This document shows, piece after piece, positions 1 through 64,000 of a stretch of DNA of 64,000 bases. The translations under genes were made by a program, and so were the position numbers. The notes under the pieces are model-generated. The model was not told the origin of the DNA. It saw only the letters and a list, made by a program, of their open reading frames with translations, and ran no database searches. Source of the stretch: Balneolaceae bacterium (GTDB lineage Bacteria; Bacteroidota; Rhodothermia; Balneolales; Balneolaceae); the NCBI GenBank assembly GCA_007693395.1, contig REDS01000117.1, forward strand, positions 1 through 64,000, in the 5' to 3' direction. Numbering within the stretch: position 1 is the stretch's first letter; each line of letters begins with the position of its first letter.

Positions 1-148
1 AAAATGCTTTCAGCGCAAGATGAACCATAATGATGGAATCTTTACCGCCGGAAAATAGGAGAACAGGTCGCTCAAACTGGGCAGCAACCTCTCTCATGAT
101 GTATATTCCTTCATCTTCAAGTTGCTTCAGATGGCTGTTAATTTTCAT
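1..148 (-). CDS. cysD: Sulfate adenylyltransferase subunit 2 (CysD), N-terminal fragment
   Basis: The first 49 codons are visible, starting at the ATG whose first base is 148; the rest lies outside the window. The PP-loop motif LLFSGGKDS is preceded by a helix rich in charged residues ([16 protein letters not shown]), the usual N-terminus of CysD. CysD with CysN makes adenosine 5'-phosphosulfate from ATP and sulfate, the first step of sulfate assimilation. It is the last visible gene of a minus-strand group with cysQ and an SLC13 permease, which supports the assignment. The ORF track misses it because it is cut by the window edge. PAPS reductase shares the PP-loop, but the SGGKDS context and the opening helix fit CysD better. 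Confidence 0.85.
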
Positions 149-284
149 ATAAAGATAGAGATTTTATTAAGTAACAAATTGATTAAAGGTACGGCCTTAC
201 CGGCTGAATGTCAGGTTTGAACGGCCATAAGTTTTCAGTTCATCCGTTTGAATGGAATATAATGAAGGATGCTGTTTTCCAACA

Positions 285-1031
285 TTATAAGCCGATGATA
301 AACTCATCATTTTTCAGGGATGGTTTATTATAGGTTAACGGCGAGTTACGTGTTCCGTTTTTCCCTGAATATCGAAACACTGCATCGGCGGCGGCTGTAT
401 CCCACTCCATCGTAGGACCAAAGCGAGGATAGATATCTGCCTTTCCCTCTGCAACAAGGCATATTTTCAATGAGCTGCCATAAGGTATCTCTTCAGAAAC
501 CTGTATTCCCATTTTCTCAAGGCGTTCTTTAGTATCATTCCCTCCGTGAGACCTGCTAACTGCAATACGTGCAGCTTTTGTCTTATCGTAAGGTGTATGT
601 GAAATTTGTTGTGGCTCACTGGTTCCGTTTTGTATCCAGGCACCATCTTTTTTATCGGCATAGTACAGGCGCTCTTTTGCGGGGATATACACCACTCCCA
701 AAACGGGAATGCTTCCTTCAATAAGAGCAATATTTACAGTAAACTCTCCATTCTTCTTAATGAACTCTTTGGTACCATCAAGCGGATCGACAAGAAAAAA
801 GCGTTGCCACTTTTTTCGGATTTCGTAATCGGGGAGTTCGCTCTCCTCTGAGATAATCGGTATATCAGGCTCCAGTTTCCTCAGCCCATTCACGATAATA
901 GTATGGGCAGCCATATCTGCTTTTGTGAGTGGTGATTGATCATCCTTTTTTTGCACCTCAATCTCATCAGTATAAAATGTGAGAATGGCTTTACCTGCCT
1001 TTATGGCAATCTCGTTAATCTGTTGAAGCAT
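285..1031 (-). CDS. cysQ: 3'(2'),5'-bisphosphate nucleotidase CysQ
   Basis: This inositol-monophosphatase-fold protein of 248 aa dephosphorylates 3'-phosphoadenosine 5'-phosphate (PAP), the by-product of PAPS reduction and sulfotransfer. The metal-binding signature is intact: EESE at about residues 62-65, DPLDGT at 82-87, and WD at 210-211 in WDTAAADA. Length matches the family (about 245-270 aa). It lies between the SLC13 permease (66 bp upstream) and cysD (136 bp downstream), all on the minus strand, so it most likely supports sulfate assimilation. The 136-bp gap may hold a separate cysD promoter, but I see no convincing one. Confidence 0.93.
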   Translation of the reverse strand: MLQQINEIAIKAGKAILTFYTDEIEVQKKDDQSPLTKADMAAHTIIVNGLRKLEPDIPIISEESELPDYEIRKKWQRFFLVDPLDGTKEFIKKNGEFTVNIALIEGSIPVLGVVYIPAKERLYYADKKDGAWIQNGTSEPQQISHTPYDKTKAARIAVSRSHGGNDTKERLEKMGIQVSEEIPYGSSLKICLVAEGKADIYPRFGPTMEWDTAAADAVFRYSGKNGTRNSPLTYNKPSLKNDEFIIGL

Positions 1032-1097
1032 TTATAATTTATTTGATTAATAAAAAACTTCTGTCTGTGATGAGTTTTAAAATAGAAATTTTAAGCC

Positions 1098-2864
1098 TTA
1101 AAAAGGCCAAACAAGTGGAATCAGAATCAGAGCCGTAGCAGCCACCGCAATATTGAGAGGTAAGCCCACTTTAAGAAAATCAGTGAATTTATATCCTCCC
1201 GGGCCAAGTACCATCAGATTGGTTTGATACCCTATTGGTGTGGAAAAACTTGCCGATGCAGCAAATATTATCGCCATGATAAAAGGCATAAAGCTTACTC
1301 CCATAGAATCTGCCAAAGTTATGGCAATAGGAAATATAAGCGCTGCTGCAGCATTATTTGTAATCATTTCAGTGAGCAGCCACGTTGCCAGATAAGTAGC
1401 AATTAACGCTGTATATGGGTGTACTCCTGCCCACTCAATAAATCCACCGGCAAGCGTTTCAGCCACGCCGGTTATCTGCAATGCATTACCTATCCCCAAA
1501 GCAGACGCGATAACAATGAGTACCTGCCAGTCTATGGTTCTGCGTGCATCTGAAAGCTTACAGCATTTAAACAGTATCATAGCACCGGCAGCAAGGAACG
1601 ACGCTTTAAACATGCTGAGCAATCCGGTTGCTGCTGCGAGCACCATCAATCCAAGAATTAACCAGGCCCGGCCTGCACGTTCCGTACTTGGAGCACCATT
1701 CTCTGATAAGGTACTCACCAGCAGAAAATCGTTCGACGAACGGAATCTTTTTGTGAAATCTCTTGGTGTTTCGAGCAGTAAAATATCACCCGTACGCAGC
1801 TTGATATCCCCTATTCTTTTTTTGATGCGCTCACCATCCCGGCTCACTGCAAGCACAACAGCTCCAAACCTGTTTCTGAATTCACCTTCTTTTATGGTCA
1901 TACCGTTTAAGGGATTAGACGGAGCCACAACTGCTTCAACAAGGTTGCGTTCGCTTCTTGGAGCATTAAGTTTGAAAACCTGTTCTGTAGCCGGTTGCAA
2001 ACCAGACATCTGCTGCAAGTCTGCCATGGCATCAACAACACCGGTAAAGATAAGCCGATCATCTTTTTTTAACTTTTCTGAGGGCTCAACAGCTGCAATT
2101 ATTCGCTCATTTCGTATAATTTCCACCAAGAACAACCCCGGCAACTGCCTTAACCCTGCATTTTCTATAGTTTTCCCAATGAGAGAACTATCATGGGGAA
2201 TCATCATCTCAATTGTATACTCCCGTGTATTTTCGAAAGAAGCAAAGCCCGATTTTCTTTCCGGCAAAAGTTTTCTGCCAATCGTTAATAGATAAATTAC
2301 CCCCACTAAAGCGATAGGAACTCCAACCCAGGCCGGATCAAAAATATTGAGAGAAATACCTTTATTATCTATTAGAAGGCCGTTTACAATCAGGTTGGTA
2401 CTTGTTCCGATTAACGTACAGGTACCGCCAAGAATAGCTGCATAACTAAGCGGAATCAGTAATTTCGAATTGGCTATCTGATGCATTTTCGACCAATCTT
2501 TTAATGCAGGAATAAATGACGCCACGATTGGTGTATTGTTCAAAAATGCGCTTAGGCCCATTACCGGAGTAATAATTCTGGCTTGAGCGGTAAGCTCCGA
2601 TTTTGTTTGACCAAGAATTTTCTGTATTACAAACTGTATAGCCCCTGTCTCCTTCAACCCGTAAGCAACAATGTAGAGAGCTGCAACGGTTAGCATACCT
2701 TCATTAGAAAACCCAACTAATGCATCACTAACCGGAATAATATTGAGTACAATAATTGCGGTAAGTGCTCCTGCAAATACAAAATCTGCCGGTGCATTTT
2801 TTACAATTAGCAATACAAAAGCTATTGCCAGGATCAGTAAGATCAGCAGCCCTGATGGATCCAC
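1098..2864 (-). CDS. SLC13/DASS family permease with two RCK_C (TrkA-C) domains; probable sulfate transporter
   Basis: A 588-aa inner-membrane carrier. Hydrophobic helices flank two soluble TrkA-C-like domains at about residues 216-283 and 305-373. The two pseudo-repeat signatures of the divalent anion/sodium symporter family are visible: NNTPIVA near 109-115 and TNNAAAAL near 505. This architecture (SLC13 halves with a central RCK_C pair) is common in bacterial sulfate carriers. Its position directly upstream of cysQ and cysD makes sulfate the most likely substrate; dicarboxylate transport cannot be excluded from sequence alone. It appears to be the first gene of the sulfur group, with no terminator-like hairpin before cysQ. 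Confidence 0.85.
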   Translation of the reverse strand: MDPSGLLILLILAIAFVLLIVKNAPADFVFAGALTAIIVLNIIPVSDALVGFSNEGMLTVAALYIVAYGLKETGAIQFVIQKILGQTKSELTAQARIITPVMGLSAFLNNTPIVASFIPALKDWSKMHQIANSKLLIPLSYAAILGGTCTLIGTSTNLIVNGLLIDNKGISLNIFDPAWVGVPIALVGVIYLLTIGRKLLPERKSGFASFENTREYTIEMMIPHDSSLIGKTIENAGLRQLPGLFLVEIIRNERIIAAVEPSEKLKKDDRLIFTGVVDAMADLQQMSGLQPATEQVFKLNAPRSERNLVEAVVAPSNPLNGMTIKEGEFRNRFGAVVLAVSRDGERIKKRIGDIKLRTGDILLLETPRDFTKRFRSSNDFLLVSTLSENGAPSTERAGRAWLILGLMVLAAATGLLSMFKASFLAAGAMILFKCCKLSDARRTIDWQVLIVIASALGIGNALQITGVAETLAGGFIEWAGVHPYTALIATYLATWLLTEMITNNAAAALIFPIAITLADSMGVSFMPFIMAIIFAASASFSTPIGYQTNLMVLGPGGYKFTDFLKVGLPLNIAVAATALILIPLVWPF

Positions 2865-2951
2865 TTAAAATGATTTGGTTAAACGAAACAACTTTAATGA
2901 TAGGAATTTGTGTAACAAATAGATAAGCTCTCTTCTACTTTTCTGATTTTC

Positions 2952-2990
2952 AAAAAAAAAGAGGCTGCCAATATTCGACAACCTCTTTTA
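2952..2990 (-). terminator. Rho-independent terminator of the OmpA-like gene
   Basis: Read on the minus strand, AAAGAGG and CCTCTTT arms (plus partial pairing inside) enclose a short AT-rich loop and are followed by a run of about nine T. It starts 22 bp after the stop of the OmpA-family gene and separates it from the sulfur gene group. Confidence 0.85.
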
Positions 2991-3012
2991 AAAATAGGGA
3001 TACGGTAATTTC

Positions 3013-4257
3013 TTACTGGATTACCATTTCAACTCTTCTGTTGAGCATTCTTGCTTCTTCACTTGTGTTTGGTACAAGCGGGCGTGTTTCGCCATAACCT
3101 CTTGTTGAGATTCTGTCAGCATCAATACCAGATGTTACCAGATACTGCTTAACAGCAGCTGCTCTTCTTTCAGAAAGGCCCTGGTTGTAAGACTCAGAAC
3201 CAATATCGCAGGTATGCCCCGCAACAGAGAGATTCTTCTCAGGATTGTTGGCAAGTGCACGAACAACTTTGGCAAGTGTTGGCTTGGCATTTTCTCGAAT
3301 CACTGCAGAGTCGAATGCAAAGAGTACATCACTGTCTATAGTGAGCTCTACTCTGTCCATATCTGCAACCATCTGCTCAAGGTTATTCATTCTATCTTCG
3401 AGCTCATCCATTCTGTCTTCAAGAGCACGTATAAGTTGCTCGTGCTCATCAAGCCTTGATGTATTGTCTGCCACTCTGCTGTCGAGGTCAGATATTCTGC
3501 CTTCTAGTCTGTTAATCGCTGCAGGATCTACACCAGGTGTAAATTTATGCCAGTCTGCATCACGGTCGCTGCTTCCAAATTTAATCTGAATACCTGCTGT
3601 CACTGAACTCCAATTATCCTGAGTTCTTCTGTTGAGATCTATATCAAGCTCAGGGCGAGTTCTGTGGCCGTCGATAAGATCGTCATTAGCAATGTTGTAA
3701 TCGTATTGAGCGAAAAGATCAAGTCTTCGGCCAAGATTGAAACGAACACCGGCACCGAAGTTAGCAAAAAATGCAGGCTCTGAGTGATCTTCACCTGTAA
3801 ATTGCTGCCATGCACCAATTTGATTTCTTGATTCTGTCTCTACATCATTAAAAATTAAACCTAAGCCAACAGTAGCATAAAGATTCACTGTTTCTGAGGT
3901 AGATCCCAGCATTCTAAGCATATTAATCTGTGAAGATACAGATGTGATAAAGTAGCTGTTTTCGAAGTGTCTGTCGTAGAAGTTGCCCTGATTGTTCACA
4001 CCATCTTCATCAGACGAAGTGAAAGTACCAAAAAGGAAATTTGTTTGAATTGCAAAGGTAGGATTTGCAGCATAACGGAGATTAAATCCAAATGTAGGAT
4101 CGTACTCAGTACCAATGTTCATATGTCCCTGAGTAACCCCACCCATTAAACCTATACTTAATCTGTTGGGCTCTTGATTTTCCTGAGCATCAACCGGAGG
4201 CACAAGTGTTAATGAAGCAATTAACGCAATGACGCATAGTTTATAAATAATTTTCAT
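3013..4257 (-). CDS. OmpA-family outer membrane protein with beta-barrel, coiled coil and peptidoglycan-binding domain
   Basis: A 414-aa exported protein. A signal peptide ends near residue 24 (VDA|Q). Residues about 33-235 look like an outer-membrane beta-barrel, with alternating aromatic strands and a repeated FG[AL]G pattern. Residues about 245-300 form a heptad-rich coiled coil (repeated RLE/DRMDELEDR). Residues about 305-414 are an OmpA-like domain with AGHTCD, LSERRAAAV and a closing NRRVEMVI, which binds peptidoglycan. The coiled coil probably spans the periplasm between barrel and cell wall. The gene has its own terminator downstream and a long intergenic region upstream, so it is likely a single, strongly expressed transcription unit. 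A specific porin substrate cannot be read from the sequence. Confidence 0.9.
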   Translation of the reverse strand: MKIIYKLCVIALIASLTLVPPVDAQENQEPNRLSIGLMGGVTQGHMNIGTEYDPTFGFNLRYAANPTFAIQTNFLFGTFTSSDEDGVNNQGNFYDRHFENSYFITSVSSQINMLRMLGSTSETVNLYATVGLGLIFNDVETESRNQIGAWQQFTGEDHSEPAFFANFGAGVRFNLGRRLDLFAQYDYNIANDDLIDGHRTRPELDIDLNRRTQDNWSSVTAGIQIKFGSSDRDADWHKFTPGVDPAAINRLEGRISDLDSRVADNTSRLDEHEQLIRALEDRMDELEDRMNNLEQMVADMDRVELTIDSDVLFAFDSAVIRENAKPTLAKVVRALANNPEKNLSVAGHTCDIGSESYNQGLSERRAAAVKQYLVTSGIDADRISTRGYGETRPLVPNTSEEARMLNRRVEMVIQ

Positions 4258-4583
4258 AGCGAATGATATGTTATTGTTAGCATTTACGACTAAATTGACA
4301 AATTTTATATAGGAGTACGGAAATTATGTTCCAAATTAATATGCCATTATCACTTTGTCGAGCATGGGATTAAATTCATAAAACCATTTCAGTAAAAATA
4401 TGAATTTATCTTGTAATATGGAATATCAATACAAGTACTTAACAAAATATAATTTATAACCCGTTCCATGTCTGATTTCTCAAGCATATTCCCAGTTTAT
4501 TAATTTTCTTTCTGCTTGATGCTATCTTTTGGATAGTCTAAATTCACTGGATGAAACCGAACACTTCAGCCAACATAATGTAT

Positions 4584-4596
4584 TGCATGTCATGCA
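4584..4596. promoter_or_regulatory. Palindrome TGCATG-T-CATGCA upstream of the PLP lyase
   Basis: A perfect 6+1+6 inverted repeat about 140 bp before the lyase start codon, and thus a possible operator. It does not resemble the TyrR box known for enterobacterial tyrosine phenol-lyase genes. Short palindromes also occur by chance in AT-rich DNA. Confidence 0.35.
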
Positions 4597-4613
4597 TAAT
4601 CAGAAAAAATCTT

Positions 4614-4627
4614 ATCTCTGATGAGAT
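4614..4627. promoter_or_regulatory. Inverted repeat ATCTC-TGAT-GAGAT upstream of the PLP lyase
   Basis: A perfect 5-bp arm repeat with a 4-base loop, 17 bp after the first palindrome. The spacing of the two elements, near two helical turns centre to centre, would allow cooperative protein binding. This is inference from spacing only. Confidence 0.3.
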
Positions 4628-4737
4628 TTGTATTACACCGCATGCATACCCTTCGCACCTCTCTCTCGGCTGATTTCCCACCTCTACTCTACCATAAGTT
4701 TCAAAATACTAAACTTAAAAAAATTCGGAGCATTGTT

Positions 4738-6126
4738 ATGAACAAAGAACGTAAACGATCCTGGGCTGAACCTTATAAAATCAAAATGGTTGAGCCCGTC
4801 AGAATGACCACCCGCGAAGAGCGCCACCAAGCAATTAAAGGTGCCGGTTATAATACTTTTTTACTGAGATCCAGAGATGTTTATATCGACCTTTTAACAG
4901 ACAGTGGTACTTCGGCTATGAGCGACAGGCAGTGGGCTGGCTTAATGCTTGGGGATGAATCTTATGCAGGCAGCGAGAATTTCTATCATCTTGAAGAAGC
5001 CATTCAAACGTATTATGGGTATAAATATCTTGTACCTACACATCAGGGACGAGCTGCCGAGCACATCATCTCTCAGATACTGATAAAAAAGGGAGACATC
5101 ATTCCCGGAAATATGTATTTCACCACAACAAAAGTGCATCAGGAGCTTGCCGGTGGCACTTTTGTGGATGTCATTATAGATGAAGCACACAACCCCGAAA
5201 ACGAACACCCATTCAAAGGAAATATTGATATTGAGAAGCTTGAATCTGTCATTAAAAAATATGGTGCAGACAGAATTCCTTATGTCTCGGTTGCCACTAC
5301 AGTAAATATGGCAGGCGGCCAGCCAATTTCTTTGGAGAACCTGAAAGCTGTGCGCAAACTTACTACAAATTATGGTATCAAAATAATCCATGATATGACC
5401 CGTGTAGCTGAAAATGCATATCTGATTAAACTGCGGGAGCCAGGCTACTCTGAAAAAACTGTTCGGGAAATAGTTAAAGAGATCTGCTCTTTAACTGATG
5501 GTGCAACCATGAGTGCAAAAAAGGACGCACTTGTAAATATCGGTGGTTTTCTTGCTGTTAATGACGAAGATATTTTCAACAAGGCAAGAAACATGGTGGT
5601 AATCTATGAGGGTTTGCACACCTATGGCGGTATGGCCGGCCGTGATATGGAAGCTTTGGCAATCGGTATTAAAGAGTCTGTAGAATACGATCATATTCGC
5701 GCAAGAGTTGGCCAGGTTATCTATCTGGGCAATAAACTGTTGAATATGGGTGTGCCTATTGTAAAACCTATTGGCAGCCACGGTATATTTCTCGATGCGA
5801 AGAAAATACTCCCTCACCTAAGCCAGGATGGGCTCCCTGCACAATCTTTAGCTGCGGCAATATATCTCGATTCGGGAGTACGGGCCATGGAGCGCGGGGT
5901 AGTTTCGGCAGGGAGAAATCCCGAAACAGGCAAACACAATTATCCTAATCTTGAACTGGTGAGATTAACCATTCCGCGAAGAGTGTACACACAGGCTCAC
6001 ATGGATGTTGTTGCTGAATCAGTAGAGGCTGTTTTACACAATAGCGCTAACGTATCGGGGCTTAAATTTGTGTATGAACCAAAATACCTGAGGTTTTTTC
6101 AGTCGCGTTTTGAGCCGGTTTCCTGA
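4738..6126 (+). CDS. tpl: PLP-dependent beta-eliminating lyase, probably tyrosine phenol-lyase (tryptophanase family)
   Basis: With the ATG at 4738 (GGAG eight bases upstream) the protein is 462 aa, close to Citrobacter tyrosine phenol-lyase (456 aa). The family catalytic set is present: PLP-lysine K262 in SAKKDA, D219 and R222 (DMTR), R105 (THQGR), Y76 and Y296. Residues that separate the two subfamilies match tyrosine phenol-lyase: M384/R386 in AMERG (R381 contacts the phenol in the Citrobacter enzyme; E. coli tryptophanase has VEIG), and F453/F454 in RFFQSR where tryptophanase has RHF. The YAGSENFYHLE stretch is also of tyrosine phenol-lyase type. It would split L-tyrosine to phenol, pyruvate and ammonia, or run in reverse. 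The ORF-track start at 4621 adds 39 residues not seen in the family. It is monocistronic, with no neighbouring aromatic permease. Confidence 0.78.
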   Translation: MNKERKRSWAEPYKIKMVEPVRMTTREERHQAIKGAGYNTFLLRSRDVYIDLLTDSGTSAMSDRQWAGLMLGDESYAGSENFYHLEEAIQTYYGYKYLVPTHQGRAAEHIISQILIKKGDIIPGNMYFTTTKVHQELAGGTFVDVIIDEAHNPENEHPFKGNIDIEKLESVIKKYGADRIPYVSVATTVNMAGGQPISLENLKAVRKLTTNYGIKIIHDMTRVAENAYLIKLREPGYSEKTVREIVKEICSLTDGATMSAKKDALVNIGGFLAVNDEDIFNKARNMVVIYEGLHTYGGMAGRDMEALAIGIKESVEYDHIRARVGQVIYLGNKLLNMGVPIVKPIGSHGIFLDAKKILPHLSQDGLPAQSLAAAIYLDSGVRAMERGVVSAGRNPETGKHNYPNLELVRLTIPRRVYTQAHMDVVAESVEAVLHNSANVSGLKFVYEPKYLRFFQSRFEPVS

Positions 6127-6142
6127 ACGGCTCTACATACCC

Positions 6143-6652
6143 TCAGGGTGATAGTTTCTGCAACAAATCTTCGGCCTGAATTGCCTGCTGAAGTAGTGAA
6201 ATGAGTTCTGATCTGCTTAGAACTGCTTTCGTATAGACATAGTGCACACCATTATCGGCTTGTTCATGCTCAACAGTAAATTCCACATTACTGATGTCCA
6301 GATCGCGAATGGAGTTGCGCAAATCTATGATAAAAGATGTATCAGCATATGGAGAACTATCTCCATCAGCGAGCTCTCTTCTTGCCTCTTCAGCAAGGCG
6401 GTCTATTTCGAATTTTAGATTCTGAATAGAACTTTCACGTGAGTAGCCGGCAGCATTTGCTGAATCTGCTGCAGAAGCCATTGCAAATCCGTAAACGGCT
6501 AATGAGTCAGAAGAGGCATACAGATCGCTGCTGTACCATTCAGGCACTGCCGACTCTTCTGCTTCTTCCGGTTCAGTTTCCACAGCTACTTCGGGTGTTG
6601 CGCACGCGGCCAGCAACATTGCGCTGATCGCAATTATGGATAAGTATTTCAT
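6143..6652 (-). CDS. Small lipoprotein, LPP20-like
   Basis: A 169-aa lipoprotein: the signal peptide ends in the lipobox LAAC with the acylated Cys at residue 17. An acidic linker rich in Glu/Ala follows, then PEWY and a GFAMASAADSANAAGYSRESSIQNL stretch. The proline-tryptophan segment, the 'GxA' turn and the Ala-rich helix leading into a conserved NL are the layout of LPP20-type lipoproteins, whose function is poorly known. It starts 9 bp after the stop of the HtrA protease and is probably co-transcribed with it. An envelope role is inferred from location; no biochemical activity can be assigned. Confidence 0.6.
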   Translation of the reverse strand: MKYLSIIAISAMLLAACATPEVAVETEPEEAEESAVPEWYSSDLYASSDSLAVYGFAMASAADSANAAGYSRESSIQNLKFEIDRLAEEARRELADGDSSPYADTSFIIDLRNSIRDLDISNVEFTVEHEQADNGVHYVYTKAVLSRSELISLLQQAIQAEDLLQKLSP

Positions 6653-6661
6653 GTAAACAGG

Positions 6662-8203
6662 TTAGGGGAGTTTAAAATAACCGATATTCCCTTCACGGGT
6701 TTGTACTTTGAGGTTTAAAGATCGGTTGTTTTGAATTGCTTCGAAAATTTCTTTATCAATTTTTTGAAGATCTGATGCTTCAACATTATTAAGTTCAAGA
6801 AGTTCAGAGCCCTCTCTCAGCCCTCTGTTCCAGGCTTCAGAATTTCGTTCAACTCTATGAATGTAAATATTAAATTTATCAGGGTCTTCAGGTGTTGACA
6901 ATGCTCTTAAAGTAAATCCTACCTCTTCATAGGATTTCTGCTCTACACCCCTTGAACGGCCGTCACCCGGAATTTCACTCCATTCATTCAATTCAGGCTC
7001 GTCATCAAACTGCTCTATTCTGGATGTTACCGGTGGTTGTACTACACGTTCTCGCAACCTTAGAGTTCTGTCAATGGTTTCGCCCCGCCGCCACACGGTT
7101 AATGTTATTTCATCATTGGGCCTAAACATTGCAACTCTCTCCTGCAGGCGGTTTGATTCATTCACAGGCTCACCATTCACGGCAAGAATCACATCATCAG
7201 GCCTGATACCGGCTTCATAAGCAGCGCTCTCATTGCCTACTCCGCTTACAGCTACACCTTCTATGGTTTCAAGGCCAACCCTGCGGGCAATTCTTGCATC
7301 TACAGTTTGTATGCTAACACCCATCATGCCTCGCTGTACCTCCCCAAACTCAATAATGTCTGTTGCAACTTTAAGGGCAAGATTACTTGGCACGGCAAAT
7401 CCGTAGCCCTGATAAGTTCCGCTCTGTGTTGCAATAGCGGTGTTAATGCCAATCAATTCGCCGCTTGTATTAACCAATGCACCACCACTATTACCACGAT
7501 TAATTGCTGCATCAGTTTGAATAAAACTTTCAATTCGGTATTCGTCGTTAATAATTTGCACATCACGGCTTAGCGCACCCACAATTCCAGCGGTTACGGT
7601 AGATCGTAACCTGAATGGATTGCCGATTGCCATTACCCATTCTCCCACCTCAACCAGATCGGAATTTCCAACCGTAATAGAAGGCAGGTTTAGAGCATCA
7701 ACTTTTAAAACGGCGAGGTCTGTACTCGGGTCTCTGCCAACTACGCGCCCGTCAAAAGAGCGTTTATCATCAAGGGTAATTGTTATGCCATCCCGGAGGG
7801 CATCTTCGATTACGTGATTGTTTGTGAGGATATATCCATCAGAAGAGATAATTACACCCGAACCCACTGTGCGCGCTCTTGGCGGAAGAAATCGCTCCCA
7901 AAATCCCTCTTCATTTTCATCTTCCTGATCTATACGTCTGTTTCTGTTGGAAACTACAGTTTCAATAAACACTACAGTGGGAGTTACATTTCTCGCCACA
8001 TTCCTGAAAACAAACCGGTCATCAATTTTTTCAAGCTCTTCATTCGTCCAAAATGGTGTATCGCTTCGGTTCACTTCGGTAAAACGAACTTCTGCAAGAT
8101 CGAAAGAGAAAGAGCCCTGACGGAAGAGCATCAGAATCATACCAAGCATGATGCCGATTAACAATAATAAAATGCCTGAAAGTAATTTTTCTCTAAATGT
8201 CAT
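6662..8203 (-). CDS. Do/HtrA-family periplasmic serine protease (DegQ-like)
   Basis: A 513-aa protein with one N-terminal membrane anchor (about residues 8-27). The trypsin-like domain has an intact triad: H130 in TNNHV, D162 in STDLAVL and S239 in GNSGGAL. A first PDZ domain covers about 290-380 and a second, more divergent one about 425-513. It degrades or refolds damaged envelope proteins. The start overlaps the recO stop by 4 bp, so it is translationally coupled. A charged insert (RNRRIDQEDENEEGFWERF, about 87-105) sits in the position of the LA loop, which controls oligomerisation in the family. The uncleaved-looking anchor suggests a DegS-like membrane tether, but two PDZ domains fit DegQ/DegP better. 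Confidence 0.93.
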   Translation of the reverse strand: MTFREKLLSGILLLLIGIMLGMILMLFRQGSFSFDLAEVRFTEVNRSDTPFWTNEELEKIDDRFVFRNVARNVTPTVVFIETVVSNRNRRIDQEDENEEGFWERFLPPRARTVGSGVIISSDGYILTNNHVIEDALRDGITITLDDKRSFDGRVVGRDPSTDLAVLKVDALNLPSITVGNSDLVEVGEWVMAIGNPFRLRSTVTAGIVGALSRDVQIINDEYRIESFIQTDAAINRGNSGGALVNTSGELIGINTAIATQSGTYQGYGFAVPSNLALKVATDIIEFGEVQRGMMGVSIQTVDARIARRVGLETIEGVAVSGVGNESAAYEAGIRPDDVILAVNGEPVNESNRLQERVAMFRPNDEITLTVWRRGETIDRTLRLRERVVQPPVTSRIEQFDDEPELNEWSEIPGDGRSRGVEQKSYEEVGFTLRALSTPEDPDKFNIYIHRVERNSEAWNRGLREGSELLELNNVEASDLQKIDKEIFEAIQNNRSLNLKVQTREGNIGYFKLP

Positions 8204-8949
8204 AAGGGTGGATTCAATATGGTATCAAAGATTTTATCCGATCGTCTGGGTTTTACTCCTTCCACGTGATAACGAATATATCTGTCTAAATATTCGATTA
8301 GCTCACTTAGTTCATTTTTCAGGAATTTTTTTTCCAGTAATTCACTGTTATTGGAATGTAGTAAATCCCGAATAAATGTGAATTGAGATGATGTGAGCAA
8401 AATTGACTCAGACCCTGTGGAGTAAGCCGATAGTGTACCTGTTTCGATATTCATATAGCCTTTATCACTATCATAAGAGCCGTTTGTTTCATCGAACTGC
8501 AAACCAATTCCAATTTTATCAATAACCCTTAGCTGCACATAAGGAATAACAGATTTACTGACTTCCTGCTGATCATTAATCCATTTCAGCATTTTTTTGA
8601 TGAACACAAAAAGAGATTCGTTCACCTCATTCTCATGTAAAATCTGGTTAACCAGCTCCATAATGATGGATGATATGGCCAATTTATGCATGTGAACCCG
8701 CAGATTGTCGAGCTTTAGTATATATGCTGCATCAGAAAGTGTTTGAACTGCCCGGGTTGATTTGTGATAGAAAATAACCTCTAAAACCTGCCCGGTTACA
8801 AGAAAAGCTGAGAATTTGCTTTTGGGGCGCCTTGCTCCTTTTGCAATTACCGCCTGGATGCCATTTGAGCGCGTAAAGAGTGTTGCAATAAGGCTTGTTT
8901 CACCATATTGAACGGCTCGCAAAACAATGGCTTCTGTTTTGATGATCAT
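8200..8949 (-). CDS. recO: DNA repair protein RecO
   Basis: A 249-aa protein with the OB-fold opening typical of RecO (IKTEAIVLRAVQYGETSLI, then AKGARRPKSK), followed by a helical C-terminal part. RecO helps RecR load RecA on SSB-coated single-stranded DNA in the RecFOR pathway. The Cys4 zinc finger found in many RecO proteins is absent: the equivalent loop (QFDETNGSYDSDKGYM) carries no cysteine, as in other Cys-free versions. It begins at the base after the exporter stop codon and overlaps htrA by 4 bp, making a tight three-gene unit. Confidence 0.92.
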   Translation of the reverse strand: MIIKTEAIVLRAVQYGETSLIATLFTRSNGIQAVIAKGARRPKSKFSAFLVTGQVLEVIFYHKSTRAVQTLSDAAYILKLDNLRVHMHKLAISSIIMELVNQILHENEVNESLFVFIKKMLKWINDQQEVSKSVIPYVQLRVIDKIGIGLQFDETNGSYDSDKGYMNIETGTLSAYSTGSESILLTSSQFTFIRDLLHSNNSELLEKKFLKNELSELIEYLDRYIRYHVEGVKPRRSDKIFDTILNPPL

Positions 8950-11460
8950 TTAATCATGCATCATTTTCTTATCCTCAAGTAGCTGAACCATTGCCGGCAG
9001 AAATGTAAGCGCTGTGAAAAGCGTCATCCCGATTCCCACTACGGCCATTACACCAATTGACTGCAATCCCGGATGGTTTGTAAAGAGCAAACCTGCAAAA
9101 CCCATCATTGTGGTAAATGAACCTATTGTTATGTGCTGACCTGTGCTTCTTAGCACTTCCCACATATTTTGCCTGCCTTCATCCCTAAAACGGTGAGCCA
9201 AATGAACACCATTATCGCAGCCTATTCCCAACACGGCCGGTAACACTACAAGATTATAGAAATTAAATTTCAGGCCAAAAATCAACATCACCCCAAACAA
9301 CCAAATCAGCCCTATTATCAACGGTATAAGCGCGATCATTGCCCAGCGAAGGTTCCCAAATGAGAGATAGATGAAAATAAATACAATTATAAATGTAGCC
9401 ACTACCATGTACGGGCTCTCAGCTCGCATTAACTCCAGCATGGAAGCAGCAACAATAGAGGTACTGGCTGCATGATAAACACGGCCATTTGAAAGCACTA
9501 TTTCCGATATCTCATCTTTAAATGCTATGGATCTGAGGCCATCAGATAAACTTTGGTTTGGATAGACTATCACAAAACGCCCTATTTCACCATCGCGTGT
9601 AGTAAAGCGATTTTTCAGAAAATCGGGGATGAGGTTTTCATCCAAAGGTTCGGTGGTTTGAGATCCGCGGCGAAGAATATCAAGCGTTTCGCTCTCCTGC
9701 CCAACTATAAAACTATTCTGAAGCAGGCGCCTTACCTCCGCAATATAACTGAGTTTTTCATTGGCAAGTACTTCAGTCGGCGGGAAGCGTTCTTGAAGAG
9801 CTTCAACATCGAGAATCATGGTTTCAGGGTTTGATTGCTTTCTTTCCCGTAATATTTCCAGAATCTCAAACACATCATCATCATTATCTGCAATGATGTA
9901 CGCAGGGTTTCGTCTTGAGCTCTCATCCACACCCCTCGTAAATTCCCGAAACTGTTCGAACTCTTCGAATACCGGTTCAAGGTTACTGAACTGATATTCA
10001 AACCTCAGATTCCACGAAAGGGATAAAACAATCACTGAAATCAACACACCAAAAATTACAATCATGCGAGAGAAGGGGTATCTTTGAATAACCGGTTCAA
10101 GAACAAGATCGTCCGATCGTTTAATGAGTAATATCCACCGCCAGCGATCAAAAATCACCAATAAAGCCGGCAGTATAAAGAGCATAGCAAAAAGAGCAAG
10201 AAGTATCCCTGTACCGGCAATAAACCCGAATTCTGAAAAACCTCTGAAATCTGCAAAAACAAGAATAAACAGAGCAGATGCAGTTGTTACAGCACTTACA
10301 AAAATTGCTGTTCCTGTTTTTTGATATGCCTGTAACACACTCTGTTCAACATCCTCACCGGATGCCCTGAACTCTATGTAGCGTGCATAAAAGTGAATGC
10401 CGTAATCTATACCAAGGCCGAACAAGATTACAAATAGCACAGAAGTCATTGTATTCAGCACACCGAGATATGCGTAGGTTATGCCAAAAGTCCACATCAG
10501 GCTGATCACAAGGGGTATCCCTATAATGAGAATGGGAACCGGCATACGGATAATGTGCTGAAAAAGTGAATGGCGCTGTTTGTTGCTTGCTCCTCTGCGG
10601 TAGTTTATCAGTTTTTTGATCCAGAAATAGAGCATCACCAGCAAAATTACACTGCTTATTCCAAGCGCAAAGCTGTTAAAAACATCATCCATAATAGATT
10701 CGAATTCATTAAGATGACGCTTCAGCCTGCCGCCAAACTGCACTTCCATTTCGGGATGAAATGATGCGGGATCCATTCTTTCAATAAACCTTCCGTACTC
10801 TTCGAACATATCCTCCAGGTAACGAATATCACTTTGCGACCCGGTTGGGAAGAGTGTAAGTATTACTAAAGTGCTGTCGTCGCTGGCAGGAAATTCCGGG
10901 GGTATCAAGTCATCATAACTGTCCTGAAATCGGTCTATATTTCTCTCTTCCTGCTCTTCATCATCAAAATCGTCGAAAAAATCAACGAAAAACGGGTTTG
11001 CTTCCTGTCTTGCAATTTCAATTTCATCTTCCAAAAACCCAATGATCTCCCGAAGTTCTTCGGTAGTAGCCAGGTATAGGGCATTATCTTTCAGAATTTC
11101 CGTATCCCGCCTGAACTCTGCCCGGTTAAAGAAATAGATATCCCGGCGTGGGTAGAAAAGCTTGAGACTCTCTTCGGCAAGCAGTTCAGCAAATGCAACA
11201 TTGGCTTCAAAGTCGGGCGATTGTATGGCTACCCTCATTTCAGTCTCACCGCCAACCTGTTCCTGAAGCTGTTTCAGTGCCTGCACATTGGGGTGTGTAT
11301 CCGGCAAAAGGTTTGCGATGTCTGTATCAACGGTTAGCTTAACCGCAAAACTCCCGGCAAAAATGGCGAGGGCAACAGCCACGGAAACAACCCAGAACGG
11401 ATGACGAATGTTGAACTGAACTATCGGCTGAAGGAAACTAATAATTTTATGCATGTACAA
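8950..11460 (-). CDS. MMPL/RND superfamily exporter (hydrophobe exporter-like)
   Basis: An 836-aa integral membrane protein with the two-fold RND layout: TM1, a large periplasmic loop, five TMs, then the same again. The proton-relay-like motifs in the fourth helix of each half are GLGIDYGIHFYARY and GIGCDNGVHLAHRF, as in MMPL/HpnN/'predicted exporter' proteins rather than AcrB. Substrates in this family are usually lipids or hydrophobic molecules. The acidic segment FFDDFDDEEQEE in the first loop is unusual. A second ATG (MHK) two codons after the annotated one is an equally good start. It heads an operon with recO and htrA. There is no adjacent periplasmic adaptor gene, which fits the MMPL type. 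Confidence 0.88.
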   Translation of the reverse strand: MYMHKIISFLQPIVQFNIRHPFWVVSVAVALAIFAGSFAVKLTVDTDIANLLPDTHPNVQALKQLQEQVGGETEMRVAIQSPDFEANVAFAELLAEESLKLFYPRRDIYFFNRAEFRRDTEILKDNALYLATTEELREIIGFLEDEIEIARQEANPFFVDFFDDFDDEEQEERNIDRFQDSYDDLIPPEFPASDDSTLVILTLFPTGSQSDIRYLEDMFEEYGRFIERMDPASFHPEMEVQFGGRLKRHLNEFESIMDDVFNSFALGISSVILLVMLYFWIKKLINYRRGASNKQRHSLFQHIIRMPVPILIIGIPLVISLMWTFGITYAYLGVLNTMTSVLFVILFGLGIDYGIHFYARYIEFRASGEDVEQSVLQAYQKTGTAIFVSAVTTASALFILVFADFRGFSEFGFIAGTGILLALFAMLFILPALLVIFDRWRWILLIKRSDDLVLEPVIQRYPFSRMIVIFGVLISVIVLSLSWNLRFEYQFSNLEPVFEEFEQFREFTRGVDESSRRNPAYIIADNDDDVFEILEILRERKQSNPETMILDVEALQERFPPTEVLANEKLSYIAEVRRLLQNSFIVGQESETLDILRRGSQTTEPLDENLIPDFLKNRFTTRDGEIGRFVIVYPNQSLSDGLRSIAFKDEISEIVLSNGRVYHAASTSIVAASMLELMRAESPYMVVATFIIVFIFIYLSFGNLRWAMIALIPLIIGLIWLFGVMLIFGLKFNFYNLVVLPAVLGIGCDNGVHLAHRFRDEGRQNMWEVLRSTGQHITIGSFTTMMGFAGLLFTNHPGLQSIGVMAVVGIGMTLFTALTFLPAMVQLLEDKKMMHD

Positions 11461-11655
11461 ACTGTAGAATCTTGGTAAATGATGTAAGATAAGCTTTTTA
11501 GCTCAAAATAAAGTTCAGGGAAACAACTTATTACGTAGCAACGGCATTCACCGGGCAGATGATTTTTTTAAATACCGGCGGTGTATTTTGAGTAAAAATT
11601 CAACATCAAGTTAACTGAATGATCTGTATTTTATTTTGATATAAGATTTAGACGC

Positions 11656-12159
11656 ATGAACATGGCAGAATCATTTCGGGGAATGAAAATAATCGGGATA
11701 ATCCTGATTATTTATGCTGCACTTGTTGCAACACACGAGGGAGAGTTTTGGCCATTCAGTATCTACCCGATGTTTTCGCAGGCTGGCAATCCGTGGACCC
11801 GGGCTATGGTGTTGGATGTAACCGATCTGCCTGATGAGATCATTTGGCAGGAACATCAACTGGATCAAAAAATTGCCCCTCCGGTACCGTTACGTTCCAT
11901 TGGCGTTGACCAGATCGACTATTCCAATTTTATATCGAAAACTGATGAGTGGACTCCTACCCGGCTGGATGCTTTACGGCAAATGCTTGGCCCCGGCAAC
12001 ATACAAGAGAGGAGCTGGATGGCAGCCAAAGTACATGGTACACTTGTTGGTGAAGATTCTGTTATGGTAACCATTCAACCCTTTTTGCTGATAACTGCAG
12101 ATTCGGTTTATACCAATCCCAATCTGCCATCTGCTCATTATCAAAAAAAGGTTCGGTGA
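11656..12159 (+). CDS. Unknown single-TM protein with W-P-x3-Y-P-x-F motif, partner of HTTM-like protein
   Basis: 167 aa. One N-terminal hydrophobic helix (about residues 11-25) is followed at once by GEFWPFSIYPMFS, then a soluble, mostly beta part. No known domain is recognised. The motif W-P-x3-[YF]-P-x-F, just outside the helix, recurs in the other small protein of this region (14159-14656, PWPAFVFPGF), and each is paired with an HTTM-like membrane protein. The stop is one base before the start of the next gene, so the two are co-transcribed and probably act together. The first ATG is used; MAESF at residue 3 is an alternative. Confidence 0.7.
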   Translation: MNMAESFRGMKIIGIILIIYAALVATHEGEFWPFSIYPMFSQAGNPWTRAMVLDVTDLPDEIIWQEHQLDQKIAPPVPLRSIGVDQIDYSNFISKTDEWTPTRLDALRQMLGPGNIQERSWMAAKVHGTLVGEDSVMVTIQPFLLITADSVYTNPNLPSAHYQKKVR

Positions 12160-12160
12160 G

Positions 12161-13051
12161 ATGACCTGGATTTCGTCCATAACACGAGGGTTGTTTGAGC
12201 CGGAACGTAACACTTCACCCGGTGAGTTATGGTTTTTTAAATTTTTCGAACTCTTTGTGGTTTGTTATACCATCTACTACGTTTGGAAATGGGGGTGGTA
12301 TACACAGCTTAGGAACGTTGAGGTGGTGCTGCCGCTGGGCCTTGCCAACTATTTGGATGTTTCACTTTTTTTTGATCACTACCTCGCCCTGATTAATGCA
12401 GCCATCATAACCCTGCTCATTACTCTTTGTTTCCTCAGAAAAGGCCCTAAATGGCTCTATATGGTTGTTTTGGTTCTTTTTCACCTTCAACATGTAATAC
12501 GCTTTTCACAGGGTGAAATACCTCACAGCCAGCACCTAATCGGTATGTCTGTTTTTTGCTTCGCAATTGGGGCGTGGTTCTTTCCCAGCCTCAAGCAGAT
12601 GCCCCGGTTTGTGATGGGGGCTATCATCTTTTTCATTGGGCTGGGTTACACGTCAGCTTTCTTCTCAAAACTGATTGGTACAGGCATAAACTGGTACGAT
12701 GGCAGGCACTTGTGGTTATGGATAAGCGAAAAAAGTATCGACATTCTTTCCCGCGAAGGTGTATACAGCCCTAACTTTTTACAACAACTGGCACTGAACA
12801 GCACTTCCATTGCCTCAGTAATTTTACTGATTGGCTGGTTTACTGAACTGATTGGTTTTACGATGTGGTGGCATAAGTTACGCCCATATACCACCACACT
12901 TCTTATCGGCATGCATTTCGGTATTACGCTTACCATGAACATTCGGTTTGATGCATTTGTGATTCAACTGATACTCGTTGGTTTTCCCTGGTATCTTCTG
13001 ATTGACAATTTGGTGAAATCGGCACCGCCATGGCTCCAAAAAATTATCTGA
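12161..13051 (+). CDS. HTTM-like (vitamin K carboxylase N-domain-like) membrane protein
   Basis: 296 aa with about seven hydrophobic helices. It resembles the HTTM domain of vitamin-K-dependent gamma-carboxylase homologues: an aromatic-rich first helix, FFSKLIGTGINW, a conserved TELIGF helix with a buried Glu, and HFGITLTMNIRFDAF followed by a short closing helix. The last two blocks align with those of the convergent 359-aa protein (HFSTMMTLNIAFLPNF). It lacks the luminal carboxylase domain, so enzymatic carboxylation is not implied. It lies 1 bp after its small partner gene. Its role is unknown; many bacterial HTTM proteins have no assigned substrate. Confidence 0.65.
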   Translation: MTWISSITRGLFEPERNTSPGELWFFKFFELFVVCYTIYYVWKWGWYTQLRNVEVVLPLGLANYLDVSLFFDHYLALINAAIITLLITLCFLRKGPKWLYMVVLVLFHLQHVIRFSQGEIPHSQHLIGMSVFCFAIGAWFFPSLKQMPRFVMGAIIFFIGLGYTSAFFSKLIGTGINWYDGRHLWLWISEKSIDILSREGVYSPNFLQQLALNSTSIASVILLIGWFTELIGFTMWWHKLRPYTTTLLIGMHFGITLTMNIRFDAFVIQLILVGFPWYLLIDNLVKSAPPWLQKII

Positions 13052-13075
13052 CACTCCGTTCATTTAGTAGTGCCA

Positions 13076-14155
13076 TTACCATTTTTTTACCCCTATAAAG
13101 AGAACAAATACAAAAGCTGCGGTTACAAGCACAAATTCGTGAAACATCAGATCAGTCTGGCTGAGAGTGATATTCCGACTGCTGAGCCACTTTAGAGGCA
13201 GAAAAATCAATAAAACCAGCCCGGAAAAAAGAATGACTGCACGTTTACCCGATTTAATACCGGTTATCCCGCTAAAGCGAACATACTGAGACCGTATGGC
13301 TGAGTAAACGTTTTCCCAATTTAAAAAAACAGCATAGGCCAGAAAGTTTGGCAGAAAAGCGATGTTAAGAGTCATCATTGTGGAGAAATGAAATACCACT
13401 GCAAATCCCACAAACAGCCGAAACCATGATGCTTTAAAGAGAGCTGCGATGAATCCTATCTCGAAAAGAATGGTGAGCCAGTCGAGCATTTCCCAGAAAA
13501 CAACGTTATTAAAACCAACAGCCCAACCAGCCAGCAGTGCCTGCCGCTCTCTGATAAAAAACTGATTGAATAAATGGCCCTGAGCGGCCTGTGTTGAGGG
13601 ATCGAGCCAGCCTCCCAATATCTTCGGGAAACCTGCAGTAAACATCATAAAAGCCACAAAAAGAGCAAGAAGTGTTAATGGCCAGCTCTCCGGGTTCCTT
13701 GTTTTCTTCTTTCGCATGGAATCAACTGAGTACGCATAACCCCAATTGCTAAATGCCATAATAATTGGCACTAACGGCACTACAATCTCATGATTCACTT
13801 TCCCGATACTATATATAAATCCCTGAAGAATCAGAATTGAAATTCCTGTTATGAGTGATGCCCACTTTGTAAAATAACCGGCCAGCATCGCGAAAAGAGA
13901 GATAACCAGAATAGTGTGAACCAGCTGGAAAAAAACCAAAGGCGGAAATCCATCAAAAATACGTAATGGCCCCGGTGATGGCGCGTAAAAATGGTTCGGG
14001 AGTGATGCAAGAAAACCAAAGTGCCCCATGCCCATACCAGGAATTAAGAACAAAAGAATGAAGAGAGAGGCGAAAATGCGAAACAGTGCAAGCCCCTCCG
14101 CTGAGACGGTAAATGAGTTAAAAATCCAGTTATCGAAACGTTGTTTAAAACTCAT
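13076..14155 (-). CDS. HTTM-domain membrane protein, paralogue of the convergent neighbour
   Basis: 359 aa, about eight or nine hydrophobic helices. The opening FTVSAEGLALFRIFASLFILLFL is the classic HTTM start (ALALFRIxxG). Later blocks TAGFPKILGGW, TILFEIGFIAALF and HFSTMMTLNIAF correspond to those of the 296-aa protein. The C-terminus extends beyond that paralogue by two further hydrophobic segments. Three bases separate it from its upstream small partner gene. It converges on the other pair with only 24 bp between stop codons and no terminator hairpin visible, so the two transcripts may overlap. Confidence 0.72.
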   Translation of the reverse strand: MSFKQRFDNWIFNSFTVSAEGLALFRIFASLFILLFLIPGMGMGHFGFLASLPNHFYAPSPGPLRIFDGFPPLVFFQLVHTILVISLFAMLAGYFTKWASLITGISILILQGFIYSIGKVNHEIVVPLVPIIMAFSNWGYAYSVDSMRKKKTRNPESWPLTLLALFVAFMMFTAGFPKILGGWLDPSTQAAQGHLFNQFFIRERQALLAGWAVGFNNVVFWEMLDWLTILFEIGFIAALFKASWFRLFVGFAVVFHFSTMMTLNIAFLPNFLAYAVFLNWENVYSAIRSQYVRFSGITGIKSGKRAVILFSGLVLLIFLPLKWLSSRNITLSQTDLMFHEFVLVTAAFVFVLFIGVKKW

Positions 14156-14158
14156 ATA

Positions 14159-14656
14159 TCAGAATTGAAGGCTAATCCGGCCGGTTTCCAAGGCCATATC
14201 GAGAACGGTTCCCTCTTCGGTTTGGCGATAGTATTCCGTCAGTTCTATAATGTGCATCGTATTTGGAGAAAAACCGGCAATCTCTGTTGCTCTTATATGG
14301 AGCCATGCCCGGCCTTCATCAGAAATTTGTTGAACCGCTTCATCACCCGAAAAATGTGTTCGTATAAATCCGGGAATTTGTGAGAGTGGTATTTCCGGGA
14401 AAAATTCCTGAGGAGACATATCGAGCGAGCGCTGACGATGCAGGGTTTCTACATCAATTACCGTTCTTTTTATTTCAAATCCGTCATCATAAACATGCAC
14501 ACTTTTAAAACCGGGAAATACAAATGCCGGCCACGGTTCAGCATCGTAATAACCAACAATTCCAACAATTGCATACTGCAAGGGAAGGTATATAAGCGCG
14601 CAAATAAACAGAGTTCGAACGGCCTTACGGTTCATTCTATTACCGATTTTTAGCAA
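14159..14656 (-). CDS. Unknown single-TM protein with W-P-x3-F-P-x-F motif, partner of HTTM protein
   Basis: 165 aa from the ORF-track TTG; the internal ATG at 14635 (MNRKAVRTL) is the likelier start, giving 158 aa. One hydrophobic helix (LFICALIYLPLQYAIVGIVG) is followed by AEPWPAFVFPGF, the same post-helix motif as in the 167-aa protein at 11656. The remainder is soluble, with mixed strands and helices and no catalytic motif that I recognise. It is the upstream gene of the second HTTM pair. The matching size, order and motif show that the two pairs descend from one module despite low overall identity. Confidence 0.68.
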   Translation of the reverse strand: MLKIGNRMNRKAVRTLFICALIYLPLQYAIVGIVGYYDAEPWPAFVFPGFKSVHVYDDGFEIKRTVIDVETLHRQRSLDMSPQEFFPEIPLSQIPGFIRTHFSGDEAVQQISDEGRAWLHIRATEIAGFSPNTMHIIELTEYYRQTEEGTVLDMALETGRISLQF

Positions 14657-14691
14657 TGATTGATAGCATCAATTAACGAGCGGTAATTTAT

Positions 14692-14699
14692 TATCTTTG
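14692..14699 (+). promoter_or_regulatory. Bacteroidota-type -7 promoter element TATCTTTG
   Basis: An exact match to TAnnTTTG, the sigma-70-family -7 element used by Bacteroidota, placed 22 bases before the GTG and 43 before the ATG of the glycosyltransferase gene. No clear -33 TTTG accompanies it. Confidence 0.55.
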
Positions 14700-14720
14700 C
14701 ATTGAAAACTGAAATAAATC

Positions 14721-15851
14721 GTGCCGCTTCAAACTGATTGCATGGGCTCTGTACTGCACTACAAAACAAACTTCCTCAACAGGTCAGAAACATTTATCCA
14801 TCGGCTTGTAAGCAATCATCAAAGGTATGAACCGGCGGCACTCTGTTACAAAAAGCTTCATTTTTGTGATGGTTTACCTGTTCATGAAGTTCCGGATACT
14901 TTTTACCAAAAAACAGTCAATTCAGCAGCTTTTCATCTGAACCGTCCCCTCCCTTTCTATAAAAAAACCGTGCGGGAACAGAAACCGGATATTATTCATG
15001 CGCACTTTGGATATGATGCATACAAAATGTTTGCCATTGCCAGGGCTGAAGTAATTCCACTCGTGGTGAGCTTTTATGGCTCGGATGTTTCTCGCCTTCC
15101 CGGAGAATTCGGTTGGAAGAAACGCTACAAGAAGCTGGCACACTGCGGAGCCCGATTTATAGCTGCTTCGGATTTCATGAAGAGGCAATTAATTAGCCTT
15201 GGATTCCCATCAGAGAAAATTAGCGTAATCCATTTTGGGTTGGATTTAGAATTGCTGCCATATCAAACAAAAGCCTTCAGCAAACTGAACATTCTTATGG
15301 CTGGCAGGCTGGTTGAAAAAAAAGGATTTGAGTACGCTTTACAAGCTGTTGCTTTGTTAAAGTTGAAGGGTGTGGAGCTGCCAGTTACCCTTTTTGGAGA
15401 TGGCCCGTTGCTTTCAACCCTCAAAACGTTAGCAAAAAGGAGTGGTATTGATTCACAGATTACCTTTAAGGGATTTCAACCTGTTGAAGAGATTGTAAAC
15501 GCGCATAAAAATCACTCCCTCTTTCTGGCTCCGAGTGTTACTGCCACTGATGGCGATATGGAAGGCCTGCCAAACACTATTCTTGAAGCAATGGCGTCAG
15601 GTACACCGGTAATTGCTACAAAACATGCCGCAATTCCAGAGGCAATTACACATCAAAAATCAGGCTTTTTGGTTGATGAAAGAGATACAGAGGGGATCGC
15701 CAACACTATTTCAGAGATTATAAGGGGCAGCCATGACCTGACAAAAATTGCTGAATATGCCCGGCTTGAAATAGAAAAAAATTTCGTTATCAAAAAAATG
15801 GTGAATCAGGTTGAAGATGTTTATGACAGAGTAAAAAGAGAGTGGGTTTGA
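14721..15851 (+). CDS. Glycosyltransferase family 4
   Basis: A GT-B fold enzyme of 376 aa. The N-terminal domain starts with SETFIHRLV, typical of GT4 enzymes. The C-terminal domain carries the sugar-nucleotide site EGLPNTILEAMASGTPVIA with the family E-x7-E pair, preceded by the AGRLVEKKGFEYAL segment. It would transfer a sugar to a lipid-linked or surface glycan. The ORF-track start is a GTG at 14721; the ATG at 14742 (MGSVLHYK) fits the family better, though neither has a good Shine-Dalgarno sequence. It converges on the flippase/GT operon with 6 bp between stops. Donor and acceptor cannot be told from sequence. Confidence 0.88.
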   Translation: MPLQTDCMGSVLHYKTNFLNRSETFIHRLVSNHQRYEPAALCYKKLHFCDGLPVHEVPDTFYQKTVNSAAFHLNRPLPFYKKTVREQKPDIIHAHFGYDAYKMFAIARAEVIPLVVSFYGSDVSRLPGEFGWKKRYKKLAHCGARFIAASDFMKRQLISLGFPSEKISVIHFGLDLELLPYQTKAFSKLNILMAGRLVEKKGFEYALQAVALLKLKGVELPVTLFGDGPLLSTLKTLAKRSGIDSQITFKGFQPVEEIVNAHKNHSLFLAPSVTATDGDMEGLPNTILEAMASGTPVIATKHAAIPEAITHQKSGFLVDERDTEGIANTISEIIRGSHDLTKIAEYARLEIEKNFVIKKMVNQVEDVYDRVKREWV

Positions 15852-15857
15852 TTCCGC

Positions 15858-17372
15858 CTATCTAAGAAACTTTAGTGACAGCCAATCCCGAAGTTTTACC
15901 CAATCACTCTTCGTTATTATCCCAATAACTGTGGCTGTAAGTACAAATAAAATCAAATAGGTAAAAAGGGAAAATAGTAAACCGGTTAACACATTTTCTG
16001 CCGCTATAAATGTTACACGGCTATACCAAACCGGAATAGCAGTGATACCAGCTATAAACAGAACTTTGCTGTAAAAAGAGAAAGGCAGAACTTTTCTTGC
16101 CGGTAGCTGCATATGGCCTCCAATACGCCGGAGAGTAATAAGCCAGTTATAGAAATTGGCAATAAACGTTCCTGCCGCAGTACCAATAATTCCGAAATAA
16201 ATTGTGAGAGGAATACTCAAAATGATGTTGGCTGTAACAAGATTCAGGCTGAGATAAAACACCCCTTTAGTATCACCAAATGCCTGTAAAATGCTGCCAT
16301 AGTTGGTTACACGCAGAAGTACAATCAGATTAAAAATCTGGAATGGAATCACTGAGTTTCTGTAATCAGTACCTTCTGACTCAGCCACAATTGCAATCAA
16401 ATCAGAAGCGATGATGATGGAAGCTATGGTAAGCGGAACCACGAGCAGGCTCACTTTTTCTACTGCTTTATACCACAGCGCAAGCAGCTCTTCGCGCTTG
16501 TCTTCCAGCTGAAAAGCAACATACCGGCTGATTAAAACCGTACCAACCGCAAACGGGATTACCCTAATGATGGGCACCTCCTGTGCACCAATGGTGTATT
16601 CGGCATAGGCAGCGGCCGGGAGTAAAATGGAAACCACAAACTTGTCGGTATAGCGGTTAATTTTATTTACTAAGGACGATAAACCGAGTGGAATTGCAAA
16701 ATGAGCCTGCTGCCTGATGGTTATACCGGAATCTGCCATTTCACCTTCAGGCAGAACTATTCTCATCCAGATCCAGGAACCAACAAACCGTACCACTGCA
16801 TAAAATGTAAGCCCATATATAGCTGTTTCAAGGCCAAAGCCAAGGGCAAGCGGGCCAACAAGGCATGCCAGTGTTAACAGGCTTGTTATCATTTCGTACC
16901 ACGCTGAATCTTTTTGCCTGTCAAGCGCCAGCAAAATATTGGTGACGGGCCAGGTTGGCACTTCGAGAAGAACTACAAGTGCCATAAACGGCAATAAATA
17001 TTGAATCTGAGCTATACTTTCTGCATCCCAATGGGGTAAAAGTGCCGGTGCAATCTGGCTGATCCCAATAACGATGAGACCTGCAATAATAGCAGTAGCT
17101 CCAAGTATAGCGGTTGTTTGCATCACAAATCCTCTCCTTGCGCTACCTGAAACGCGTTCAAAGTAATAGAAAACGCTATCCGGAAAACCCAGTGTGGCGA
17201 TATTTCTTGCTACTTCATGTATCATCAACAGATAACCGATAATCGCAAAATCGGTTTTTGAGAGAATCTGAATAGTCGCGATTACAATGGCAAGATCAAT
17301 GAAGGTGGTAACAATTCGTGCGAAAACCACCACCCCTGTTTTTTCAGTGAGATTTGATGATTTGTCAGCCAT
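15858..17372 (-). CDS. Polysaccharide/oligosaccharide flippase (MOP superfamily, Wzx-like)
   Basis: 504 aa with about 14 predicted membrane helices and almost no soluble domain, the MOP-exporter layout of Wzx-type flippases. N-terminal VVFARIVTTFIDLAIVIATIQILSKTDFA and the internal repeat around NKINRYTDKFVVS are characteristic. It would move an undecaprenyl-linked glycan across the inner membrane. It overlaps the upstream glycosyltransferase by 8 bp, so the two are translationally coupled. No polymerase (Wzy) or ligase is in the cluster. Confidence 0.82.
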   Translation of the reverse strand: MADKSSNLTEKTGVVVFARIVTTFIDLAIVIATIQILSKTDFAIIGYLLMIHEVARNIATLGFPDSVFYYFERVSGSARRGFVMQTTAILGATAIIAGLIVIGISQIAPALLPHWDAESIAQIQYLLPFMALVVLLEVPTWPVTNILLALDRQKDSAWYEMITSLLTLACLVGPLALGFGLETAIYGLTFYAVVRFVGSWIWMRIVLPEGEMADSGITIRQQAHFAIPLGLSSLVNKINRYTDKFVVSILLPAAAYAEYTIGAQEVPIIRVIPFAVGTVLISRYVAFQLEDKREELLALWYKAVEKVSLLVVPLTIASIIIASDLIAIVAESEGTDYRNSVIPFQIFNLIVLLRVTNYGSILQAFGDTKGVFYLSLNLVTANIILSIPLTIYFGIIGTAAGTFIANFYNWLITLRRIGGHMQLPARKVLPFSFYSKVLFIAGITAIPVWYSRVTFIAAENVLTGLLFSLFTYLILFVLTATVIGIITKSDWVKLRDWLSLKFLR

Positions 17373-18648
17373 TTTCTAAAACTTCGTCAAAAATAGAAGC
17401 GAGCTGTTTTGTGGTTTGATTTGCCTCGTAAATTCCCCTGTCGGGCAGGATAGATTCGGGCATGAAAAGTGAGTTGCTTCTGTTCTCTTTTTCAATTGAA
17501 AACGACTCTAAAAGTGCAGCGATTTCCATTTTCTCTCCGGGATGGACCTGTACTCCGGCCTTAGTTCTCATGATGATATCAGCCACTTCCGGGTTTGGTA
17601 CGATAGAAAAAATCGGGGTATGAACAGAAAGATAATCCCACAGTTTCGCTGGAATTACCTCTTCTCTTTTCTCATCAGTACTGAGCAACAGAATATCTGC
17701 ATGTTTCAAAACCTGGCCTTTTTTTTCGGGTTCAACCGGTTCATGAAACGTAAAATTCTGAAGTAAACCAGCATCTGTTATCATGTTCATGTTTGGCTTA
17801 TCCGGTTTTCCAAAGCTGTGAATTTTAATTCTTTTTGAAGCTTCAGAATTTTTTTTCTGCAAAATTTTAAGTGCCTTCACAATAGGTTTTACCGGACTCA
17901 GCCTTCTAAATTGACCAAAGAAAATCATGTTTAAACTTTCAGAGTCAATATCAGCATCCCATTCATCAACCTCTGTATCAGAAATTGTATTGGCGTAAGA
18001 ATTGTAGATGGTGGCTGTTTTTTCTTCCGGTAGATTATAAAATTCAGAGTATAAATATTCTGTCAGCAAGGCTGTAAAAATCAACTTATTAGCAGAATGA
18101 ATAATGCGTTTTTCAATCTCCATGTCAACGCCTTCAGAGAATGACGACCGATTGCGGAGCGGTAATTTCGAGAGCGTCCACGGGTCTCTGAAATCGGCAA
18201 TAAAGGGAATTTCAAGCGCCCTGGATAGTTTTTCTCCCAACCATAGTGATGACCATGGATCGCCCGTCGCCCAAATCAAATCCGGTTGTACATTAGTTAC
18301 TCTCTTTTTGATAGATAAGTATTTAGTAAGAAACAGGAATAACCATGTATCCATGGGTGTATGTTTGTCTATCCAATCGAGTAAATACTGCCCTTTTAAA
18401 GATTTTTTCTCTCCTTCTGGTGATGGTTTTTTAACTGTTTGATCAAAAGGAGCTTGAACCGTAATAATTTCAATTCCCTCGAGCAGTTCTTTTTCATTTT
18501 CAGTCATAGATACTCCGGGCGTACCAATCGTAACAATAACCGGTTCATAGCCATAATCGCGCAAATGAATGGCAAATTTGAAGGGCCTCTGGGAGCCAAC
18601 GCGTCTTCTGGGCACAAAGTAGGGAGCTATCATTAACACTTTTTTCAT
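17365..18648 (-). CDS. Glycosyltransferase, GT-B fold (family 4-like)
   Basis: 427 aa. The N-terminus MKKVLMIAPYFVPRRRVGSQRP is a Rossmann start with the glycine-rich acceptor loop common in GT4 enzymes that begin with 'PPxxxxGxxR'. The middle has ATGDPWSS and FIADFRDPW, and the C-terminal half has MIFFGQFRRLSPVKPI, LLLSTDEKREEVIPAKLWDYL and a gap-closing helix. The usual E-x7-E is replaced by a EEVIPAKLWDYL-type site, seen in some exopolysaccharide transferases. It sits between a GT-A-like gene (48 bp upstream) and the flippase it overlaps. Confidence 0.8.
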   Translation of the reverse strand: MKKVLMIAPYFVPRRRVGSQRPFKFAIHLRDYGYEPVIVTIGTPGVSMTENEKELLEGIEIITVQAPFDQTVKKPSPEGEKKSLKGQYLLDWIDKHTPMDTWLFLFLTKYLSIKKRVTNVQPDLIWATGDPWSSLWLGEKLSRALEIPFIADFRDPWTLSKLPLRNRSSFSEGVDMEIEKRIIHSANKLIFTALLTEYLYSEFYNLPEEKTATIYNSYANTISDTEVDEWDADIDSESLNMIFFGQFRRLSPVKPIVKALKILQKKNSEASKRIKIHSFGKPDKPNMNMITDAGLLQNFTFHEPVEPEKKGQVLKHADILLLSTDEKREEVIPAKLWDYLSVHTPIFSIVPNPEVADIIMRTKAGVQVHPGEKMEIAALLESFSIEKENRSNSLFMPESILPDRGIYEANQTTKQLASIFDEVLENG

Positions 18649-18696
18649 AAAGTTGAAGTGTCTTTTATTGACGCTTTAAATAAAAAAATTGAGCAA

Positions 18697-19674
18697 TTAG
18701 TTGTTGGTTAATTCTCTCCAACAGTTTTCTGAAAAAGTTTTTAAAGCTTCTTTTTGATGCATCCAACCAAAGTGCAGGCAGTATGGAGTTACGTAAAAAT
18801 GATCTCCCCTTCCAGGCAACATAGAGAAAATACGTATCAACATCTTTTGAAAGGTTCGGTTTTTCAATCCTTTTAAATCATATACAAATTGATCGCTGTA
18901 ATAAAGGCACTTTACATTTTCAAAGTCCTGAGCATGCTCAGTAAAGCTTTCAATAAAGTCAAGCTGCGGGCTTTCATACCCATTAAGCCACGGATAAACT
19001 TGAATTCTACTTCTCGCCATTGCCATAGCCAGGCTCCATTCACAACTCTCCTCTAACCTGCCTTTTTCCTCACGGCGGCTTCTGAAATGAGTTTCAGCCT
19101 GCCGCTTAAAATACTCTTTAGAAAGCTCACAAACTTTTGCTGCTGTCTCTTTATCAGCTGCATAGATCATGCCTGCCTGCACCCTGCTCAGGTAAGTTAA
19201 ACCAAAGCGTTTAAGTGTCCTCTCCCTTCGCCTTAAAAGAATATCTATCAATACAGAAAAACCTTTCGGCCCGCCAAAAAAAACATCCGCTTTTTCATTA
19301 CCCGTAATCGTAAATTTGGTTGATGAGAACGACTGCCAAAGAGGGTTCGGGTCCCGGCACCAAACGATATCTGAATCAAGTATAAGATTTTTTTCGAATG
19401 GCATAAATTTCTGAATGTTATGCTTAAAGCCGGGGATGGATGCATTTTCAGGTTTAAGCAGCTCAACACGTTTGAAGAGATAGTGAAGTGAGTACTTTTC
19501 AACAAGCTCTTGATGTGCTTCTGAGCAGAAAAGAATAACCGGGCGTGTTGTATCGTAACGGCGAAGTGTAATTATGCTGGCTATCACATTTTTTAGATAT
19601 CCGGCTGATCCATACGAGGCGTATACATACCCTTCGGGTGATTTCGTCTGGAATTTGGTAAGATTTTCATTCAT
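18697..19674 (-). CDS. Putative nucleotide-diphospho-sugar transferase (GT-A fold)
   Basis: 325 aa. The start GYVYASYGSAGYLKNVIASIITLRRY resembles the GT8/GT77-like opening in which the donor nucleotide is bound. LILDSDIVWCRDP contains the D-x-D metal-binding motif (DSD). VFFGGPKGF and a later VQAGMIYA fit the acceptor side of GT-A enzymes. No signal peptide or membrane helix is seen, so it is cytoplasmic. It is the first gene of the minus-strand glycan operon, about 190 bp after mlaC. The transferred sugar is unknown. Confidence 0.7.
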   Translation of the reverse strand: MNENLTKFQTKSPEGYVYASYGSAGYLKNVIASIITLRRYDTTRPVILFCSEAHQELVEKYSLHYLFKRVELLKPENASIPGFKHNIQKFMPFEKNLILDSDIVWCRDPNPLWQSFSSTKFTITGNEKADVFFGGPKGFSVLIDILLRRRERTLKRFGLTYLSRVQAGMIYAADKETAAKVCELSKEYFKRQAETHFRSRREEKGRLEESCEWSLAMAMARSRIQVYPWLNGYESPQLDFIESFTEHAQDFENVKCLYYSDQFVYDLKGLKNRTFQKMLIRIFSMLPGRGDHFYVTPYCLHFGWMHQKEALKTFSENCWRELTNN

Positions 19675-19864
19675 AAAATGCCGGATAAATATGCCTCTCT
19701 CAAAGGTTTTTGAGGGCTTTACACAAATCTAATACATGCAGTAAGCCTGAAAGATAATAAAGTGGAGAGACAAATCGGCAGGGTTATCCTGCATTTTATT
19801 TACAGTTTTCAATTCTTAAACCTTAATGAAAAAACAGCTGTAATAACAGTTAGAAGCAGTATGA

Positions 19865-20449
19865 TTATGCTCTTGCAGCCCGCCTTCTCAAACTTTCAAG
19901 TAAAGCATCAAAACCCCGCTGCCGTATGATACTTTGAAACTGCCTGTTGTAAGATTCAGCTGTAGAAACTTCGTCAATGGTCATGTCTGTAATCATCCAG
20001 ACGTCATCAATAAGTTCCATTTTATAGTCAACCGGTGTGCGAACATTATCCAGTTGGGCTGTTGTTTCAACAAACGCATTGCTGCCATTCACTTCAATAT
20101 TATTGTAAACTACATCAGCTCTATAAATATCAAGACGGTTCAGAGAATTGTCGCGAATTATAGTAGCAAAAAGGGTTACAAATTCATCTCTTGTCTCTTC
20201 AGAGAGCTCATTGTATGTACTGCCAAGTGCAAATTGTGCCATTGATCTGTAATGAATTACATCATTGATGATATCCTTAAGCCGATCACGCTGATCCTGT
20301 GTGTACTCTGTGCCTGCCGGTCCCAGAAGTTCCTTGATTTCTGCGTCTCTCGCTTCGAGCATCTCTCTGATTTCAGCTGCATCAGATTGTGAATAACTAA
20401 CTGATGGTAACGTAAGTATTGAGATGATTAAAAAGAGTATAACGTTCAT
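19865..20449 (-). CDS. mlaC: MlaC/Ttg2D-family phospholipid-binding periplasmic protein
   Basis: 194 aa. A signal peptide ends near residue 20 (SYS|Q). The body matches the Ttg2 family: RDRLKDIINDVIHYRSMAQFALG (the 'fDy..ma..alG' helix), ETRDEFVTLFATII, and the strand pair AFVETTAQLDNVRTPVDYKM with WMITDMTIDEVS near the end. MlaC ferries phospholipids between outer and inner membrane. The usual mlaEFD ABC transporter genes are not adjacent. The tolC-like gene lies 11 bp upstream, so the two share a transcript. Confidence 0.85.
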   Translation of the reverse strand: MNVILFLIISILTLPSVSYSQSDAAEIREMLEARDAEIKELLGPAGTEYTQDQRDRLKDIINDVIHYRSMAQFALGSTYNELSEETRDEFVTLFATIIRDNSLNRLDIYRADVVYNNIEVNGSNAFVETTAQLDNVRTPVDYKMELIDDVWMITDMTIDEVSTAESYNRQFQSIIRQRGFDALLESLRRRAARA

Positions 20450-20460
20450 TTTCGTAGTAT

Positions 20461-21852
20461 TTAATTTACCTGTAACTGATTTACCGAAATTCCACTTGCT
20501 TTGTAGAGCTCTGCAACTCTTTTATTCAATTCGAATACATTTTGTTTCAGCTGAATGCGAAGTTCGAGCTCTTTCTGTAAAGAGTCGAGTAAATCTTCAA
20601 CATCTCCAAAACCGATATCGTAGTTTAACTGTTCATTTCGCACCCAGTTCCTCGCAATAGATAATGCAGCCTCAGTCTGCTTCATCTTTGTTTCAGCTAT
20701 CAATGCAGCTCTGTATTTTTCATTCAACTCTAATGTTACACCATCAGAAACTGCATGGTGAAGATCCTGTACTCTTCTGTACTCAATCTGAGTTCTCTCA
20801 ACGCTGTTTCTCATTGAAGAAAAATTTAAATTTTGTCTGATACCAAACCCAATACCCGCTGTGGCAAAATTAGTACTGTTGATAATAAACGGATTTGTTT
20901 GTCTTGGCCTGTTTGGTGTATTTGCATAGCTGCCTGTTATCCCCAAAAACAGAAACGGATATTGCTGTGCTTTAACCGCTTCTACACTATTTCTTAAAGC
21001 TTCTATTCCAAACTCTACACCTCTAAGCTCGGGCCGGGAATGCATTGCAATATTTTGATAGTGATCAAAATCTTCAATAACGTAAGCAATGGGATCAAGA
21101 AAACTTTCTGCAGGCATAAATTTTTGTGAGTCTGTAGCTCTAAGGGCGTAGTTCCAGACTCTCTTAATAAAATTCATCGATTCACGAACCTCAACAACCT
21201 CAACTTCAAATTCTGTTTTCAATATATCGAACTTGAAGAGATCTGACTCTTTCAGGTCAGGATCGCCATCATCTCTCATTCTCTGGAGGGTACGGTCAAC
21301 CTGGTCAATCTGATCTCTTGCCTCATCAATAATCCGAGATATTTCCATTGCGAGCAGGTAGCTGTAGTAGAGCTCAAACAGTTGCATTTCCGCCTCTGCC
21401 TTTACAGCACTAAACTGATAAGATGATGCTCTTGCAGCCGCTTCTGCCGCAGATACCGCCCTGTTGATTGCACCCCAACTAAAAACAGGTTGTACAGCAC
21501 TGATTTCTGCTCTGGTAAAAATAGCCCAGTCTTCCCAGTCGTTTTCAAGGTCCGGATCCAGATAGAGTTGTCCCCTCGGTATATCGAGCTGACTTACCAC
21601 GCCAGGTATTACACCATGCTGGCTGCTGAAATCTATTCGTGGTAAAATTCTCTGTGAACGGGCGTTATCGAGCCTATTACCGGCAAGATCTACGGCCCTG
21701 CTTTCGTAAGCAACTTGCCCGGAATTTTCCAGGCCTATCTCTATAAATTCCTGGAGGCTTACCCTCAGTGTATCCTGTGAAAAGATATTTTGGGGAAATA
21801 AAAGCTGAACAAGCAGAAATGAGATAATGATTACGGTTATTCGATGTATCAT
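20461..21852 (-). CDS. TolC-family outer membrane efflux protein
   Basis: 463 aa. A signal peptide covers about residues 1-25 (NIFSQ). The protein shows the two OEP repeats: long amphipathic helices rich in Ala/Glu/Arg interrupted by short strand segments, with GLENSGQVAYESRAVDLAGNRLDNA at the start and LSIARNWVRNEQLNYDIGFGDVEDLLDS near the end. It would form a trimeric channel reaching into the periplasm. It is followed by mlaC and not by a membrane-fusion protein or RND pump, so a role with the Mla/MCE lipid route is as likely as drug efflux. It lies downstream of tRNA-Ser, whose terminator separates them. Confidence 0.88.
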   Translation of the reverse strand: MIHRITVIIISFLLVQLLFPQNIFSQDTLRVSLQEFIEIGLENSGQVAYESRAVDLAGNRLDNARSQRILPRIDFSSQHGVIPGVVSQLDIPRGQLYLDPDLENDWEDWAIFTRAEISAVQPVFSWGAINRAVSAAEAAARASSYQFSAVKAEAEMQLFELYYSYLLAMEISRIIDEARDQIDQVDRTLQRMRDDGDPDLKESDLFKFDILKTEFEVEVVEVRESMNFIKRVWNYALRATDSQKFMPAESFLDPIAYVIEDFDHYQNIAMHSRPELRGVEFGIEALRNSVEAVKAQQYPFLFLGITGSYANTPNRPRQTNPFIINSTNFATAGIGFGIRQNLNFSSMRNSVERTQIEYRRVQDLHHAVSDGVTLELNEKYRAALIAETKMKQTEAALSIARNWVRNEQLNYDIGFGDVEDLLDSLQKELELRIQLKQNVFELNKRVAELYKASGISVNQLQVN

Positions 21853-21910
21853 TAAAATAGAGTGTGAATTAAAGAATTATGCCACAAACGAACCAGCCAT
21901 TACTTTATTT

Positions 21911-21943
21911 AAAAGAAAAGCCCCGGTTTATGGCCGGGGCTTT
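21911..21943 (-). terminator. Rho-independent terminator after tRNA-Ser
   Basis: On the minus strand, AAAGCCCCGG and CCGGGGCTTT arms close a short loop and are followed by CTTTTCTTTT. It begins just after the 3' end of the tRNA and isolates it from tolC. Confidence 0.85.
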
Positions 21944-21948
21944 AAAAG

Positions 21949-22035
21949 CGGAGGGAGAGGGATTCGAACCCCCGGAGACCGTGAAGCCTCAACGGTTTTC
22001 AAGACCGCCGCATTCGACCACTCTGCCATCCCTCC
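21949..22035 (-). tRNA. tRNA-Ser (anticodon UGA)
   Basis: An 87-nt cloverleaf on the minus strand. The acceptor stem GGAGGGA pairs with TCCCTCC, with discriminator G. The anticodon stem CGGT/ACCG encloses the loop CTTGAAA, giving anticodon UGA. A long variable arm is typical of a type II tRNA, and GGTTCGAATCC forms the T loop. The 3' CCA is not encoded. It is followed by a strong terminator and lies 90 bp downstream of atpG. Confidence 0.97.
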
Positions 22036-22078
22036 GGTCGCAGGGCATTAAATTGACTGCCCAAACTTCAATAAGATT

Positions 22079-22113
22079 AAAAGATAAAAAAAATTTATCT
22101 GACTTTATGCAAA
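22079..22113 (-). promoter_or_regulatory. Possible promoter of tRNA-Ser
   Basis: On the minus strand TTTG is followed after 23 bases by TATCTTTT, one base off TAnnTTTG, about 43 bases before the tRNA 5' end. Position and similarity to the -7 element support it; spacing is at the long end. Confidence 0.35.
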
Positions 22114-22125
22114 AATGTAATTCTA

Positions 22126-23031
22126 TCAGGTTCCTTCAAGTGCTGCTGCACCGGATACAATCTCAGATATCTCCGTTGTAATCGCACTCTGGCGCGCCTG
22201 ATTATATCGAAGTTTCAATTCCTGCTCAAGCTCCTTCGCATTCTCAGTTGCATTATCCATAGCAGCCATTCTTGCACCCTGCTCAGATGCGTTCGATTCA
22301 AGTACAGCTCGCCATAATTGCATATTGAGGTGTACAGGGAGTAAACTGTTTAGAATTGAGTCAGCATCCGGTTCGTAAATATACTCGGTAAATGTCTCAA
22401 TCTTCTTACTCTCATCAGCATGTTCTTCTTCTGAAAGTGCCTCGGTTTTAATCGGCAGCACCTCTTCAACAAGCCTGTTTTGTGAGATAACTGATTTGAA
22501 CTCGTTGAAAGCGATATAAACTTTATCGTAGTCGCCGTCGGCAAACTTACCAGAAGCAGCTCCCATTATTGCCGATGTGTCCTCATAGTTCAGATTGTCA
22601 AAAAAACCGGGATGTGATTCTATCACTTTGTAGTTTCGCTTTTTAAAATAAGCGCCGGATTTTCTTCCGATGGTTACAAGGTCAAGGTTTCCAGATTGAT
22701 TGTAAGAATCGAGATGCTCACGAATATACATCTCTACCGCTCTGAACAAATTGTTATTGAAACCACCACATAGGCCTTTGTCTGAGCCTACAACTATCAA
22801 TAGAACATGCTCCGATTCAGTAGGCAGGCGCAGAAGTTTATTGTCAGAATTGTTTGCAGATACCAGCCGGGACATCACCTCGCGCATCTTATTTGCGTAT
22901 GGTCGTGTAGCCGCCATTCGCTGCTGCGCTTTTCTAAGTTTGGCAGCAGCCACCATCTTCATCGCTTTGGTGATTTGCTGCGTATTCTTAATAGAAGAGA
23001 TCCGGTTTCGTATATCTCGCAGATTTGCCAT
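22126..23031 (-). CDS. atpG: ATP synthase F1 subunit gamma
   Basis: 301 aa, slightly longer than the typical 285-290. Start MANLRDIRNRISSIKNTQQITKAMKMVAAAKLRKA and end QARQSAITTEISEIVSGAAALEG are the two conserved coiled-coil termini that form the rotor shaft; the centre has the Rossmann-like part with GSDKGLCGGFNNNL. It is the last gene of this ATP synthase operon, 3 bp after atpA. The beta and epsilon subunit genes do not follow it. Confidence 0.97.
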   Translation of the reverse strand: MANLRDIRNRISSIKNTQQITKAMKMVAAAKLRKAQQRMAATRPYANKMREVMSRLVSANNSDNKLLRLPTESEHVLLIVVGSDKGLCGGFNNNLFRAVEMYIREHLDSYNQSGNLDLVTIGRKSGAYFKKRNYKVIESHPGFFDNLNYEDTSAIMGAASGKFADGDYDKVYIAFNEFKSVISQNRLVEEVLPIKTEALSEEEHADESKKIETFTEYIYEPDADSILNSLLPVHLNMQLWRAVLESNASEQGARMAAMDNATENAKELEQELKLRYNQARQSAITTEISEIVSGAAALEGT

Positions 23032-23034
23032 CAG

Positions 23035-24651
23035 TTACGCCTCTGCTACAGCTAAAATTTGTTCAATAGTTGTATTTGCGGTGTCTATCAGTTCTTTGCC
23101 AAACTCATCATCAAGTACACCGGAGGCTGCAAGATCATCCATTTTCTTAGTGAATTTGATACCAATTGCCTCAAGGAATGCTTCCTCAAACTCCTGAATC
23201 TTATCAACTGAAAGTTTATCCAGAATACCTTCACTATTAATTTTCAGCAATGCAATTTGCTTGTCAACTGAAAGTGGTTTGTACTCTCCCTGTTTCATCA
23301 GTTCAACTGTACGTTCACCACGTTTAAGTTGTCGCTGCGTTGCTGCATCAAGGTCAGAACCAAATTTTGCGAAAGCTTCGAGTTCTCTGTACTGAGCAAG
23401 ATCAAGTTTCAGCGTACCGGATAATTTTTTCATCGATTTTACCTGCGCTGAGCCACCCACACGAGAAACTGAAATACCAACATCAATTGCCGGCCTAATA
23501 CCTGAGTTAAACAAGTCCGTATCAAGAAATATCTGGCCATCAGTAATAGAAATAACATTAGTGGGGATATATGCAGCCACGTCGCCTGCCTGAGTTTCAA
23601 TAACAGGGAGTGCGGTTAAAGATCCACCACCTTTTACCTTTGTCACAAGTTCTTCAGGGATGTTGTTCATCTGCCTGGCAACGCCATCATTGTCAATAAT
23701 TTTAGCTGCTCGCTCAAGAAGGCGGCTGTGCAGATAAAATACATCACCCGGATATGCCTCACGGCCTGGTGGCCTTCTGAGAAGAAGCGACAGTTCACGA
23801 TAAGCTACAGCCTGCTTGGAGAGATCATCATAAATCACAAGTGCATGCCTTCCTGTATCCCGGAAATATTCACCAATTGTTGCACCGGCAAACGGGGCTA
23901 CATAACGCTGCGGTGCAGATGAACTGGCTGGTGCAGAAACCACAACTGTGTAATCGAGCGCACCATATTCCTTGAGCGTGTTTACAATTGATGCTACTGT
24001 AGAGCCTTTTTGCCCAACTGCCACATAGATACAGAAAACCGGCTTATCTGTATTCTGTGTATTTTTTTGATTGATTATGGTATCAATCGCAACAGCAGTT
24101 TTACCTGTCTGCCTGTCACCAATAATAAGCTCCCGCTGGCCACGCCCGATAGGGATGAGCGAGTCAATCGCTTTGATACCGGTTTGGAGCGGTTCATTTA
24201 CAGGCTGTCGGTAAATTACACCGGGCGCTTTACGTTCGAGAGGCAGATCAATTGTTTCGCCGGTAATTGCACCTTTGCCATCAATTGGACGGCCAAGCGG
24301 ATCGATAACGCGGCCCAAAAGGCCCTCACCGACTTGCAAAGATGCAATATTTTCAGTTCGGCGAACGGTATGGCCTTCTTCAACCACTTTAGATGATCCG
24401 AAAAGCACAACACCAACGTTGTCCTCTTCAAGGTTAAGCACCATACCTCGCACAGGATTTCCCTCATTATCGAGAGAGTCGGGTAACTCTACAAGTTCAC
24501 CCGCCTGTACTTTGGATAGTCCGTAAACACGTGCAATACCGTCACCCACTTCGAGCACAGTACCTACATCGTAAACATCGGCTTCACCGTCAAAACCGGA
24601 GAGTTGTTTTCGTAAAATTGCAGATACTTCGTCAGGTCTGACTTGACTCAT
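23035..24651 (-). CDS. atpA: ATP synthase F1 subunit alpha
   Basis: 538 aa. The Walker A region is [14 protein letters not shown] (about residues 169-182). Other family marks are the N-terminal crown barrel with [10 protein letters not shown], the signature [17 protein letters not shown], and the end segment with [16 protein letters not shown]. Alpha holds the non-catalytic nucleotide sites of F1. Length is about 25 residues above the E. coli protein (513), mostly at the C-terminus. It sits between atpH (17 bp) and atpG (3 bp). Confidence 0.98.
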
Positions 24652-24668
24652 TTGATTATCCTAAATTT

Positions 24669-25214
24669 TTATTCTACTGCAGCTGATGTAAATTTCTCTT
24701 TCAGCTGATTTAATTTGAATTTGACCGATCCATCAATCACCGTATCATCAATACGTACCATTAACCCGCCAAGCAGGTCTTCCTGTATTTTTGCATTGAT
24801 CTTCACCTTCTTGCCGGTTGATTGCTCAAGCTCCTTTATGAGAGCTTTTTGCTGTTTATCATCCAGTTTTGAAGCAGAATAAATATTTGCCTCGATGATT
24901 CCATGATGATGGTTGTAGAGAGCCAGAAAATTCCCGGATATCTGCTCCAGCAAATTTTCCCTCTTCTTATCCAGCAATAGCTTTATCAGGCCGAATGTAA
25001 GTTTGTCTGTTTTATCAGAAAAAATGGATTCAAGTGCTGCCCTTTTTTGCGAACTGCTGATGATTCGGTTTTTAAGAAACAAGCGAAGTTCTTTTGACGA
25101 CTCCAGCGTATTGCTGATGAGCGAAATATCGTCTTTAGCTTTCTCTAATTTACCTTCCTCAATTACAGTTTTAAGAAAAGCATTTGCATAACGTTTTGCT
25201 GCAGTTGAACTCAT
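24669..25214 (-). CDS. atpH: ATP synthase F1 subunit delta
   Basis: 181 aa, the usual size. The start SSTAAKRYANAFLKTVIEEGKLE is the conserved N-terminal helix that binds alpha, and LLGGLMVRIDDTVIDGSVKFKLNQLKEKF is the family C-terminal signature (GG..v.igd.viDgSv...L..l). It links F1 to subunit b in the stator. Two bases separate it from atpF. Confidence 0.95.
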   Translation of the reverse strand: MSSTAAKRYANAFLKTVIEEGKLEKAKDDISLISNTLESSKELRLFLKNRIISSSQKRAALESIFSDKTDKLTFGLIKLLLDKKRENLLEQISGNFLALYNHHHGIIEANIYSASKLDDKQQKALIKELEQSTGKKVKINAKIQEDLLGGLMVRIDDTVIDGSVKFKLNQLKEKFTSAAVE

Positions 25215-25216
25215 TC

Positions 25217-25729
25217 TTAATTCTTCTTAGACAAATCTTTAATAAACGAATCGACCAAGTGCCGGCTCTTCTCTTTATCCAACTCAGATTTGATAATGAT
25301 TGTGGCAGACTGTACAGCCAGCTCGGCAACCTGATTTCTGAGTTCATTGAGCGCGCTCTTTTTCTCCTGCTCTATTTTTAACCGTGCATTTTCAAGAAGT
25401 TTTTCGGCATCTTGTGTAGCTTTTTCAATCCGTTCATTTCGAACTTTTTCAGCATCTTCTAATGCTTCTTTACGGATTTTTTGTGCTGTAATCTCAGCTT
25501 CTTTTAATGCTTTTTCGTTGCTACGCGAAATTTTTTCAGCTTCAGCCAGGGCTTTTTCAGCAGTCTCTAAGGACTCGCGGATACGATCTTCCCTCTCTTT
25601 CAAGGCGCTCATGATAGGTGGCACCAGCCACTTATTCATAGCCCATAAAAAGACAATGGTTGTGATAAATACCCAAAAGCCAAAGCCAGTATCAAACGAG
25701 AGCAGGCTTCCGTTCAGGAAATAATGCAT
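25217..25729 (-). CDS. atpF: ATP synthase F0 subunit b
   Basis: 170 aa. One N-terminal membrane helix (about 16-34, FWVFITTIVFLWAMNKWLV) leads into a long charged coiled coil with strong Ala/Glu/Lys heptads (ETAEKALAEAEKIS, EKIRNERIEKATQDAEKLL-like), which dimerises as the peripheral stalk. Only one b-type gene is present, so a homodimeric stalk is expected. It lies between atpE (15 bp) and atpH (2 bp). Confidence 0.95.
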   Translation of the reverse strand: MHYFLNGSLLSFDTGFGFWVFITTIVFLWAMNKWLVPPIMSALKEREDRIRESLETAEKALAEAEKISRSNEKALKEAEITAQKIRKEALEDAEKVRNERIEKATQDAEKLLENARLKIEQEKKSALNELRNQVAELAVQSATIIIKSELDKEKSRHLVDSFIKDLSKKN

Positions 25730-25744
25730 AAAGCTATCCTGATT

Positions 25745-25966
25745 TTACTGGCCAATACCGAGTGCGAGGATAATACAAACAATAGCGCCGATAAGAGCAA
25801 CACCCTCAATAAATACAGCTGTTAGAAGCATAGCTCCACGAATATCGCCGGCTGCTTCAGGTTGTCTTGCAATACTTTCTACCGAACTTTTACCGATCAT
25901 ACCGATACCGAATGCCGCTGCAAGTGCAATGATACCAGCACCGAATCCTGCTGCTATAAAACTCAT
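25745..25966 (-). CDS. atpE: ATP synthase F0 subunit c
   Basis: 73 aa, two membrane helices joined by the conserved polar loop ARQPEAAGDIR. The ion-binding carboxylate is the Glu in VFIEGVAL. Compared with the sodium-dependent Ilyobacter c subunit, the loop-proximal Gln of helix 1 is absent and the residue after the Glu is Gly rather than Ser/Thr, so the ring is most likely proton-coupled. It is preceded by atpB (24 bp). Confidence 0.97.
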   Translation of the reverse strand: MSFIAAGFGAGIIALAAAFGIGMIGKSSVESIARQPEAAGDIRGAMLLTAVFIEGVALIGAIVCIILALGIGQ

Positions 25967-25990
25967 AATTTACCTTTGTTTAGTTATTAT

Positions 25991-27061
25991 TTAGTGATTT
26001 TGTAATGCAACATCTTTAGCATTTGCTACAGATGAGTCTTCATGGTCGTGATGATGCTCTTCTACAGCCATTCCAATAAATACACTGGATAGCAGTGTAA
26101 ATACATACGCCTGTATGAGAGCTACCAAAGCTTTTAGGAAATAGAGAGCTACCGTAAGAAGTACCCAGAATACCCCTGAAGTAACACCAATGACTGCACC
26201 AAACAGCTCGGTAAATACAAATATCAAACCGAGAATACATACAATCATGATTTTACCTGATAACATATTGGCAAAAAGACGAATAGCAAGTGCAAATGGC
26301 TTGGTGAAAAGCCCAAGAATCTCTACCGGAGTTAAAATTATTAATGCCCATTTTGGCACTCCGGGAAATACAAATACATGTTTCCAGTGATCTTTTGTAC
26401 CGTTAAGCTGTGTTACAAAAAAGGTTATAATAGCGAGTGTAGCTGTAACAGTCAGGTTTGCTGTTGCAGCAGCTGCCCAGGGAAGCAACCCGAAGAGATT
26501 CATAAATGCAATGCACATAAATATGGTAAACAGATACGGTACAAACCTCTCATACTTCTCTTTTGGGATAAATTCCTTCGCTATTTGATCCCGAATAAAC
26601 ACAAAAAGTGTTTCAAAAATATTCAGCAGTGCACCTTTAGGCTCTGAGTCTCTGCCTATTCCCTGCCTGTACTTTCTCCCTGCCAAATAAGTAATAAAAA
26701 AGGTTAGAATAAGACTAAACCAAAGATACATCAGGTGAGAGGTGATCGACAGGTCAAATGCGATAGGCTCACCGGTATCAGCTCTTACGATTCCGCCTTC
26801 CTCACCACGCACAAACTCGCCTGATTCTATGGCGCTGTAGGTGTTTCTAAAAAAATACCATTCACCTCCGGAGTAAAACATTCTTGGCAGATACACTTTG
26901 CCGCCACCGAAGAGCTCAAAATAATCGTGATTGATCACCTTCCCCATAACATCAATTGGGGCTGAGTTTTGTTCAGTATCAGCATTAGTGGCTAACAATA
27001 CAGGGCCGAAAACAATCAAAAAAAACAGGGTAGCAAGTGCCCGGCGCACTACGTATATCAT
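25991..27061 (-). CDS. atpB: ATP synthase F0 subunit a, N-terminally extended
   Basis: 356 aa, about 85 more than E. coli subunit a. A signal-like helix (residues 5-22) is followed by a periplasmic segment of roughly 80 aa (VINHDYFELFGGGKVYLPRMFY...) before the first family helix, an extension common in Bacteroidota. The essential arginine lies in ALAIRLFANMLSGK. The last residues include EEHHHDHED, a His-rich tail of unknown use. It forms the proton half-channels against the c ring. It is 24 bp downstream of the 125-aa AtpI-like gene. Confidence 0.95.
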   Translation of the reverse strand: MIYVVRRALATLFFLIVFGPVLLATNADTEQNSAPIDVMGKVINHDYFELFGGGKVYLPRMFYSGGEWYFFRNTYSAIESGEFVRGEEGGIVRADTGEPIAFDLSITSHLMYLWFSLILTFFITYLAGRKYRQGIGRDSEPKGALLNIFETLFVFIRDQIAKEFIPKEKYERFVPYLFTIFMCIAFMNLFGLLPWAAAATANLTVTATLAIITFFVTQLNGTKDHWKHVFVFPGVPKWALIILTPVEILGLFTKPFALAIRLFANMLSGKIMIVCILGLIFVFTELFGAVIGVTSGVFWVLLTVALYFLKALVALIQAYVFTLLSSVFIGMAVEEHHHDHEDSSVANAKDVALQNH

Positions 27062-27085
27062 GCTGAATCTTCTATTTGGACGTGG

Positions 27086-27463
27086 TTAGTCTAATAATTT
27101 ATTGTTTAAAAAAATCACTTCGATTACAGAATGAAAAAGATATGAAATAACGAAACTAAATGTAAAACTTATTTCTTCAATTTCTGTCCATATTATGATC
27201 ATTGCGTAGATAAAACAGACACCAAAAAAACGTGCAATTAAACTCCAGAAGTAGGCTTTTAAAAACTGTTTGCCTTCTTTTCTCCCAAAGATATACGAAC
27301 TTATAAGGTGCAGAATTACCGTTACCATACCGAGCAGATGCCCGGCATACCAAGAGCCTGCAGAGATGCCCTGAATGGAGTATGCAGTAAGCACACTCAG
27401 GATAGCATATATAAATATCCCAATCAAAACCTTGCGGATTGATTCTGTATTGCTGTAAGTCAC
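27086..27463 (-). CDS. AtpI-like four-helix membrane protein of the ATP synthase operon
   Basis: 125 aa with four hydrophobic helices and a short loop (IFGRKEGKQFLKAYFWSLIARF). A small four-helix protein here is typical of ATP synthase I-chain (AtpI) genes, which assist c-ring assembly or magnesium uptake. Sequence similarity to E. coli AtpI is too low to be certain by eye. Its start overlaps the stop of the AtpZ-like gene by 4 bp, and atpB follows after 24 bp. Confidence 0.65.
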   Translation of the reverse strand: MTYSNTESIRKVLIGIFIYAILSVLTAYSIQGISAGSWYAGHLLGMVTVILHLISSYIFGRKEGKQFLKAYFWSLIARFFGVCFIYAMIIIWTEIEEISFTFSFVISYLFHSVIEVIFLNNKLLD

Positions 27464-27693
27464 TCTCTTCTGTTTTTCTTATCTGTATTGCTAATTTCCT
27501 TAATCACTCTTGAAAAAATACCAATCAATAAAAGGATTCCGAGCAGAATACCCCCAAGCAGAAACCACGGTGATGTTTCCCACCGTATATCAAACCAGTA
27601 TCCAAGGAAAATTGGTGTACTGAGTGCAACTGCAATTTCAGCGCCAAGCCCCAAGTAGCGGGCATATCGTTTATGCCTGGGATCACTAAACAA
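27460..27693 (-). CDS. atpZ: AtpZ/AtpI-family protein
   Basis: 77 aa, two membrane helices. YARYLGLGAEIAVALSTPIFLGYWFDIRW followed by GGILLGILLLIGIFSRVIKEI is the standard pattern of the AtpZ family (YLGLG...G...D...). Such proteins sit at the head of ATP synthase operons and have been linked to assembly or to Ca/Mg transport. It starts only 2 bp after the bactofilin stop, so the whole bactofilin-ATP synthase stretch may be one transcript. Confidence 0.85.
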   Translation of the reverse strand: MFSDPRHKRYARYLGLGAEIAVALSTPIFLGYWFDIRWETSPWFLLGGILLGILLLIGIFSRVIKEISNTDKKNRRE

Positions 27694-27695
27694 TT

Positions 27696-28139
27696 TCAGG
27701 CTTCCTGTTTGGCAGGCTTTTTGATTTTGGTTGATTTTGCAAATTCGGCATCGAGCATTCCATTAAGTTCTGCATTTCCTTCGCCCATTTTACAGCTGCC
27801 ATTAAATTGAGCGCCTTCTTCTACAATTAATGTTTTTGTATGCAAATCACCTCCAACTACTGAACCCTGACGCAGGGTAAGTTTGCCGGCTACTTTTACT
27901 GTACCATCCACATAACCGGAAATATCTGCATCAGTTGAAATGAGATTGCCGCTTAAATTTGCGGTTGATGTAACGATGATTTTTCCTTTACAGATGCAAT
28001 CGCCATCAATTCTGCCGGCTATTCGCAAATCACTTTTCGAGTTAATAGTACCTTTGATGTGGGTACCTTCACTTATCATATTCAGAGAGGGGGGTTTTTG
28101 AGCAGTATTATTCACTTTCAGTGGTTGTTTTTTGAACAT
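27696..28139 (-). CDS. Bactofilin family polymer-forming protein
   Basis: 147 aa from the ATG at 28139, which has AAAAGGAC just upstream; the ORF-track start 57 bp earlier would overlap the M23 gene. The centre is the right-handed beta-helix of bactofilins: ISEGTHIKGTINSKSDLRIAGRIDGDCICKGKIIV, then repeats spaced six or so residues apart (GNLISTDADISGYVDGTV...). The flexible tails are Pro/Lys rich. Bactofilins form filaments that position cell-wall enzymes. It lies 8 bp downstream of an M23 peptidase gene, a pairing known from cell-shape systems in other bacteria. Confidence 0.92.
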   Translation of the reverse strand: MFKKQPLKVNNTAQKPPSLNMISEGTHIKGTINSKSDLRIAGRIDGDCICKGKIIVTSTANLSGNLISTDADISGYVDGTVKVAGKLTLRQGSVVGGDLHTKTLIVEEGAQFNGSCKMGEGNAELNGMLDAEFAKSTKIKKPAKQEA

Positions 28140-28147
28140 TTGTCCTT

Positions 28148-29002
28148 TTATTGTTGAAGTAACATTAACGGATTTTGAGGTGTGCCATCTTTCCACAATT
28201 CTAAGTGCAGATGCGAGCCTGAGCTCAATACACCGCGATCGCCTACAAGGCCAAGAATATCACCCTGCAGCACAAAGTCACCCTGATCTTTTAACAGGCG
28301 TGCTCCATGTTTGTAAACACTCATCATACCATCGGCATGCTGAAGGTAAAGAACATAACCATAATTTATGGTCCAAATTGCAGAAACTACAACACCATCT
28401 GCTATAGCTCTAAATTCAGAATTTGTTTCCGCTGCGATGTCTATTCCATAGTGCCCGTTCTCCACAGAAAAGCGTTGCGTTATGGACCCATCAATAGGGA
28501 AAGGCGCCGGAAAAGATAACTCCCGTTCTAACCGTGAAGAAGAAATTATCTCGTGCCTGGTAAGCATCTCGAAGGTATTGGCTGATGATCCCTCTAAAAA
28601 AAAACTTCTGTCATCGTAAGCAAAATTCAGCATGGGCCTTTGTTCCACTTCAAAAAGAGTATCAGGTACGGTTCGCACAAATCCTTTTAAATCATTGAGC
28701 TGTACATCCCGGGCATATAATGAATCTTGTAGTGCAGTAACTCTATCACTAATCTCAATTACCTGATCGCGAAACCTGTCGTCCAGCCGCTGCTGATAAA
28801 TTGAACTTAACGGAGTAATATAAAAAATGGCAATTGTAAAAATAATGGCTGCTGTGGTTACAGATACAAGCAATAAAATTGCATCCAGCGATTTGAGTTT
28901 GAATGTTTTTGCTGCATCGGGATCGTTTTCATCAAAAACGATTACCGTTACATCACCTTCTTTTTCTGATAGTATTTTTTTTAAAAATTGCCACATACTC
29001 AA
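28148..29002 (-). CDS. M23-family peptidoglycan endopeptidase, membrane-anchored
   Basis: 284 aa. A cytoplasmic N-terminus is followed by a membrane helix (about 39-62), a coiled-coil segment (70-105) and a LytM domain (about 170-284). Zinc ligands are H184 and D188 (HYGID) and the H-x-H at 264-266 (SHLHLE), with H232 as the likely catalytic partner. All are intact, so it should be an active DD-endopeptidase or related enzyme rather than an EnvC-like activator. The bactofilin gene follows after 8 bp; the filament could recruit this enzyme through its cytoplasmic tail. Confidence 0.92.
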   Translation of the reverse strand: MSMWQFLKKILSEKEGDVTVIVFDENDPDAAKTFKLKSLDAILLLVSVTTAAIIFTIAIFYITPLSSIYQQRLDDRFRDQVIEISDRVTALQDSLYARDVQLNDLKGFVRTVPDTLFEVEQRPMLNFAYDDRSFFLEGSSANTFEMLTRHEIISSSRLERELSFPAPFPIDGSITQRFSVENGHYGIDIAAETNSEFRAIADGVVVSAIWTINYGYVLYLQHADGMMSVYKHGARLLKDQGDFVLQGDILGLVGDRGVLSSGSHLHLELWKDGTPQNPLMLLQQ

Positions 29003-29030
29003 TTAGCAAAAAGCATAGCTCTGTCCCGCA

Positions 29031-30506
29031 TTATGATACTGAATAGTTCGGGGCTTCTTTTGTGATTTGAACTGAGTGCGGATGATTCTCCTTGTAACTT
29101 GCCGCCGATATCTGTACAAACTCAGCTTTTTTAAGATCATCTATAGTGGCGGCACCAACATATCCCATTGCTGCACGGAGCCCCCCCGACATTTGATGAA
29201 CCACTTCACTCAAATAGCCTTTGTATGGCACGCGTCCTTCAATTCCTTCCGGAACAAGTTTCAAATCGTCCTCAACATCCTGGAAGTATCTGTCTTTTGA
29301 ACCTTTCGCCATCGCTCCTAAACTTCCCATTCCCCGGTACGATTTGTACTTTCGTGATTCATATATAATCGTCTCACCAGGGCTTTCATCAACCCCGGCA
29401 AACATAGAGCCCATCATCACGGCATCTGCACCACCTGCAATCGCTTTTGGAATGTCTCCAGTTTGCTTTATACCGCCATCTGCAATCAAACCGATATTCT
29501 TTTTCGAAACAAACTCCGAAATCTCCATTACGGCAGAAAGCTGAGGTACACCAACACCGGTAACAACCCGGGTGGTGCAGATTGAGCCGGGGCCAACTCC
29601 AACTTTTACCACATCAGCTCCGGCTTCAACAAGTGCTTCAGCTGCTGCTCTGGTAGCAATATTTCCGCCCACAACATTCAGATCTTTATATACTCCTTTA
29701 ATTTGCTTAACCATATTCAGAACACCTTCTGAGTGGCCATGCGCTGTATCTACTGTAATGAGATCCACACCCGATTCAACAAGCGCATCAACCCTGTCAA
29801 GCGTATCCGGTGTTACCCCAACTGCGGCTCCAACCCGCAGCCGTCCCATATCATCTTTACATGCATTGGGGAAATTCATTTTTTTCTCGATATCTTTAAA
29901 TGTAATAAGGCCAACAAGAATCTTATTTTTATTTACAATCGGTAGCTTCTCCACTTTGTACTGTTGCAAAATTTCTTCAGCTTCATCGAGGCTGGTATTC
30001 TCTTTTGCGGTGATGAGATTTTCACTCGTCATAATGTTGCCGAGCTTCTTATCAACATAATGTTCGAACCTCAAATCTCTGTTTGTAACTATACCTATGA
30101 GCCTGTTGCCCTCTTCTACGATGGGGATTCCGCCAATTTTGTGCTTTCTCATTAGAGCGCGGGCATCTTTAACCGTTGCATCCGGCGGTAGTGTAACCGG
30201 ATCTACAATCATTCCGCTTTCACTTCTTTTTACCAGGCGAACATGCTCTGCCTGATCTTCAATACTCATATTTTTATGAAGCATGGCCATTCCCCCCTCT
30301 CTTGCAAGTGCAATCGCCATGCGATACTCTGAAACTGTATCCATAGCAGCACTGAGTATAGGTACATTGAGGGTAAGAGTTGGCGTGAGGTTTACTTTTG
30401 TATCTACATCCCTCGGAAGAACTTTTGAGTGAGCAGGTACAAGTAAAACATCGTCGTAAGTAAGTCCCTGGCGGGTAATACTTGAGAAAGGAGAGGGCTT
30501 CATCAT
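29031..30506 (-). CDS. guaB: Inosine-5'-monophosphate dehydrogenase
   Basis: 491 aa. The TIM barrel opens with [16 protein letters not shown] pair is inserted at about 97-208. The catalytic loop [18 protein letters not shown] places the active Cys at 310. [10 protein letters not shown] and [13 protein letters not shown] bind the IMP phosphate, and the flap has [12 protein letters not shown]. It oxidises IMP to XMP, the committed step to GMP. The second Met (30503) is an alternative start. Confidence 0.98.
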
Positions 30507-30534
30507 TAAATAAATCGCTTGGTTTACATTTCAG

Positions 30535-30542
30535 TAAAGATA
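30535..30542 (-). promoter_or_regulatory. Possible -7 promoter element of guaB (TATCTTTA)
   Basis: One base off TAnnTTTG, about 29 bases before the guaB ATG, which leaves a leader of about 20 nt. No convincing -33 TTTG at the usual distance. Confidence 0.35.
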
Positions 30543-30582
30543 AAAAAACCATCACAACTTATTTTCCCTTTATTCGCAAAAA

Positions 30583-30903
30583 CTAAAGCTTTGTTATGCT
30601 CACCGATTCAAGCGCCGTTTCGAGCGAACAGATACCATCGATAAAGCTTTTCACCCAGAAATCCACACTCTCTCTGCGGCGTTGTACGTACGCACAATTT
30701 GTTGAGTACCTCCCATGAAGTTCGTCATAGTAGGCTTTCACATCATCTTTTACGGCAAGTTTTAACTCTGCCGGAAGGTTGCCCCATCCAAGCAGGTGGA
30801 ACATCTCTTCTGTTTTAGAATGATCTTCTTTGGTTTTCTTAAAAATTTTGAGAAGTGGTGTTACCGGGACTGTTCGTACTCTGGTTTTTTTTGCTGTATT
30901 CAT
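30583..30903 (-). CDS. Hypothetical protein, 106 aa
   Basis: I do not recognise this protein. It is basic at the N-terminus (MNTAKKTRVRTVPVTPLLKIF), has no signal peptide or membrane helix, and seems mostly helical. It contains a Trp-rich middle (LLGWGNLPAEL) and a Tyr/Arg patch (YYDELHGRYSTNCAYVQRRRE). Coding is supported by its GGAGTAAA ribosome-binding site seven bases before the ATG and by the regulatory layout in its leader: the ribosome-binding site pairs perfectly with an upstream TTTACTCC, and a TGACAC/GTGTCA palindrome and a 10-base C run (minus strand) lie further up. It stands alone between purB and guaB. A small regulator or nucleic-acid-binding protein is possible, but this is a guess. 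Confidence 0.6.
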   Translation of the reverse strand: MNTAKKTRVRTVPVTPLLKIFKKTKEDHSKTEEMFHLLGWGNLPAELKLAVKDDVKAYYDELHGRYSTNCAYVQRRRESVDFWVKSFIDGICSLETALESVSITKL

Positions 30904-30908
30904 TATGA

Positions 30909-30940
30909 TTTACTCCGTTTGTTTATCGTTCAGGAGTAAA
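30909..30940 (-). promoter_or_regulatory. Leader hairpin that would sequester the ribosome-binding site
   Basis: On the minus strand TTTACTCC (30940-30933) is followed after 16 bases by its exact complement GGAGTAAA (30916-30909), which is the ribosome-binding site of the 106-aa gene. Folding would hide the site from ribosomes. Confidence 0.6.
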
Positions 30941-30954
30941 TTAATGACCTACTG

Positions 30955-30970
30955 TGACACCTTAGTGTCA
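30955..30970. promoter_or_regulatory. Palindrome TGACAC-CTTA-GTGTCA
   Basis: A perfect 6-bp arm inverted repeat with a 4-base spacer, about 52 bp upstream of the 106-aa gene start. The size and symmetry fit a dimeric-regulator operator. Which regulator binds is unknown. Confidence 0.5.
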
Positions 30971-30977
30971 TCCCTTA

Positions 30978-30987
30978 GGGGGGGGGG
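30978..30987. repeat. Homopolymeric G10 (C10 on minus strand) tract
   Basis: Ten consecutive G between purB and the 106-aa gene, 7 bp from the palindrome. It is the longest G/C homopolymer I noticed in the window. Such tracts are prone to slipped-strand length change and to sequencing error. Confidence 0.9.
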
Positions 30988-31018
30988 TTTTTAACTCTTT
31001 TTTCTGGTCAAAAAAACT

Positions 31019-32314
31019 CTACAAACCCACCCGCTCAAAAATCTCGTCCACTCTTCTTGTATGATGGTTTAAATCAAATGCTGTATCTATTTCTGAAGAG
31101 GTTAAATTCTCTTTGATGGTTTCATCTGCCTCTACAAGATCGCGAAAGTTTCGTTTCTCTTCCCAGGCTTTCATGGCCAACGGCTGAACAGTATCGTACG
31201 CTATTTCGCGGGAAAGGCCTTTTTCGATGAGCATTAGCAGTAGGCGCTGGGAAAAAACCAGCCCATGAGTTTTCTCCATATTCTCAAGCATATTCTCAGG
31301 ATAAACCATCAATTTCTCGATTACACCTGAGAAACGGTTCAGCATATAGTCAAGCAAAATGGTGGCATCAGGCAGGATGATTCTCTCCACAGAAGAGTGT
31401 GAAATATCGCGTTCGTGCCAAAGCGGAACATTTTCGAATGATGAGATCATATACCCGCGCAGAACTCGTGCACAACCTGTAATATTTTCGGAACTTATAG
31501 GATTTCGCTTATGCGGCATAGCTGACGAACCCTTCTGCCCTTTGCTAAAAAACTCCTCGGCTTCCCGTAATTCAGTGCGCTGCAAATGGCGTATTTCTAC
31601 GGCAATTTTTTCGAGTGTGGATCCAATCAATGCCAGTGTTGCCATGTAGTGTGCGTGGCGGTCGCGCTGAAGGGTTTGCGTGGAAACAGGAGCCGGACTT
31701 ATACCGAGCCGCTCGCAGGTAAGCTGTTCTACTTTTGGCGGAATATGTGCAAAAGTACCAACCGCACCTGAAAGTTTCCCAAATTCAACACCGGCTGCTG
31801 CGTGTTTAAACCGCTCTATGTTCCGTTGCATTTCAGCATACCAAAGTGCACATTTCAGGCCAAAAGTTGTGGGTTCGGCGTGTACTCCATGGGTGCGCCC
31901 CATCATTACTGTTAGCTTGTGTTTCCTTGCTTTTTCTGCCAAGGCAGCTGTAAAACATTCGAGGCCGCTTTTCAGAAGTTCATTCGCCTGCTTAAGACGA
32001 AACCCGTTTGCGGTATCTACCACATCGGTTGAGGTAAGACCGTAATGAACCCACTTCTTTTCGTCACCCAATGTTTCTGATACTGCCCTTGTGAAAGCAA
32101 CAACATCATGCCGTGTATCTTTTTCAATTTCATGGATTCTATCCACATTAAACGTAGCATTTTGATAGAGTTTTTCAACGTCTTCTGCGGGTATAGTGCC
32201 TATCTGGCTCCATGCCCAGCATGCTGCAAGTTCAACTTCAAGCCAGGCTTTAAACTGGTTCTCTTCAGTCCAAATATCGGCCATTTCCTTGCGGGAATAT
32301 CGTTCAATCATCAA
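31019..32314 (-). CDS. purB: Adenylosuccinate lyase
   Basis: 431 aa. The fumarase/aspartase superfamily signature is [11 protein letters not shown] at about 262-272, with the catalytic Ser in the flexible loop; [14 protein letters not shown] holds the general-acid His (142). It cleaves SAICAR in IMP synthesis and adenylosuccinate in AMP synthesis. The guaB and purB genes lie close together, giving a small purine cluster interrupted by the 106-aa unknown. It begins 6 bp after the M48 peptidase stop, so it is likely read from the upstream operon. Confidence 0.97.
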
Positions 32315-32320
32315 AAAAAT

Positions 32321-33811
32321 TTATTGGGTTGGTATTTTTAATATTGTTCCGGGCTCAATCATATCATCCAAATACACCTGATTAATTATGGCAATTTCTT
32401 CAGGGTCGATGTTCATGGGTAGTTGTGATGGCAACAGATCTCTGAATCGCCTTCGCTCAGTTGTTTGCAGCAAATCTATGGTAACCGGCCTGATGTTGAG
32501 AATGCGTTCATCCGTAAGCCGGCTGAATTGAGACGTGGTAGAAGCGAAATTCTCCTTAAAACTTTCAAACTGGTTTTGGGCAGAATAGTTGATGAATCGG
32601 TACACTCTGCCACCATATTCCAATGCATAAACATGTACACCAAGTGTTTGATTGCCATCTTCAACTGTAAAATTTGCTTCGTATGCAGGTATTGATCCGC
32701 TGCTTGTCCGTGAGCGCTGTTCAGTTGCTTCAGCATTGTTCTGTTCAAGAAATCGCTGAACAGATGCACGGGCGGTAGAAGATTCGTTATCTATCCTTAA
32801 AATCATAACGGCATCACCTTCGCCACTTACCATAACTACTTGTGTGGGTTGATTAATGAGCTGCCAGCCGCTCGGGTATGGAAATGTAAACTCCAGTTCA
32901 GGGTGAAAATAGAATCCATCCTCATGAAAGCCGTTTCGGGGGTTATTACCATAGGTTAACCCCAGCAGACGCTGCAGATATTCTTCGGTGTTATAAATTG
33001 TTTGTTCAAACCCCCTCTCTCTCCATTCCTGTGCCTTTCTGGGAATATTCCGCTCTCTCTCACCGGGATCGGGATGTGTTGAGAGAAAGTTTGGTAACGT
33101 CTGGCCAGAGCGTTCTGAAATTCTTCGAAGGCTTGTAAAAAAAGCTGCACCTTCAGCAGCTGCGTAACCTGTTTTTGCTGCATATTCTACCCCGAGCCTG
33201 TCGGATTCCCGCTCATGATTTCTGCTGTTACTCAGGAAAAGCAACTGGGCAGCAGTGCCGCTTATATTTAAAATACTTTCACCGGGAAGGCCCAACAGTT
33301 CCTGCCCTAAAATTGCGCCCCCTAATAAAACTACCGAACTAATGGTTTGCTGTAAACCTCTCTGCGATGCATGCCTTGCCGCTACGTGGCCAATCTCATG
33401 CCCTATAACCACAGCAAGCTGAGCTTCATTATTCATATGGGCAAGCAATCCTCTTGTTACATATACATAACCTCCCGGTAGCGCAAATGCATTTACAACG
33501 GGGCTATCAAGCACACGGAAATAGAATTCCGTTTCCCTGAAACGGTCGGCTGTTCCTTCCCGGCGCATGTGGCTGTTTCCCAGTATTTCGTGGCTTATAC
33601 GATCGAACCACTCGTTTATCTCTTCATCTTCATATAAACCAAATTCCGAAACAATTTCACGATCAACCTCCTGGCCAATTTGAATTTCCTGATCCCAGGA
33701 GTAGGCAAAGGCTCGTTTTGTACCTGTTATGGCACTCTCCTGAACCACACAGGATGAAGCAAAAATGAGGATTACAATTAGCGGACTAAAATAGGATATA
33801 AAAGTTCTCAT
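32321..33811 (-). CDS. M48-family metalloprotease lipoprotein (BepA-like) with LysM-like tail
   Basis: 496 aa. A signal peptide with a likely lipobox (ASSC, Cys 21) is followed by the zinc protease domain, with HEIGH at 138-142 and the third ligand Glu in ESDRLGVEYA. After it comes a domain of unknown fold (about 280-440) where other family members carry TPR repeats. The last 40 residues (EEIAIINQVYLDDMIEPGTILKIP) look like a LysM, a peptidoglycan-binding unit. The protein probably degrades or guides misassembled outer-membrane proteins. Upstream, at 33838-33850, the palindrome TAATAC-G-GTATTA lies in the gap to the DUF2779 gene and could be a control site. Confidence 0.88.
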   Translation of the reverse strand: MRTFISYFSPLIVILIFASSCVVQESAITGTKRAFAYSWDQEIQIGQEVDREIVSEFGLYEDEEINEWFDRISHEILGNSHMRREGTADRFRETEFYFRVLDSPVVNAFALPGGYVYVTRGLLAHMNNEAQLAVVIGHEIGHVAARHASQRGLQQTISSVVLLGGAILGQELLGLPGESILNISGTAAQLLFLSNSRNHERESDRLGVEYAAKTGYAAAEGAAFFTSLRRISERSGQTLPNFLSTHPDPGERERNIPRKAQEWRERGFEQTIYNTEEYLQRLLGLTYGNNPRNGFHEDGFYFHPELEFTFPYPSGWQLINQPTQVVMVSGEGDAVMILRIDNESSTARASVQRFLEQNNAEATEQRSRTSSGSIPAYEANFTVEDGNQTLGVHVYALEYGGRVYRFINYSAQNQFESFKENFASTTSQFSRLTDERILNIRPVTIDLLQTTERRRFRDLLPSQLPMNIDPEEIAIINQVYLDDMIEPGTILKIPTQ

Positions 33812-33837
33812 AGCGTGTGATTATAATGATGTAGTAA

Positions 33838-33850
33838 TAATACGGTATTA
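33838..33850. promoter_or_regulatory. Palindrome TAATAC-G-GTATTA upstream of M48 protease gene
   Basis: A perfect 6+1+6 inverted repeat 27 bp before the M48 start codon. It is AT-rich, so chance occurrence is not negligible. Confidence 0.3.
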
Positions 33851-33867
33851 CAGGGTTTTTAGCGTGA

Positions 33868-35742
33868 TTACTTCTCATCGAACATAAGTATTTCTCCTTC
33901 ATGAACTGAAACGAGCTTTAACATATGAATATAGAGATACAAGAGTGCATAGGCATCGAGAGTGCAATATTTTCGTAACACATTTTGAACGGATAATTCT
34001 TCTTTCGGGGCCAACAAGCCGGATTTCAGTGATATCCATGCATTCATCGCTGAAGAACCATCCACTATACCGCTGCCGTTTTCCTGAATGGATTCATAAC
34101 TTGAGCCCTGAAACAAGGCCTTCAGCTCATCATTTTTTGACAGCATCTTCAGTATGGGGCCTTCATCATTATTGATGATTGTTGCTTCCTTCTCGAGCTT
34201 ACGCACACTTTCAAGAACCTGTTTTAACCCAAGCCCATTTTCCTGATATTTGTTGAAGTAGTAATTTCGAATCCAGTCGCTGAGGTCGAAAAAGTGATCA
34301 AAATCTTTAAGGCCATTTCTGATCGAGATAAGTGAATCAATCCGCCCCGCATGCAGCATCGAATTTCGCTGCAGATCAGAAATCAACCGGCTTACTGCCT
34401 GCTTTTCGAATGGTGAGTATTGAATGATTGTGCCTTCAAAAATTCCCGGAATTTTTACCAATTCATCCGCAAACTGTTCGTGGGGATCCGGATTATCGGG
34501 GTCTGTATCAAGCCACTCATTCAGTTCAAAATTTCCATCATCAAAAAGAGTAATCCCGGAAAACTGAAAGTAAACCGGTTTATATGGGATATCTCCCCTC
34601 TTCATCGGTATGGCATAAGTTGATGCCTCGAAATCCAAAAAATGGAGTGGGAATTTCAGATTTTTGATGCGCTGCATTCCTTCCTTCACCCAAAGCAGAG
34701 GTATAGTCTCACCTTTTGATCGTAATATCTGAAGGTTCCGCCGTTGCTGCATGGTAATATTTGGCCCGCCATGTGCTTGTATATTTTCAAAACTGCTGAA
34801 CCCATCCGATATTTCAATCTGCTCACAGTACCAAATCTGTTTATCACAAAGATCACTGTTTCCATGGCCAATCAGATCGAACGTATGGTTGCCGGGCTTC
34901 TTCATTGCAACATCTTTAAAATGCTTACTCCAGCAGCTTAAAGTACGATCATGCTGCAACCTATAATTACAATATTTGCACTCTCTGCTCCTCTCAACTG
35001 CAGGAGGAGTACCGGAAGTGACAATTTTTTCAATTTCATTCATCACCACACCTAACCGCTTTCCTGCAAACTGTTTATGAACTACAGCAGCAGGCAATTG
35101 CTCTGAAAGCTCATCTGCCCCTCGCCCGGCTGTAACTTTCATAAACAAATCGTTGAAATTCTCTTTTAACTCTGAGGGTTTTTCCTTCAGCAATACATGC
35201 CGGTTCAGTAATTCCAACCCTGCCCTGAAATCTTTACGGGGAAAATAAAACTCTGCTTTAACAGAACCTGCTGGGTAACACTGTCTCAAAACTTCCATTC
35301 TGTAGGCTGCCTTCAGCAAATAACTGTTCTCAGCGCTGTTCAGCCCTACCTTGTCTATGTTTGATGCGCTGGTTCGCTTTCTCAATTTGCCGTGAATCTG
35401 AATCACGGTAAACTCATCTCCTCTTTTTACCAGAATCGGGATTCGAGTGAGAAAAAATCCAGCTTGAAGCACAGCACCACAAATTGCAATATCATCATCG
35501 GTTAGCCACTTTCGCGTCTCCTTAAGGGCAACGGCCGTTTCATTTGATGTATGCCGTACATTTGTAAAAAGAGTTGCAACAGCATCGCGGATATTTAATT
35601 TATTTCGCTGCCTGTAAACCGGCCGGGATGCATCGGGATAATCCTCGCTAATGAGAAAGGAGTATTTTAGCGGACAGCGTAATGTTTCAAGAAAAAAATG
35701 ATCCTTAATTACTCTTTCACTACGTTCTCTGCCCGGCATCAT
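33868..35742 (-). CDS. DUF2779-family protein: Cas4-like N-domain fused to DEDD-type exonuclease-like domain
   Basis: 624 aa. The N-terminal half has the cysteine layout of Cas4/AddB-type iron-sulfur nucleases (C23, then C255-x2-C258-x11-C270). However, the PD-(D/E)xK core seems eroded: where 'D ... ExK' is expected the sequence reads TRIPIL ... IQIHGK. The C-terminal half begins with HFLDFEASTYAIPMKRG (D370, E372) and ends with YCTLDAYALLYLY, the first and third motifs of a DEDD (RNase H-fold) exonuclease, with IQYSPFEKQAV between. This is the DUF2779 pattern. The role is unknown; DNA or RNA processing is inferred. Its start overlaps the murB stop by 4 bp, so it is expressed with housekeeping genes. 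No cas genes or repeats are nearby. Confidence 0.8.
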   Translation of the reverse strand: MMPGRERSERVIKDHFFLETLRCPLKYSFLISEDYPDASRPVYRQRNKLNIRDAVATLFTNVRHTSNETAVALKETRKWLTDDDIAICGAVLQAGFFLTRIPILVKRGDEFTVIQIHGKLRKRTSASNIDKVGLNSAENSYLLKAAYRMEVLRQCYPAGSVKAEFYFPRKDFRAGLELLNRHVLLKEKPSELKENFNDLFMKVTAGRGADELSEQLPAAVVHKQFAGKRLGVVMNEIEKIVTSGTPPAVERSRECKYCNYRLQHDRTLSCWSKHFKDVAMKKPGNHTFDLIGHGNSDLCDKQIWYCEQIEISDGFSSFENIQAHGGPNITMQQRRNLQILRSKGETIPLLWVKEGMQRIKNLKFPLHFLDFEASTYAIPMKRGDIPYKPVYFQFSGITLFDDGNFELNEWLDTDPDNPDPHEQFADELVKIPGIFEGTIIQYSPFEKQAVSRLISDLQRNSMLHAGRIDSLISIRNGLKDFDHFFDLSDWIRNYYFNKYQENGLGLKQVLESVRKLEKEATIINNDEGPILKMLSKNDELKALFQGSSYESIQENGSGIVDGSSAMNAWISLKSGLLAPKEELSVQNVLRKYCTLDAYALLYLYIHMLKLVSVHEGEILMFDEK

Positions 35743-36782
35743 TCCACAATATTTACTTCCGGTGTGAGATCAACTCCAAATTTCTGAGAAACAGATTTCT
35801 GAATGGTAAGCGCATGGTTCCAAATCTCTTCGCCCGTAGCACCGCCGTGGTTCACCAGTACCAGCGCCTGATTTTCATACGTACCCACGTTACCAACTCG
35901 TTTTCCCTTCCAGCCAGCTTTTTCAATAAGCCAGCCTGCCGGTATCTTCACCTCATTATCTGAAATTTTATAACCGGGTATACCTTCATACTCTTCAGCA
36001 AGGGTTTTGAACAGATCTGTATCAACCACCGGATTTTTAAAAAAGCTTCCCGCGTTGCCAATCAGTTTGGGATCGGGAAGTTTCGATTTTCTGATTGCAA
36101 CAACAGCTTCAAAAACGTCTTTAATTCCCGGGTTTGAGATATCATGTATTTCGAGATATTCTTTCAGAGAACGGTATGAACTATTTATGAGGTGACCTTC
36201 TTTTGTTAACCTAAGCGTAATACCGGTAACAATTGCTCTGCCTTTCAGTCTGTTTTTAAAAATACTGTCGCGATATTCAAACTCACACGATTCTTTTTGA
36301 ATAGTTTTTTCCTCACCGGTTTTTGTATCGAAATAATCTGTTGATTCGAGTACATCCATAAGCTCAACGCCATACGCCCCAATATTTTGTATTGGTGCAG
36401 CTCCAATTGTACCGGGAATCAGGGCGAGGTTTTCAATTCCTCCAAAATTGTTTTGAACAGCCCACTCAACCAGTGTATGCCAGTTTACACCTGCAGCCGC
36501 AAAAATTGCAACTGATTTTCCATCTTCTGACTTGACCTTAATGCCATCTAAATCAATTTTCAGCACGGGTCGGCTGATATCTCTTTTCAAAAGCACATTG
36601 CTTCCGCCCCCCAGAATAAAAGGATCTTCACTGTAAAAAACTCCATCCTTAAATAGAGTATGTAATTGATTTGTGGAGCTGATCTTGATCAACTTTTCAG
36701 CTTTTGCCTTAACACCCAGTGTGTTAAGGCCGGTGAGATCTGCCTGTTGTATGAAAGGTACAGTTGGGGAGGTTTTTGCCAT
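35739..36782 (-). CDS. murB: UDP-N-acetylenolpyruvoylglucosamine reductase (MurB)
   Basis: 347 aa, a type I MurB as in E. coli. The FAD site is GGGSNVLL. The catalytic set is visible: Arg in YRDSIFKNR, Ser in AGSFFKNPVV (proton donor to the enolpyruvyl group), and Glu in the closing EVNIVE. It reduces the enolpyruvyl ether to lactyl in UDP-MurNAc synthesis. It lies 2 bp after the gldE-like gene and overlaps the DUF2779 gene by 4 bp. Confidence 0.97.
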   Translation of the reverse strand: MAKTSPTVPFIQQADLTGLNTLGVKAKAEKLIKISSTNQLHTLFKDGVFYSEDPFILGGGSNVLLKRDISRPVLKIDLDGIKVKSEDGKSVAIFAAAGVNWHTLVEWAVQNNFGGIENLALIPGTIGAAPIQNIGAYGVELMDVLESTDYFDTKTGEEKTIQKESCEFEYRDSIFKNRLKGRAIVTGITLRLTKEGHLINSSYRSLKEYLEIHDISNPGIKDVFEAVVAIRKSKLPDPKLIGNAGSFFKNPVVDTDLFKTLAEEYEGIPGYKISDNEVKIPAGWLIEKAGWKGKRVGNVGTYENQALVLVNHGGATGEEIWNHALTIQKSVSQKFGVDLTPEVNIVE

Positions 36783-36784
36783 AT

Positions 36785-38173
36785 TTACTCGGGTTCAACC
36801 TGCTGTGCAGCAATTGGTTTTACCCTCAGTTTTTTCACACGGTTATTCTTTACCGAATGCACGGTGAGCTCAAGGTTTTTATACGTAATTCTCTCACCTA
36901 CATTGGGTATGCGTTCCATCAGGTGATAAACAAGGCCACCAAGTGTTTCAAATTCATCTTCTGAAGTTGAAATCTCCGTACCAAGAATTTCGTCAAGATC
37001 GTCCAGGTCTATTTTTGCATCAAATACGTACACGCCATTTTTAAACTTCGTGTAGAGCTTTTCCTCTTCTTCATTGTATTCATCCCGGATGTCGCCCACA
37101 ATTTCTTCGAGAATATCATCAAGTGTTACGATTCCTTCTGTGCCACCGTACTCATCCACCACAATGGCTATGTGGGTTTTTTCGTGCTGAAAATCCCTGA
37201 GAAGGTCGTCCAGTTTTTTTGTGGCCGGAATAAAAAGTGCTTTTCTGGCAATCGTTTTCCAGTTGATGCCACTTTTATCCAGGTCGGTATTAATGTAGGG
37301 CAGAACATCTTTTGAAAAGATTACGCCAAGCATGTTATCCAAGTCATTTTCATAAAGCGGCATTCTCGAAAGGCCTTTTTCCTGAATAAGGCTGATTACT
37401 TCCGGCAACGTGGCATCGGCAGAAACAGCCACAATATTCACCCGGGAAGTCATGATTTCACGGACTGTGGTATTTCCAAATTCAATAACATTCTCAATTA
37501 TTTCACGCTCATCACCTTTTAAGGAACCCTCTTTTTCGCTCATCTCAGCCATAGCCTTCAGGTCTTCCGCAGTCATTCTGTTGTCGGGTTTTGGGAGTGT
37601 ACGTTCCAAAGACATGGTACTCTCTGCAATCAGTTTAGAGATTGGGGTTAACAGAATAAAATGCACATAGATAAAATTGCACATTCGGCGGCTTACCCTA
37701 AGCGGATTGTTAATGGCAATCACCTTGGGTGTAATTTCACTCAAAATCAAAATCATGAATGTGAGTACAACAATCTCAATTGAATAGACAAGTGCAAGCG
37801 GTAATTCAAAGTGAATTGCAATTTTTCCGGCTATAACAGCCGCAAGAACCGAGCTCACAATATTTGCGAATGTGTTGCCTATTAATATGGTTGCCAGAAG
37901 TCTTCGCGGCTTATTCAGCATTTTGAATATGCGTGAATCTTTTTTTGCATAACTGCCTGTTTCCGAGAGCTTATCAAGCTGATTCACAAGAGAAAAGAAC
38001 GCCACCTCTGACCCGGAGAAAAGTGCGCTGATAAACAGTCCGAGCATCATGATAGTAAGCTCGATAGCAATCTCACCGGCGCTGAACACCTCTGCATGTT
38101 CGGCAATAAATAGTAGCAGGTATTTTGGCAGGATTAATATCGGATTTCCCGGAGGTTCGTCGAAGGTATCCAA
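36785..38173 (-). CDS. gldE: CNNM/CorC-type membrane protein with CBS pair, GldE-like
   Basis: 462 aa. The N-terminal CNNM (DUF21) part has about four helices and [11 protein letters not shown], the family mark. Then come a CBS pair (about 215-340, with [14 protein letters not shown] and [28 protein letters not shown]) and a C-terminal CorC/HlyC domain. The family includes magnesium/cobalt transport proteins and GldE of gliding flavobacteria. The ssb-gldE order found here is the one conserved in Flavobacterium, which favours the GldE name; gldD does not follow, so gliding itself is not implied. murB follows after 2 bp. Confidence 0.8.
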
Positions 38174-38215
38174 AAATAAGGTGTTGGTTAACAGATTAAT
38201 TCAAAACGCTAAAAC

Positions 38216-38249
38216 AAAAAAGGGTGACAACCCAAATTGAGTGTCACCC
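38216..38249 (-). terminator. Rho-independent terminator after ssb
   Basis: On the minus strand GGGTGACA and TGTCACCC arms (perfect, 8 bp) enclose a 12-base loop and are followed by TTTTTT. It lies between ssb and the gldE-like gene, so the two are at least partly uncoupled. Confidence 0.88.
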
Positions 38250-38274
38250 CTGAAATTACAAAAGTTTGGAATGA

Positions 38275-38712
38275 TTAAAATGGCAAATCATCATCCATAT
38301 CATCAAACGAATCATCAATTTCAGCAGTTGCTGTCTGCTTATTTGATTGTTTTGATGACTGAGATGGTGCTCCGCCTCCACCACGGCTATCCAGCATTTG
38401 CATGGAGAGAGCTTTTATTTCAGTGGTGTAACGTTTTTGCCCATCTTTATCCTCCCACTCACGTGTTTGGATTGGGCCTTCAAAATAGGCAAGTGAACCT
38501 TTCTTGAGATACTCCTGGCAAATTTCGGCTGTTCTTCCCCAGGCTACTACTCTGTGCCATTCTGTTTTTTCCTGAAGCTCGCCATTTCTGTCTTTATATC
38601 GCTCTGAAGTAGCAACACTCAGCGTTGCAACTGCAGTATTAGATTGTGTGTAGCGTACTTCAGGATCTTGCCCGAGCCTTCCAATTATCATTGCTTTGTT
38701 TAATGAACTCAT
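38275..38712 (-). CDS. ssb: Single-stranded DNA-binding protein
   Basis: 145 aa. The OB fold runs from [35 protein letters not shown] to about residue 105, then a Gly/Ser/Gln-rich linker, and ends with the acidic tip DDDLPF that docks partner proteins. A good GAGGAA ribosome-binding site precedes the ATG. It coats single-stranded DNA in replication and repair. It follows dapD after 71 bp and is closed by its own terminator. Confidence 0.97.
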
Positions 38713-38783
38713 AATGTGTTCCTCGTTTTTTGTTAATGTTCTATTTATAAGAACCGAAATTTCAGGATTCCTTACACTTTTTT

Positions 38784-39530
38784 TTATCGAAGTGCTTCTT
38801 CAAGCTCTAATGAAGCGTTACTTCCTGCATCGCGATACTTTATTATTACCGGACAGGCTACTGAAAGGCCCAGTTCATTTGCCCAGGTACTTCCTACAGG
38901 CCGTGTACCGGGCACAACTATGGCGTTTTCGGGGATAGTGGCCCCTTTGCCGAGTATCACCTTGTTCACACAATCGTACACAGGTACAGAACGCGAGAGG
39001 GTAACCCCGGGTGCTATTACTGCTCCTTTCTTAACAAGAATACCTTCCACAATTACGGCACCTGCTCCAATAAAACAGTCCTCCTCTATAACCACAGGGC
39101 TAAGGCCAACAGGCTCCAGCACACCGCCAATCTGCACACCCGCGGAAAGGTGTACATTTTTTCCGATCTGTGCACATGAACCCACAAGTGCATGGCTATC
39201 AATCATTGTGCCTTCATCTACGTACGCACCAATATTCACATATGCAGGTGGCATGATAATAACACCTTTCGCTACATAGGCACCCCGCCTAACAGAAGAA
39301 CCTCCGGGTACAAGCCTTACACCGTCTTCCTCGCCAAACATTCGGGGAGGTAGATTGTCTTTATCAACAAAACCATCGTAAATGCCTCCATATTCTGCGT
39401 TTCTTCCGGCTTTAAATGCGGCAAGAATGGCTTCTTTCACAGCCACATTTGCTTCCCAGTATCCATCTTTTTGCTCGGCAGCACGTACTGTTCCATTTTC
39501 AAGTTGATCGAGTGTTTCTTCCCAGTTCAT
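38784..39530 (-). CDS. dapD: Tetrahydrodipicolinate N-succinyltransferase (DapD)
   Basis: 248 aa. The left-handed beta-helix of hexapeptide repeats is clear ([38 protein letters not shown]). The family signature [19 protein letters not shown] is intact. It succinylates tetrahydrodipicolinate on the way to diaminopimelate and lysine. It is the last of four pathway genes, 2 bp after dapA; the deacylase dapE must be elsewhere. Its presence shows the succinylase branch, not the aminotransferase or dehydrogenase branch. It is about 20 residues shorter than the E. coli enzyme, at the N-terminus. Confidence 0.94.
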
Positions 39531-39532
39531 GT

Positions 39533-40414
39533 CTAATCCTTATTCGTTTTATACCACTGTTTAATTTGTTGATCTGCTTCGATCAGCTGCTCCGTTTTTC
39601 CCAAATCCTCTTCCGACAAAGGCAAACGTACAACTAATTCTGTAATTAAACCTTTTTCTTTTAACAGCCATTTGGCAGGTATTGGGTTTGATGCTGAAAA
39701 AAGAGCACGGATTGCATTTGGCCATACCGGAAATAGCGAATCCGTATCGCCGGAAAGACATTTCTGTAAGTATAGTAATGTTTCATCCGGCCAGATGTTT
39801 GATGCTACAGATACCAGGCCTTTACCACCCTCAATTGCAAAATCGGGCATGAGCGCATCATCACCGCTAAAGAGAGGCAAATCAGGTGCTGTTTTTCTGA
39901 ATGTTTTAAACTCCGCAATACTTCCACTGGCCTCTTTCAAAGCCCATAACCTTTTATGGCCCGCAAGTGCTTCCAATACTTCCGGAGCCATCTTTGTACC
40001 CGTTCTCGATGGAATATTGTATAGCATGCACGGCTTATCTGCGGTATCAAGCAGATTCCGGAACCAGGCAACCTGTCCCTTAACACCCGGTTTAGCATAG
40101 AGTGGGGTTACCAGAAGAAAAGCGTCAACATTGTGTTCATTGCAAAATGCAATCCACTCTTTTTGTTTGGGTAGATCAAGCCCGCCCACACCGGCCATAA
40201 TGGGTACTGAAAGATTTAGCCCTGTCACTACATCAATCACTTCTCTTTTTTCATCATCCGTAAGTGCTAATCCCTCACCGGTACTGCCGGCGAGCAGAAT
40301 ACCTGCACCCACTTCATTTTGCCTTTCAGCAAGATGGATTAAATCCTCAAAATGGACGGATCCATCCCGTTGCATGGGAGTGATCAGTGCTGTAAAAAGT
40401 GAGTAGTTCTTCAT
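39533..40414 (-). CDS. dapA: 4-hydroxy-tetrahydrodipicolinate synthase (DapA)
   Basis: 293 aa. The Schiff-base lysine is K160 in LWALKEASGS, with Y132 in MLYNIPSRTG and the GSTGE turn at 43-47. It condenses pyruvate with aspartate semialdehyde. It overlaps dapB by 4 bp, giving strict coupling. Lysine feedback control of DapA varies and cannot be judged here. Confidence 0.97.
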   Translation of the reverse strand: MKNYSLFTALITPMQRDGSVHFEDLIHLAERQNEVGAGILLAGSTGEGLALTDDEKREVIDVVTGLNLSVPIMAGVGGLDLPKQKEWIAFCNEHNVDAFLLVTPLYAKPGVKGQVAWFRNLLDTADKPCMLYNIPSRTGTKMAPEVLEALAGHKRLWALKEASGSIAEFKTFRKTAPDLPLFSGDDALMPDFAIEGGKGLVSVASNIWPDETLLYLQKCLSGDTDSLFPVWPNAIRALFSASNPIPAKWLLKEKGLITELVVRLPLSEEDLGKTEQLIEADQQIKQWYKTNKD

Positions 40415-41100
40415 ACCAGTTCGCTAAATGCGCGATCGAAAATATCTGAAAATGGGTATACGCCCGGTTCAATCAACGTGTTTTCTACGATAAAGTTTGC
40501 TGTCCATATGGCGCCATCAGCAAATACACTGCGGTCATGTGCTTCGTGTTTCAGGTAGATCGATTCGCCCGAGGTTTTTATATGAAGATTGTGAATGCCT
40601 TTCACATCGCCCTGGCGGTCAGATGAGATAACGGCCTCTTTGCCAAGCCACTCCTGCCATGAGAGAGCTGTGCCACTTGGCGCGTCAAGTTTTTGTGTGT
40701 GATGAACTTCATGAATATGAAATTTTGGATTTTCCAGCAGTTCTGATCCCTTCCCAAAGATTTGGATAGCTTTGCGAATCAGATTCATTCCCATGCTGAA
40801 ATTTGAGCCAATCACCCATCGTGAATTTGAAGCTTTCACTCTTTCGGGCAGATCTGAAGGCCATGCGTAACCTGTAGTACCCCACACAGCGGGAATGCCT
40901 GCTTTAAGAAGCTGCTCCAATACCATTTCGGCAGCTGTGCCAGGCACAAAAACAATGGCTACATCGGTTTTCTTGAGCGCCTCGGCGGTTGGCTTATTAT
41001 GCTCATCAAATAGAACGGCTTTTTCACCCAGCTGATGGGCTACATAGCTTCCGGTTTTACCGGTTCCTATTACAGAATATTTTTTTGTCTGTGAACTCAT
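40411..41100 (-). CDS. dapB: 4-hydroxy-tetrahydrodipicolinate reductase (DapB)
   Basis: 229 aa, a short form (E. coli 273), lacking part of the N-terminal nucleotide-domain loops. SVIGTGKTGSYVA is the NAD(P) glycine loop and HHTQKLDAPSGTAL the catalytic signature with the His/Lys pair. Its ATG lies 3 bp after the lysC stop, and it overlaps dapA by 4 bp. Confidence 0.95.
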   Translation of the reverse strand: MSSQTKKYSVIGTGKTGSYVAHQLGEKAVLFDEHNKPTAEALKKTDVAIVFVPGTAAEMVLEQLLKAGIPAVWGTTGYAWPSDLPERVKASNSRWVIGSNFSMGMNLIRKAIQIFGKGSELLENPKFHIHEVHHTQKLDAPSGTALSWQEWLGKEAVISSDRQGDVKGIHNLHIKTSGESIYLKHEAHDRSVFADGAIWTANFIVENTLIEPGVYPFSDIFDRAFSELV

Positions 41101-41103
41101 ATG

Positions 41104-42456
41104 TTATGGTTTAATGAATTTTTTGTGCAACACATTTATCACGTCTGTTGCTTTCTCTTCTGATACTAAAAAGCAGAGGTTATGAGAACTTGCTCCGTGG
41201 CAAATCATCCTGATATTTACATTCTCAAGTGCTCCAAAAACCGGGCCGCTAAGGCCGGCTGTAGCATCAAGGTTATTTCCTACAAGCGCTATCAGCGAAA
41301 GATTTGTTTCAATCTCAACTTCTGCGAATTCCCGAAGTTCCTCTAAAATCTCATCATTTAGTTTTTGTTTGCCCGATGCGTGGATGTCAGAGTCGAGTGT
41401 CAGGGCTACGCTAACCTCACTTGTTGTAACCAGATCCACGCTGATTTTATGGTTAGACAATACCTGAAAAAGTTTTGCAAGGTAACCATGGCGATGCAAC
41501 ATGTCGAGGCTGTGCACAGTGAGCAGTGTTTGATTTTTCCGAAGACTGATTGCCCTGATTACCGGTTTGCCTTTAGCCTCTTTTACTATCCAGGTACCGG
41601 GTTTTTCAGGCTCTATACTGGAACCCACATAAACCCGGATATTTTTTCTGATGGCGGGCACAACCGTAGCCGGATGCAGCACTTTTGCACCAAATACCGA
41701 TAGTTCTGAAGCCTCGGCAAAACTAATCTCGGTTATAGGTCTGGCATCTGGCACAATACGAGGATCTGTTGTATAGATTGCGGTAACATCTGTCCAGATT
41801 TCAAGCACATCGGCGTCTGCCGCTTCGGCGAAAAGTGCTGCAGAATAGTCACTTCCCCCTCTCCCCAAGGTTGTGGTGGCACCATTTGGTTCACGCCCAA
41901 TAAACCCTTGGGTAACAATCCGCCCTTTTTCCATAAGGGGCTGCATCAATTTGGTAACCTTCTCTGAAATAGCCGGAATATCAGGCTCGGCAGCGCCATA
42001 ATTGTTATCTGTTATGATGGCGTTTCTGGCATCGAACCATGTAATATACTCACCAGACTCCTCACGCAATATCTGTGCAAATAGTTTTGACGAAAGCCTC
42101 TCACCAAAAGAGAGTATTTCATCCTTCAGCATCTGTGTCATGATTTGTGTGCGCGATGCAATCAATTCAAGCTCTTCCAAGAATTCTTCAATCTCACTCT
42201 TTAACTGTTGGGGTTTCTTCAAATCACCAAGAATGGCAAGGTGTTTTTCTTTGATGGCTTTTGCTATCTCAACCTTTTCTTCAACAGCGCCGGAGGCAAT
42301 CATATCTGAAAGCAAATTGGTAGTTCCGGCTGTTGCACTTACAACAATTACTTTTTTGTCAGGATCGGTTTTAACAATTGCGGCACAACGGCGCATAGCT
42401 TCTATATCAGCCATACTTGTGCCGCCAAACTTGGCAACTTTACGTAAATCGGGCAT
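41104..42456 (-). CDS. lysC: Aspartate kinase
   Basis: 450 aa. KFGGTSMADIEAMRRCA is the kinase-domain start and GRGGSDYSAALFAEAADADVLEIWTDV the substrate loop. Two ACT domains follow (about 305-450), so allosteric control by lysine or threonine is expected. It is fused to no dehydrogenase. It opens the lysC-dapB-dapA-dapD operon. In the 268-bp region upstream I see only a small hairpin (GCCC-TATGT-GGGC, 42503-42515) and no lysine riboswitch fold. Confidence 0.97.
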   Translation of the reverse strand: MPDLRKVAKFGGTSMADIEAMRRCAAIVKTDPDKKVIVVSATAGTTNLLSDMIASGAVEEKVEIAKAIKEKHLAILGDLKKPQQLKSEIEEFLEELELIASRTQIMTQMLKDEILSFGERLSSKLFAQILREESGEYITWFDARNAIITDNNYGAAEPDIPAISEKVTKLMQPLMEKGRIVTQGFIGREPNGATTTLGRGGSDYSAALFAEAADADVLEIWTDVTAIYTTDPRIVPDARPITEISFAEASELSVFGAKVLHPATVVPAIRKNIRVYVGSSIEPEKPGTWIVKEAKGKPVIRAISLRKNQTLLTVHSLDMLHRHGYLAKLFQVLSNHKISVDLVTTSEVSVALTLDSDIHASGKQKLNDEILEELREFAEVEIETNLSLIALVGNNLDATAGLSGPVFGALENVNIRMICHGASSHNLCFLVSEEKATDVINVLHKKFIKP

Positions 42457-42724
42457 AGAGTTTCAGATTGAAAATTTGGTTGAAAAATAAGGAATTTTGA
42501 TGCCCTATGTGGGCTTTGTTACAGGTTTATTATTAAGTGTTGTAAACAATTTTACGGCTGTAAAATTCATACCTCCATGTTTCAGGGATTGATCATTGTG
42601 AACCGAATTAACTTAGCTGCTTTAGATTTAAAGAAAAGATTTCGTATTTTAACTGATTCGTAGAAATGTCGAACTTTTGACCTTTGAAACAGAAAGTTTA
42701 ATCTAACAACCCCGGTGATTTTTT

Positions 42725-42817
42725 ATGCCAAGCGGAAAGAAAAGAAAAAGAGCCAAGATTGCTAAGCACAAAAGAAAAAAGCGTCTGCGTAAGAACAGGC
42801 ATAAGAAGAAAAAGTAA
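42725..42817 (+). CDS. mS38/AURKAIP1-COX24-like small ribosomal protein, 30 aa
   Basis: A 30-codon ORF missed by the ORF track. The product starts MPSGKKRKRAKIAKHKRKKR and ends in four lysines; 22 of 30 residues are Lys, Arg or His. This matches the very short AURKAIP1/COX24-domain proteins of Bacteroidota, relatives of mitochondrial mS38 and mycobacterial bS22, which sit in the small ribosomal subunit near the decoding region. It has its own terminator 17 bp downstream and stands alone between lysC and a convergent unknown gene. The context of strong stop, terminator and family-like sequence makes chance unlikely. Confidence 0.85.
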   Translation: MPSGKKRKRAKIAKHKRKKRLRKNRHKKKK

Positions 42818-42834
42818 TTTTTAAAGGCTTTCTG

Positions 42835-42860
42835 AAAGGGTACAATTTGTGCCCTTTTTT
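42835..42860 (+). terminator. Rho-independent terminator after the mS38-like gene
   Basis: AAAGGGTACA and TGTGCCCTTT pair with one G-U wobble around a 3-base loop and run into a T6 tract. It also lies just beyond the stop of the convergent 216-aa gene. Confidence 0.85.
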
Positions 42861-42863
42861 ATT

Positions 42864-43514
42864 TTAAGCCGCCGGTACTTTTACACTGTTATCAGCAATC
42901 TTAATTATTTTGTTTGCCTTAAACAAAAGATGAGTGAGCTTTCGGCCAATATATTCATGAACTTCGTTGAGGCTGTTCATATCGCTGATGGTAAACTGAA
43001 AGTAAGAAAGCAGGTTAATCGCGGTCAGATATTTACCATATTCATCACCGTCAATTTCAATATGCCAGCGGGTAATAATATCATCTGAAATTAGTAACTC
43101 GTTCACTTCCTTACTGGCACGGTCCATCCACTGGCTGGCCATTTCAATCCTGTAGTTTTCATCGCCTGATGGAATTTTAGGCTGGCACTTATTCACATCA
43201 AAATGCCATACCAACTCTATGTCGATGGACGTATCAACGCTGGATTCGGTGAGATGTTTGGCCTTAAGCATGGGATGGCTGCCTGTACCCGATAGTTTGT
43301 TTGCTAAGGCTACCTCGCGGAAACTGTCCCAATCAAAATTGATGGATAAATGAGTGAGATGATCCGTTGATTCACTCAGATCGATCACAATTTCCAAACC
43401 GGCTGCGTTTATTTTAGCCTCTTCCCAAGTTTTGAATTTTGAAACATTTATATTTCTCTTGTTTAATGAACTATTGATCTTATTAACTACAGACTGAAAA
43501 ATAGGATACTGCAT
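42864..43514 (-). CDS. Hypothetical protein, 216 aa
   Basis: No known domain is recognised. It appears cytoplasmic: no signal peptide, no membrane helix. The first half reads like a beta-rich domain (LEIVIDLSESTDHLTHLSINFDWDSF), the middle has a repeated ID/IEL strand pattern (TSIDIELVWHFDV) and the end is helical (YIGRKLTHLLFKANKIIKIA). It is flanked by the mS38-like gene (convergent) and rqcH (divergent, 47 bp), so it is a single-gene unit that shares a promoter region with rqcH. Codon use looks like that of the neighbours, so it is likely a real gene. Confidence 0.65.
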   Translation of the reverse strand: MQYPIFQSVVNKINSSLNKRNINVSKFKTWEEAKINAAGLEIVIDLSESTDHLTHLSINFDWDSFREVALANKLSGTGSHPMLKAKHLTESSVDTSIDIELVWHFDVNKCQPKIPSGDENYRIEMASQWMDRASKEVNELLISDDIITRWHIEIDGDEYGKYLTAINLLSYFQFTISDMNSLNEVHEYIGRKLTHLLFKANKIIKIADNSVKVPAA

Positions 43515-43561
43515 TCCTCATTCTACCATTTAAGTGAAAGGTTTAGTTTATTCCCGCTCAG

Positions 43562-45148
43562 ATGAACAATTACTATGCATTAATATATTTAACTGAAGAA
43601 CTAAAAACCAATTGCCTGGACAGGGCTTTTGAGTTTAGTATTTCTCCGCATAAAAATGTTTGGGAGGGGTATCTCGCTAATGATACCGATACCATCCGCC
43701 TGGTGTTCTCTGCCAATCCCGGAGAAACCGCTCTTTTTACTGACCGCTATAAAGCTGCAAAAAAATCAAATACTATTCGATTTTTCGAACGTATTGAAGC
43801 TCATATCATTACAGATATTGTTCTTGCAGAAAGTGATAGATTTATTACACTTTATTTTGGTACGGAGTACAGCTTAATTTTTCAGCTTTTTGGAAACAGG
43901 CCCAACATTTTTCTGGTAAAGAACAACTTAATTATTGATGCCTTTAAACAACCCGATGTTCACACAGGCAAGCCCGCTCCTGAACCCCGAAAACCATCAT
44001 CGAAAAAGAAGCCGCTTAAACAGGGGCTCAGCCCGAAAAATGCCATAATTAAAACCAATCCAAAATTTCCCCGTCATCTCATTCCACTGCTGATTGAAGA
44101 GTACGAGCTCGAAAAAAAATCAACCGGGGAGATCGCCTCACTTACAGAAAAGTGCACCACAGTGATGACTGAAAAACCACAGTTCAGAGTGCTGAGTACA
44201 GGCAATCTCTGCCTGCTTCCTTTTGACATTCTATCAGCTGAAAACAAGAAAGTGTTTGCAAAAATTAATGATGCAGTTCGGTTCGCATATTATAATACAT
44301 CCCGAGAGCGCCGGCTTACTGAACGGCTGCAAAGCATAAAACCAAGGCTCGAATCTGCCATTAAAAAAACAGAGCGAACCATTCAACAGCTCGAAAATGC
44401 CGATATTGCACTTGAACGCGCAGAAATGTACGAGCAGTATGGGCACCTTTTGATGGCCAAAGCCCACATCAAACCGGATAACGGGACAGAATTTTTGGAA
44501 GTTGAAAATTTTTATGATGCCAATAAGCCGGTTCGCATCCCCATTAAACCGGAACTTACAGTAGCTGAAAATGCACAGAACTACTACGACAAATCCTCCG
44601 GGGCTGTACGCAGTGTAGAAGAGTCCAGAAGAAGGCTTACCGAAACAGAAAAACGGTTGAACGAATTAAGAACTCTGAACACCTCTATAAATAATATTGA
44701 GCAGGTTTACCAATTTGATGATTGGTTCAAAGAGAATGAAACTGAATTACAGCGACTGGGAATTCTGTCGCAAAATGTGCAAAAGGAAACCTCACCTTAC
44801 CGAAAATTAACCATTGACGGCTTCGAAGTTTGGGTTGGCAAAAATGCTAAAAGCAACGATCGCCTCACTACAGATGCACATAAAGAAGATGTATGGATGC
44901 ATGCCCGCGGTGTAAGCGGATCGCACGTTGTAATCAGGATGAATAACCGGCAGGAAATGCCTCAAAAATCTGTTATTTTGCAGGCTGCAGCTATTGCTGC
45001 CTGGAATTCGAAAGCACGCGGAGCGGGCCTCGTTCCGGTAATATTTACAAAACGAAAATATGTAACGAAGCCTAAAGGCGCACCGGCCGGAACAGTTCGC
45101 GTACAGCGGGAACAGGTTGAGATGGTAAAACCACAAAAAATTGCATGA
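43562..45148 (+). CDS. rqcH: NFACT-family ribosome quality control protein RqcH
   Basis: 528 aa. The layout is an NFACT-N domain, HhH and coiled-coil segments (about 250-370, RLQSIKPRLESAIKKTERTIQQLE), and a C-terminal NFACT-R (DUF814) domain with DVWMHARGVSGSHVVIR. The Asp-Arg pair that RqcH/Rqc2 needs to hold tRNA-Ala is present at D92-R93 (SDRFITLYF). This suggests C-terminal alanine tailing of nascent chains on obstructed 50S subunits, not just fibronectin binding as older names say. The Lys/Pro-rich linker (KPAPEPRKPSSKKKP) is unusual. It overlaps aroK by 4 bp. Confidence 0.9.
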   Translation: MNNYYALIYLTEELKTNCLDRAFEFSISPHKNVWEGYLANDTDTIRLVFSANPGETALFTDRYKAAKKSNTIRFFERIEAHIITDIVLAESDRFITLYFGTEYSLIFQLFGNRPNIFLVKNNLIIDAFKQPDVHTGKPAPEPRKPSSKKKPLKQGLSPKNAIIKTNPKFPRHLIPLLIEEYELEKKSTGEIASLTEKCTTVMTEKPQFRVLSTGNLCLLPFDILSAENKKVFAKINDAVRFAYYNTSRERRLTERLQSIKPRLESAIKKTERTIQQLENADIALERAEMYEQYGHLLMAKAHIKPDNGTEFLEVENFYDANKPVRIPIKPELTVAENAQNYYDKSSGAVRSVEESRRRLTETEKRLNELRTLNTSINNIEQVYQFDDWFKENETELQRLGILSQNVQKETSPYRKLTIDGFEVWVGKNAKSNDRLTTDAHKEDVWMHARGVSGSHVVIRMNNRQEMPQKSVILQAAAIAAWNSKARGAGLVPVIFTKRKYVTKPKGAPAGTVRVQREQVEMVKPQKIA

Positions 45149-45687
45149 TTAGTGAAAAAAAAATCAAACCGCCGATAGTTCTGTGCGGCATGATGGGAAC
45201 GGGTAAATCTACCCTCGGAAGATTGCTTGCTGAAGAACTAAGCTTACCCTTCTATGATCTTGACAAGATGATTGAGCAGAAAACAGGGAAAAGTATACCT
45301 CAGATTTTTGAGGAATTCGGCGAAAAGGAATTCAGACGAATTGAGCGCGAGGTTCTCACTGCTTTTGTTCAAAGCTGCGACGGCGTGCTGGCTCTTGGCG
45401 GAGGGTCACTGCAAAATCAACACCTAACCGACCATGTTAAACTGTATGCATGGCTGGTATTTATCAATACACCCATCGAATTAATTCTTGAAAGGGTACT
45501 CAGAAAGAAAAACCGGCCAATGATTAAAACAGAAGATCCCGAAAAAACACGCGAAAAGATTGAACAACTATTCGAAGCAAGAAAACCGTTATATAAACAG
45601 GCACACATAACTGTGCAAACAGACGGCAGGGATGCTGAAGTTTTTGCAACTGAAATTGTAAAACGACTGAAAATATATGCAGCATAG
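45145..45687 (+). CDS. aroK: Shikimate kinase
   Basis: 180 aa. P-loop GMMGTGKST, shikimate-binding DLDKMIE, FGEKEFRRIE (Arg pair) and LALGGGSLQN are all in family order, with the LID region RKKNRPMI. It phosphorylates shikimate in aromatic amino acid synthesis. It overlaps rqcH by 4 bp and aroB by 11 bp. Confidence 0.96.
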   Translation: MISEKKIKPPIVLCGMMGTGKSTLGRLLAEELSLPFYDLDKMIEQKTGKSIPQIFEEFGEKEFRRIEREVLTAFVQSCDGVLALGGGSLQNQHLTDHVKLYAWLVFINTPIELILERVLRKKNRPMIKTEDPEKTREKIEQLFEARKPLYKQAHITVQTDGRDAEVFATEIVKRLKIYAA

Positions 45688-46792
45688 TTTTGAAATTAAT
45701 AGTGCATCAGGCAGCTACAATGCTATGGTTGGTGCTGATATTTTTGGCGATTCTGTTGGCCGTATTCTTGAAAAGAAGCCAGCAGATAAGGTATTTCTTC
45801 TTATCGATGAAAATGTTGAGAGCCACCATGGCGATTACATCATAAACACCCTGAAAAGCAGCCATTGTGATGTTGAAGTGAAGATAGTGCCACAAGGTGA
45901 GGGGAGTAAATCAGTACCTTTTTGGGAAGAAGCTTCCACATTCCTGCTTGAAAATGGCGTACGCCGCAACACCCCTCTTTTTGTAGCAGGCGGTGGGGTT
46001 ACAGGCGACCTTGGCGGATTCGTGGCAGCTACGACACTTCGCGGAATTCCACTTGTGCATATTCCCACAACTCTTCTTGCCATGGTAGATAGTTCCATTG
46101 GCGGGAAAACAGGCATTAACCATCACACAGGTAAAAATCTTATTGGTGCTTTTTACAGGCCTGATTCTGTAGTTGCCGATATCCGATTTCTTGATACACT
46201 ACCCCGCAACGAATGGATAAATGGGTTGAGTGAAATCCTGAAATATGGCGCCATAAGTGATAATGCCATCTTCGATGATGCCGAAATTTTTCTTCAGGCT
46301 GATATTTCTTCGGGTAATGCTGATACACTCATAAACCTTATTGCAAAGTGCATCCGGATAAAGGCAGATATCGTTCAAAAAGATGAATTCGAAGGTAACA
46401 TCCGTGCTTTTTTAAATTTTGGGCACACATTTGCTCACGCTCTCGAAAAAGAGTGCGGATTTAATGCAATGAGCCATGGTGAGGCGGTTTTTCTCGGTAT
46501 GCTTGCTGCTGCCCGGCTCAGCAATCAAACCGGCAGCAAACTTCATGAAAACAGATTAGACAAATTCCGGCCACTCTACTCCTACAGAGTAACAGCCGAA
46601 GAGTTAAATGCAGAGAGTTTAACGCATCACATGCGGGCAGATAAAAAGCGGATTGAAAACCACATACGTTTTGTTTTGCTTGATGATTGGCAACATCCCG
46701 TGCTTAAAACAGTTAAGGATGAAGAGCTTATCTATCAAGCCTGGCGAACAGTTTTCAGCGAGCTTCAAAACAGACAAAAAGCAACAATTTGA
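45677..46792 (+). CDS. aroB: 3-dehydroquinate synthase
   Basis: 371 aa. The NAD-binding GGGVTGDLGGFVAATTLRG and the substrate/zinc loop MVDSSIGGKTGINHHTGKNLIGAF are intact; zinc ligands are supplied by E in ILKYGAI context, H in NFGHTFAHALE and H in MSHGEAV. It converts DAHP to dehydroquinate. It overlaps aroK by 11 bp, and its TGA stop overlaps the proposed TTG start of tamB. Confidence 0.97.
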   Translation: MQHSFEINSASGSYNAMVGADIFGDSVGRILEKKPADKVFLLIDENVESHHGDYIINTLKSSHCDVEVKIVPQGEGSKSVPFWEEASTFLLENGVRRNTPLFVAGGGVTGDLGGFVAATTLRGIPLVHIPTTLLAMVDSSIGGKTGINHHTGKNLIGAFYRPDSVVADIRFLDTLPRNEWINGLSEILKYGAISDNAIFDDAEIFLQADISSGNADTLINLIAKCIRIKADIVQKDEFEGNIRAFLNFGHTFAHALEKECGFNAMSHGEAVFLGMLAAARLSNQTGSKLHENRLDKFRPLYSYRVTAEELNAESLTHHMRADKKRIENHIRFVLLDDWQHPVLKTVKDEELIYQAWRTVFSELQNRQKATI

Positions 46793-49700
46793 TACTGCGA
46801 TTTTTATATAACATCTGGAGATGGTTCTGGCGCGTTTTCTTCTCGCTTGCCATTATCGCTGTATTGCTTGTGGTGACCATTGTGGCACTATTGCAGTTAC
46901 CCCAAAGCAGAGACTTCCTCAAAACAGAAATCACAGATACATTTAATGCGCAGTTTGAGGGAAACCTTCAGATTGGCGAGATTACCGGCTTTTTACCCTT
47001 TACCGCCGGTATAGAAAATGGTGAAATTTTCGCACCGGGTGATTCTGTCAATCCTGTAATCTCTTTTCAAAGTGCTAATGTGAGGGTAAACTGGTGGCAG
47101 CTTGTGCAACAAAATCTGTCGATCTCCTATTTTGAGTTAGATTCACCTAAAATTAATCTCGGATTTGATGGCGATTCGCTCTCAATTGCAAAAGTGTTTG
47201 TGCAAAAAGAAGAGTTTCAGGAACCTTCTATCCTTGACGGAGACCAGCCCCAGCTGATTAAACGAGTAAATATATTTGCTCCCCGTATTGCTGTTTCAAA
47301 CGGTTCACTTCTGGTTGATGAAACCGTTACACTGCCTGAAAATCTACAGCTGCCTTCACCTTTTGAGGTGGAAAATCTCAGTTTTTCAATCTTTCTTGAG
47401 GTAACCGATACTCAAACTTACTTTGATCTGCCCGATTTTACTGCAGACCTGCCCGGAACACGTTATGAGCAACTGATGCTGTCTGGCCAGTTTTATAACG
47501 ATGATCAATTTTTCGAGCTTAATCGCTTTCGGCTTTCAACCAGCCTTGGGGATGCCGATTTCAGTTTTGAGGCATCACCGGTAAATCTGTTTCAACCAAA
47601 CCTGGCTGCCCAGTTTCGTGATGCTCAGTATAAACTTCAAATAACCGAAAGTTCCTTTTCTACAGAATTGGTGCAACAGTTTGTTGCGGGTTACCCATCA
47701 TTCGAGGATGATCTTCAGCTCGAAATGATCTCAGAAGGAACCCTTCAGGATTACTACCTCGACAGGTTGCAGGCAAATATTGGTGAATCTTCCCTTCTGG
47801 TATCAGCGCGGGCTTCAAATCTGATGGAAGACTCCATCTCATACCGTGCTCAGATCGATAATATGGTTATCCATCCCACCACACTCTCTTGGGTTGCTGA
47901 TACTTACTTTGAAAACGAAATCAACCTCGAACGTTACCAGCTAAGTACCATTCGTGGTGAATTAAACGGTAGCAGAGAAGCCCTGGAAGCTGATTTCAGC
48001 GCGCAAACTGAGGCAGGCTCGTTTCTGCTTGATGGCTCCATACGGTTTGAAGAATTATTGCAGTATAATCTTATTTTCGAAGTGGATACGCTTGATGTTA
48101 CCCCATTTTTGGCTGACACAGCGAGCAACAGTATCATACAAGGGCGGCTTACCCTTAATGGCGAAGGAACAGGCAGCGAAGCAGTATTTAACAGCCGGGT
48201 AGATCTGAGCAGAAGCGTACTTCTGGGATACGATGTGGATACATTTATCGCCGATTTTAATTTCGACCGCGGCACCCTCAACTATAATATCAATGGAAGC
48301 GATTCAGATTTCCAGATTACAGCACGCGGACTTTACGGCGCTACTGATAGCACAACACGATTTGTAACTGAGGGAGATGTAGAAAACTTCAATCTTAAAA
48401 AGTTCTACGAAGATTTTCACGCCGATGAAACATCCTTTAACAGCCGTTTCTCAGCCAATCTGGAATGGCAAACTATTGATGACCTAACCGGAAGGGTTAG
48501 TTTTGAGGTTGAAGAGTCCACAATTGGCCAGGATACGCTCCGTGCTCATCAATTCTATGCTGATCTGAATACCAATTCAAACAACTCCCGAATTTTACGG
48601 CTTACCAGCTCCTTTTTCGATGGCGAAATATCAGGCAACCTTGATTATGGCCTTATCACCGATTTTGGAAAATACTGGAATGCCTACCTCAGAGAACGTA
48701 TTTCTGAAGAGATTCTCTTTGATCCCGAATTTGCACTACTGCTCGAAGAACCCATTTTCGAGGATAACGATCCGCGCTCTGCAAATATCGACATCAGAAT
48801 GACGGTGAGAGACCTATCACTGCTTCGGATGTATCTACCAGACCTTCCTGACCTTGAAAGCCGGGCACAATTCAGAACTACAATCGATGTATCGAAGGAA
48901 CGCCTTTTAATTACAGGTGAACTGATGGATCAGAATTTTATTTATGGTGATATCAACGCAAAAAACTTCAATGCTGCATTTACAGCAGGGTTTCGGTATC
49001 TCAATCAACTAAAAGAGAGCAGCACCGTTGACCTTCAGATCAGCGCTTCAGAAGCCAGCCTCAATAACCTGCAAATTAAAGACAGCAACCTCAGTTTTAC
49101 CATGCGTGATGATTCCATCAGAGTGAATCAACGCTTTGAAAGGCTTGAGGACGACCTCAAAATTGAATCCCAATTTACAAGCTTTTTAAGAGACAGCACG
49201 GTTGATGTGATTATTGAACGGCTTACGCTCGGCACCCAAGCCTATAACTGGCAAACCGAGGGCAATCCCGCACTTCGTTACCATGCCCGCAATGCGCTGG
49301 ATATTGAAAATTTTGTTCTCATCAGCGATTCCGATTATATCGAAATTAACGGCACCTACAGTGGTGACTTTAATGACTCTGTAGAGTACAGTATCAGAAA
49401 TTTTGACCTTAGCAGGGTGTCTGATTTGATTGGCGGCAGAATTCAGTTCTCAGGCATCATGAACGGAGAGTTCGCCACACAAACATTAACACAAATTCCA
49501 TCTATTCAGGGTGATTTAAGTGTTGAAAACGGCCGTATTCTCGATCGCGTTATCGGTGATGTTACCCTAAACAGTGTGCTAAACCGGGAAACAAACCGCT
49601 TTGATACCGAAATTCATATATACACCGATCCCGAACGCTACAGAAGTTACTACAACCGAAATGATGGCATTGGCCAGGATCTGCTGCTAACCGGATACTT

Positions 49701-51474
49701 CAGACTGCCGGATGATAACCTCGATCCCGATGAAGACCTTTTCTACTTTGATGCCGACCTCCGCCAGATTGATATGTGGATTGTATCATTCATCATTCCT
49801 GCCATTTTAGAGGAAGTTGAAGGAAGCTCTACCGGCACCGGATTTATTCGCGGCTCACTAACGGATTACGATTTTCAGGCTTCATTTAACATTGAAGATG
49901 TTTACGCCAAACCTGCATTCACTAATGTAGAATATACGCTTAATGGAGAGCTCGATTTTAACCGTGCCGATGGCCTGATATTCCGTGATATTATTTTGAC
50001 CGATCACAGAAATAACCGGGGCAAACTTTACGGCCAGATTGATCTCGATGATTTTTCCCCGCGAACTATTCTTGACCTCACCCTCGATCTGGATAATCTG
50101 CATTTCATGAATAATCCCTTCGATCCGGATATTCCTTTTTATGGAAGTATCTACGGAACAGGGCAAGCACAGATTGTAGGTGATAATTTCAACCCGGTTC
50201 TACGAACCACTCGCCCGCTGGTTATTTCATCGAACAGCCGCATTTCTATACCTCTTGAACCGGAAGTGGAGATTGAACAAAACCGGCGATTTATTCAGTT
50301 TGTGGAATCATTCGATCAGCCATTCTGGGAGCGCCAACTTACCCAGCTTGAACGGGTTAACGGCCAGCAGGCGGCCGGGCCAGATCTCACATTTATGGAG
50401 CTCTTCACCATGGACCTTCAGTTTCAGGCGAATGATCCTATCAGTGTGCGGCTGATTTTTGACCCCGTAACTAATGATATTCTCAGCACACAGGGTACCG
50501 GGCAAATTCGGGTGTTACTCGAAGACCAGGATGTAAGTATGTTTGGGCGATTCAACATTACAGGAGGTGAGTACCAATTTGTGAGCGGCGATATTTTCAC
50601 CCGCAGATTTACCCTGCAGGAAGGCGGTTCCATTAGCTGGTCGGGCGATCTTGTAGATGCGGGTTTAAATGTAACTGCTATCTACAGAGCACGCCCAAGC
50701 ATTTCGAGTTTACTTGCGGCTGCGGGGTCCATAACACAAACCGATCCCGGCCAGCGCATACCTATTGATCTTGTTCTGCAAATTGGCGGTACCATCACCT
50801 CGGTAGAGAATGACTTCTTTTTCCGTGTACCCTCCGGCATTGAAGGCACGGTAGACCCTGCCATCACATCACAAATAAACAGCCTGAATCAAAACGAAGA
50901 TGAAAAACTGATTCAGGCCACCAGTATCCTTCTTAGCGGAAACTTTATACCCGCATCATCGGCTCAGGGCCTTGGCCTGGCAGAAGGTTTTTCAGGCACT
51001 GCAGCAGTGGTAAATCCGCTCATCACAAGCCAGGTGATTAACCCGCTTCTTTCCAACCAGATTAATTCCCTGCTCAGAAGCGATATTACGTTCGATATAG
51101 ATTTTAATCTCACTGCACTCAACGAAGTGGATCTTGGCATTGCCCTTCGCCTTTTTGATGATCGCGTAATTCTTCGGCGTGAAGGGCAGATTACCGGCGA
51201 GCAAAGCGACATTGGCGATCTTGGTGCAACCTACAGAATAAATCGAACCTTTTCCGTATCTGCTTTTCACCGGCAGGATCCAACCCTCTCCTACACAAGC
51301 GGAGTGGAGTCACGGCAATCTCAGGAAATGAACGGCGTGGGTCTCGAAGCTCAGGTGCAGTTCAATTCGTGGGGAAATCTTCGCGGAAGAATTTCCAACG
51401 CATTTCGAAATCTCTTTGGAATTAAACCCGATGATGACGAACATGAAGATGCCGAAACAGTAGCTATAAATTAA
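46789..51474 (+). CDS. TamB/AsmA-like translocation and assembly module protein
   Basis: 1561 aa. One N-terminal membrane helix (about 13-35), then a very long series of beta-strand repeats (the hydrophobic groove of AsmA-like proteins), and a C-terminal DUF490/TamB domain with GRFNITGGEYQFVSGDIFTRRF and GGTITSVENDFFF. Such proteins bridge the inner and outer membranes and are thought to carry phospholipids or help outer-membrane protein insertion. No TamA gene is adjacent, as is common outside Proteobacteria. The start is a TTG in the frame TTGA, overlapping the aroB stop; no ATG follows within the first membrane helix. Confidence 0.9.
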   Translation: MILRFLYNIWRWFWRVFFSLAIIAVLLVVTIVALLQLPQSRDFLKTEITDTFNAQFEGNLQIGEITGFLPFTAGIENGEIFAPGDSVNPVISFQSANVRVNWWQLVQQNLSISYFELDSPKINLGFDGDSLSIAKVFVQKEEFQEPSILDGDQPQLIKRVNIFAPRIAVSNGSLLVDETVTLPENLQLPSPFEVENLSFSIFLEVTDTQTYFDLPDFTADLPGTRYEQLMLSGQFYNDDQFFELNRFRLSTSLGDADFSFEASPVNLFQPNLAAQFRDAQYKLQITESSFSTELVQQFVAGYPSFEDDLQLEMISEGTLQDYYLDRLQANIGESSLLVSARASNLMEDSISYRAQIDNMVIHPTTLSWVADTYFENEINLERYQLSTIRGELNGSREALEADFSAQTEAGSFLLDGSIRFEELLQYNLIFEVDTLDVTPFLADTASNSIIQGRLTLNGEGTGSEAVFNSRVDLSRSVLLGYDVDTFIADFNFDRGTLNYNINGSDSDFQITARGLYGATDSTTRFVTEGDVENFNLKKFYEDFHADETSFNSRFSANLEWQTIDDLTGRVSFEVEESTIGQDTLRAHQFYADLNTNSNNSRILRLTSSFFDGEISGNLDYGLITDFGKYWNAYLRERISEEILFDPEFALLLEEPIFEDNDPRSANIDIRMTVRDLSLLRMYLPDLPDLESRAQFRTTIDVSKERLLITGELMDQNFIYGDINAKNFNAAFTAGFRYLNQLKESSTVDLQISASEASLNNLQIKDSNLSFTMRDDSIRVNQRFERLEDDLKIESQFTSFLRDSTVDVIIERLTLGTQAYNWQTEGNPALRYHARNALDIENFVLISDSDYIEINGTYSGDFNDSVEYSIRNFDLSRVSDLIGGRIQFSGIMNGEFATQTLTQIPSIQGDLSVENGRILDRVIGDVTLNSVLNRETNRFDTEIHIYTDPERYRSYYNRNDGIGQDLLLTGYFRLPDDNLDPDEDLFYFDADLRQIDMWIVSFIIPAILEEVEGSSTGTGFIRGSLTDYDFQASFNIEDVYAKPAFTNVEYTLNGELDFNRADGLIFRDIILTDHRNNRGKLYGQIDLDDFSPRTILDLTLDLDNLHFMNNPFDPDIPFYGSIYGTGQAQIVGDNFNPVLRTTRPLVISSNSRISIPLEPEVEIEQNRRFIQFVESFDQPFWERQLTQLERVNGQQAAGPDLTFMELFTMDLQFQANDPISVRLIFDPVTNDILSTQGTGQIRVLLEDQDVSMFGRFNITGGEYQFVSGDIFTRRFTLQEGGSISWSGDLVDAGLNVTAIYRARPSISSLLAAAGSITQTDPGQRIPIDLVLQIGGTITSVENDFFFRVPSGIEGTVDPAITSQINSLNQNEDEKLIQATSILLSGNFIPASSAQGLGLAEGFSGTAAVVNPLITSQVINPLLSNQINSLLRSDITFDIDFNLTALNEVDLGIALRLFDDRVILRREGQITGEQSDIGDLGATYRINRTFSVSAFHRQDPTLSYTSGVESRQSQEMNGVGLEAQVQFNSWGNLRGRISNAFRNLFGIKPDDDEHEDAETVAIN

Positions 51475-51493
51475 ATTCTTACCATTTTTATAC

Positions 51494-53644
51494 ATGAGCA
51501 AAAACAAACTAAGCTCTCTTGAAAAAAGCATTATCGACATTCTAAAAAACTACCCGGACGCATCCATACCTACCCCATTGCTTGTAGATGCACTTGGACT
51601 GAGCCACAAAAAAGGCAGCCAGAAAATCAAAAAATCGGTCAATCGTTTACAGCAACTGGGGCATGTAATTGTTTCGAAAGGTAATCTGGTTCGGCTGAAT
51701 GAGCCAAAAGTACGTGAAGACTCTGTTGTGGAAGGGAAACTCGATGTAACCAGCCATGGCGACGGATACGTAATTGTTGAGGGCCGCGATCAGGATATAC
51801 GAATTTCTCATCGTTATATGAGCACCGCTCTGGATGGAGACATAGTGCGTGTAAAGCTTTTGGGCTACCACAGAAAGAGTAACAAACCAATCGGGCGGAT
51901 TGAAGAGGTGGTTGAAAGGTCAACAAATATTTTTGTGGGCACACTCGATGAAGTTGCCAAGAATACTTTTCTCATCAAATCGGATAAGAACTCTGCAAGA
52001 GTTGATTTTTTTGTTGACCCGAAAGATCTGAACGGAGCAAAGCCTGGAGAAAAGATCACGTTTAAACTGCTGCAATGGGAAGATGTTCGAGGTTACCCTC
52101 AGGCTCAGGTTCTCGATATATTGGGTGATGCCGGTTCGAACGAAGCGAACGTACTCTCTATACTTGCTGAAAAGCAATTTAAGGGAGGCTTTCCTGCTGA
52201 GGTTGAAAAGTTTGCCGAGGAGATTTCGTACGATATACCCGAACAGGAAATTGCCCGGCGCCGGGACATTCGCAGCGACGTTGTGCTCACTATCGACCCC
52301 GCTGATGCTAAAGATTTTGATGACGGGCTTAGCATTAAGGTACTCGACAATGGCAATTACTACCTTGGTGTACACATAGCCGATGTTACCCACTACATGC
52401 CGAGAAGCAGTGCTCTCGATATTGAAGCTTTTAACAGAGCAACCAGTGTATATCTTGTTGACAGGGTTATCCCCATGCTGCCGGAACACCTGAGTAATGG
52501 CGTTTGCAGCCTTCGCCCTCACGAAGATAAACTGGCATACAGCTGCTTTATGGAGATTGCACCCGATGGTAAGCTGGTTGATTACTCCATTGGGGAGACA
52601 GTAATACATTCCAATCAGCGTTTTGTGTATGAAGAAGTTCAGGAAATTCTTGACGGCAACTCATCACATCAATATGAACCTGAACTGAAAACATTAGAAG
52701 CACTTGCAAAGATTCTGCTTGAAAAACGCTTTAAAGAGGGCTCTATAAATTTTGAAACACCCGAACCAAAATTTGTTCTTGATGATGCCGGAAAACCGAT
52801 TGACGTAATTGTGAAAGAGAGAATTTTTGCACACCGGTTGATCGAAGAGTGCATGCTGATGGCAAACAAAACCGTTGCATATCATATCGAAACACTGAGA
52901 AAAAAAGGCGGGAAAAAGAATAAAAATGATCATCCGTTCTTTTACCGTGTTCACGATAAGCCCGATTTAGAGAAACTCTACAACATCCGCGAAACGGTAA
53001 AACCGCTTGGTATTGAATTTGACCTGGACGGTTCCGTAACACCGAAAAAAATAAACAAGCTTCTCAAGAAAATTGAGGATACATCGCTCGAAAACATTGT
53101 AAACGGTTTGATGCTGCGTTCTATGGCAAAAGCAGAATATTCACCAAAAAATGTTGGTCACTTTGGGCTTGGTTTTCCTCATTATGCACACTTTACCAGC
53201 CCAATACGGCGTTACCCCGATGTTGTAGTACATCGATTGCTCAAAAGATATAATGCCGGTTCGTCAGAATATACGTTTACACAACTTGAAGAAATTGGTG
53301 AACATTGCAGCGAGAGAGAGCGTTATGCCGTGGAAGCTGAACGAGATTCCGTAAAATTGAAGCAGGTTGAGTTTCTTTCTGAACGTTTAGGACAGAATTT
53401 TGTCGGAACAATTAGTGGTGTTACAGAGAACGGAATTTATGTTTTAATTGATGATATATACTGCGAAGGAATGGTTCGCGTTAGTGATCTCAAGGATGAT
53501 TACTACGTCTATCATCAAAAGCTGCATTGCCTCATCGGCAGATCCAAAGGCAAGAAGTACCGCCTGGGAGATTCTATTAACATTAAAGTGGTAAAGACAG
53601 ATCTTGATAAAAGACAAATAGATTTAGCACTTGCACATTTTTAA
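51494..53644 (+). CDS. rnr: Ribonuclease R
   Basis: 716 aa. Layout: N-terminal helix-turn-helix (about 8-66), cold-shock domains (about 78-235), RNB catalytic domain (about 255-590) and S1 domain (about 630-712). The catalytic site is TIDPADAKDFDDGLSI (D268 to D277). It degrades structured RNA 3' to 5'. It lacks the long basic Lys-rich tail of the E. coli enzyme. It follows tamB by 19 bp. Confidence 0.96.
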   Translation: MSKNKLSSLEKSIIDILKNYPDASIPTPLLVDALGLSHKKGSQKIKKSVNRLQQLGHVIVSKGNLVRLNEPKVREDSVVEGKLDVTSHGDGYVIVEGRDQDIRISHRYMSTALDGDIVRVKLLGYHRKSNKPIGRIEEVVERSTNIFVGTLDEVAKNTFLIKSDKNSARVDFFVDPKDLNGAKPGEKITFKLLQWEDVRGYPQAQVLDILGDAGSNEANVLSILAEKQFKGGFPAEVEKFAEEISYDIPEQEIARRRDIRSDVVLTIDPADAKDFDDGLSIKVLDNGNYYLGVHIADVTHYMPRSSALDIEAFNRATSVYLVDRVIPMLPEHLSNGVCSLRPHEDKLAYSCFMEIAPDGKLVDYSIGETVIHSNQRFVYEEVQEILDGNSSHQYEPELKTLEALAKILLEKRFKEGSINFETPEPKFVLDDAGKPIDVIVKERIFAHRLIEECMLMANKTVAYHIETLRKKGGKKNKNDHPFFYRVHDKPDLEKLYNIRETVKPLGIEFDLDGSVTPKKINKLLKKIEDTSLENIVNGLMLRSMAKAEYSPKNVGHFGLGFPHYAHFTSPIRRYPDVVVHRLLKRYNAGSSEYTFTQLEEIGEHCSERERYAVEAERDSVKLKQVEFLSERLGQNFVGTISGVTENGIYVLIDDIYCEGMVRVSDLKDDYYVYHQKLHCLIGRSKGKKYRLGDSINIKVVKTDLDKRQIDLALAHF

Positions 53645-53660
53645 CTAAAACTACTTCTTA

Positions 53661-56600
53661 ATGCGGTTCTCATACAAATTTACCCTTATTGCAATTCTTA
53701 CCTTGTTTATTGGAACCACTGCCGTTCAGGAGCTTTATGCTCAGTTCTTCTTTTTCGGCAAAAACCGGGTACAGTACGAGAGGTTCGACTGGCGATTTAT
53801 CGAAACAGATCACTTCGACATTTACTACTACGATGCGAAAAATTACCACCTTGCCCAGTTCACGGCAGAAACCGTAGAATCCTCGCTCAAACAGCTGAAT
53901 GAAGATATTGGTGATCAACTGACTGCACGGATCCCGGTAATTATCTACGATTCCCATGCAGATTTCTCACAAACCAACGTAGTTCAGCTTCCGGTTGATG
54001 CACAGGGTATTGCAGGTGTTACTGATAAATTTAAAAACAGAATGACACAACCCTTCATGGGGGATTATGCCAGCTTCAGAAGAACCCTGCAGCACGAACT
54101 ACTTCATGCCTATATAAATGATGTGTATTACGGTGGTACAGTGCAATCGATCATTCAAAATAACATACAGCTGGTTTTCCCTCTGTGGTTTGAGGAAGGA
54201 CTTGCAGAGTATTTGGCACTTGGATGGGATACCCAAACCGATATGTTTATGCGGGACGCCGTGCTGAACAATTATCTGCCTCCCATTCCTCAACTCTCCG
54301 GATTTTTTGCTTACCGGGGCGGACAGGCTTTCTGGTACTACATCGCTGATCAGTACGGAAGGCCAAAAATCACTGAGATCATGCAGCGTATCAAAACCAC
54401 ACGAAACATAAACCAGGCACTTGTGCAATCGCTGGGTTTACAGGCAGATGAACTTTCTGAGCGCTGGCTTGAGTTCTGGCGGCAACGATACTTTCCGGAA
54501 GTGGGCGATCGCCAGCCAACAAATGCCGTAGGCACACATCTTGCAAGAGGGCAACGTACCAGAACGTATGATGCCAGCCCAACCATATCTCCTCGAGGTG
54601 ATAAAATTGCAATGCTCAGCAACAGGCGTGGTGCATTCGATGTGGTGGTGATTGATGCCAATACCGGTGAAAGGCTCAGAACTCTGGTTAGCAGTGCAGA
54701 CAGCCCGATGTTTGAGGAGTTAAACATTCTGAACCCAAATCTAAGCTGGTCGCCCGATGGATCGCAAATTGCACTATCCAGTAAATCACAAGGATCATAT
54801 AATCTTGCATTTATTGATTACGAAACCCGGGATACCCGTACAATTCGCTTCCCTGAACTTGATAACATCAATTCTGTGGCATGGTCGCCCGACGGGAAAA
54901 AAATAGCTTTTGACGGCAACATTGGCCCTTATCAGGATATTTTTGTTTTCAACCTTGAAACGAACGACTTCGTAAACCTCACCGGCGATGTTTATAACGA
55001 CATGCAGCCTGCCTGGGGCCCCGACTCAGAAACCATCTATTTTGTATCGAACAGAGGAAACAGGCTTCAGACACATACATATCTGGCCGGCCACTCTATC
55101 ATGCAGGATTACGATTTTTATGAGACCGATCTTTACAGCATACGTATTGGCAGCAACAGAATGCAGCGACTTACCAACACGCCTAACTGGTCGGAGAGCC
55201 AGCCTGCATTAACCGCTGATGGCCGAATGCTTTTCATAAGCGATCAAAATGGTATCCCGAATATTTATGAGTACGACTTAAACAGCCGTTCTGTTTATCC
55301 AATCACAGATCTGCAATCCGGTGTAATGCAAATTTCTGTTTCAGCTGATGGTACCCGCCTCGCTTTTAATGCACTAAACAGAGGGCTTCCTGATGTTTAC
55401 TTGATGAGGACCCCATTCAGCATGCGAAGAGATCAACCATTACGGCCTAATTTTTGGGCACAGGAACGGGAAAGGCTGAGCCCGGGAGACAGAGTCCCTG
55501 CTGTACGTTACGCTCAAGAGATGATTGCTGCACGCGATCATGGTAATTTTATCTCATCACGGCTTCTAACGCGGCCTACCGTTCAGGAAGAAGAGGCTGA
55601 AGATTCAATTGAAGAGCAGTTTGCAGAACAGCGTGAACAGGATTCTGGAAGAATTGATTTCAGAAACTACCAATTTGGAGAAGCTGTAATCCGTGATACT
55701 ACGATTACATTACGCGATGATCCGAGAAACTTTGAGCCAGAAGGTAATGTAACAGAAGATGGCTATTTTCAACCAAGAGAATACAGATTGAGATTCTCTC
55801 CCGATTTTAGTTATGCTGCAGGCCAACTGAGTACCTATTATGGAACTTCTGCATTTGCATTTGTAACGCTGACCGATCTATTTGGTGACCATCAAATCTC
55901 TTTCGGTTCTAATTTGGTATTCGATCTCAGAAACAGTGACTATACGTTCCAGTATGGTTACCTGAGAAACCGAACCAACTTTTTTGCTTCATTCTTCCAT
56001 CAGGCAAGAAACTACCAAACATTCTTTGGTGAGTTGCTCCGCTTCAGAACATTTGGCGGCACGGTTGATTTTCAGTATCCGCTAAACCGTTTCCAGCGAA
56101 TCGATTATGGTATTTCAGCCATCGGTGTGGCGAGGGATTTCAGCACTATCCAGGGGCTTGGCGGCAGAAATGTAAGTAATGAAACAGCGTGGTTCCTGTA
56201 TCCTCAAATTACATTTACGGGTGATTATACCATTCCGGGTTTCATTACTCCGCGCGGAGGAAGCAGATACTCAGTTAGGCTGGCAGCAAGCCCGCCGGTT
56301 GGCTCCGATACTCCACAATTTGCAACTCTGCTTGGTGATTACCGGCAATACCTCGATTTAGGTGCAGGCTACTCGCTCGCTCTCCGGGGTTCTGGAGCAG
56401 TATCCTATGGCCGCGATTCACAAACATTCTTTATGGGGGGTATGCTGGGTTGGATAAATCAAAGATGGTCGGATGCAGAAATTCCTTTCGAAAGATTGGC
56501 CGATACGTTCTTTACACTGCCGGCCACACCGCTTCGCGGGCATGAGTTCAACACTATTTTTGGTGACAAGTTTGGACTGATCAATGCTGAATTCAGGTTC

Positions 56601-57023
56601 CCGCTGTTTGCAGCGGTTCTGCCCGGGCCGCTACCAATACTCCCTCTCTGGAACATAACAGGTGTGGCATTTCTTGATGTTGGTGCAGCCTGGGGTTTTG
56701 ATATTCCATACTCTCGTTTTGTGAATACACAAACCGGCGAGCCAATCGTCTACTTCGAGAACCCCGCCCGGCTCGACTGGCGAGTCGGAACAAAACAAGA
56801 AGGCTTTATTAATCCCCAAACAGGATTGCTGCGTGATGGTCCGCCCAGAGATGGAGATATCCCAACCAGTTTTGTTGACGGTGACATCCTGATAGGTGCC
56901 GGTTTCGGCCTCCGTACTATACTCCTTGGCTTACCATTCAGGTACGATGTTGGCTGGCCTTATGGAAGAGGTGGTTTCCAGAACAATCCAATCCACTACT
57001 TCTCGATTGGTATAGATTTCTAA
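53661..57023 (+). CDS. Zinc-peptidase-like / WD40-like (PD40) propeller / outer-membrane barrel fusion protein
   Basis: 1120 aa. A signal peptide ends near residue 27 (LYAQ). The first domain is a gluzincin: HELLH at 145-149 and downstream WFEEGLAEYLAL with the third ligand Glu. Residues about 290-600 carry PD40 (TolB-type) repeats such as SPTISPRGDKIAMLSNRRG and LSWSPDGSQIALSSKSQGS. The last 350 residues resemble an outer-membrane beta-barrel (YRLRFSPDFSYAAGQLSTYYG..., ending in HYFSIGIDF with a C-terminal Phe). It would be an outer-membrane protein with a periplasmic propeller and peptidase. The substrate is unknown. A terminator follows at 57043-57078. The start is 16 bp after rnr. Confidence 0.85.
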   Translation: MRFSYKFTLIAILTLFIGTTAVQELYAQFFFFGKNRVQYERFDWRFIETDHFDIYYYDAKNYHLAQFTAETVESSLKQLNEDIGDQLTARIPVIIYDSHADFSQTNVVQLPVDAQGIAGVTDKFKNRMTQPFMGDYASFRRTLQHELLHAYINDVYYGGTVQSIIQNNIQLVFPLWFEEGLAEYLALGWDTQTDMFMRDAVLNNYLPPIPQLSGFFAYRGGQAFWYYIADQYGRPKITEIMQRIKTTRNINQALVQSLGLQADELSERWLEFWRQRYFPEVGDRQPTNAVGTHLARGQRTRTYDASPTISPRGDKIAMLSNRRGAFDVVVIDANTGERLRTLVSSADSPMFEELNILNPNLSWSPDGSQIALSSKSQGSYNLAFIDYETRDTRTIRFPELDNINSVAWSPDGKKIAFDGNIGPYQDIFVFNLETNDFVNLTGDVYNDMQPAWGPDSETIYFVSNRGNRLQTHTYLAGHSIMQDYDFYETDLYSIRIGSNRMQRLTNTPNWSESQPALTADGRMLFISDQNGIPNIYEYDLNSRSVYPITDLQSGVMQISVSADGTRLAFNALNRGLPDVYLMRTPFSMRRDQPLRPNFWAQERERLSPGDRVPAVRYAQEMIAARDHGNFISSRLLTRPTVQEEEAEDSIEEQFAEQREQDSGRIDFRNYQFGEAVIRDTTITLRDDPRNFEPEGNVTEDGYFQPREYRLRFSPDFSYAAGQLSTYYGTSAFAFVTLTDLFGDHQISFGSNLVFDLRNSDYTFQYGYLRNRTNFFASFFHQARNYQTFFGELLRFRTFGGTVDFQYPLNRFQRIDYGISAIGVARDFSTIQGLGGRNVSNETAWFLYPQITFTGDYTIPGFITPRGGSRYSVRLAASPPVGSDTPQFATLLGDYRQYLDLGAGYSLALRGSGAVSYGRDSQTFFMGGMLGWINQRWSDAEIPFERLADTFFTLPATPLRGHEFNTIFGDKFGLINAEFRFPLFAAVLPGPLPILPLWNITGVAFLDVGAAWGFDIPYSRFVNTQTGEPIVYFENPARLDWRVGTKQEGFINPQTGLLRDGPPRDGDIPTSFVDGDILIGAGFGLRTILLGLPFRYDVGWPYGRGGFQNNPIHYFSIGIDF

Positions 57024-57042
57024 TCTGATGCAGCACGAAATT

Positions 57043-57078
57043 AAAGGGATGCTGATTAAATTTGGCATCCCTTTTTTT
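57043..57078 (+). terminator. Rho-independent terminator after the 1120-aa protein gene
   Basis: Perfect 10-bp arms AAAGGGATGC/GCATCCCTTT with a 12-base loop and a T7 tail on the plus strand. It also faces the end of the minus-strand GH31-like gene. Confidence 0.88.
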
Positions 57079-57092
57079 GTTTTTACCCATCA

Positions 57093-57212
57093 TGGCCGCA
57101 AAGCAGGTTGGATAAACCGACCGAAGACCCATACTTCTTAAATGCCCCCCATCCATGCAAATACCCAACTCTTTCCCAACCATAAATGCACGAAGCGAGA
57201 GCTTTGTGGGCA
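57093..57212. repeat. Candidate 120-bp element with imperfect 12-bp terminal inverted repeats
   Basis: The intergenic stretch between the terminator and the GH31-like stop begins TGGCCGCAAAGC and ends with the reverse complement of TGCCCACAAAGC, 10 of 12 matching. Read on the minus strand the region lies in a long open frame (the ORF-track 96-aa call), which crosses both a terminator and a neighbouring gene and is therefore not a gene. A small non-autonomous mobile repeat is possible. Only one copy is in this window. Confidence 0.35.
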
Positions 57213-57224
57213 GAATTTTCCTAA

Positions 57225-59054
57225 TCAAAACTGGATGAAGAAATCTGTTTTTTGATGAACATTTTGTTTCCAGTTAATGATCAGCGTTTGTGATTCACCA
57301 TCATACTCCCACATGTTTTCGCCGGTGCCTCTCTCAACCTGTTCATCCTCTGCAGTAATAAATTCCGGTTCGCTGATGAACTTGAACTTCAGGGTAAGGT
57401 TCTTCACATCTGCCTGCCCATCGAGATGGCGAAACTTTCGGCCAATAGTAAATGTGGCGTAATCAGTATGCTCAAAATATCGGAACGCAGTAGTTGTAAA
57501 TCCCCCCTGAAGATAATCGTTTGTAAGTCCGTCATCTTCATAAAGTCGAAAATTTCCGGTTCCACCTGTATAAATTTCCACAGTAAGATCATCAAACAGA
57601 GCAGTTCCTGAAACCGGGCTTGAAGACATCGGGATGATGGATCCTGCTTTCACAAATAGAGGCAGTTCGTTCAAAGGTGTTTCCACAAGCCAGCTTTGGC
57701 CGCCTTCATATCTGGCACCATCGCTGTAGCGGTACCATAGCCCATCAGGAAAATAGATGGCTCTCTGCTGCATGCCCTCCCGGTAGTGCGGTGCCATCAA
57801 AAATGCATTCCCAAGCCTGAATTGCGAACGATGCTGTGAAAATCCCCTCAGAGGTTTTACACCTGTTGCCCGAATTAAATGAGCAAGGCTGTAAATGTAA
57901 GGATAGAGCCGATGCCTGAGTTCAATTAATCCGTTAATGTGTTCGTAGGTTTCATCAGATAGAGCTTCCTTGAGTACAGTAACATCATCTACCGGAAAAA
58001 ACATAATCGTGTGGAAAGCCGAAAACTGAACCCAGCGCATCAACAACTCTTCGGTAAAGAGATCTGAGCTGGGATCAAATACCTCCGCCGAACTTCCAAT
58101 CAAAAAGGGTACTTCATAAATCGATCTTCTCGGGTTAGCTGCTTTTTCTATTTGTTCATAGAAATCGAAAGAATCTTGTATGCTCCACCTTGTTGGGAAC
58201 CGTTTGAAATCGGGATCTTGCAAAAATACAGGTTCAGCAAATACAAGCCCTCTGTTTTCACTAAAGTTTTCCGAGAAAAAAGCTTCCATCTTCTGCATAT
58301 TCTGCAGAAGGCTATCCGTATCAACCTCTTGTTTACGAATACGTTTCGGTTTCACGGAGTTGGTTTCACTTGCAAAGTCATAAAGATCAGCCACATAAAT
58401 TCCTGAGAGATCTTCTGGCAGTGAAGAACACACTGGCTGAAACAACCAGGACGGAGGCAAGCCAACACGCTGGTCTCTTTTGGCAAGAACAGGATCCACG
58501 CCCGGTTGTACAGTTTCCGGATAACCAAATCCAAATGGGGGGTGCTGATTATTGAGTGTAAGGTGCAATTTATCAATCACAACCCCACCTTCCCCGCCCG
58601 ATTCAAACACAATACGAAAGTGCCCGGGTTGATCGAACCGAACCTGCAATAAATCACCTGATACAGATTCCCGGTTCCAGGTAAGCATTTCAGCACTGTT
58701 AAGGTCGAGGGTAAACCGCTCAAGCAGTATACCTTCCTCATCCATCACCCTGAAATTGATGCTGTTATCTGAACCATCTTCAGTGATGGAAGCTGATAAT
58801 ACCCAAACCGAGTAAAAACCCGGCCGTTGAATGTAAAATGGAAATGAGAGCGAACCCCGGGTGTCTGGATTTTCCCGTGAAATTTTTGATATTGATGTTT
58901 GAAATGGTTTGAGCTCCCAGCCGTCTGTCTTTTCGAGTGAAGCCGCCTTAATAGATACCATGCCATCAACCTCATAAAAAGGGGAGTCGGGCAAGTTTGT
59001 GCATGATATAATAAAGAAAATGGTAAAGAGAGATGAGATAAGTTTGGTTCGCAT
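57225..59054 (-). CDS. GH31-related lipoprotein lacking recognisable catalytic motifs
   Basis: 609 aa. The lipobox is IISC (Cys 18). The C-terminal 260 residues match glycoside hydrolase family 31: ELLMRWVQFSAFHTIM, LRHRLYPYIYSLAH, LGNAFLMAPHYREGMQQRAIYFPDGLWYRY, and the DUF5110-like end with VKAGSIIPM and FRLYEDDG. Residues about 30-170 look like a carbohydrate-binding beta domain. Between them, the barrel is only about 160-190 residues and I cannot find the nucleophile motif (WxDMNE) or the acid motif (WxGD). It thus appears to be a surface or periplasmic sugar-binding pseudoenzyme, or a strongly divergent hydrolase. No polysaccharide-utilisation genes (SusCD) are nearby. Confidence 0.75.
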   Translation of the reverse strand: MRTKLISSLFTIFFIISCTNLPDSPFYEVDGMVSIKAASLEKTDGWELKPFQTSISKISRENPDTRGSLSFPFYIQRPGFYSVWVLSASITEDGSDNSINFRVMDEEGILLERFTLDLNSAEMLTWNRESVSGDLLQVRFDQPGHFRIVFESGGEGGVVIDKLHLTLNNQHPPFGFGYPETVQPGVDPVLAKRDQRVGLPPSWLFQPVCSSLPEDLSGIYVADLYDFASETNSVKPKRIRKQEVDTDSLLQNMQKMEAFFSENFSENRGLVFAEPVFLQDPDFKRFPTRWSIQDSFDFYEQIEKAANPRRSIYEVPFLIGSSAEVFDPSSDLFTEELLMRWVQFSAFHTIMFFPVDDVTVLKEALSDETYEHINGLIELRHRLYPYIYSLAHLIRATGVKPLRGFSQHRSQFRLGNAFLMAPHYREGMQQRAIYFPDGLWYRYSDGARYEGGQSWLVETPLNELPLFVKAGSIIPMSSSPVSGTALFDDLTVEIYTGGTGNFRLYEDDGLTNDYLQGGFTTTAFRYFEHTDYATFTIGRKFRHLDGQADVKNLTLKFKFISEPEFITAEDEQVERGTGENMWEYDGESQTLIINWKQNVHQKTDFFIQF

Positions 59055-59282
59055 AGATAAAGATTACAGCTTAAGAATCAGTACCAAGATACTGAATTCT
59101 TAAAGCTGTAAAGAAATCCACCAACGTAGTTTTTGGGGATAATTCTTAAATCATCTGTAATGAAAAGCTGGTGAAACAAGCACCAAAAGGGTCTCAGTTA
59201 TTGAAATGAGCAAATACGTTTATGTGAAATTGAAATTCAAAAAATCAAAGCTGCTGAATTAGTTCATTGATACAGAAATGAA

Positions 59283-59567
59283 TCAGCTATTCGCTTCGTT
59301 TACAGCTTTTTTGAAATCCTTGGAAATTTTCAGCATTGGCACGAATTGCTCAGGTACAATGACTTCCTCATTGGTTTTTGGATTTCGTGCCACACGTTGC
59401 GCACGTTTTACAACTTTAAAACTACCAAAGCCCCTGAGTTCTATTGTTTCACCACGTTTCATGGCATCTATTACTGTATCTAAAAAACCTTTAACAACAG
59501 CTTCTGTCTCAACTTTAGTGAGACCGGTGGATGATGAGATGATGTCTACTATGTCAGCTTTTGTCAT
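59283..59567 (-). CDS. HU-family DNA-binding protein
   Basis: 94 aa, the HU/IHF size. MTKADIVDIISSSTGLTKVETEAVV is the dimer helix pair, GFGSFKVVKRAQRVARNPKTNE the arm region, with the DNA-intercalating proline in RNPKTNE, followed by a short C-terminal helix. It bends DNA and compacts the nucleoid. A 9-bp perfect inverted repeat lies 44 bp before its ATG. Downstream, an imperfect hairpin overlapping the stop is followed by TTTGATTTTTTG and may terminate it. Confidence 0.95.
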   Translation of the reverse strand: MTKADIVDIISSSTGLTKVETEAVVKGFLDTVIDAMKRGETIELRGFGSFKVVKRAQRVARNPKTNEEVIVPEQFVPMLKISKDFKKAVNEANS

Positions 59568-59610
59568 AATGTTAACTATTTGCTACTGTTAGCTTTTTAT
59601 TTTTGATATA

Positions 59611-59632
59611 GTATTGCAAGCATTTGCAATAC
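59611..59632. promoter_or_regulatory. Perfect inverted repeat GTATTGCAA-GCAT-TTGCAATAC
   Basis: Nine-base arms with a four-base centre in the divergent region between the HU gene and the AGCS transporter gene. It is 44 bp from the HU ATG and 120 bp from the AGCS ATG. The length makes chance unlikely and the symmetry suggests an operator for a dimeric regulator. Confidence 0.6.
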
Positions 59633-59751
59633 ATTAGCTTGAAAGGAAAAGTAGATACCAATCGTTCACTCTTTCCTAAATTTTACACAAAAATTAGCCA
59701 AATCTTTTATACATTCGTAGCTGCCTTAAACCCGAAAGAATTAGTCTATCT

Positions 59752-61404
59752 ATGGAAAGATTTGAACAGATTATTTTTACCCTTGAAAGATTAGTATGGA
59801 ATTTTCCTGAAACCGTTTTTGGCCAGGAATCTCTTCCCCTGCTTGTCATCGTTATCCTTGGTTTTGGAATATTCATTACAGTTCGCTTGGGCTTCATCCA
59901 GATATTTCAGTTTAAGGAAGCATTTAGAGTTCTCTCAGGTAAATATGATGATCCAAAAGATGTTGGGGATATTAACCACTTTCAGGCACTTAGCACGGCT
60001 CTTTCTGCCACTGTTGGTGTAGGTAATATTGCGGGTGTAGCCCTTGCGATACATATTGGAGGCCCCGGAGCTCTTTTTTGGATGTGGGTTACAGCCATTT
60101 TTGGCATGGCAATTAAGTTTACAGAGTGTACTCTTGGTGCGCAGTATAGAGTTGAAAATAAAGATGGCACCGTTTCAGGAGGGCCGATGTACTACATCGA
60201 AAGAGGACTTGGCCCCAACTGGAAATGGTTAGCCATACTATTTGCAATTTCAGGATCAATCTGTGCCCTTCTCACCGGTAACGCCATTCAGGCAAACACC
60301 CTGGCTGATGTTGTTAACTCCGAGTTTAACGTTCCACTTTACATAACCGGATTTGTAACAGCCAGCCTTGTTGCTGCAGTAATTTTGGGGGGCATTAAAC
60401 GCATTGGTGCCGTAACTGCACGCGTGGTGCCTTTGATGGCCATTCTCTATGTTTTGGGCGGCCTGATCATTCTCTTATTGCATTTTGATCAGATTATACC
60501 CGGTTTTGTAACCATCATTTCTAATGCATTTAACCCACAGGCAGGTGTGCTTGGTGTGGGATCAGGAGCTCTTATTTTAACTCTTAGCTATGGTGTGCAG
60601 AGAGGCCTTTTCTCGAATGAGGCAGGCCAGGGTTCATCACCAATCGCTATGGCAGCTACCAAAACAAAAGATCCCGTTCATGCTGGCCTGGTTGGCTTAA
60701 TCGGCCCGTTCATCGATACACTTGTTGTATGTACCATCACCGGACTTGTAATTGTAGTTACAGGTGCATGGGACAGTTATCACAAGACAACCGTAAACCC
60801 CGCTGGGCCTAACATCGCTTATGTGGTTGATAACCCGATGGAAACACAGATTCAATTCGAAGATGGTATTCCCGTTGACGGCCAGATGCTGCGTTTCAGC
60901 ATACCGGTTGACACCATGTTTGTTGATGTGAATTACTCCATACCATTTAATGGTATTATTGACCTTTCGGAACAGCCAACTGCCATTTCTGATGACGGCA
61001 CAACACTTGCCAACCTGCACGGTGGGGTTGTAGAGAATGTGGCCAGTTTAACAGCAGTTGCATTTTCGATTGGCCTCGAACCCATTATGCCGGGGGGCCA
61101 ATATATCGTTGTAATTGCCGTATTTTTCTTCGTGCTGTCTACATCCATTAGCTGGAGTTATTACGGTGAACGATCTATACACTACCTGCTTGGGCAGCGC
61201 TCTATATTTACGTACCGAATGATCTTTGTAGGGATGCACTTTTTAGGCGCCATCGTTTCGGTTAGTGTGGTATGGTCTTTCGGTGATTTGATGCTGGGTA
61301 TCATGGCACTCACAAATATTATTGGCCTTATTGCACTCTCTGCAATTATTGTGAAAATTACACGCACATATTTAGCCAAACAGAAAGAGAAGAAAGCTTC
61401 ATAA
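59752..61404 (+). CDS. AGCS-family sodium:alanine/glycine symporter with an inserted segment
   Basis: 550 aa, about 80-100 above typical members. Family marks are STALSATVGVGNIAGVALAI, GGPMYYIERGLG, and QRGLFSNEAGQGSSPIAMAA. It imports alanine or glycine with sodium. Between TGAWDSYHKT (about 345) and NVASLTAVAF (about 430) is an extra soluble, beta-rich segment of about 75-80 residues (FEDGIPVDGQMLRFSIPVD...) where other members have a short loop. It heads a plus-strand group with upp and the lptC-like gene. Confidence 0.92.
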   Translation: MERFEQIIFTLERLVWNFPETVFGQESLPLLVIVILGFGIFITVRLGFIQIFQFKEAFRVLSGKYDDPKDVGDINHFQALSTALSATVGVGNIAGVALAIHIGGPGALFWMWVTAIFGMAIKFTECTLGAQYRVENKDGTVSGGPMYYIERGLGPNWKWLAILFAISGSICALLTGNAIQANTLADVVNSEFNVPLYITGFVTASLVAAVILGGIKRIGAVTARVVPLMAILYVLGGLIILLLHFDQIIPGFVTIISNAFNPQAGVLGVGSGALILTLSYGVQRGLFSNEAGQGSSPIAMAATKTKDPVHAGLVGLIGPFIDTLVVCTITGLVIVVTGAWDSYHKTTVNPAGPNIAYVVDNPMETQIQFEDGIPVDGQMLRFSIPVDTMFVDVNYSIPFNGIIDLSEQPTAISDDGTTLANLHGGVVENVASLTAVAFSIGLEPIMPGGQYIVVIAVFFFVLSTSISWSYYGERSIHYLLGQRSIFTYRMIFVGMHFLGAIVSVSVVWSFGDLMLGIMALTNIIGLIALSAIIVKITRTYLAKQKEKKAS

Positions 61405-61415
61405 ACGGAGCCTCC

Positions 61416-62048
61416 ATGCAAAACAGTAAACTTACAGTAATTGAACATCCAATCATTGCGCGGGACTTGTCAATCCTGCGCAATGTAACCACAAAAACGG
61501 CTGAGTTCAGGCAGGCGCTTGGCAGAATTGCTACAATTCTGGCCTACTCCGCGCTGAAAGACCTGCCCCTAAAAGAGAAGGAAATTCATACTCCGATTAC
61601 CACCACATCAGGGTATGATATTGATACAGAAATTATTGTGGTACCCATTCTGAGGGCCGGACTGAGCCTGACCGGAGCCATTATTAATTTTGTGCCGGAT
61701 GCTAAAGTAGGCCATTTGGGTATGTACAGAGACGAAACCACACACGAACCCGTTGATTACTATTCAAACCTCCCCGAAAATCTTGGAAGCTCGCTCGTGC
61801 TTTTGGTTGACCCCATGCTGGCAACAGGCGGCAGTGCTGATGATGCTATCGGGTTTCTTAAGAAACAAGGTGCCAAACATATTCGATTTATATCCTTAAT
61901 TTCAGCGCCGGAAGGTTTAGAGCGAATTCAAAAAAAATATCCGGATGTTTCGATCATTACAGCAGCAGTTGACGAAAAACTTAACGATGATGCATTCATT
62001 GTTCCGGGCCTCGGAGATGCGGGAGATCGCTACTTTGGGACGAATTAA
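61416..62048 (+). CDS. upp: Uracil phosphoribosyltransferase
   Basis: 210 aa. PRPP-binding motif DPMLATGGSADDAI (about 130-143) and PILRAGLSLTGAI, with the uracil-binding end FIVPGLGDAGDRYFGT. It salvages uracil to UMP. A GGAG site precedes the ATG. Its 3' end overlaps the lptC-like gene. Confidence 0.97.
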   Translation: MQNSKLTVIEHPIIARDLSILRNVTTKTAEFRQALGRIATILAYSALKDLPLKEKEIHTPITTTSGYDIDTEIIVVPILRAGLSLTGAIINFVPDAKVGHLGMYRDETTHEPVDYYSNLPENLGSSLVLLVDPMLATGGSADDAIGFLKKQGAKHIRFISLISAPEGLERIQKKYPDVSIITAAVDEKLNDDAFIVPGLGDAGDRYFGTN

Positions 62049-62589
62049 ACTCTCCCCTCTTTTACTGATAGTTTTTCTCTCTTCCATTGCCTGCTCCGAC
62101 CTATCTGAATACGACTCCAGTCAAGTAAGTTCAACTTTGAATGACTCTCTCATTGTTACTACCGAAAGCTGGGATGTTGAAATGAGACTTATGCAGGATG
62201 GCAGAAACCGAATGTTCATTGAAGGGTCATATGCAATCAACTATCAGGCATCTGACCGGAAAAGGACTGACATTAGTGGTCCTGTTTATGTACAAATTTA
62301 TGATACACTTGGAGCAGTTGAAACACGAGCCTGGAGTAATCGGGCTGTATACCTTGAACAAGAAGCTGTTTTTGAACTGTTCGATTCCGTTCGGGTTCAA
62401 ACAACAGCAGGAAACCGCCTCTACTCAGAATATCTTAAATGGACACAGGATACCGACAGAATCACATCGCCCTATTTTGTAATTATCATAACGGAAACAG
62501 ACAGTATCGCCGGCAGCGGTTTTGATGGTACCACAGATCTTGAAGACTACGTGATTGAACGCCCCAGCGGCAGAATGATGGTGGATTAA
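62035..62589 (+). CDS. lptC: LptC-like lipoprotein (LPS export)
   Basis: 184 aa from the TTG at 62035, which has GGGAG nine bases upstream and gives a compact signal peptide MGRIKLSPLLLIVFLSSIAC with the lipidated Cys at residue 20. The ORF-track start at 61945 lies deep in upp; an ATG at 62017 is the other option. The body is a single beta-jellyroll of LptC type (LIVTTESWDVEMRLMQDGRNRMFIEGSYAI, then SNRAVYLEQEAVFELFDSVRV, ending GSGFDGTTDLEDYVIERPSG). LptC passes LPS from the inner-membrane transporter to LptA. The OstA-like gene 2 bp downstream supports this. It overlaps upp by 14 bp. Confidence 0.8.
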   Translation: MGRIKLSPLLLIVFLSSIACSDLSEYDSSQVSSTLNDSLIVTTESWDVEMRLMQDGRNRMFIEGSYAINYQASDRKRTDISGPVYVQIYDTLGAVETRAWSNRAVYLEQEAVFELFDSVRVQTTAGNRLYSEYLKWTQDTDRITSPYFVIIITETDSIAGSGFDGTTDLEDYVIERPSGRMMVD

Positions 62590-62591
62590 TC

Positions 62592-64000
62592 ATGCAAAAA
62601 CAGTTTTTTATCCTAACAATTCTGCTGATTTTCATTGCCCACTTTTCATCACCGCAACATCTATACTCACAAAGCAGAGTGAACATCATCCAGGCAGACC
62701 GTGCCATTGGCGGCATTGTTGATGGGCAAAACGTGCGTAAAATTCTCGGGAATGTGATTTTGCAAACTGATAAAATGCTCATGGAAACCGACAGCGTTTA
62801 CCAGTTTGTTGACAGAAATCTTCTGATGGCTTTCAACAATCAGATCGAAACTGAAAATGAAATGATCTGGGCGGATACATTACTTCACAATACCCGCACT
62901 GATTTCAGCCGGTTGCGAGGCAGGGTGATTATTCAATCAGAACAAAATATTGTTTTTAGTGACTCAATTGATGTGGATCAGGTACTCGACCTCGCCATAT
63001 TCAATGTACCCGTACGTTTTGAGGATGAGCGCGGGATACTTATCGCAGAAAACGGCCTCTACTACCAGGCTGTTGACAGCGCTGTTTTCAGGGGGAATGT
63101 ACAGCTGGCAGACAGCACCCAGTACCTTGAGGCCGACTCACTTTTCATGAACCGCTCAGCCGATCTTTATGAACTTTTCGGGCGCGTCTATGCTGATGAT
63201 TTTGAAGATAATGTGCGCTTTTCAGGTGATTATCTCTATGCCGATTCGCTTGGTTACCGTTTGTTGACCGGCGATGCCTGGCTGATGGAAGTAAATGAGG
63301 CCGAGACAGACACCACGCACCTCTTTGCAGAGATAATTGAGCTTCTCGAAACCGATACTACCAGCTACATGGATTCCTACGGGAATGTGAGAATCTGGTC
63401 ACCAAAATTTTCCGCAATTGCTGATACAGCTAATTACCGGGATGATATCGATCAATTTATCCTGAGGTCAAACCCAATTTTGTGGCAGAAAAGAATGCAG
63501 CTTACCGGCCCATACATTGAAGCACTTCTCGAAAATGATGAAATTAAATTTCTGCGGTCATTTACCCAGCCAATTGTTGTGATGGAAGACTCTACTACCG
63601 GCCGTCTGCATCAAATGACCGGAGATACACTGCATGCTTATTTTGATGATGGTAATATTGAACGCATCAGGGTATTCAACAACAATGAAAGTATTTTTCA
63701 TAATACAAATGAGGACGATGAACCCGATGGCCTCATCGAGATGATTTCGGCGGGATCACTAACCATGTATTTTACCGAAGGCGATATAGATTCACTCGTA
63801 GCAATGCGGAATATTGATGGCTCTTTTCTGCCGGAAGAATCTCAAAATATTGAGCGCCGTCTCGATAATTTTCGGTGGGACCCCGAGCTGAAGCCCGAAA
63901 AACCGGAGCTTCGCTCACCACGGTTACCGCCCATTCCTGAGGAACGTCCGTTTGAAATGCCGCCAAGATACATGAGGTATCTGCATGCTATTGTTGCCGA
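62592..64000 (+). CDS. OstA-like (LptA-superfamily) LPS transport protein, 3' end outside window
   Basis: At least 469 codons; the frame is open to the window edge, so the ORF track does not list it. A signal peptide covers about residues 1-26 (LYSQ). The body repeats short beta units of the OstA/LptD N-domain type: KILGNVILQTDKMLMETDSVYQF, FRGNVQLADSTQYLEADSLFMN, LFGRVYADDFEDNVRFSGDYLYADS. Each has 'G-x-V ... D-S ... A-D-S'. Bacteroidota carry such long OstA-like proteins beside LptC; they probably form part of the periplasmic LPS bridge. The C-terminal visible part is Pro-rich (PELRSPRLPPIPEERP). Confidence 0.85.
   Translation, partial: MQKQFFILTILLIFIAHFSSPQHLYSQSRVNIIQADRAIGGIVDGQNVRKILGNVILQTDKMLMETDSVYQFVDRNLLMAFNNQIETENEMIWADTLLHNTRTDFSRLRGRVIIQSEQNIVFSDSIDVDQVLDLAIFNVPVRFEDERGILIAENGLYYQAVDSAVFRGNVQLADSTQYLEADSLFMNRSADLYELFGRVYADDFEDNVRFSGDYLYADSLGYRLLTGDAWLMEVNEAETDTTHLFAEIIELLETDTTSYMDSYGNVRIWSPKFSAIADTANYRDDIDQFILRSNPILWQKRMQLTGPYIEALLENDEIKFLRSFTQPIVVMEDSTTGRLHQMTGDTLHAYFDDGNIERIRVFNNNESIFHNTNEDDEPDGLIEMISAGSLTMYFTEGDIDSLVAMRNIDGSFLPEESQNIERRLDNFRWDPELKPEKPELRSPRLPPIPEERPFEMPPRYMRYLHAIVA

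What the first reader, a model, noticed from the sequence alone, without database searches (positions are those of the whole stretch)
11656..14656. Two convergent copies of a two-gene membrane module (WP-x3-[YF]-P-x-F protein plus HTTM-like protein)
Seen: two gene pairs, each a small single-TM protein of about 160 aa followed by an HTTM-like polytopic protein, meet tail to tail with a 24-bp gap. The small proteins share W-P-x3-[YF]-P-x-F just after the helix (FWPFSIYPMF, PWPAFVFPGF), and the large ones share HF-x5-T-[ML]-NI-x-F. Known: HTTM is the transmembrane part of vitamin K-dependent carboxylase relatives. Inferred: the small protein is an obligate partner, so the module has two subunits and was duplicated and inverted here. 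I know of no described function for this pair.
Basis: partly seen in the sequence, partly recalled or inferred. Interest (0 to 1): 0.6.

Follow-up and report, generated by a model that had tools for sequence, protein, structure and literature searches.

The report
Two linked split carboxylase-fold membrane modules
Two neighbouring gene pairs each encode a membrane protein with the fold and key active-site residues of the human vitamin K-dependent carboxylase plus a small partner that looks like the missing last part of that enzyme, a strictly paired but functionally unstudied design.

Summary
Window 11656-14656 carries two gene pairs (S_A-L_A and S_B-L_B) that converge with a 24-bp gap.

Pairing is close to absolute. 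In 396 genomes of the phylum, genomes with S_A are exactly those with L_A (47), and S_B matches L_B (18). 48 of 49 S_A genes and 19 of 19 S_B genes lie directly upstream of their partner; the one exception is a gene fragment.

Both L proteins are HTTM, i.e. the fold of vitamin K-dependent carboxylase (GGCX). The top PDB fold matches to both predicted pairs are GGCX. GGCX residues K218, H160 and W223 map to conserved residues in both.

The "duplicated and inverted here" reading fails. L_A and L_B are separate, ancient clades. In other families the pairs are co-directional, and in one they are joined by an L_B::S_A fusion.

The small-protein design is wider than this locus. Natural fusions place helix + WPxxxYPxF + outside domain at the C-terminus of an HTTM core, where GGCX has TM9, its linker and its luminal domain. 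DUF5819/HTTM and SdpA/SdpB look like the same arrangement.

Best explanation: split carboxylase-like, probably menaquinol-dependent enzymes acting on an envelope substrate. Substrate and reaction are unknown.

The parts
11656..12159 (+). S_A: small single-pass protein (167 aa); N-terminal helix, W-P-F-S-I-Y-P-M-F motif, then an alpha/beta domain predicted outside the membrane
11749..11775 (+). codons of the S_A motif W32-P-F-S-I-Y-P-M-F40
12161..13051 (+). L_A: polytopic HTTM-fold protein (296 aa), partner of S_A
12524..12526 (+). L_A H122, equivalent of GGCX H160 (90% or more conserved)
12668..12670 (+). L_A K170, equivalent of GGCX K218, the catalytic base (invariant in 37 sequences)
13052..13075 (.). 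24-bp gap between the two convergent modules; no terminator-like site found in it
13076..14155 (-). L_B: polytopic HTTM protein (359 aa), partner of S_B
13622..13624 (-). L_B K178, equivalent of GGCX K218 (invariant in 29 sequences)
13790..13792 (-). L_B H122, equivalent of GGCX H160 (invariant in 29 sequences)
14159..14635 (-). S_B: small single-pass protein (158 aa from the ATG at 14635; listed TTG start at 14656)
14507..14533 (-). codons of the S_B motif W35-P-A-F-V-F-P-G-F43
8950..11460 (-). context, not part of the module: MMPL-family RND exporter, divergent neighbour of S_A, kept next to S_A across families
14721..15851 (+). context: GT4-type glycosyltransferase, divergent neighbour of S_B, kept next to S_B in several families

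Best explanation
Each pair is a split version of the vitamin K-dependent carboxylase architecture. The L subunit is the HTTM core that holds the quinol-activating site. The S subunit supplies what GGCX has at its C-terminus: a last transmembrane helix, a membrane-surface linker with an aromatic-x-[M/G/T]-F motif, and a domain outside the membrane. Shown: strict pairing, the GGCX fold of L, conservation of the K218/H160/W223 equivalents, one shared S topology, and natural fusions that place S at the C-terminus of an HTTM core. Inferred: the S motif packs against the L active site as the GGCX linker (Y395, M401, M402) does; a reduced quinone, most likely menaquinol, is deprotonated by the lysine and drives an oxidation or carboxylation-type reaction at the outer face of the inner membrane; modules A and B work on the same substrate or as one complex; and the substrate belongs to the cell envelope (an exported lipid, glycan or protein handled by the neighbouring MMPL exporter and glycosyltransferases).
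For: Pairing: S_A and L_A genome sets identical (47 of 396), S_B and L_B identical (18 of 396); 48/49 and 19/19 adjacent on one strand. Fold: PF05090 hits 7 of 24 L_B members (best 2.9e-11); L_B vs bacterial carboxylase profile E 1.1e-9; L_A vs short HTTM E 2.6e-11; the S_B+L_B model's top 16 PDB matches are all GGCX, best E 2.6e-5; the S_A+L_A model's top 12 are all GGCX, best E 0.017, probability 1.00. Active site: GGCX numbering fixed; aligned residues; invariance; roles of K218, H160, W223, Y395, M401, M402 in PMC12589487 and PMC9146348. Split enzyme: fused HTTM::helix-WPFxVYPTF proteins in G145, G284, G238, G187, G340; S_A vs the fused C-terminus E 1.2e-5; L_B::S_A fusion in four genomes. 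A and B linked: 15 of 18 B genomes also have A, p 9e-13 without correction for relatedness; 12 have them within 7 kb. Envelope context.
Against: No substrate is identified and no activity is known. The window's own L proteins do not reach Pfam's HTTM cut-off. GGCX K217 and its propeptide-binding domain have no clear counterpart. The S motif was low-confidence in both models (pLDDT under 50 in part or all of it), so its contact with the L active site is not shown. S versus the carboxylase C-terminal region was not shown by profile; the equivalence rests on position, fusions and motif. S_B vs the fused form is only E 5.8e-4. B occurs without A in three genomes, and A without B in many.
Confidence: 0.45

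Rival explanations
1. The modules mature a secreted peptide or protein as SdpA and SdpB do for SdpC in Bacillus: S and L together process or modify an exported polypeptide.
For: [quoted passage not shown] An HTTM protein sits in linaridin bacteriocin clusters (PMC9927463). HTTM partners of DUF5819-type small proteins resemble the SdpB model TIGR04033 below its cut-off. Pilin-like genes flank two other HTTM modules in relatives.
Against: None of the four window proteins matches the SdpA or SdpB models. The neighbours look like lipid/glycan export genes, and no toxin or immunity gene was recognised beside the modules, though small peptides were not searched for systematically.
Confidence: 0.25
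2. The proteins are not enzymes but a membrane scaffold or lipid carrier that works with the MMPL exporter; the conserved lysine and histidine are structural.
For: The A pair lies next to an MMPL exporter in most loci examined, with DUF3047 in several families. The short HTTMs with other partners lack the histidine.
Against: In L_A and L_B the equivalents of three GGCX active-site residues are conserved together, which a scaffold would not need.
Confidence: 0.15
3. A and B are two separately acting HTTM modules that only share a neighbourhood (this concerns the A-B link and is compatible with the split-enzyme reading of each pair).
For: A occurs without B in 32 of 47 genomes; B occurs without A in 3 of 18. 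L_A and L_B are far apart in the tree.
Against: The pairs are linked in several families with different orders, and four genomes have an L_B::S_A fusion.
Confidence: 0.3

Closest known systems
Vitamin K-dependent gamma-glutamyl carboxylase (GGCX, VKGC) and its bacterial relatives
   Same: HTTM membrane core; equivalents of K218, H160 and W223; a helix, surface linker and outside domain follow the core
   Different: Here the C-terminal part is a separate, preceding gene; no propeptide-binding domain recognised; K217 not conserved; no known Glu-rich substrate; the window's genome has no full-length relative that reaches the HTTM model
DUF5819 (PF19136) + HTTM gene pairs
   Same: Small single-pass protein with an aromatic-x-[LM]-F motif directly upstream of a short HTTM gene
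   Different: S_A and S_B do not match DUF5819; the motif is W-P-x3-[YF]-P-x-F; L_A and L_B keep the GGCX histidine that the short HTTMs lack
SdpA/SdpB (TIGR04034/TIGR04033)
   Same: Two-gene module of a small membrane-linked protein and an HTTM-type polytopic protein that act together
   Different: No match to either model in the window proteins; no SdpC-like partner seen; a four-gene A/B form exists here

Membership tests
HTTM domain (PF05090) | match to the Pfam model | tested here: inconclusive
   Window L_A and L_B: none. Seven of 24 L_B homologues match, best 2.9e-11; the fused L_B::S_A passes the cut-off at 36.7 bits. L_A homologues: none.
HTTM domain (PF05090) | HTTM/GGCX fold by profile and structure | tested here: met
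   Profile E 1.1e-9 for L_B, 2.6e-11 for L_A against short HTTMs; top PDB fold matches are GGCX for both.
Vitamin K-dependent carboxylase | catalytic base K218 | tested here: met
   L_B K178 and L_A K170, both invariant (mapped through).
Vitamin K-dependent carboxylase | H160 of the Glu/quinone site | tested here: met
   H122 in both proteins; invariant in L_B, 90% or more in L_A.
Vitamin K-dependent carboxylase | luminal propeptide-binding domain in the same chain | tested here: not met
   L proteins are 296 and 359 aa, all membrane core; the outside domain is in the separate S gene, with no profile match shown to the carboxylase domain.
Vitamin K-dependent carboxylase | carboxylation of Glu with reduced vitamin K | not testable with these tools
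   needs biochemistry
SdpA/SdpB | match to TIGR04033 and TIGR04034 | tested here: not met
   No match at E up to 1 for the window proteins or up to 5 among S_B and L_B homologues.
SdpA/SdpB | adjacent SdpC-like precursor and immunity gene | tested here: inconclusive
   None recognised among neighbours; short peptides not searched systematically.
DUF5819 | match to PF19136 | tested here: not met
   S_A and S_B of the window: none; S_B homologues: none. The partner genes in L243 and L204 do match.

The most novel reading that the evidence does not exclude
The four proteins form one heteromeric, split carboxylase-type enzyme in which each small protein is the detached TM9-linker-outside domain of a GGCX-like core. 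It uses menaquinol chemistry to modify an exported envelope molecule. DUF5819, SdpA and the S families are then all versions of one detachable subunit of HTTM enzymes.
Probability: 0.3. Interest if true: 0.75.

Novelty: new variant of a known kind. Interest (0 to 1): 0.52.

Why it matters
HTTM proteins are common in bacteria, but apart from the carboxylases (and SdpB, whose reaction is unknown) I know of no assigned chemistry for them. If the small partners are the detached last third of the carboxylase architecture, then several 'unknown function' families become subunits of one enzyme class with a testable active site (lysine, histidine, menaquinol). The strict one-to-one pairing and the natural fusions give direct predictions for structures and mutants, and the neighbourhood points to the cell envelope for the substrate.

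Tried and rejected
Pfam and NCBIfam with the four window proteins: no useful hit. PDB sequence search with L_A and L_B profiles: nothing; fold search was needed. Alignment A5 put small-protein rows against the wrong half of the chain and was discarded for A9. The hits of S_B in G037, G043 and G001 were judged false from their ORFs: AraC-like proteins and a glycoside-hydrolase-like protein. S_A against DUF5819-type partners by profile: not significant, E 0.047. A one-clade test of L_A with L_B neither supports nor rejects sisterhood (p-AU 0.51). No terminator-like site between the modules and no more promoter-like sites than in shuffles. No paper was found that links HTTM, DUF5819 and SdpA; subscription journals are mostly not in the library. 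A recent local duplication was considered and rejected.

Full report
THE OBSERVATION. Searches confirm four ORFs: S_A 11656-12159 (+), L_A 12161-13051 (+), L_B 13076-14155 (-) and S_B 14159-14656 (-), with 24 bp between L_A and L_B. The likely S_B start is the ATG at 14635, since relatives align from there. The window lies in a genome whose nearest named relatives are Balneolaceae, including Rhodohalobacter.

PAIRING. S_B relatives were found in 24 of 59 related genomes and S_A relatives in 35 (one S_B hit, G001, is false). Every full copy in the loci fetched from those searches had the matching large gene directly downstream. A wider test used 396 genomes of the phylum and separate profiles for all four proteins. 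Counting strong large-protein matches and leaving out two false and one decayed S_B hit, the genomes with S_A are exactly those with L_A (47), and those with S_B are exactly those with L_B (18). From coordinates, 48 of 49 S_A genes and 19 of 19 S_B genes are followed on the same strand by their partner; the exception is a fragment.

NOT A LOCAL DUPLICATION. L_A and L_B form two fully supported clades, each holding several families; their exact relation to each other is unresolved. Among the linked cases tabulated, the two pairs are convergent only within this genus. In families f6, f12 and f14 they are co-directional, with different orders, and in four f6 genomes L_B is fused to S_A. G006 has only B in the search made, many genomes have only A, and G256, G258 and G265 have B without A. 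So two old, different modules are repeatedly kept together: 15 of 18 B genomes have A (hypergeometric p 9e-13, relatedness not corrected).

WHAT THE LARGE PROTEINS ARE. Seven of 24 L_B relatives match Pfam HTTM; L_A relatives do not. Profile comparison links L_B to bacterial vitamin K-dependent carboxylases (E 1.1e-9) and to short HTTMs (3.8e-9), L_A to short HTTMs (2.6e-11) and, more weakly, to carboxylases (4.3e-4), and L_A to L_B (1.1e-5). Fold search returned GGCX first for both: E 2.6e-5 for B, and 0.017 with probability 1.00 for A. GGCX numbering was fixed from the PDB alignment. Its K218 (quinol base), H160 and W223 correspond to L_B K178, H122, W183 and L_A K170, H122, W178; these are invariant, or 90% or more conserved for L_A H122. 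The roles of these GGCX residues are from PMC12589487 and PMC9146348. The short HTTMs with other partners keep the lysine and tryptophan but lack the histidine.

WHAT THE SMALL PROTEINS ARE. Both S models have an N-terminal helix, the motif, a first strand region, two helices and two strands. The basic N-terminus suggests an outside C-terminal domain (inference). Sequence similarity of S_A and S_B is marginal. Three facts suggest that S is a detachable C-terminal part of the HTTM enzyme. First, in G145, G238, G187, G340 and G284 a single chain of about 540-570 aa carries an HTTM core followed by a helix and a WP-x3-YPTF motif; S_A matches this C-terminus at E 1.2e-5, S_B at 5.8e-4. Second, other split pairs carry variants (EPYPALKMPSF, EPFPSPILPGF, TYPFANWSMYS), and short HTTMs sit next to DUF5819 proteins with W-x-[LM]-F-A-P. 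Third, in GGCX the segment after TM9 reads Y395-G-Y-S-W399-D-M401-M402, and Y395, M401 and M402 line the substrate and quinone pockets. The equivalence of the S motif with this GGCX linker is inference by position and motif and was not shown by profile.

CONTEXT. The A pair lies beside an MMPL exporter in most loci examined, often with DUF3047; the B pair lies beside a glycosyltransferase, with Wzi-type genes in several families. This suggests an envelope substrate but does not identify it.

MECHANISM. I commit to a split carboxylase-like, quinol-dependent membrane enzyme (confidence 0.45). SdpAB-type peptide maturation (PMC6818787) is the main rival and could be the same chemistry on a peptide. 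Two other HTTM modules in relatives are flanked by pilin-like genes, which would fit a protein substrate there.

NOVELTY. HTTM proteins, GGCX, SdpAB and DUF5819 are known. The S_A and S_B families, their strict pairing, the two-module A/B form with its fusion, and the reading of S as a detached carboxylase subunit were not found in the papers searched. I rate it a new variant of a known kind.

Noticed in passing
L246 3062-5718 (G257) and L207 932-3597 (G020): Pilin-like MGQQQLLLVILVTIIVGI genes flank two other HTTM modules; elsewhere (L244, L245) such genes sit next to a pilus-assembly (GspF/PilC-like) gene. They may be substrates of those modules.
   Followed up: partly
L134 6310-6900 (G203): Decayed locus in family f6: an 82-aa S_B N-terminus followed by an L_A C-terminal remnant; the L_B::S_A fusion is gone. 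The module was lost as a unit.
   Followed up: partly
window 8950-11460 and related loci: An MMPL-family RND exporter is kept divergently next to S_A across families, often with a DUF3047 gene between or beside them.
   Followed up: partly
L160 13914-15352 (G028): A second, diverged S_A-L_A pair lies a few kb from the convergent A/B set in the same genome.
   Followed up: no
L138 7109-7726 and L139 6601-7179: S_B relatives in distant classes carry an insert of a few tens of residues in the middle of the outside domain.
   Followed up: no

Follow-up and report, generated by a model that had tools for sequence, protein, structure and literature searches.

In the transposase genes of IS10 and IS50, read-through RNA folds over the start of the gene, whereas the RNA made from the internal promoter does not. 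In long transcripts of phage T4 gene e (lysozyme), a helix sequesters the ribosome-binding site; a functional promoter lies within the 5′ strand of this stem, and its mRNA, which lacks that strand, is translated (PMC3014915). DriD, a homodimeric activator of the WYL type, binds a 20 bp pseudo-palindrome over the -35 region, at a fixed distance from the -10 element (PMC12340889), while the motif of PafBC is tTGTCRgtg-N8-TannnT (PMC5656591), and mycobacterial recA answers to both LexA and PafBC (PMC8223512). In Bacteroidota, the -7 box of the housekeeping sigma factor is TAnnTTTG (PMC9723704, PMC7366714), located at -12 to -5 in Flavobacterium (PMC9723704). The LexA motif of Balneolaeota is TTACACATATTTTWTACATA, as demonstrated by gel shifts (PMC7739468).

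The window (the whole 64,000 nt stretch of DNA that was analysed) comes from a genome counted here in the genus Rhodohalobacter (Balneolota). It carries an orphan gene for a 106-aa protein between purB and guaB, all three genes being co-directional. The features of its leader are collected in Table 1.

Table 1. Features of the 106-aa gene and its leader in the window; positions relative to the transcription start (+1) are predicted.
Feature	Position (nt)	Strand	Basis
106-aa orphan gene	30583-30903	-	ORF
purB, upstream and co-directional; probable origin of read-through RNA	31019-32314	-	gene order
5′ arm ATTTACTCC, predicted -10 to -2, inside the promoter, ahead of the predicted start	30941-30933	-	
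3′ arm GGAGTAAAT, over the ribosome-binding site	30916-30908	-	sequence, opening cost
Palindromic operator-like box ATGACACTAAGGTGTCAC (consensus GTGACA-N6-TGTCAC), predicted -40 to -23	30954-30971	-	81/81 loci
-7 promoter element TAATTTAC (TAnnTTTG type), predicted -12 to -5, exactly 10 nt from the palindromic box	30936-30943	-	
Predicted transcription start, +1 = G	30931	-	5th base after the -7 box; consensus-based
C10 homopolymer, predicted -56 to -47	30987-30978	-	sequence

Homologues of the 106-aa protein were found in 52 of 59 related genomes, and the loci recovered by protein search include Rhodohalobacter sulfatireducens, R. halophilus and many Balneolaceae drafts. Among 396 genomes drawn from the GTDB phylum, the family was confined to Balneolales, with 0 genomes outside the order, and none was found in phages and plasmids. 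The AlphaFold2 model shows four helices (pLDDT 88.9). No Pfam or NCBIfam family matched the protein, and the PDB gave neither relatives by sequence nor a fold match (best E 5.3). The protein represents a helical family that is restricted to Balneolales and has no known relative.

The palindrome reported by an earlier, first-pass annotation of this DNA is present (TGACAC-TAAG-GTGTCA, 30970-30955 on the minus strand) and forms the core of the larger palindromic box; it is also the sole exact instance of TGACA-N6-TGTCA in the window. The order of GTGACA-N6-TGTCAC, exactly 10 nt, and a TAnnTT -7 box is kept at 81/81 homologous Balneolales loci, comprising 50/50 of a first set and 31/31 of a further set. 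Across the 81 loci, the TG, C and TGTCA of the palindromic box are kept at 95-100%, and in the -7 box the T at -12 (98%), the A at -11 (100%) and the T at -7 (100%) are close to invariant. The position of the Flavobacterium -7 box sets the predicted start of the window gene; 4 nt follow the -7 box, and the next base (+1) is A or G in 96% of the loci. Judged by this arrangement, the palindrome, which covers the -35 region, makes up one half of a promoter; it is an operator-like component of that promoter and has no part in a riboregulator. The N6 spacer is itself constrained (consensus yWATGn), with a G at -30 in 97% of the 81 loci, which makes an otherwise symmetric site asymmetric at this point.

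Two other roles for the palindrome were considered and rejected. It does not serve as the purB terminator, given that no terminator-like site was found on the strand of the gene between purB and the palindromic box, and that the promoter stands downstream of the palindrome. A CRP-type site would be centred at -41.5, and the centre of the palindrome lies near -31.5. At one locus (G083:C3:281484-283418) the 106-aa gene occurs as a tandem pair (L228, L229), each copy being preceded by a separate box and -7 element.

This promoter element, at unchanged spacing, was found in 21/21 of the Rhodohalobacter recA leaders tested, and upstream of hsdM and a GIY-YIG nuclease gene in the genome of the window. 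A search with the combined pattern returned 31 matches in 59 genomes, versus 1 for a reversed-pattern control. Outside Balneolales, and so beyond the range of the 106-aa family, a similar pattern occurs at no more than 8 sites per genome, with 0 control matches, and these sites precede recA, ssb, recR, the gene for topoisomerase IV A, a PARP-domain gene, a cas gene and IS605-type transposases. From the identity of the downstream genes, those under the palindromic-box promoter constitute a predicted DNA-maintenance regulon, the most constant Balneolales member of which is the 106-aa gene. In two Rhodohalobacter genomes (L092, L186), the box promoter precedes hsdM, a type I restriction-modification gene. 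Outside Balneolales, the transposase genes behind the box are three near-identical IS605-type genes (with the cas and PARP-domain genes, loci L273, L275, L258, L263 and L264), and their presence suggests a mobile element that carries the box.

The direct repeat TTACACATATTTTWTACATA is visible at the recA, lexA and umuD promoters of the genome of the window (L052, L057 and L058, respectively). Mismatches to it number 2-6 at recA loci and 3 at lexA. At the 81 loci of the 106-aa gene, the best matches to it have 5-10 mismatches, equal to shuffled sequence, which places the gene outside the LexA regulon; the published motif also differs from the palindrome, which was rejected as a LexA box. The recA promoter of the genome of the window bears both the LexA repeat and the palindromic box, so that recA seems to be under two inputs.

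The first-pass annotation had also described an 8 bp complement to the ribosome-binding site of the 106-aa gene. This is present, and is one base pair longer: the minus-strand leader has the sequence ATTTACTCC-N16-GGAGTAAAT, a 9 bp inverted repeat, and it folds better than 200/200 shuffles (z -3.4). Pairing was scored in 24 Rhodohalobacter leaders between the segment from -14 to -1 and a 17 nt segment that ends at the ATG. The mean helix score was 18.2, versus 11.8 for re-paired partners (the maximum of 2000 being 14.7). Slid windows scored about 9, and recA leaders, which have the same promoter and no hairpin, 8.6. A pair count on 14 leaders in one register gave 82% paired and a covariation of 0.312 versus 0.156, a covariation reached by 0/500 shuffles. 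The helix is found in 21/24 Rhodohalobacter genomes, and every 5′ arm stops between -4 and +1 relative to the predicted start; a good helix is missing in the other three (L012, L023 and L025). The arms fall into classes by species, such as ACTCC/GGAGT, GCTT/AAGC, GTGATA/TATCAC, GGTAT/ATACC and GTGTG/CACAC. Alignment of the leader across relatives, as the annotation had proposed, therefore bore out the compensatory changes it looked for, within Rhodohalobacter. Outside this genus, arm pairing was at background level in 26 loci and weak in 31 further loci, and conservation of the hairpin across the whole order was rejected because it is strong only in Rhodohalobacter. Within the genus, these comparisons indicate that the inverted repeat is real and selected. 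The arm letters change while the pairing stays, and a protein site would keep its letters, which makes an RNA fold the most likely object of selection.

Because the 5′ arm sits within the -7 box and does not reach beyond +1, mRNA from the gene's own promoter would lack it. The predicted cost of opening the start region of the window gene is 1.4 kcal/mol in RNA from its own start and 11.0 kcal/mol in read-through RNA. Over 24 leaders, the median costs are 1.35 kcal/mol (own start), 9.4 kcal/mol (read-through) and 4.3 kcal/mol (read-through with the 5′ arm shuffled). The upstream gene is co-directional in Rhodohalobacter, where it is mostly purB, and divergent in most other families of the order. 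A clean link between the hairpin and the direction of the upstream gene was not shown, as some co-directional genomes outside Rhodohalobacter lack a hairpin, and a co-directional upstream gene as the companion of the hairpin is only suggestive.

We favour a two-layer switch, with a probability of roughly 0.6, in which a damage-type promoter is combined with a lock on the translation of read-through RNA. The first layer would be the palindromic operator over the -35 region and the TAnnTTTG -7 box, common to recA and DNA-maintenance genes, and this promoter would fire most likely on DNA damage or single-stranded DNA. Its activator, proposed from the promoter architecture, would most likely be a conserved HTH-WYL-WCX protein with a mode of action like that of Caulobacter DriD or mycobacterial PafBC. 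The second layer, in Rhodohalobacter, is proposed from folding energies and covariation, and would consist of the 5′ arm embedded in the -7 box and the 3′ arm over the ribosome-binding site or start codon. The mRNA from the gene's own promoter would lack the 5′ arm and be translated, while read-through RNA from purB, or another upstream gene, would carry both arms, fold and remain untranslated, so that the 106-aa protein would be made only when its own promoter fires.

A stable, covarying hairpin that covers a ribosome-binding site also fits a classic riboregulator, with a main transcript starting upstream of the 5′ arm and a hairpin opened by temperature, ligand or protein. The first-pass annotation had proposed such control, with translation shut by default, and we now consider it improbable. 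The 5′ arm overlaps a -7 box that is kept at 81/81 loci at a fixed distance from the operator; that all the arms end so close to the predicted start would be a coincidence under this model; and recA uses the same promoter with no hairpin. A thermometer or riboswitch would have its hairpin within the functional mRNA, and here the 5′ arm is upstream of the predicted start. The annotation had itself named a transcript start downstream of TTTACTCC as evidence against its proposal, and position 30931 is just downstream of TTTACTCC. A search of Rfam gave no family above its threshold. What survives of the proposal is a predicted translational block in RNA that has both arms; it does not extend to the gene's own message. 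It is more doubtful still that the inverted repeat reflects chance, inherited similarity or a DNA-level operator with no role as RNA. The lineages are kin and the signal outside Rhodohalobacter is weak, but the slid windows preserve relatedness and their score stays at background, the covariation exceeds that of all the shuffles, and the arms differ in letters between species yet remain complementary, unlike a fixed protein site. Least credible of all is phase variation, with slippage in the C10 run tuning expression. The run is present as first described, no other run of G or C in the 64 kb exceeds 7 nt, and it lies upstream, where spacing or an A/T-rich element could matter. It is, however, absent from all relatives and private to the genome of the window, it falls outside the box-to-start unit and the box-to--7 spacing, and either a private mutation or a misassembly in this 227-contig draft could account for it. 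The view that the stacked elements together exceed chance thus held for the palindrome, through its presence at 81/81 loci, and for the arms, through their compensatory changes, but not for the C10 run, and the interpretation given in the annotation is partly supported overall.

The identity of the factor that binds the box is less secure than the promoter. A single WYL protein is encoded in the genome of the window (G000:C71, P0001, 320 aa); it has HTH, WYL and WCX domains, shows sequence kinship to PafBC and DriD, and has an orthologue in 31/31 further Balneolaceae genomes. As in WYL-type promoters, the box lies over the -35 region at a fixed distance from the -7 box (N10 at 81/81), a layout that matches DriD, and the TGTC-to-TA distance equals the spacing of the PafBC motif. 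By analogy with these systems, a DriD/PafBC-type WYL protein is most likely the best candidate activator and putative box binder. A substantial doubt is that the promoter is as described and the box is bound by something else, either a repressor or an activator of another family, and we give this real weight without expecting it. A palindrome over the -35 region fits a repressor as well, and binding of the WYL protein to the box is a prediction. The WYL gene was not found in three boxed genomes (G003, G014 and G028, all fragmented drafts), no palindromic box was found at the WYL gene itself in the genome of the window, and genome G035 has the WYL protein and no box. Against another binder stand the matching spacing and layout, the presence of only one WYL gene in the genome of the window, and genome G076, which has neither WYL protein nor boxes. 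The 106-aa protein itself was rejected as the general box binder, since the boxed promoters extend beyond Balneolales, the only order in which it occurs.

A bolder proposal, which we regard as rather unlikely, is that the class of Balneolales and related orders has an undescribed second, WYL-driven DNA-damage regulon (defined by the palindromic box and including recA, ssb, recR, topoisomerase, PARP and cas genes), and that its most constant Balneolales member, the 106-aa protein, is a new kind of damage-induced effector, whose misexpression does such harm that Rhodohalobacter evolved an RNA lock embedded in the promoter. The two-layer switch itself, if true, would add a second damage-response promoter, with its members named, in a group whose SOS regulon seemed covered by LexA alone. 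It would also provide a chromosomal, evolutionarily covarying lock of the T4 lysozyme type, in which one sequence is both promoter box and hairpin arm. Such a lock would imply a cost to leaky production of the 106-aa protein, and would hint that it belongs among checkpoint, inhibitor or toxin-like proteins; a role as damage-induced checkpoint or inhibitor, after DidA, is a guess by analogy.

Among described systems, the DriD regulon of Caulobacter (didA, recJ, bapE; PMC12340889) shares with the locus a pseudo-palindrome over the -35 region at a fixed distance from the -10 element. It is SOS-independent, and its targets include recombination genes, as in the present regulon, and a small checkpoint protein; it differs in that the Rhodohalobacter regulator is only putative, and any kinship of the 106-aa protein to DidA would be conjectural. 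The PafBC/RecA-NDp promoters of mycobacteria (PMC5656591, PMC8223512) likewise have recA under LexA and a second system, but RecA-NDp is non-palindromic and PafBC is a heterodimer. The Balneolaeota LexA regulon (PMC7739468) is alike in its organisms and has recA in common, whereas its motif is a direct repeat that is absent at the 106-aa gene. The likeness to T4 gene e concerns the second layer: a predicted helix hides the start in the long RNA (9.4 versus 1.35 kcal/mol, median of 24), and the promoter lies within the 5′ strand, as is the case for all 21 5′ arms when placed by the predicted start. Gene e is a phage timing switch and the 106-aa gene a chromosomal, stress-type gene with another promoter and sequence, for which the lock is a prediction only. 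Compared with IS10 and IS50, where the arms come from the end of the element, the arms in Rhodohalobacter appear to have been rebuilt species by species inside the promoter.
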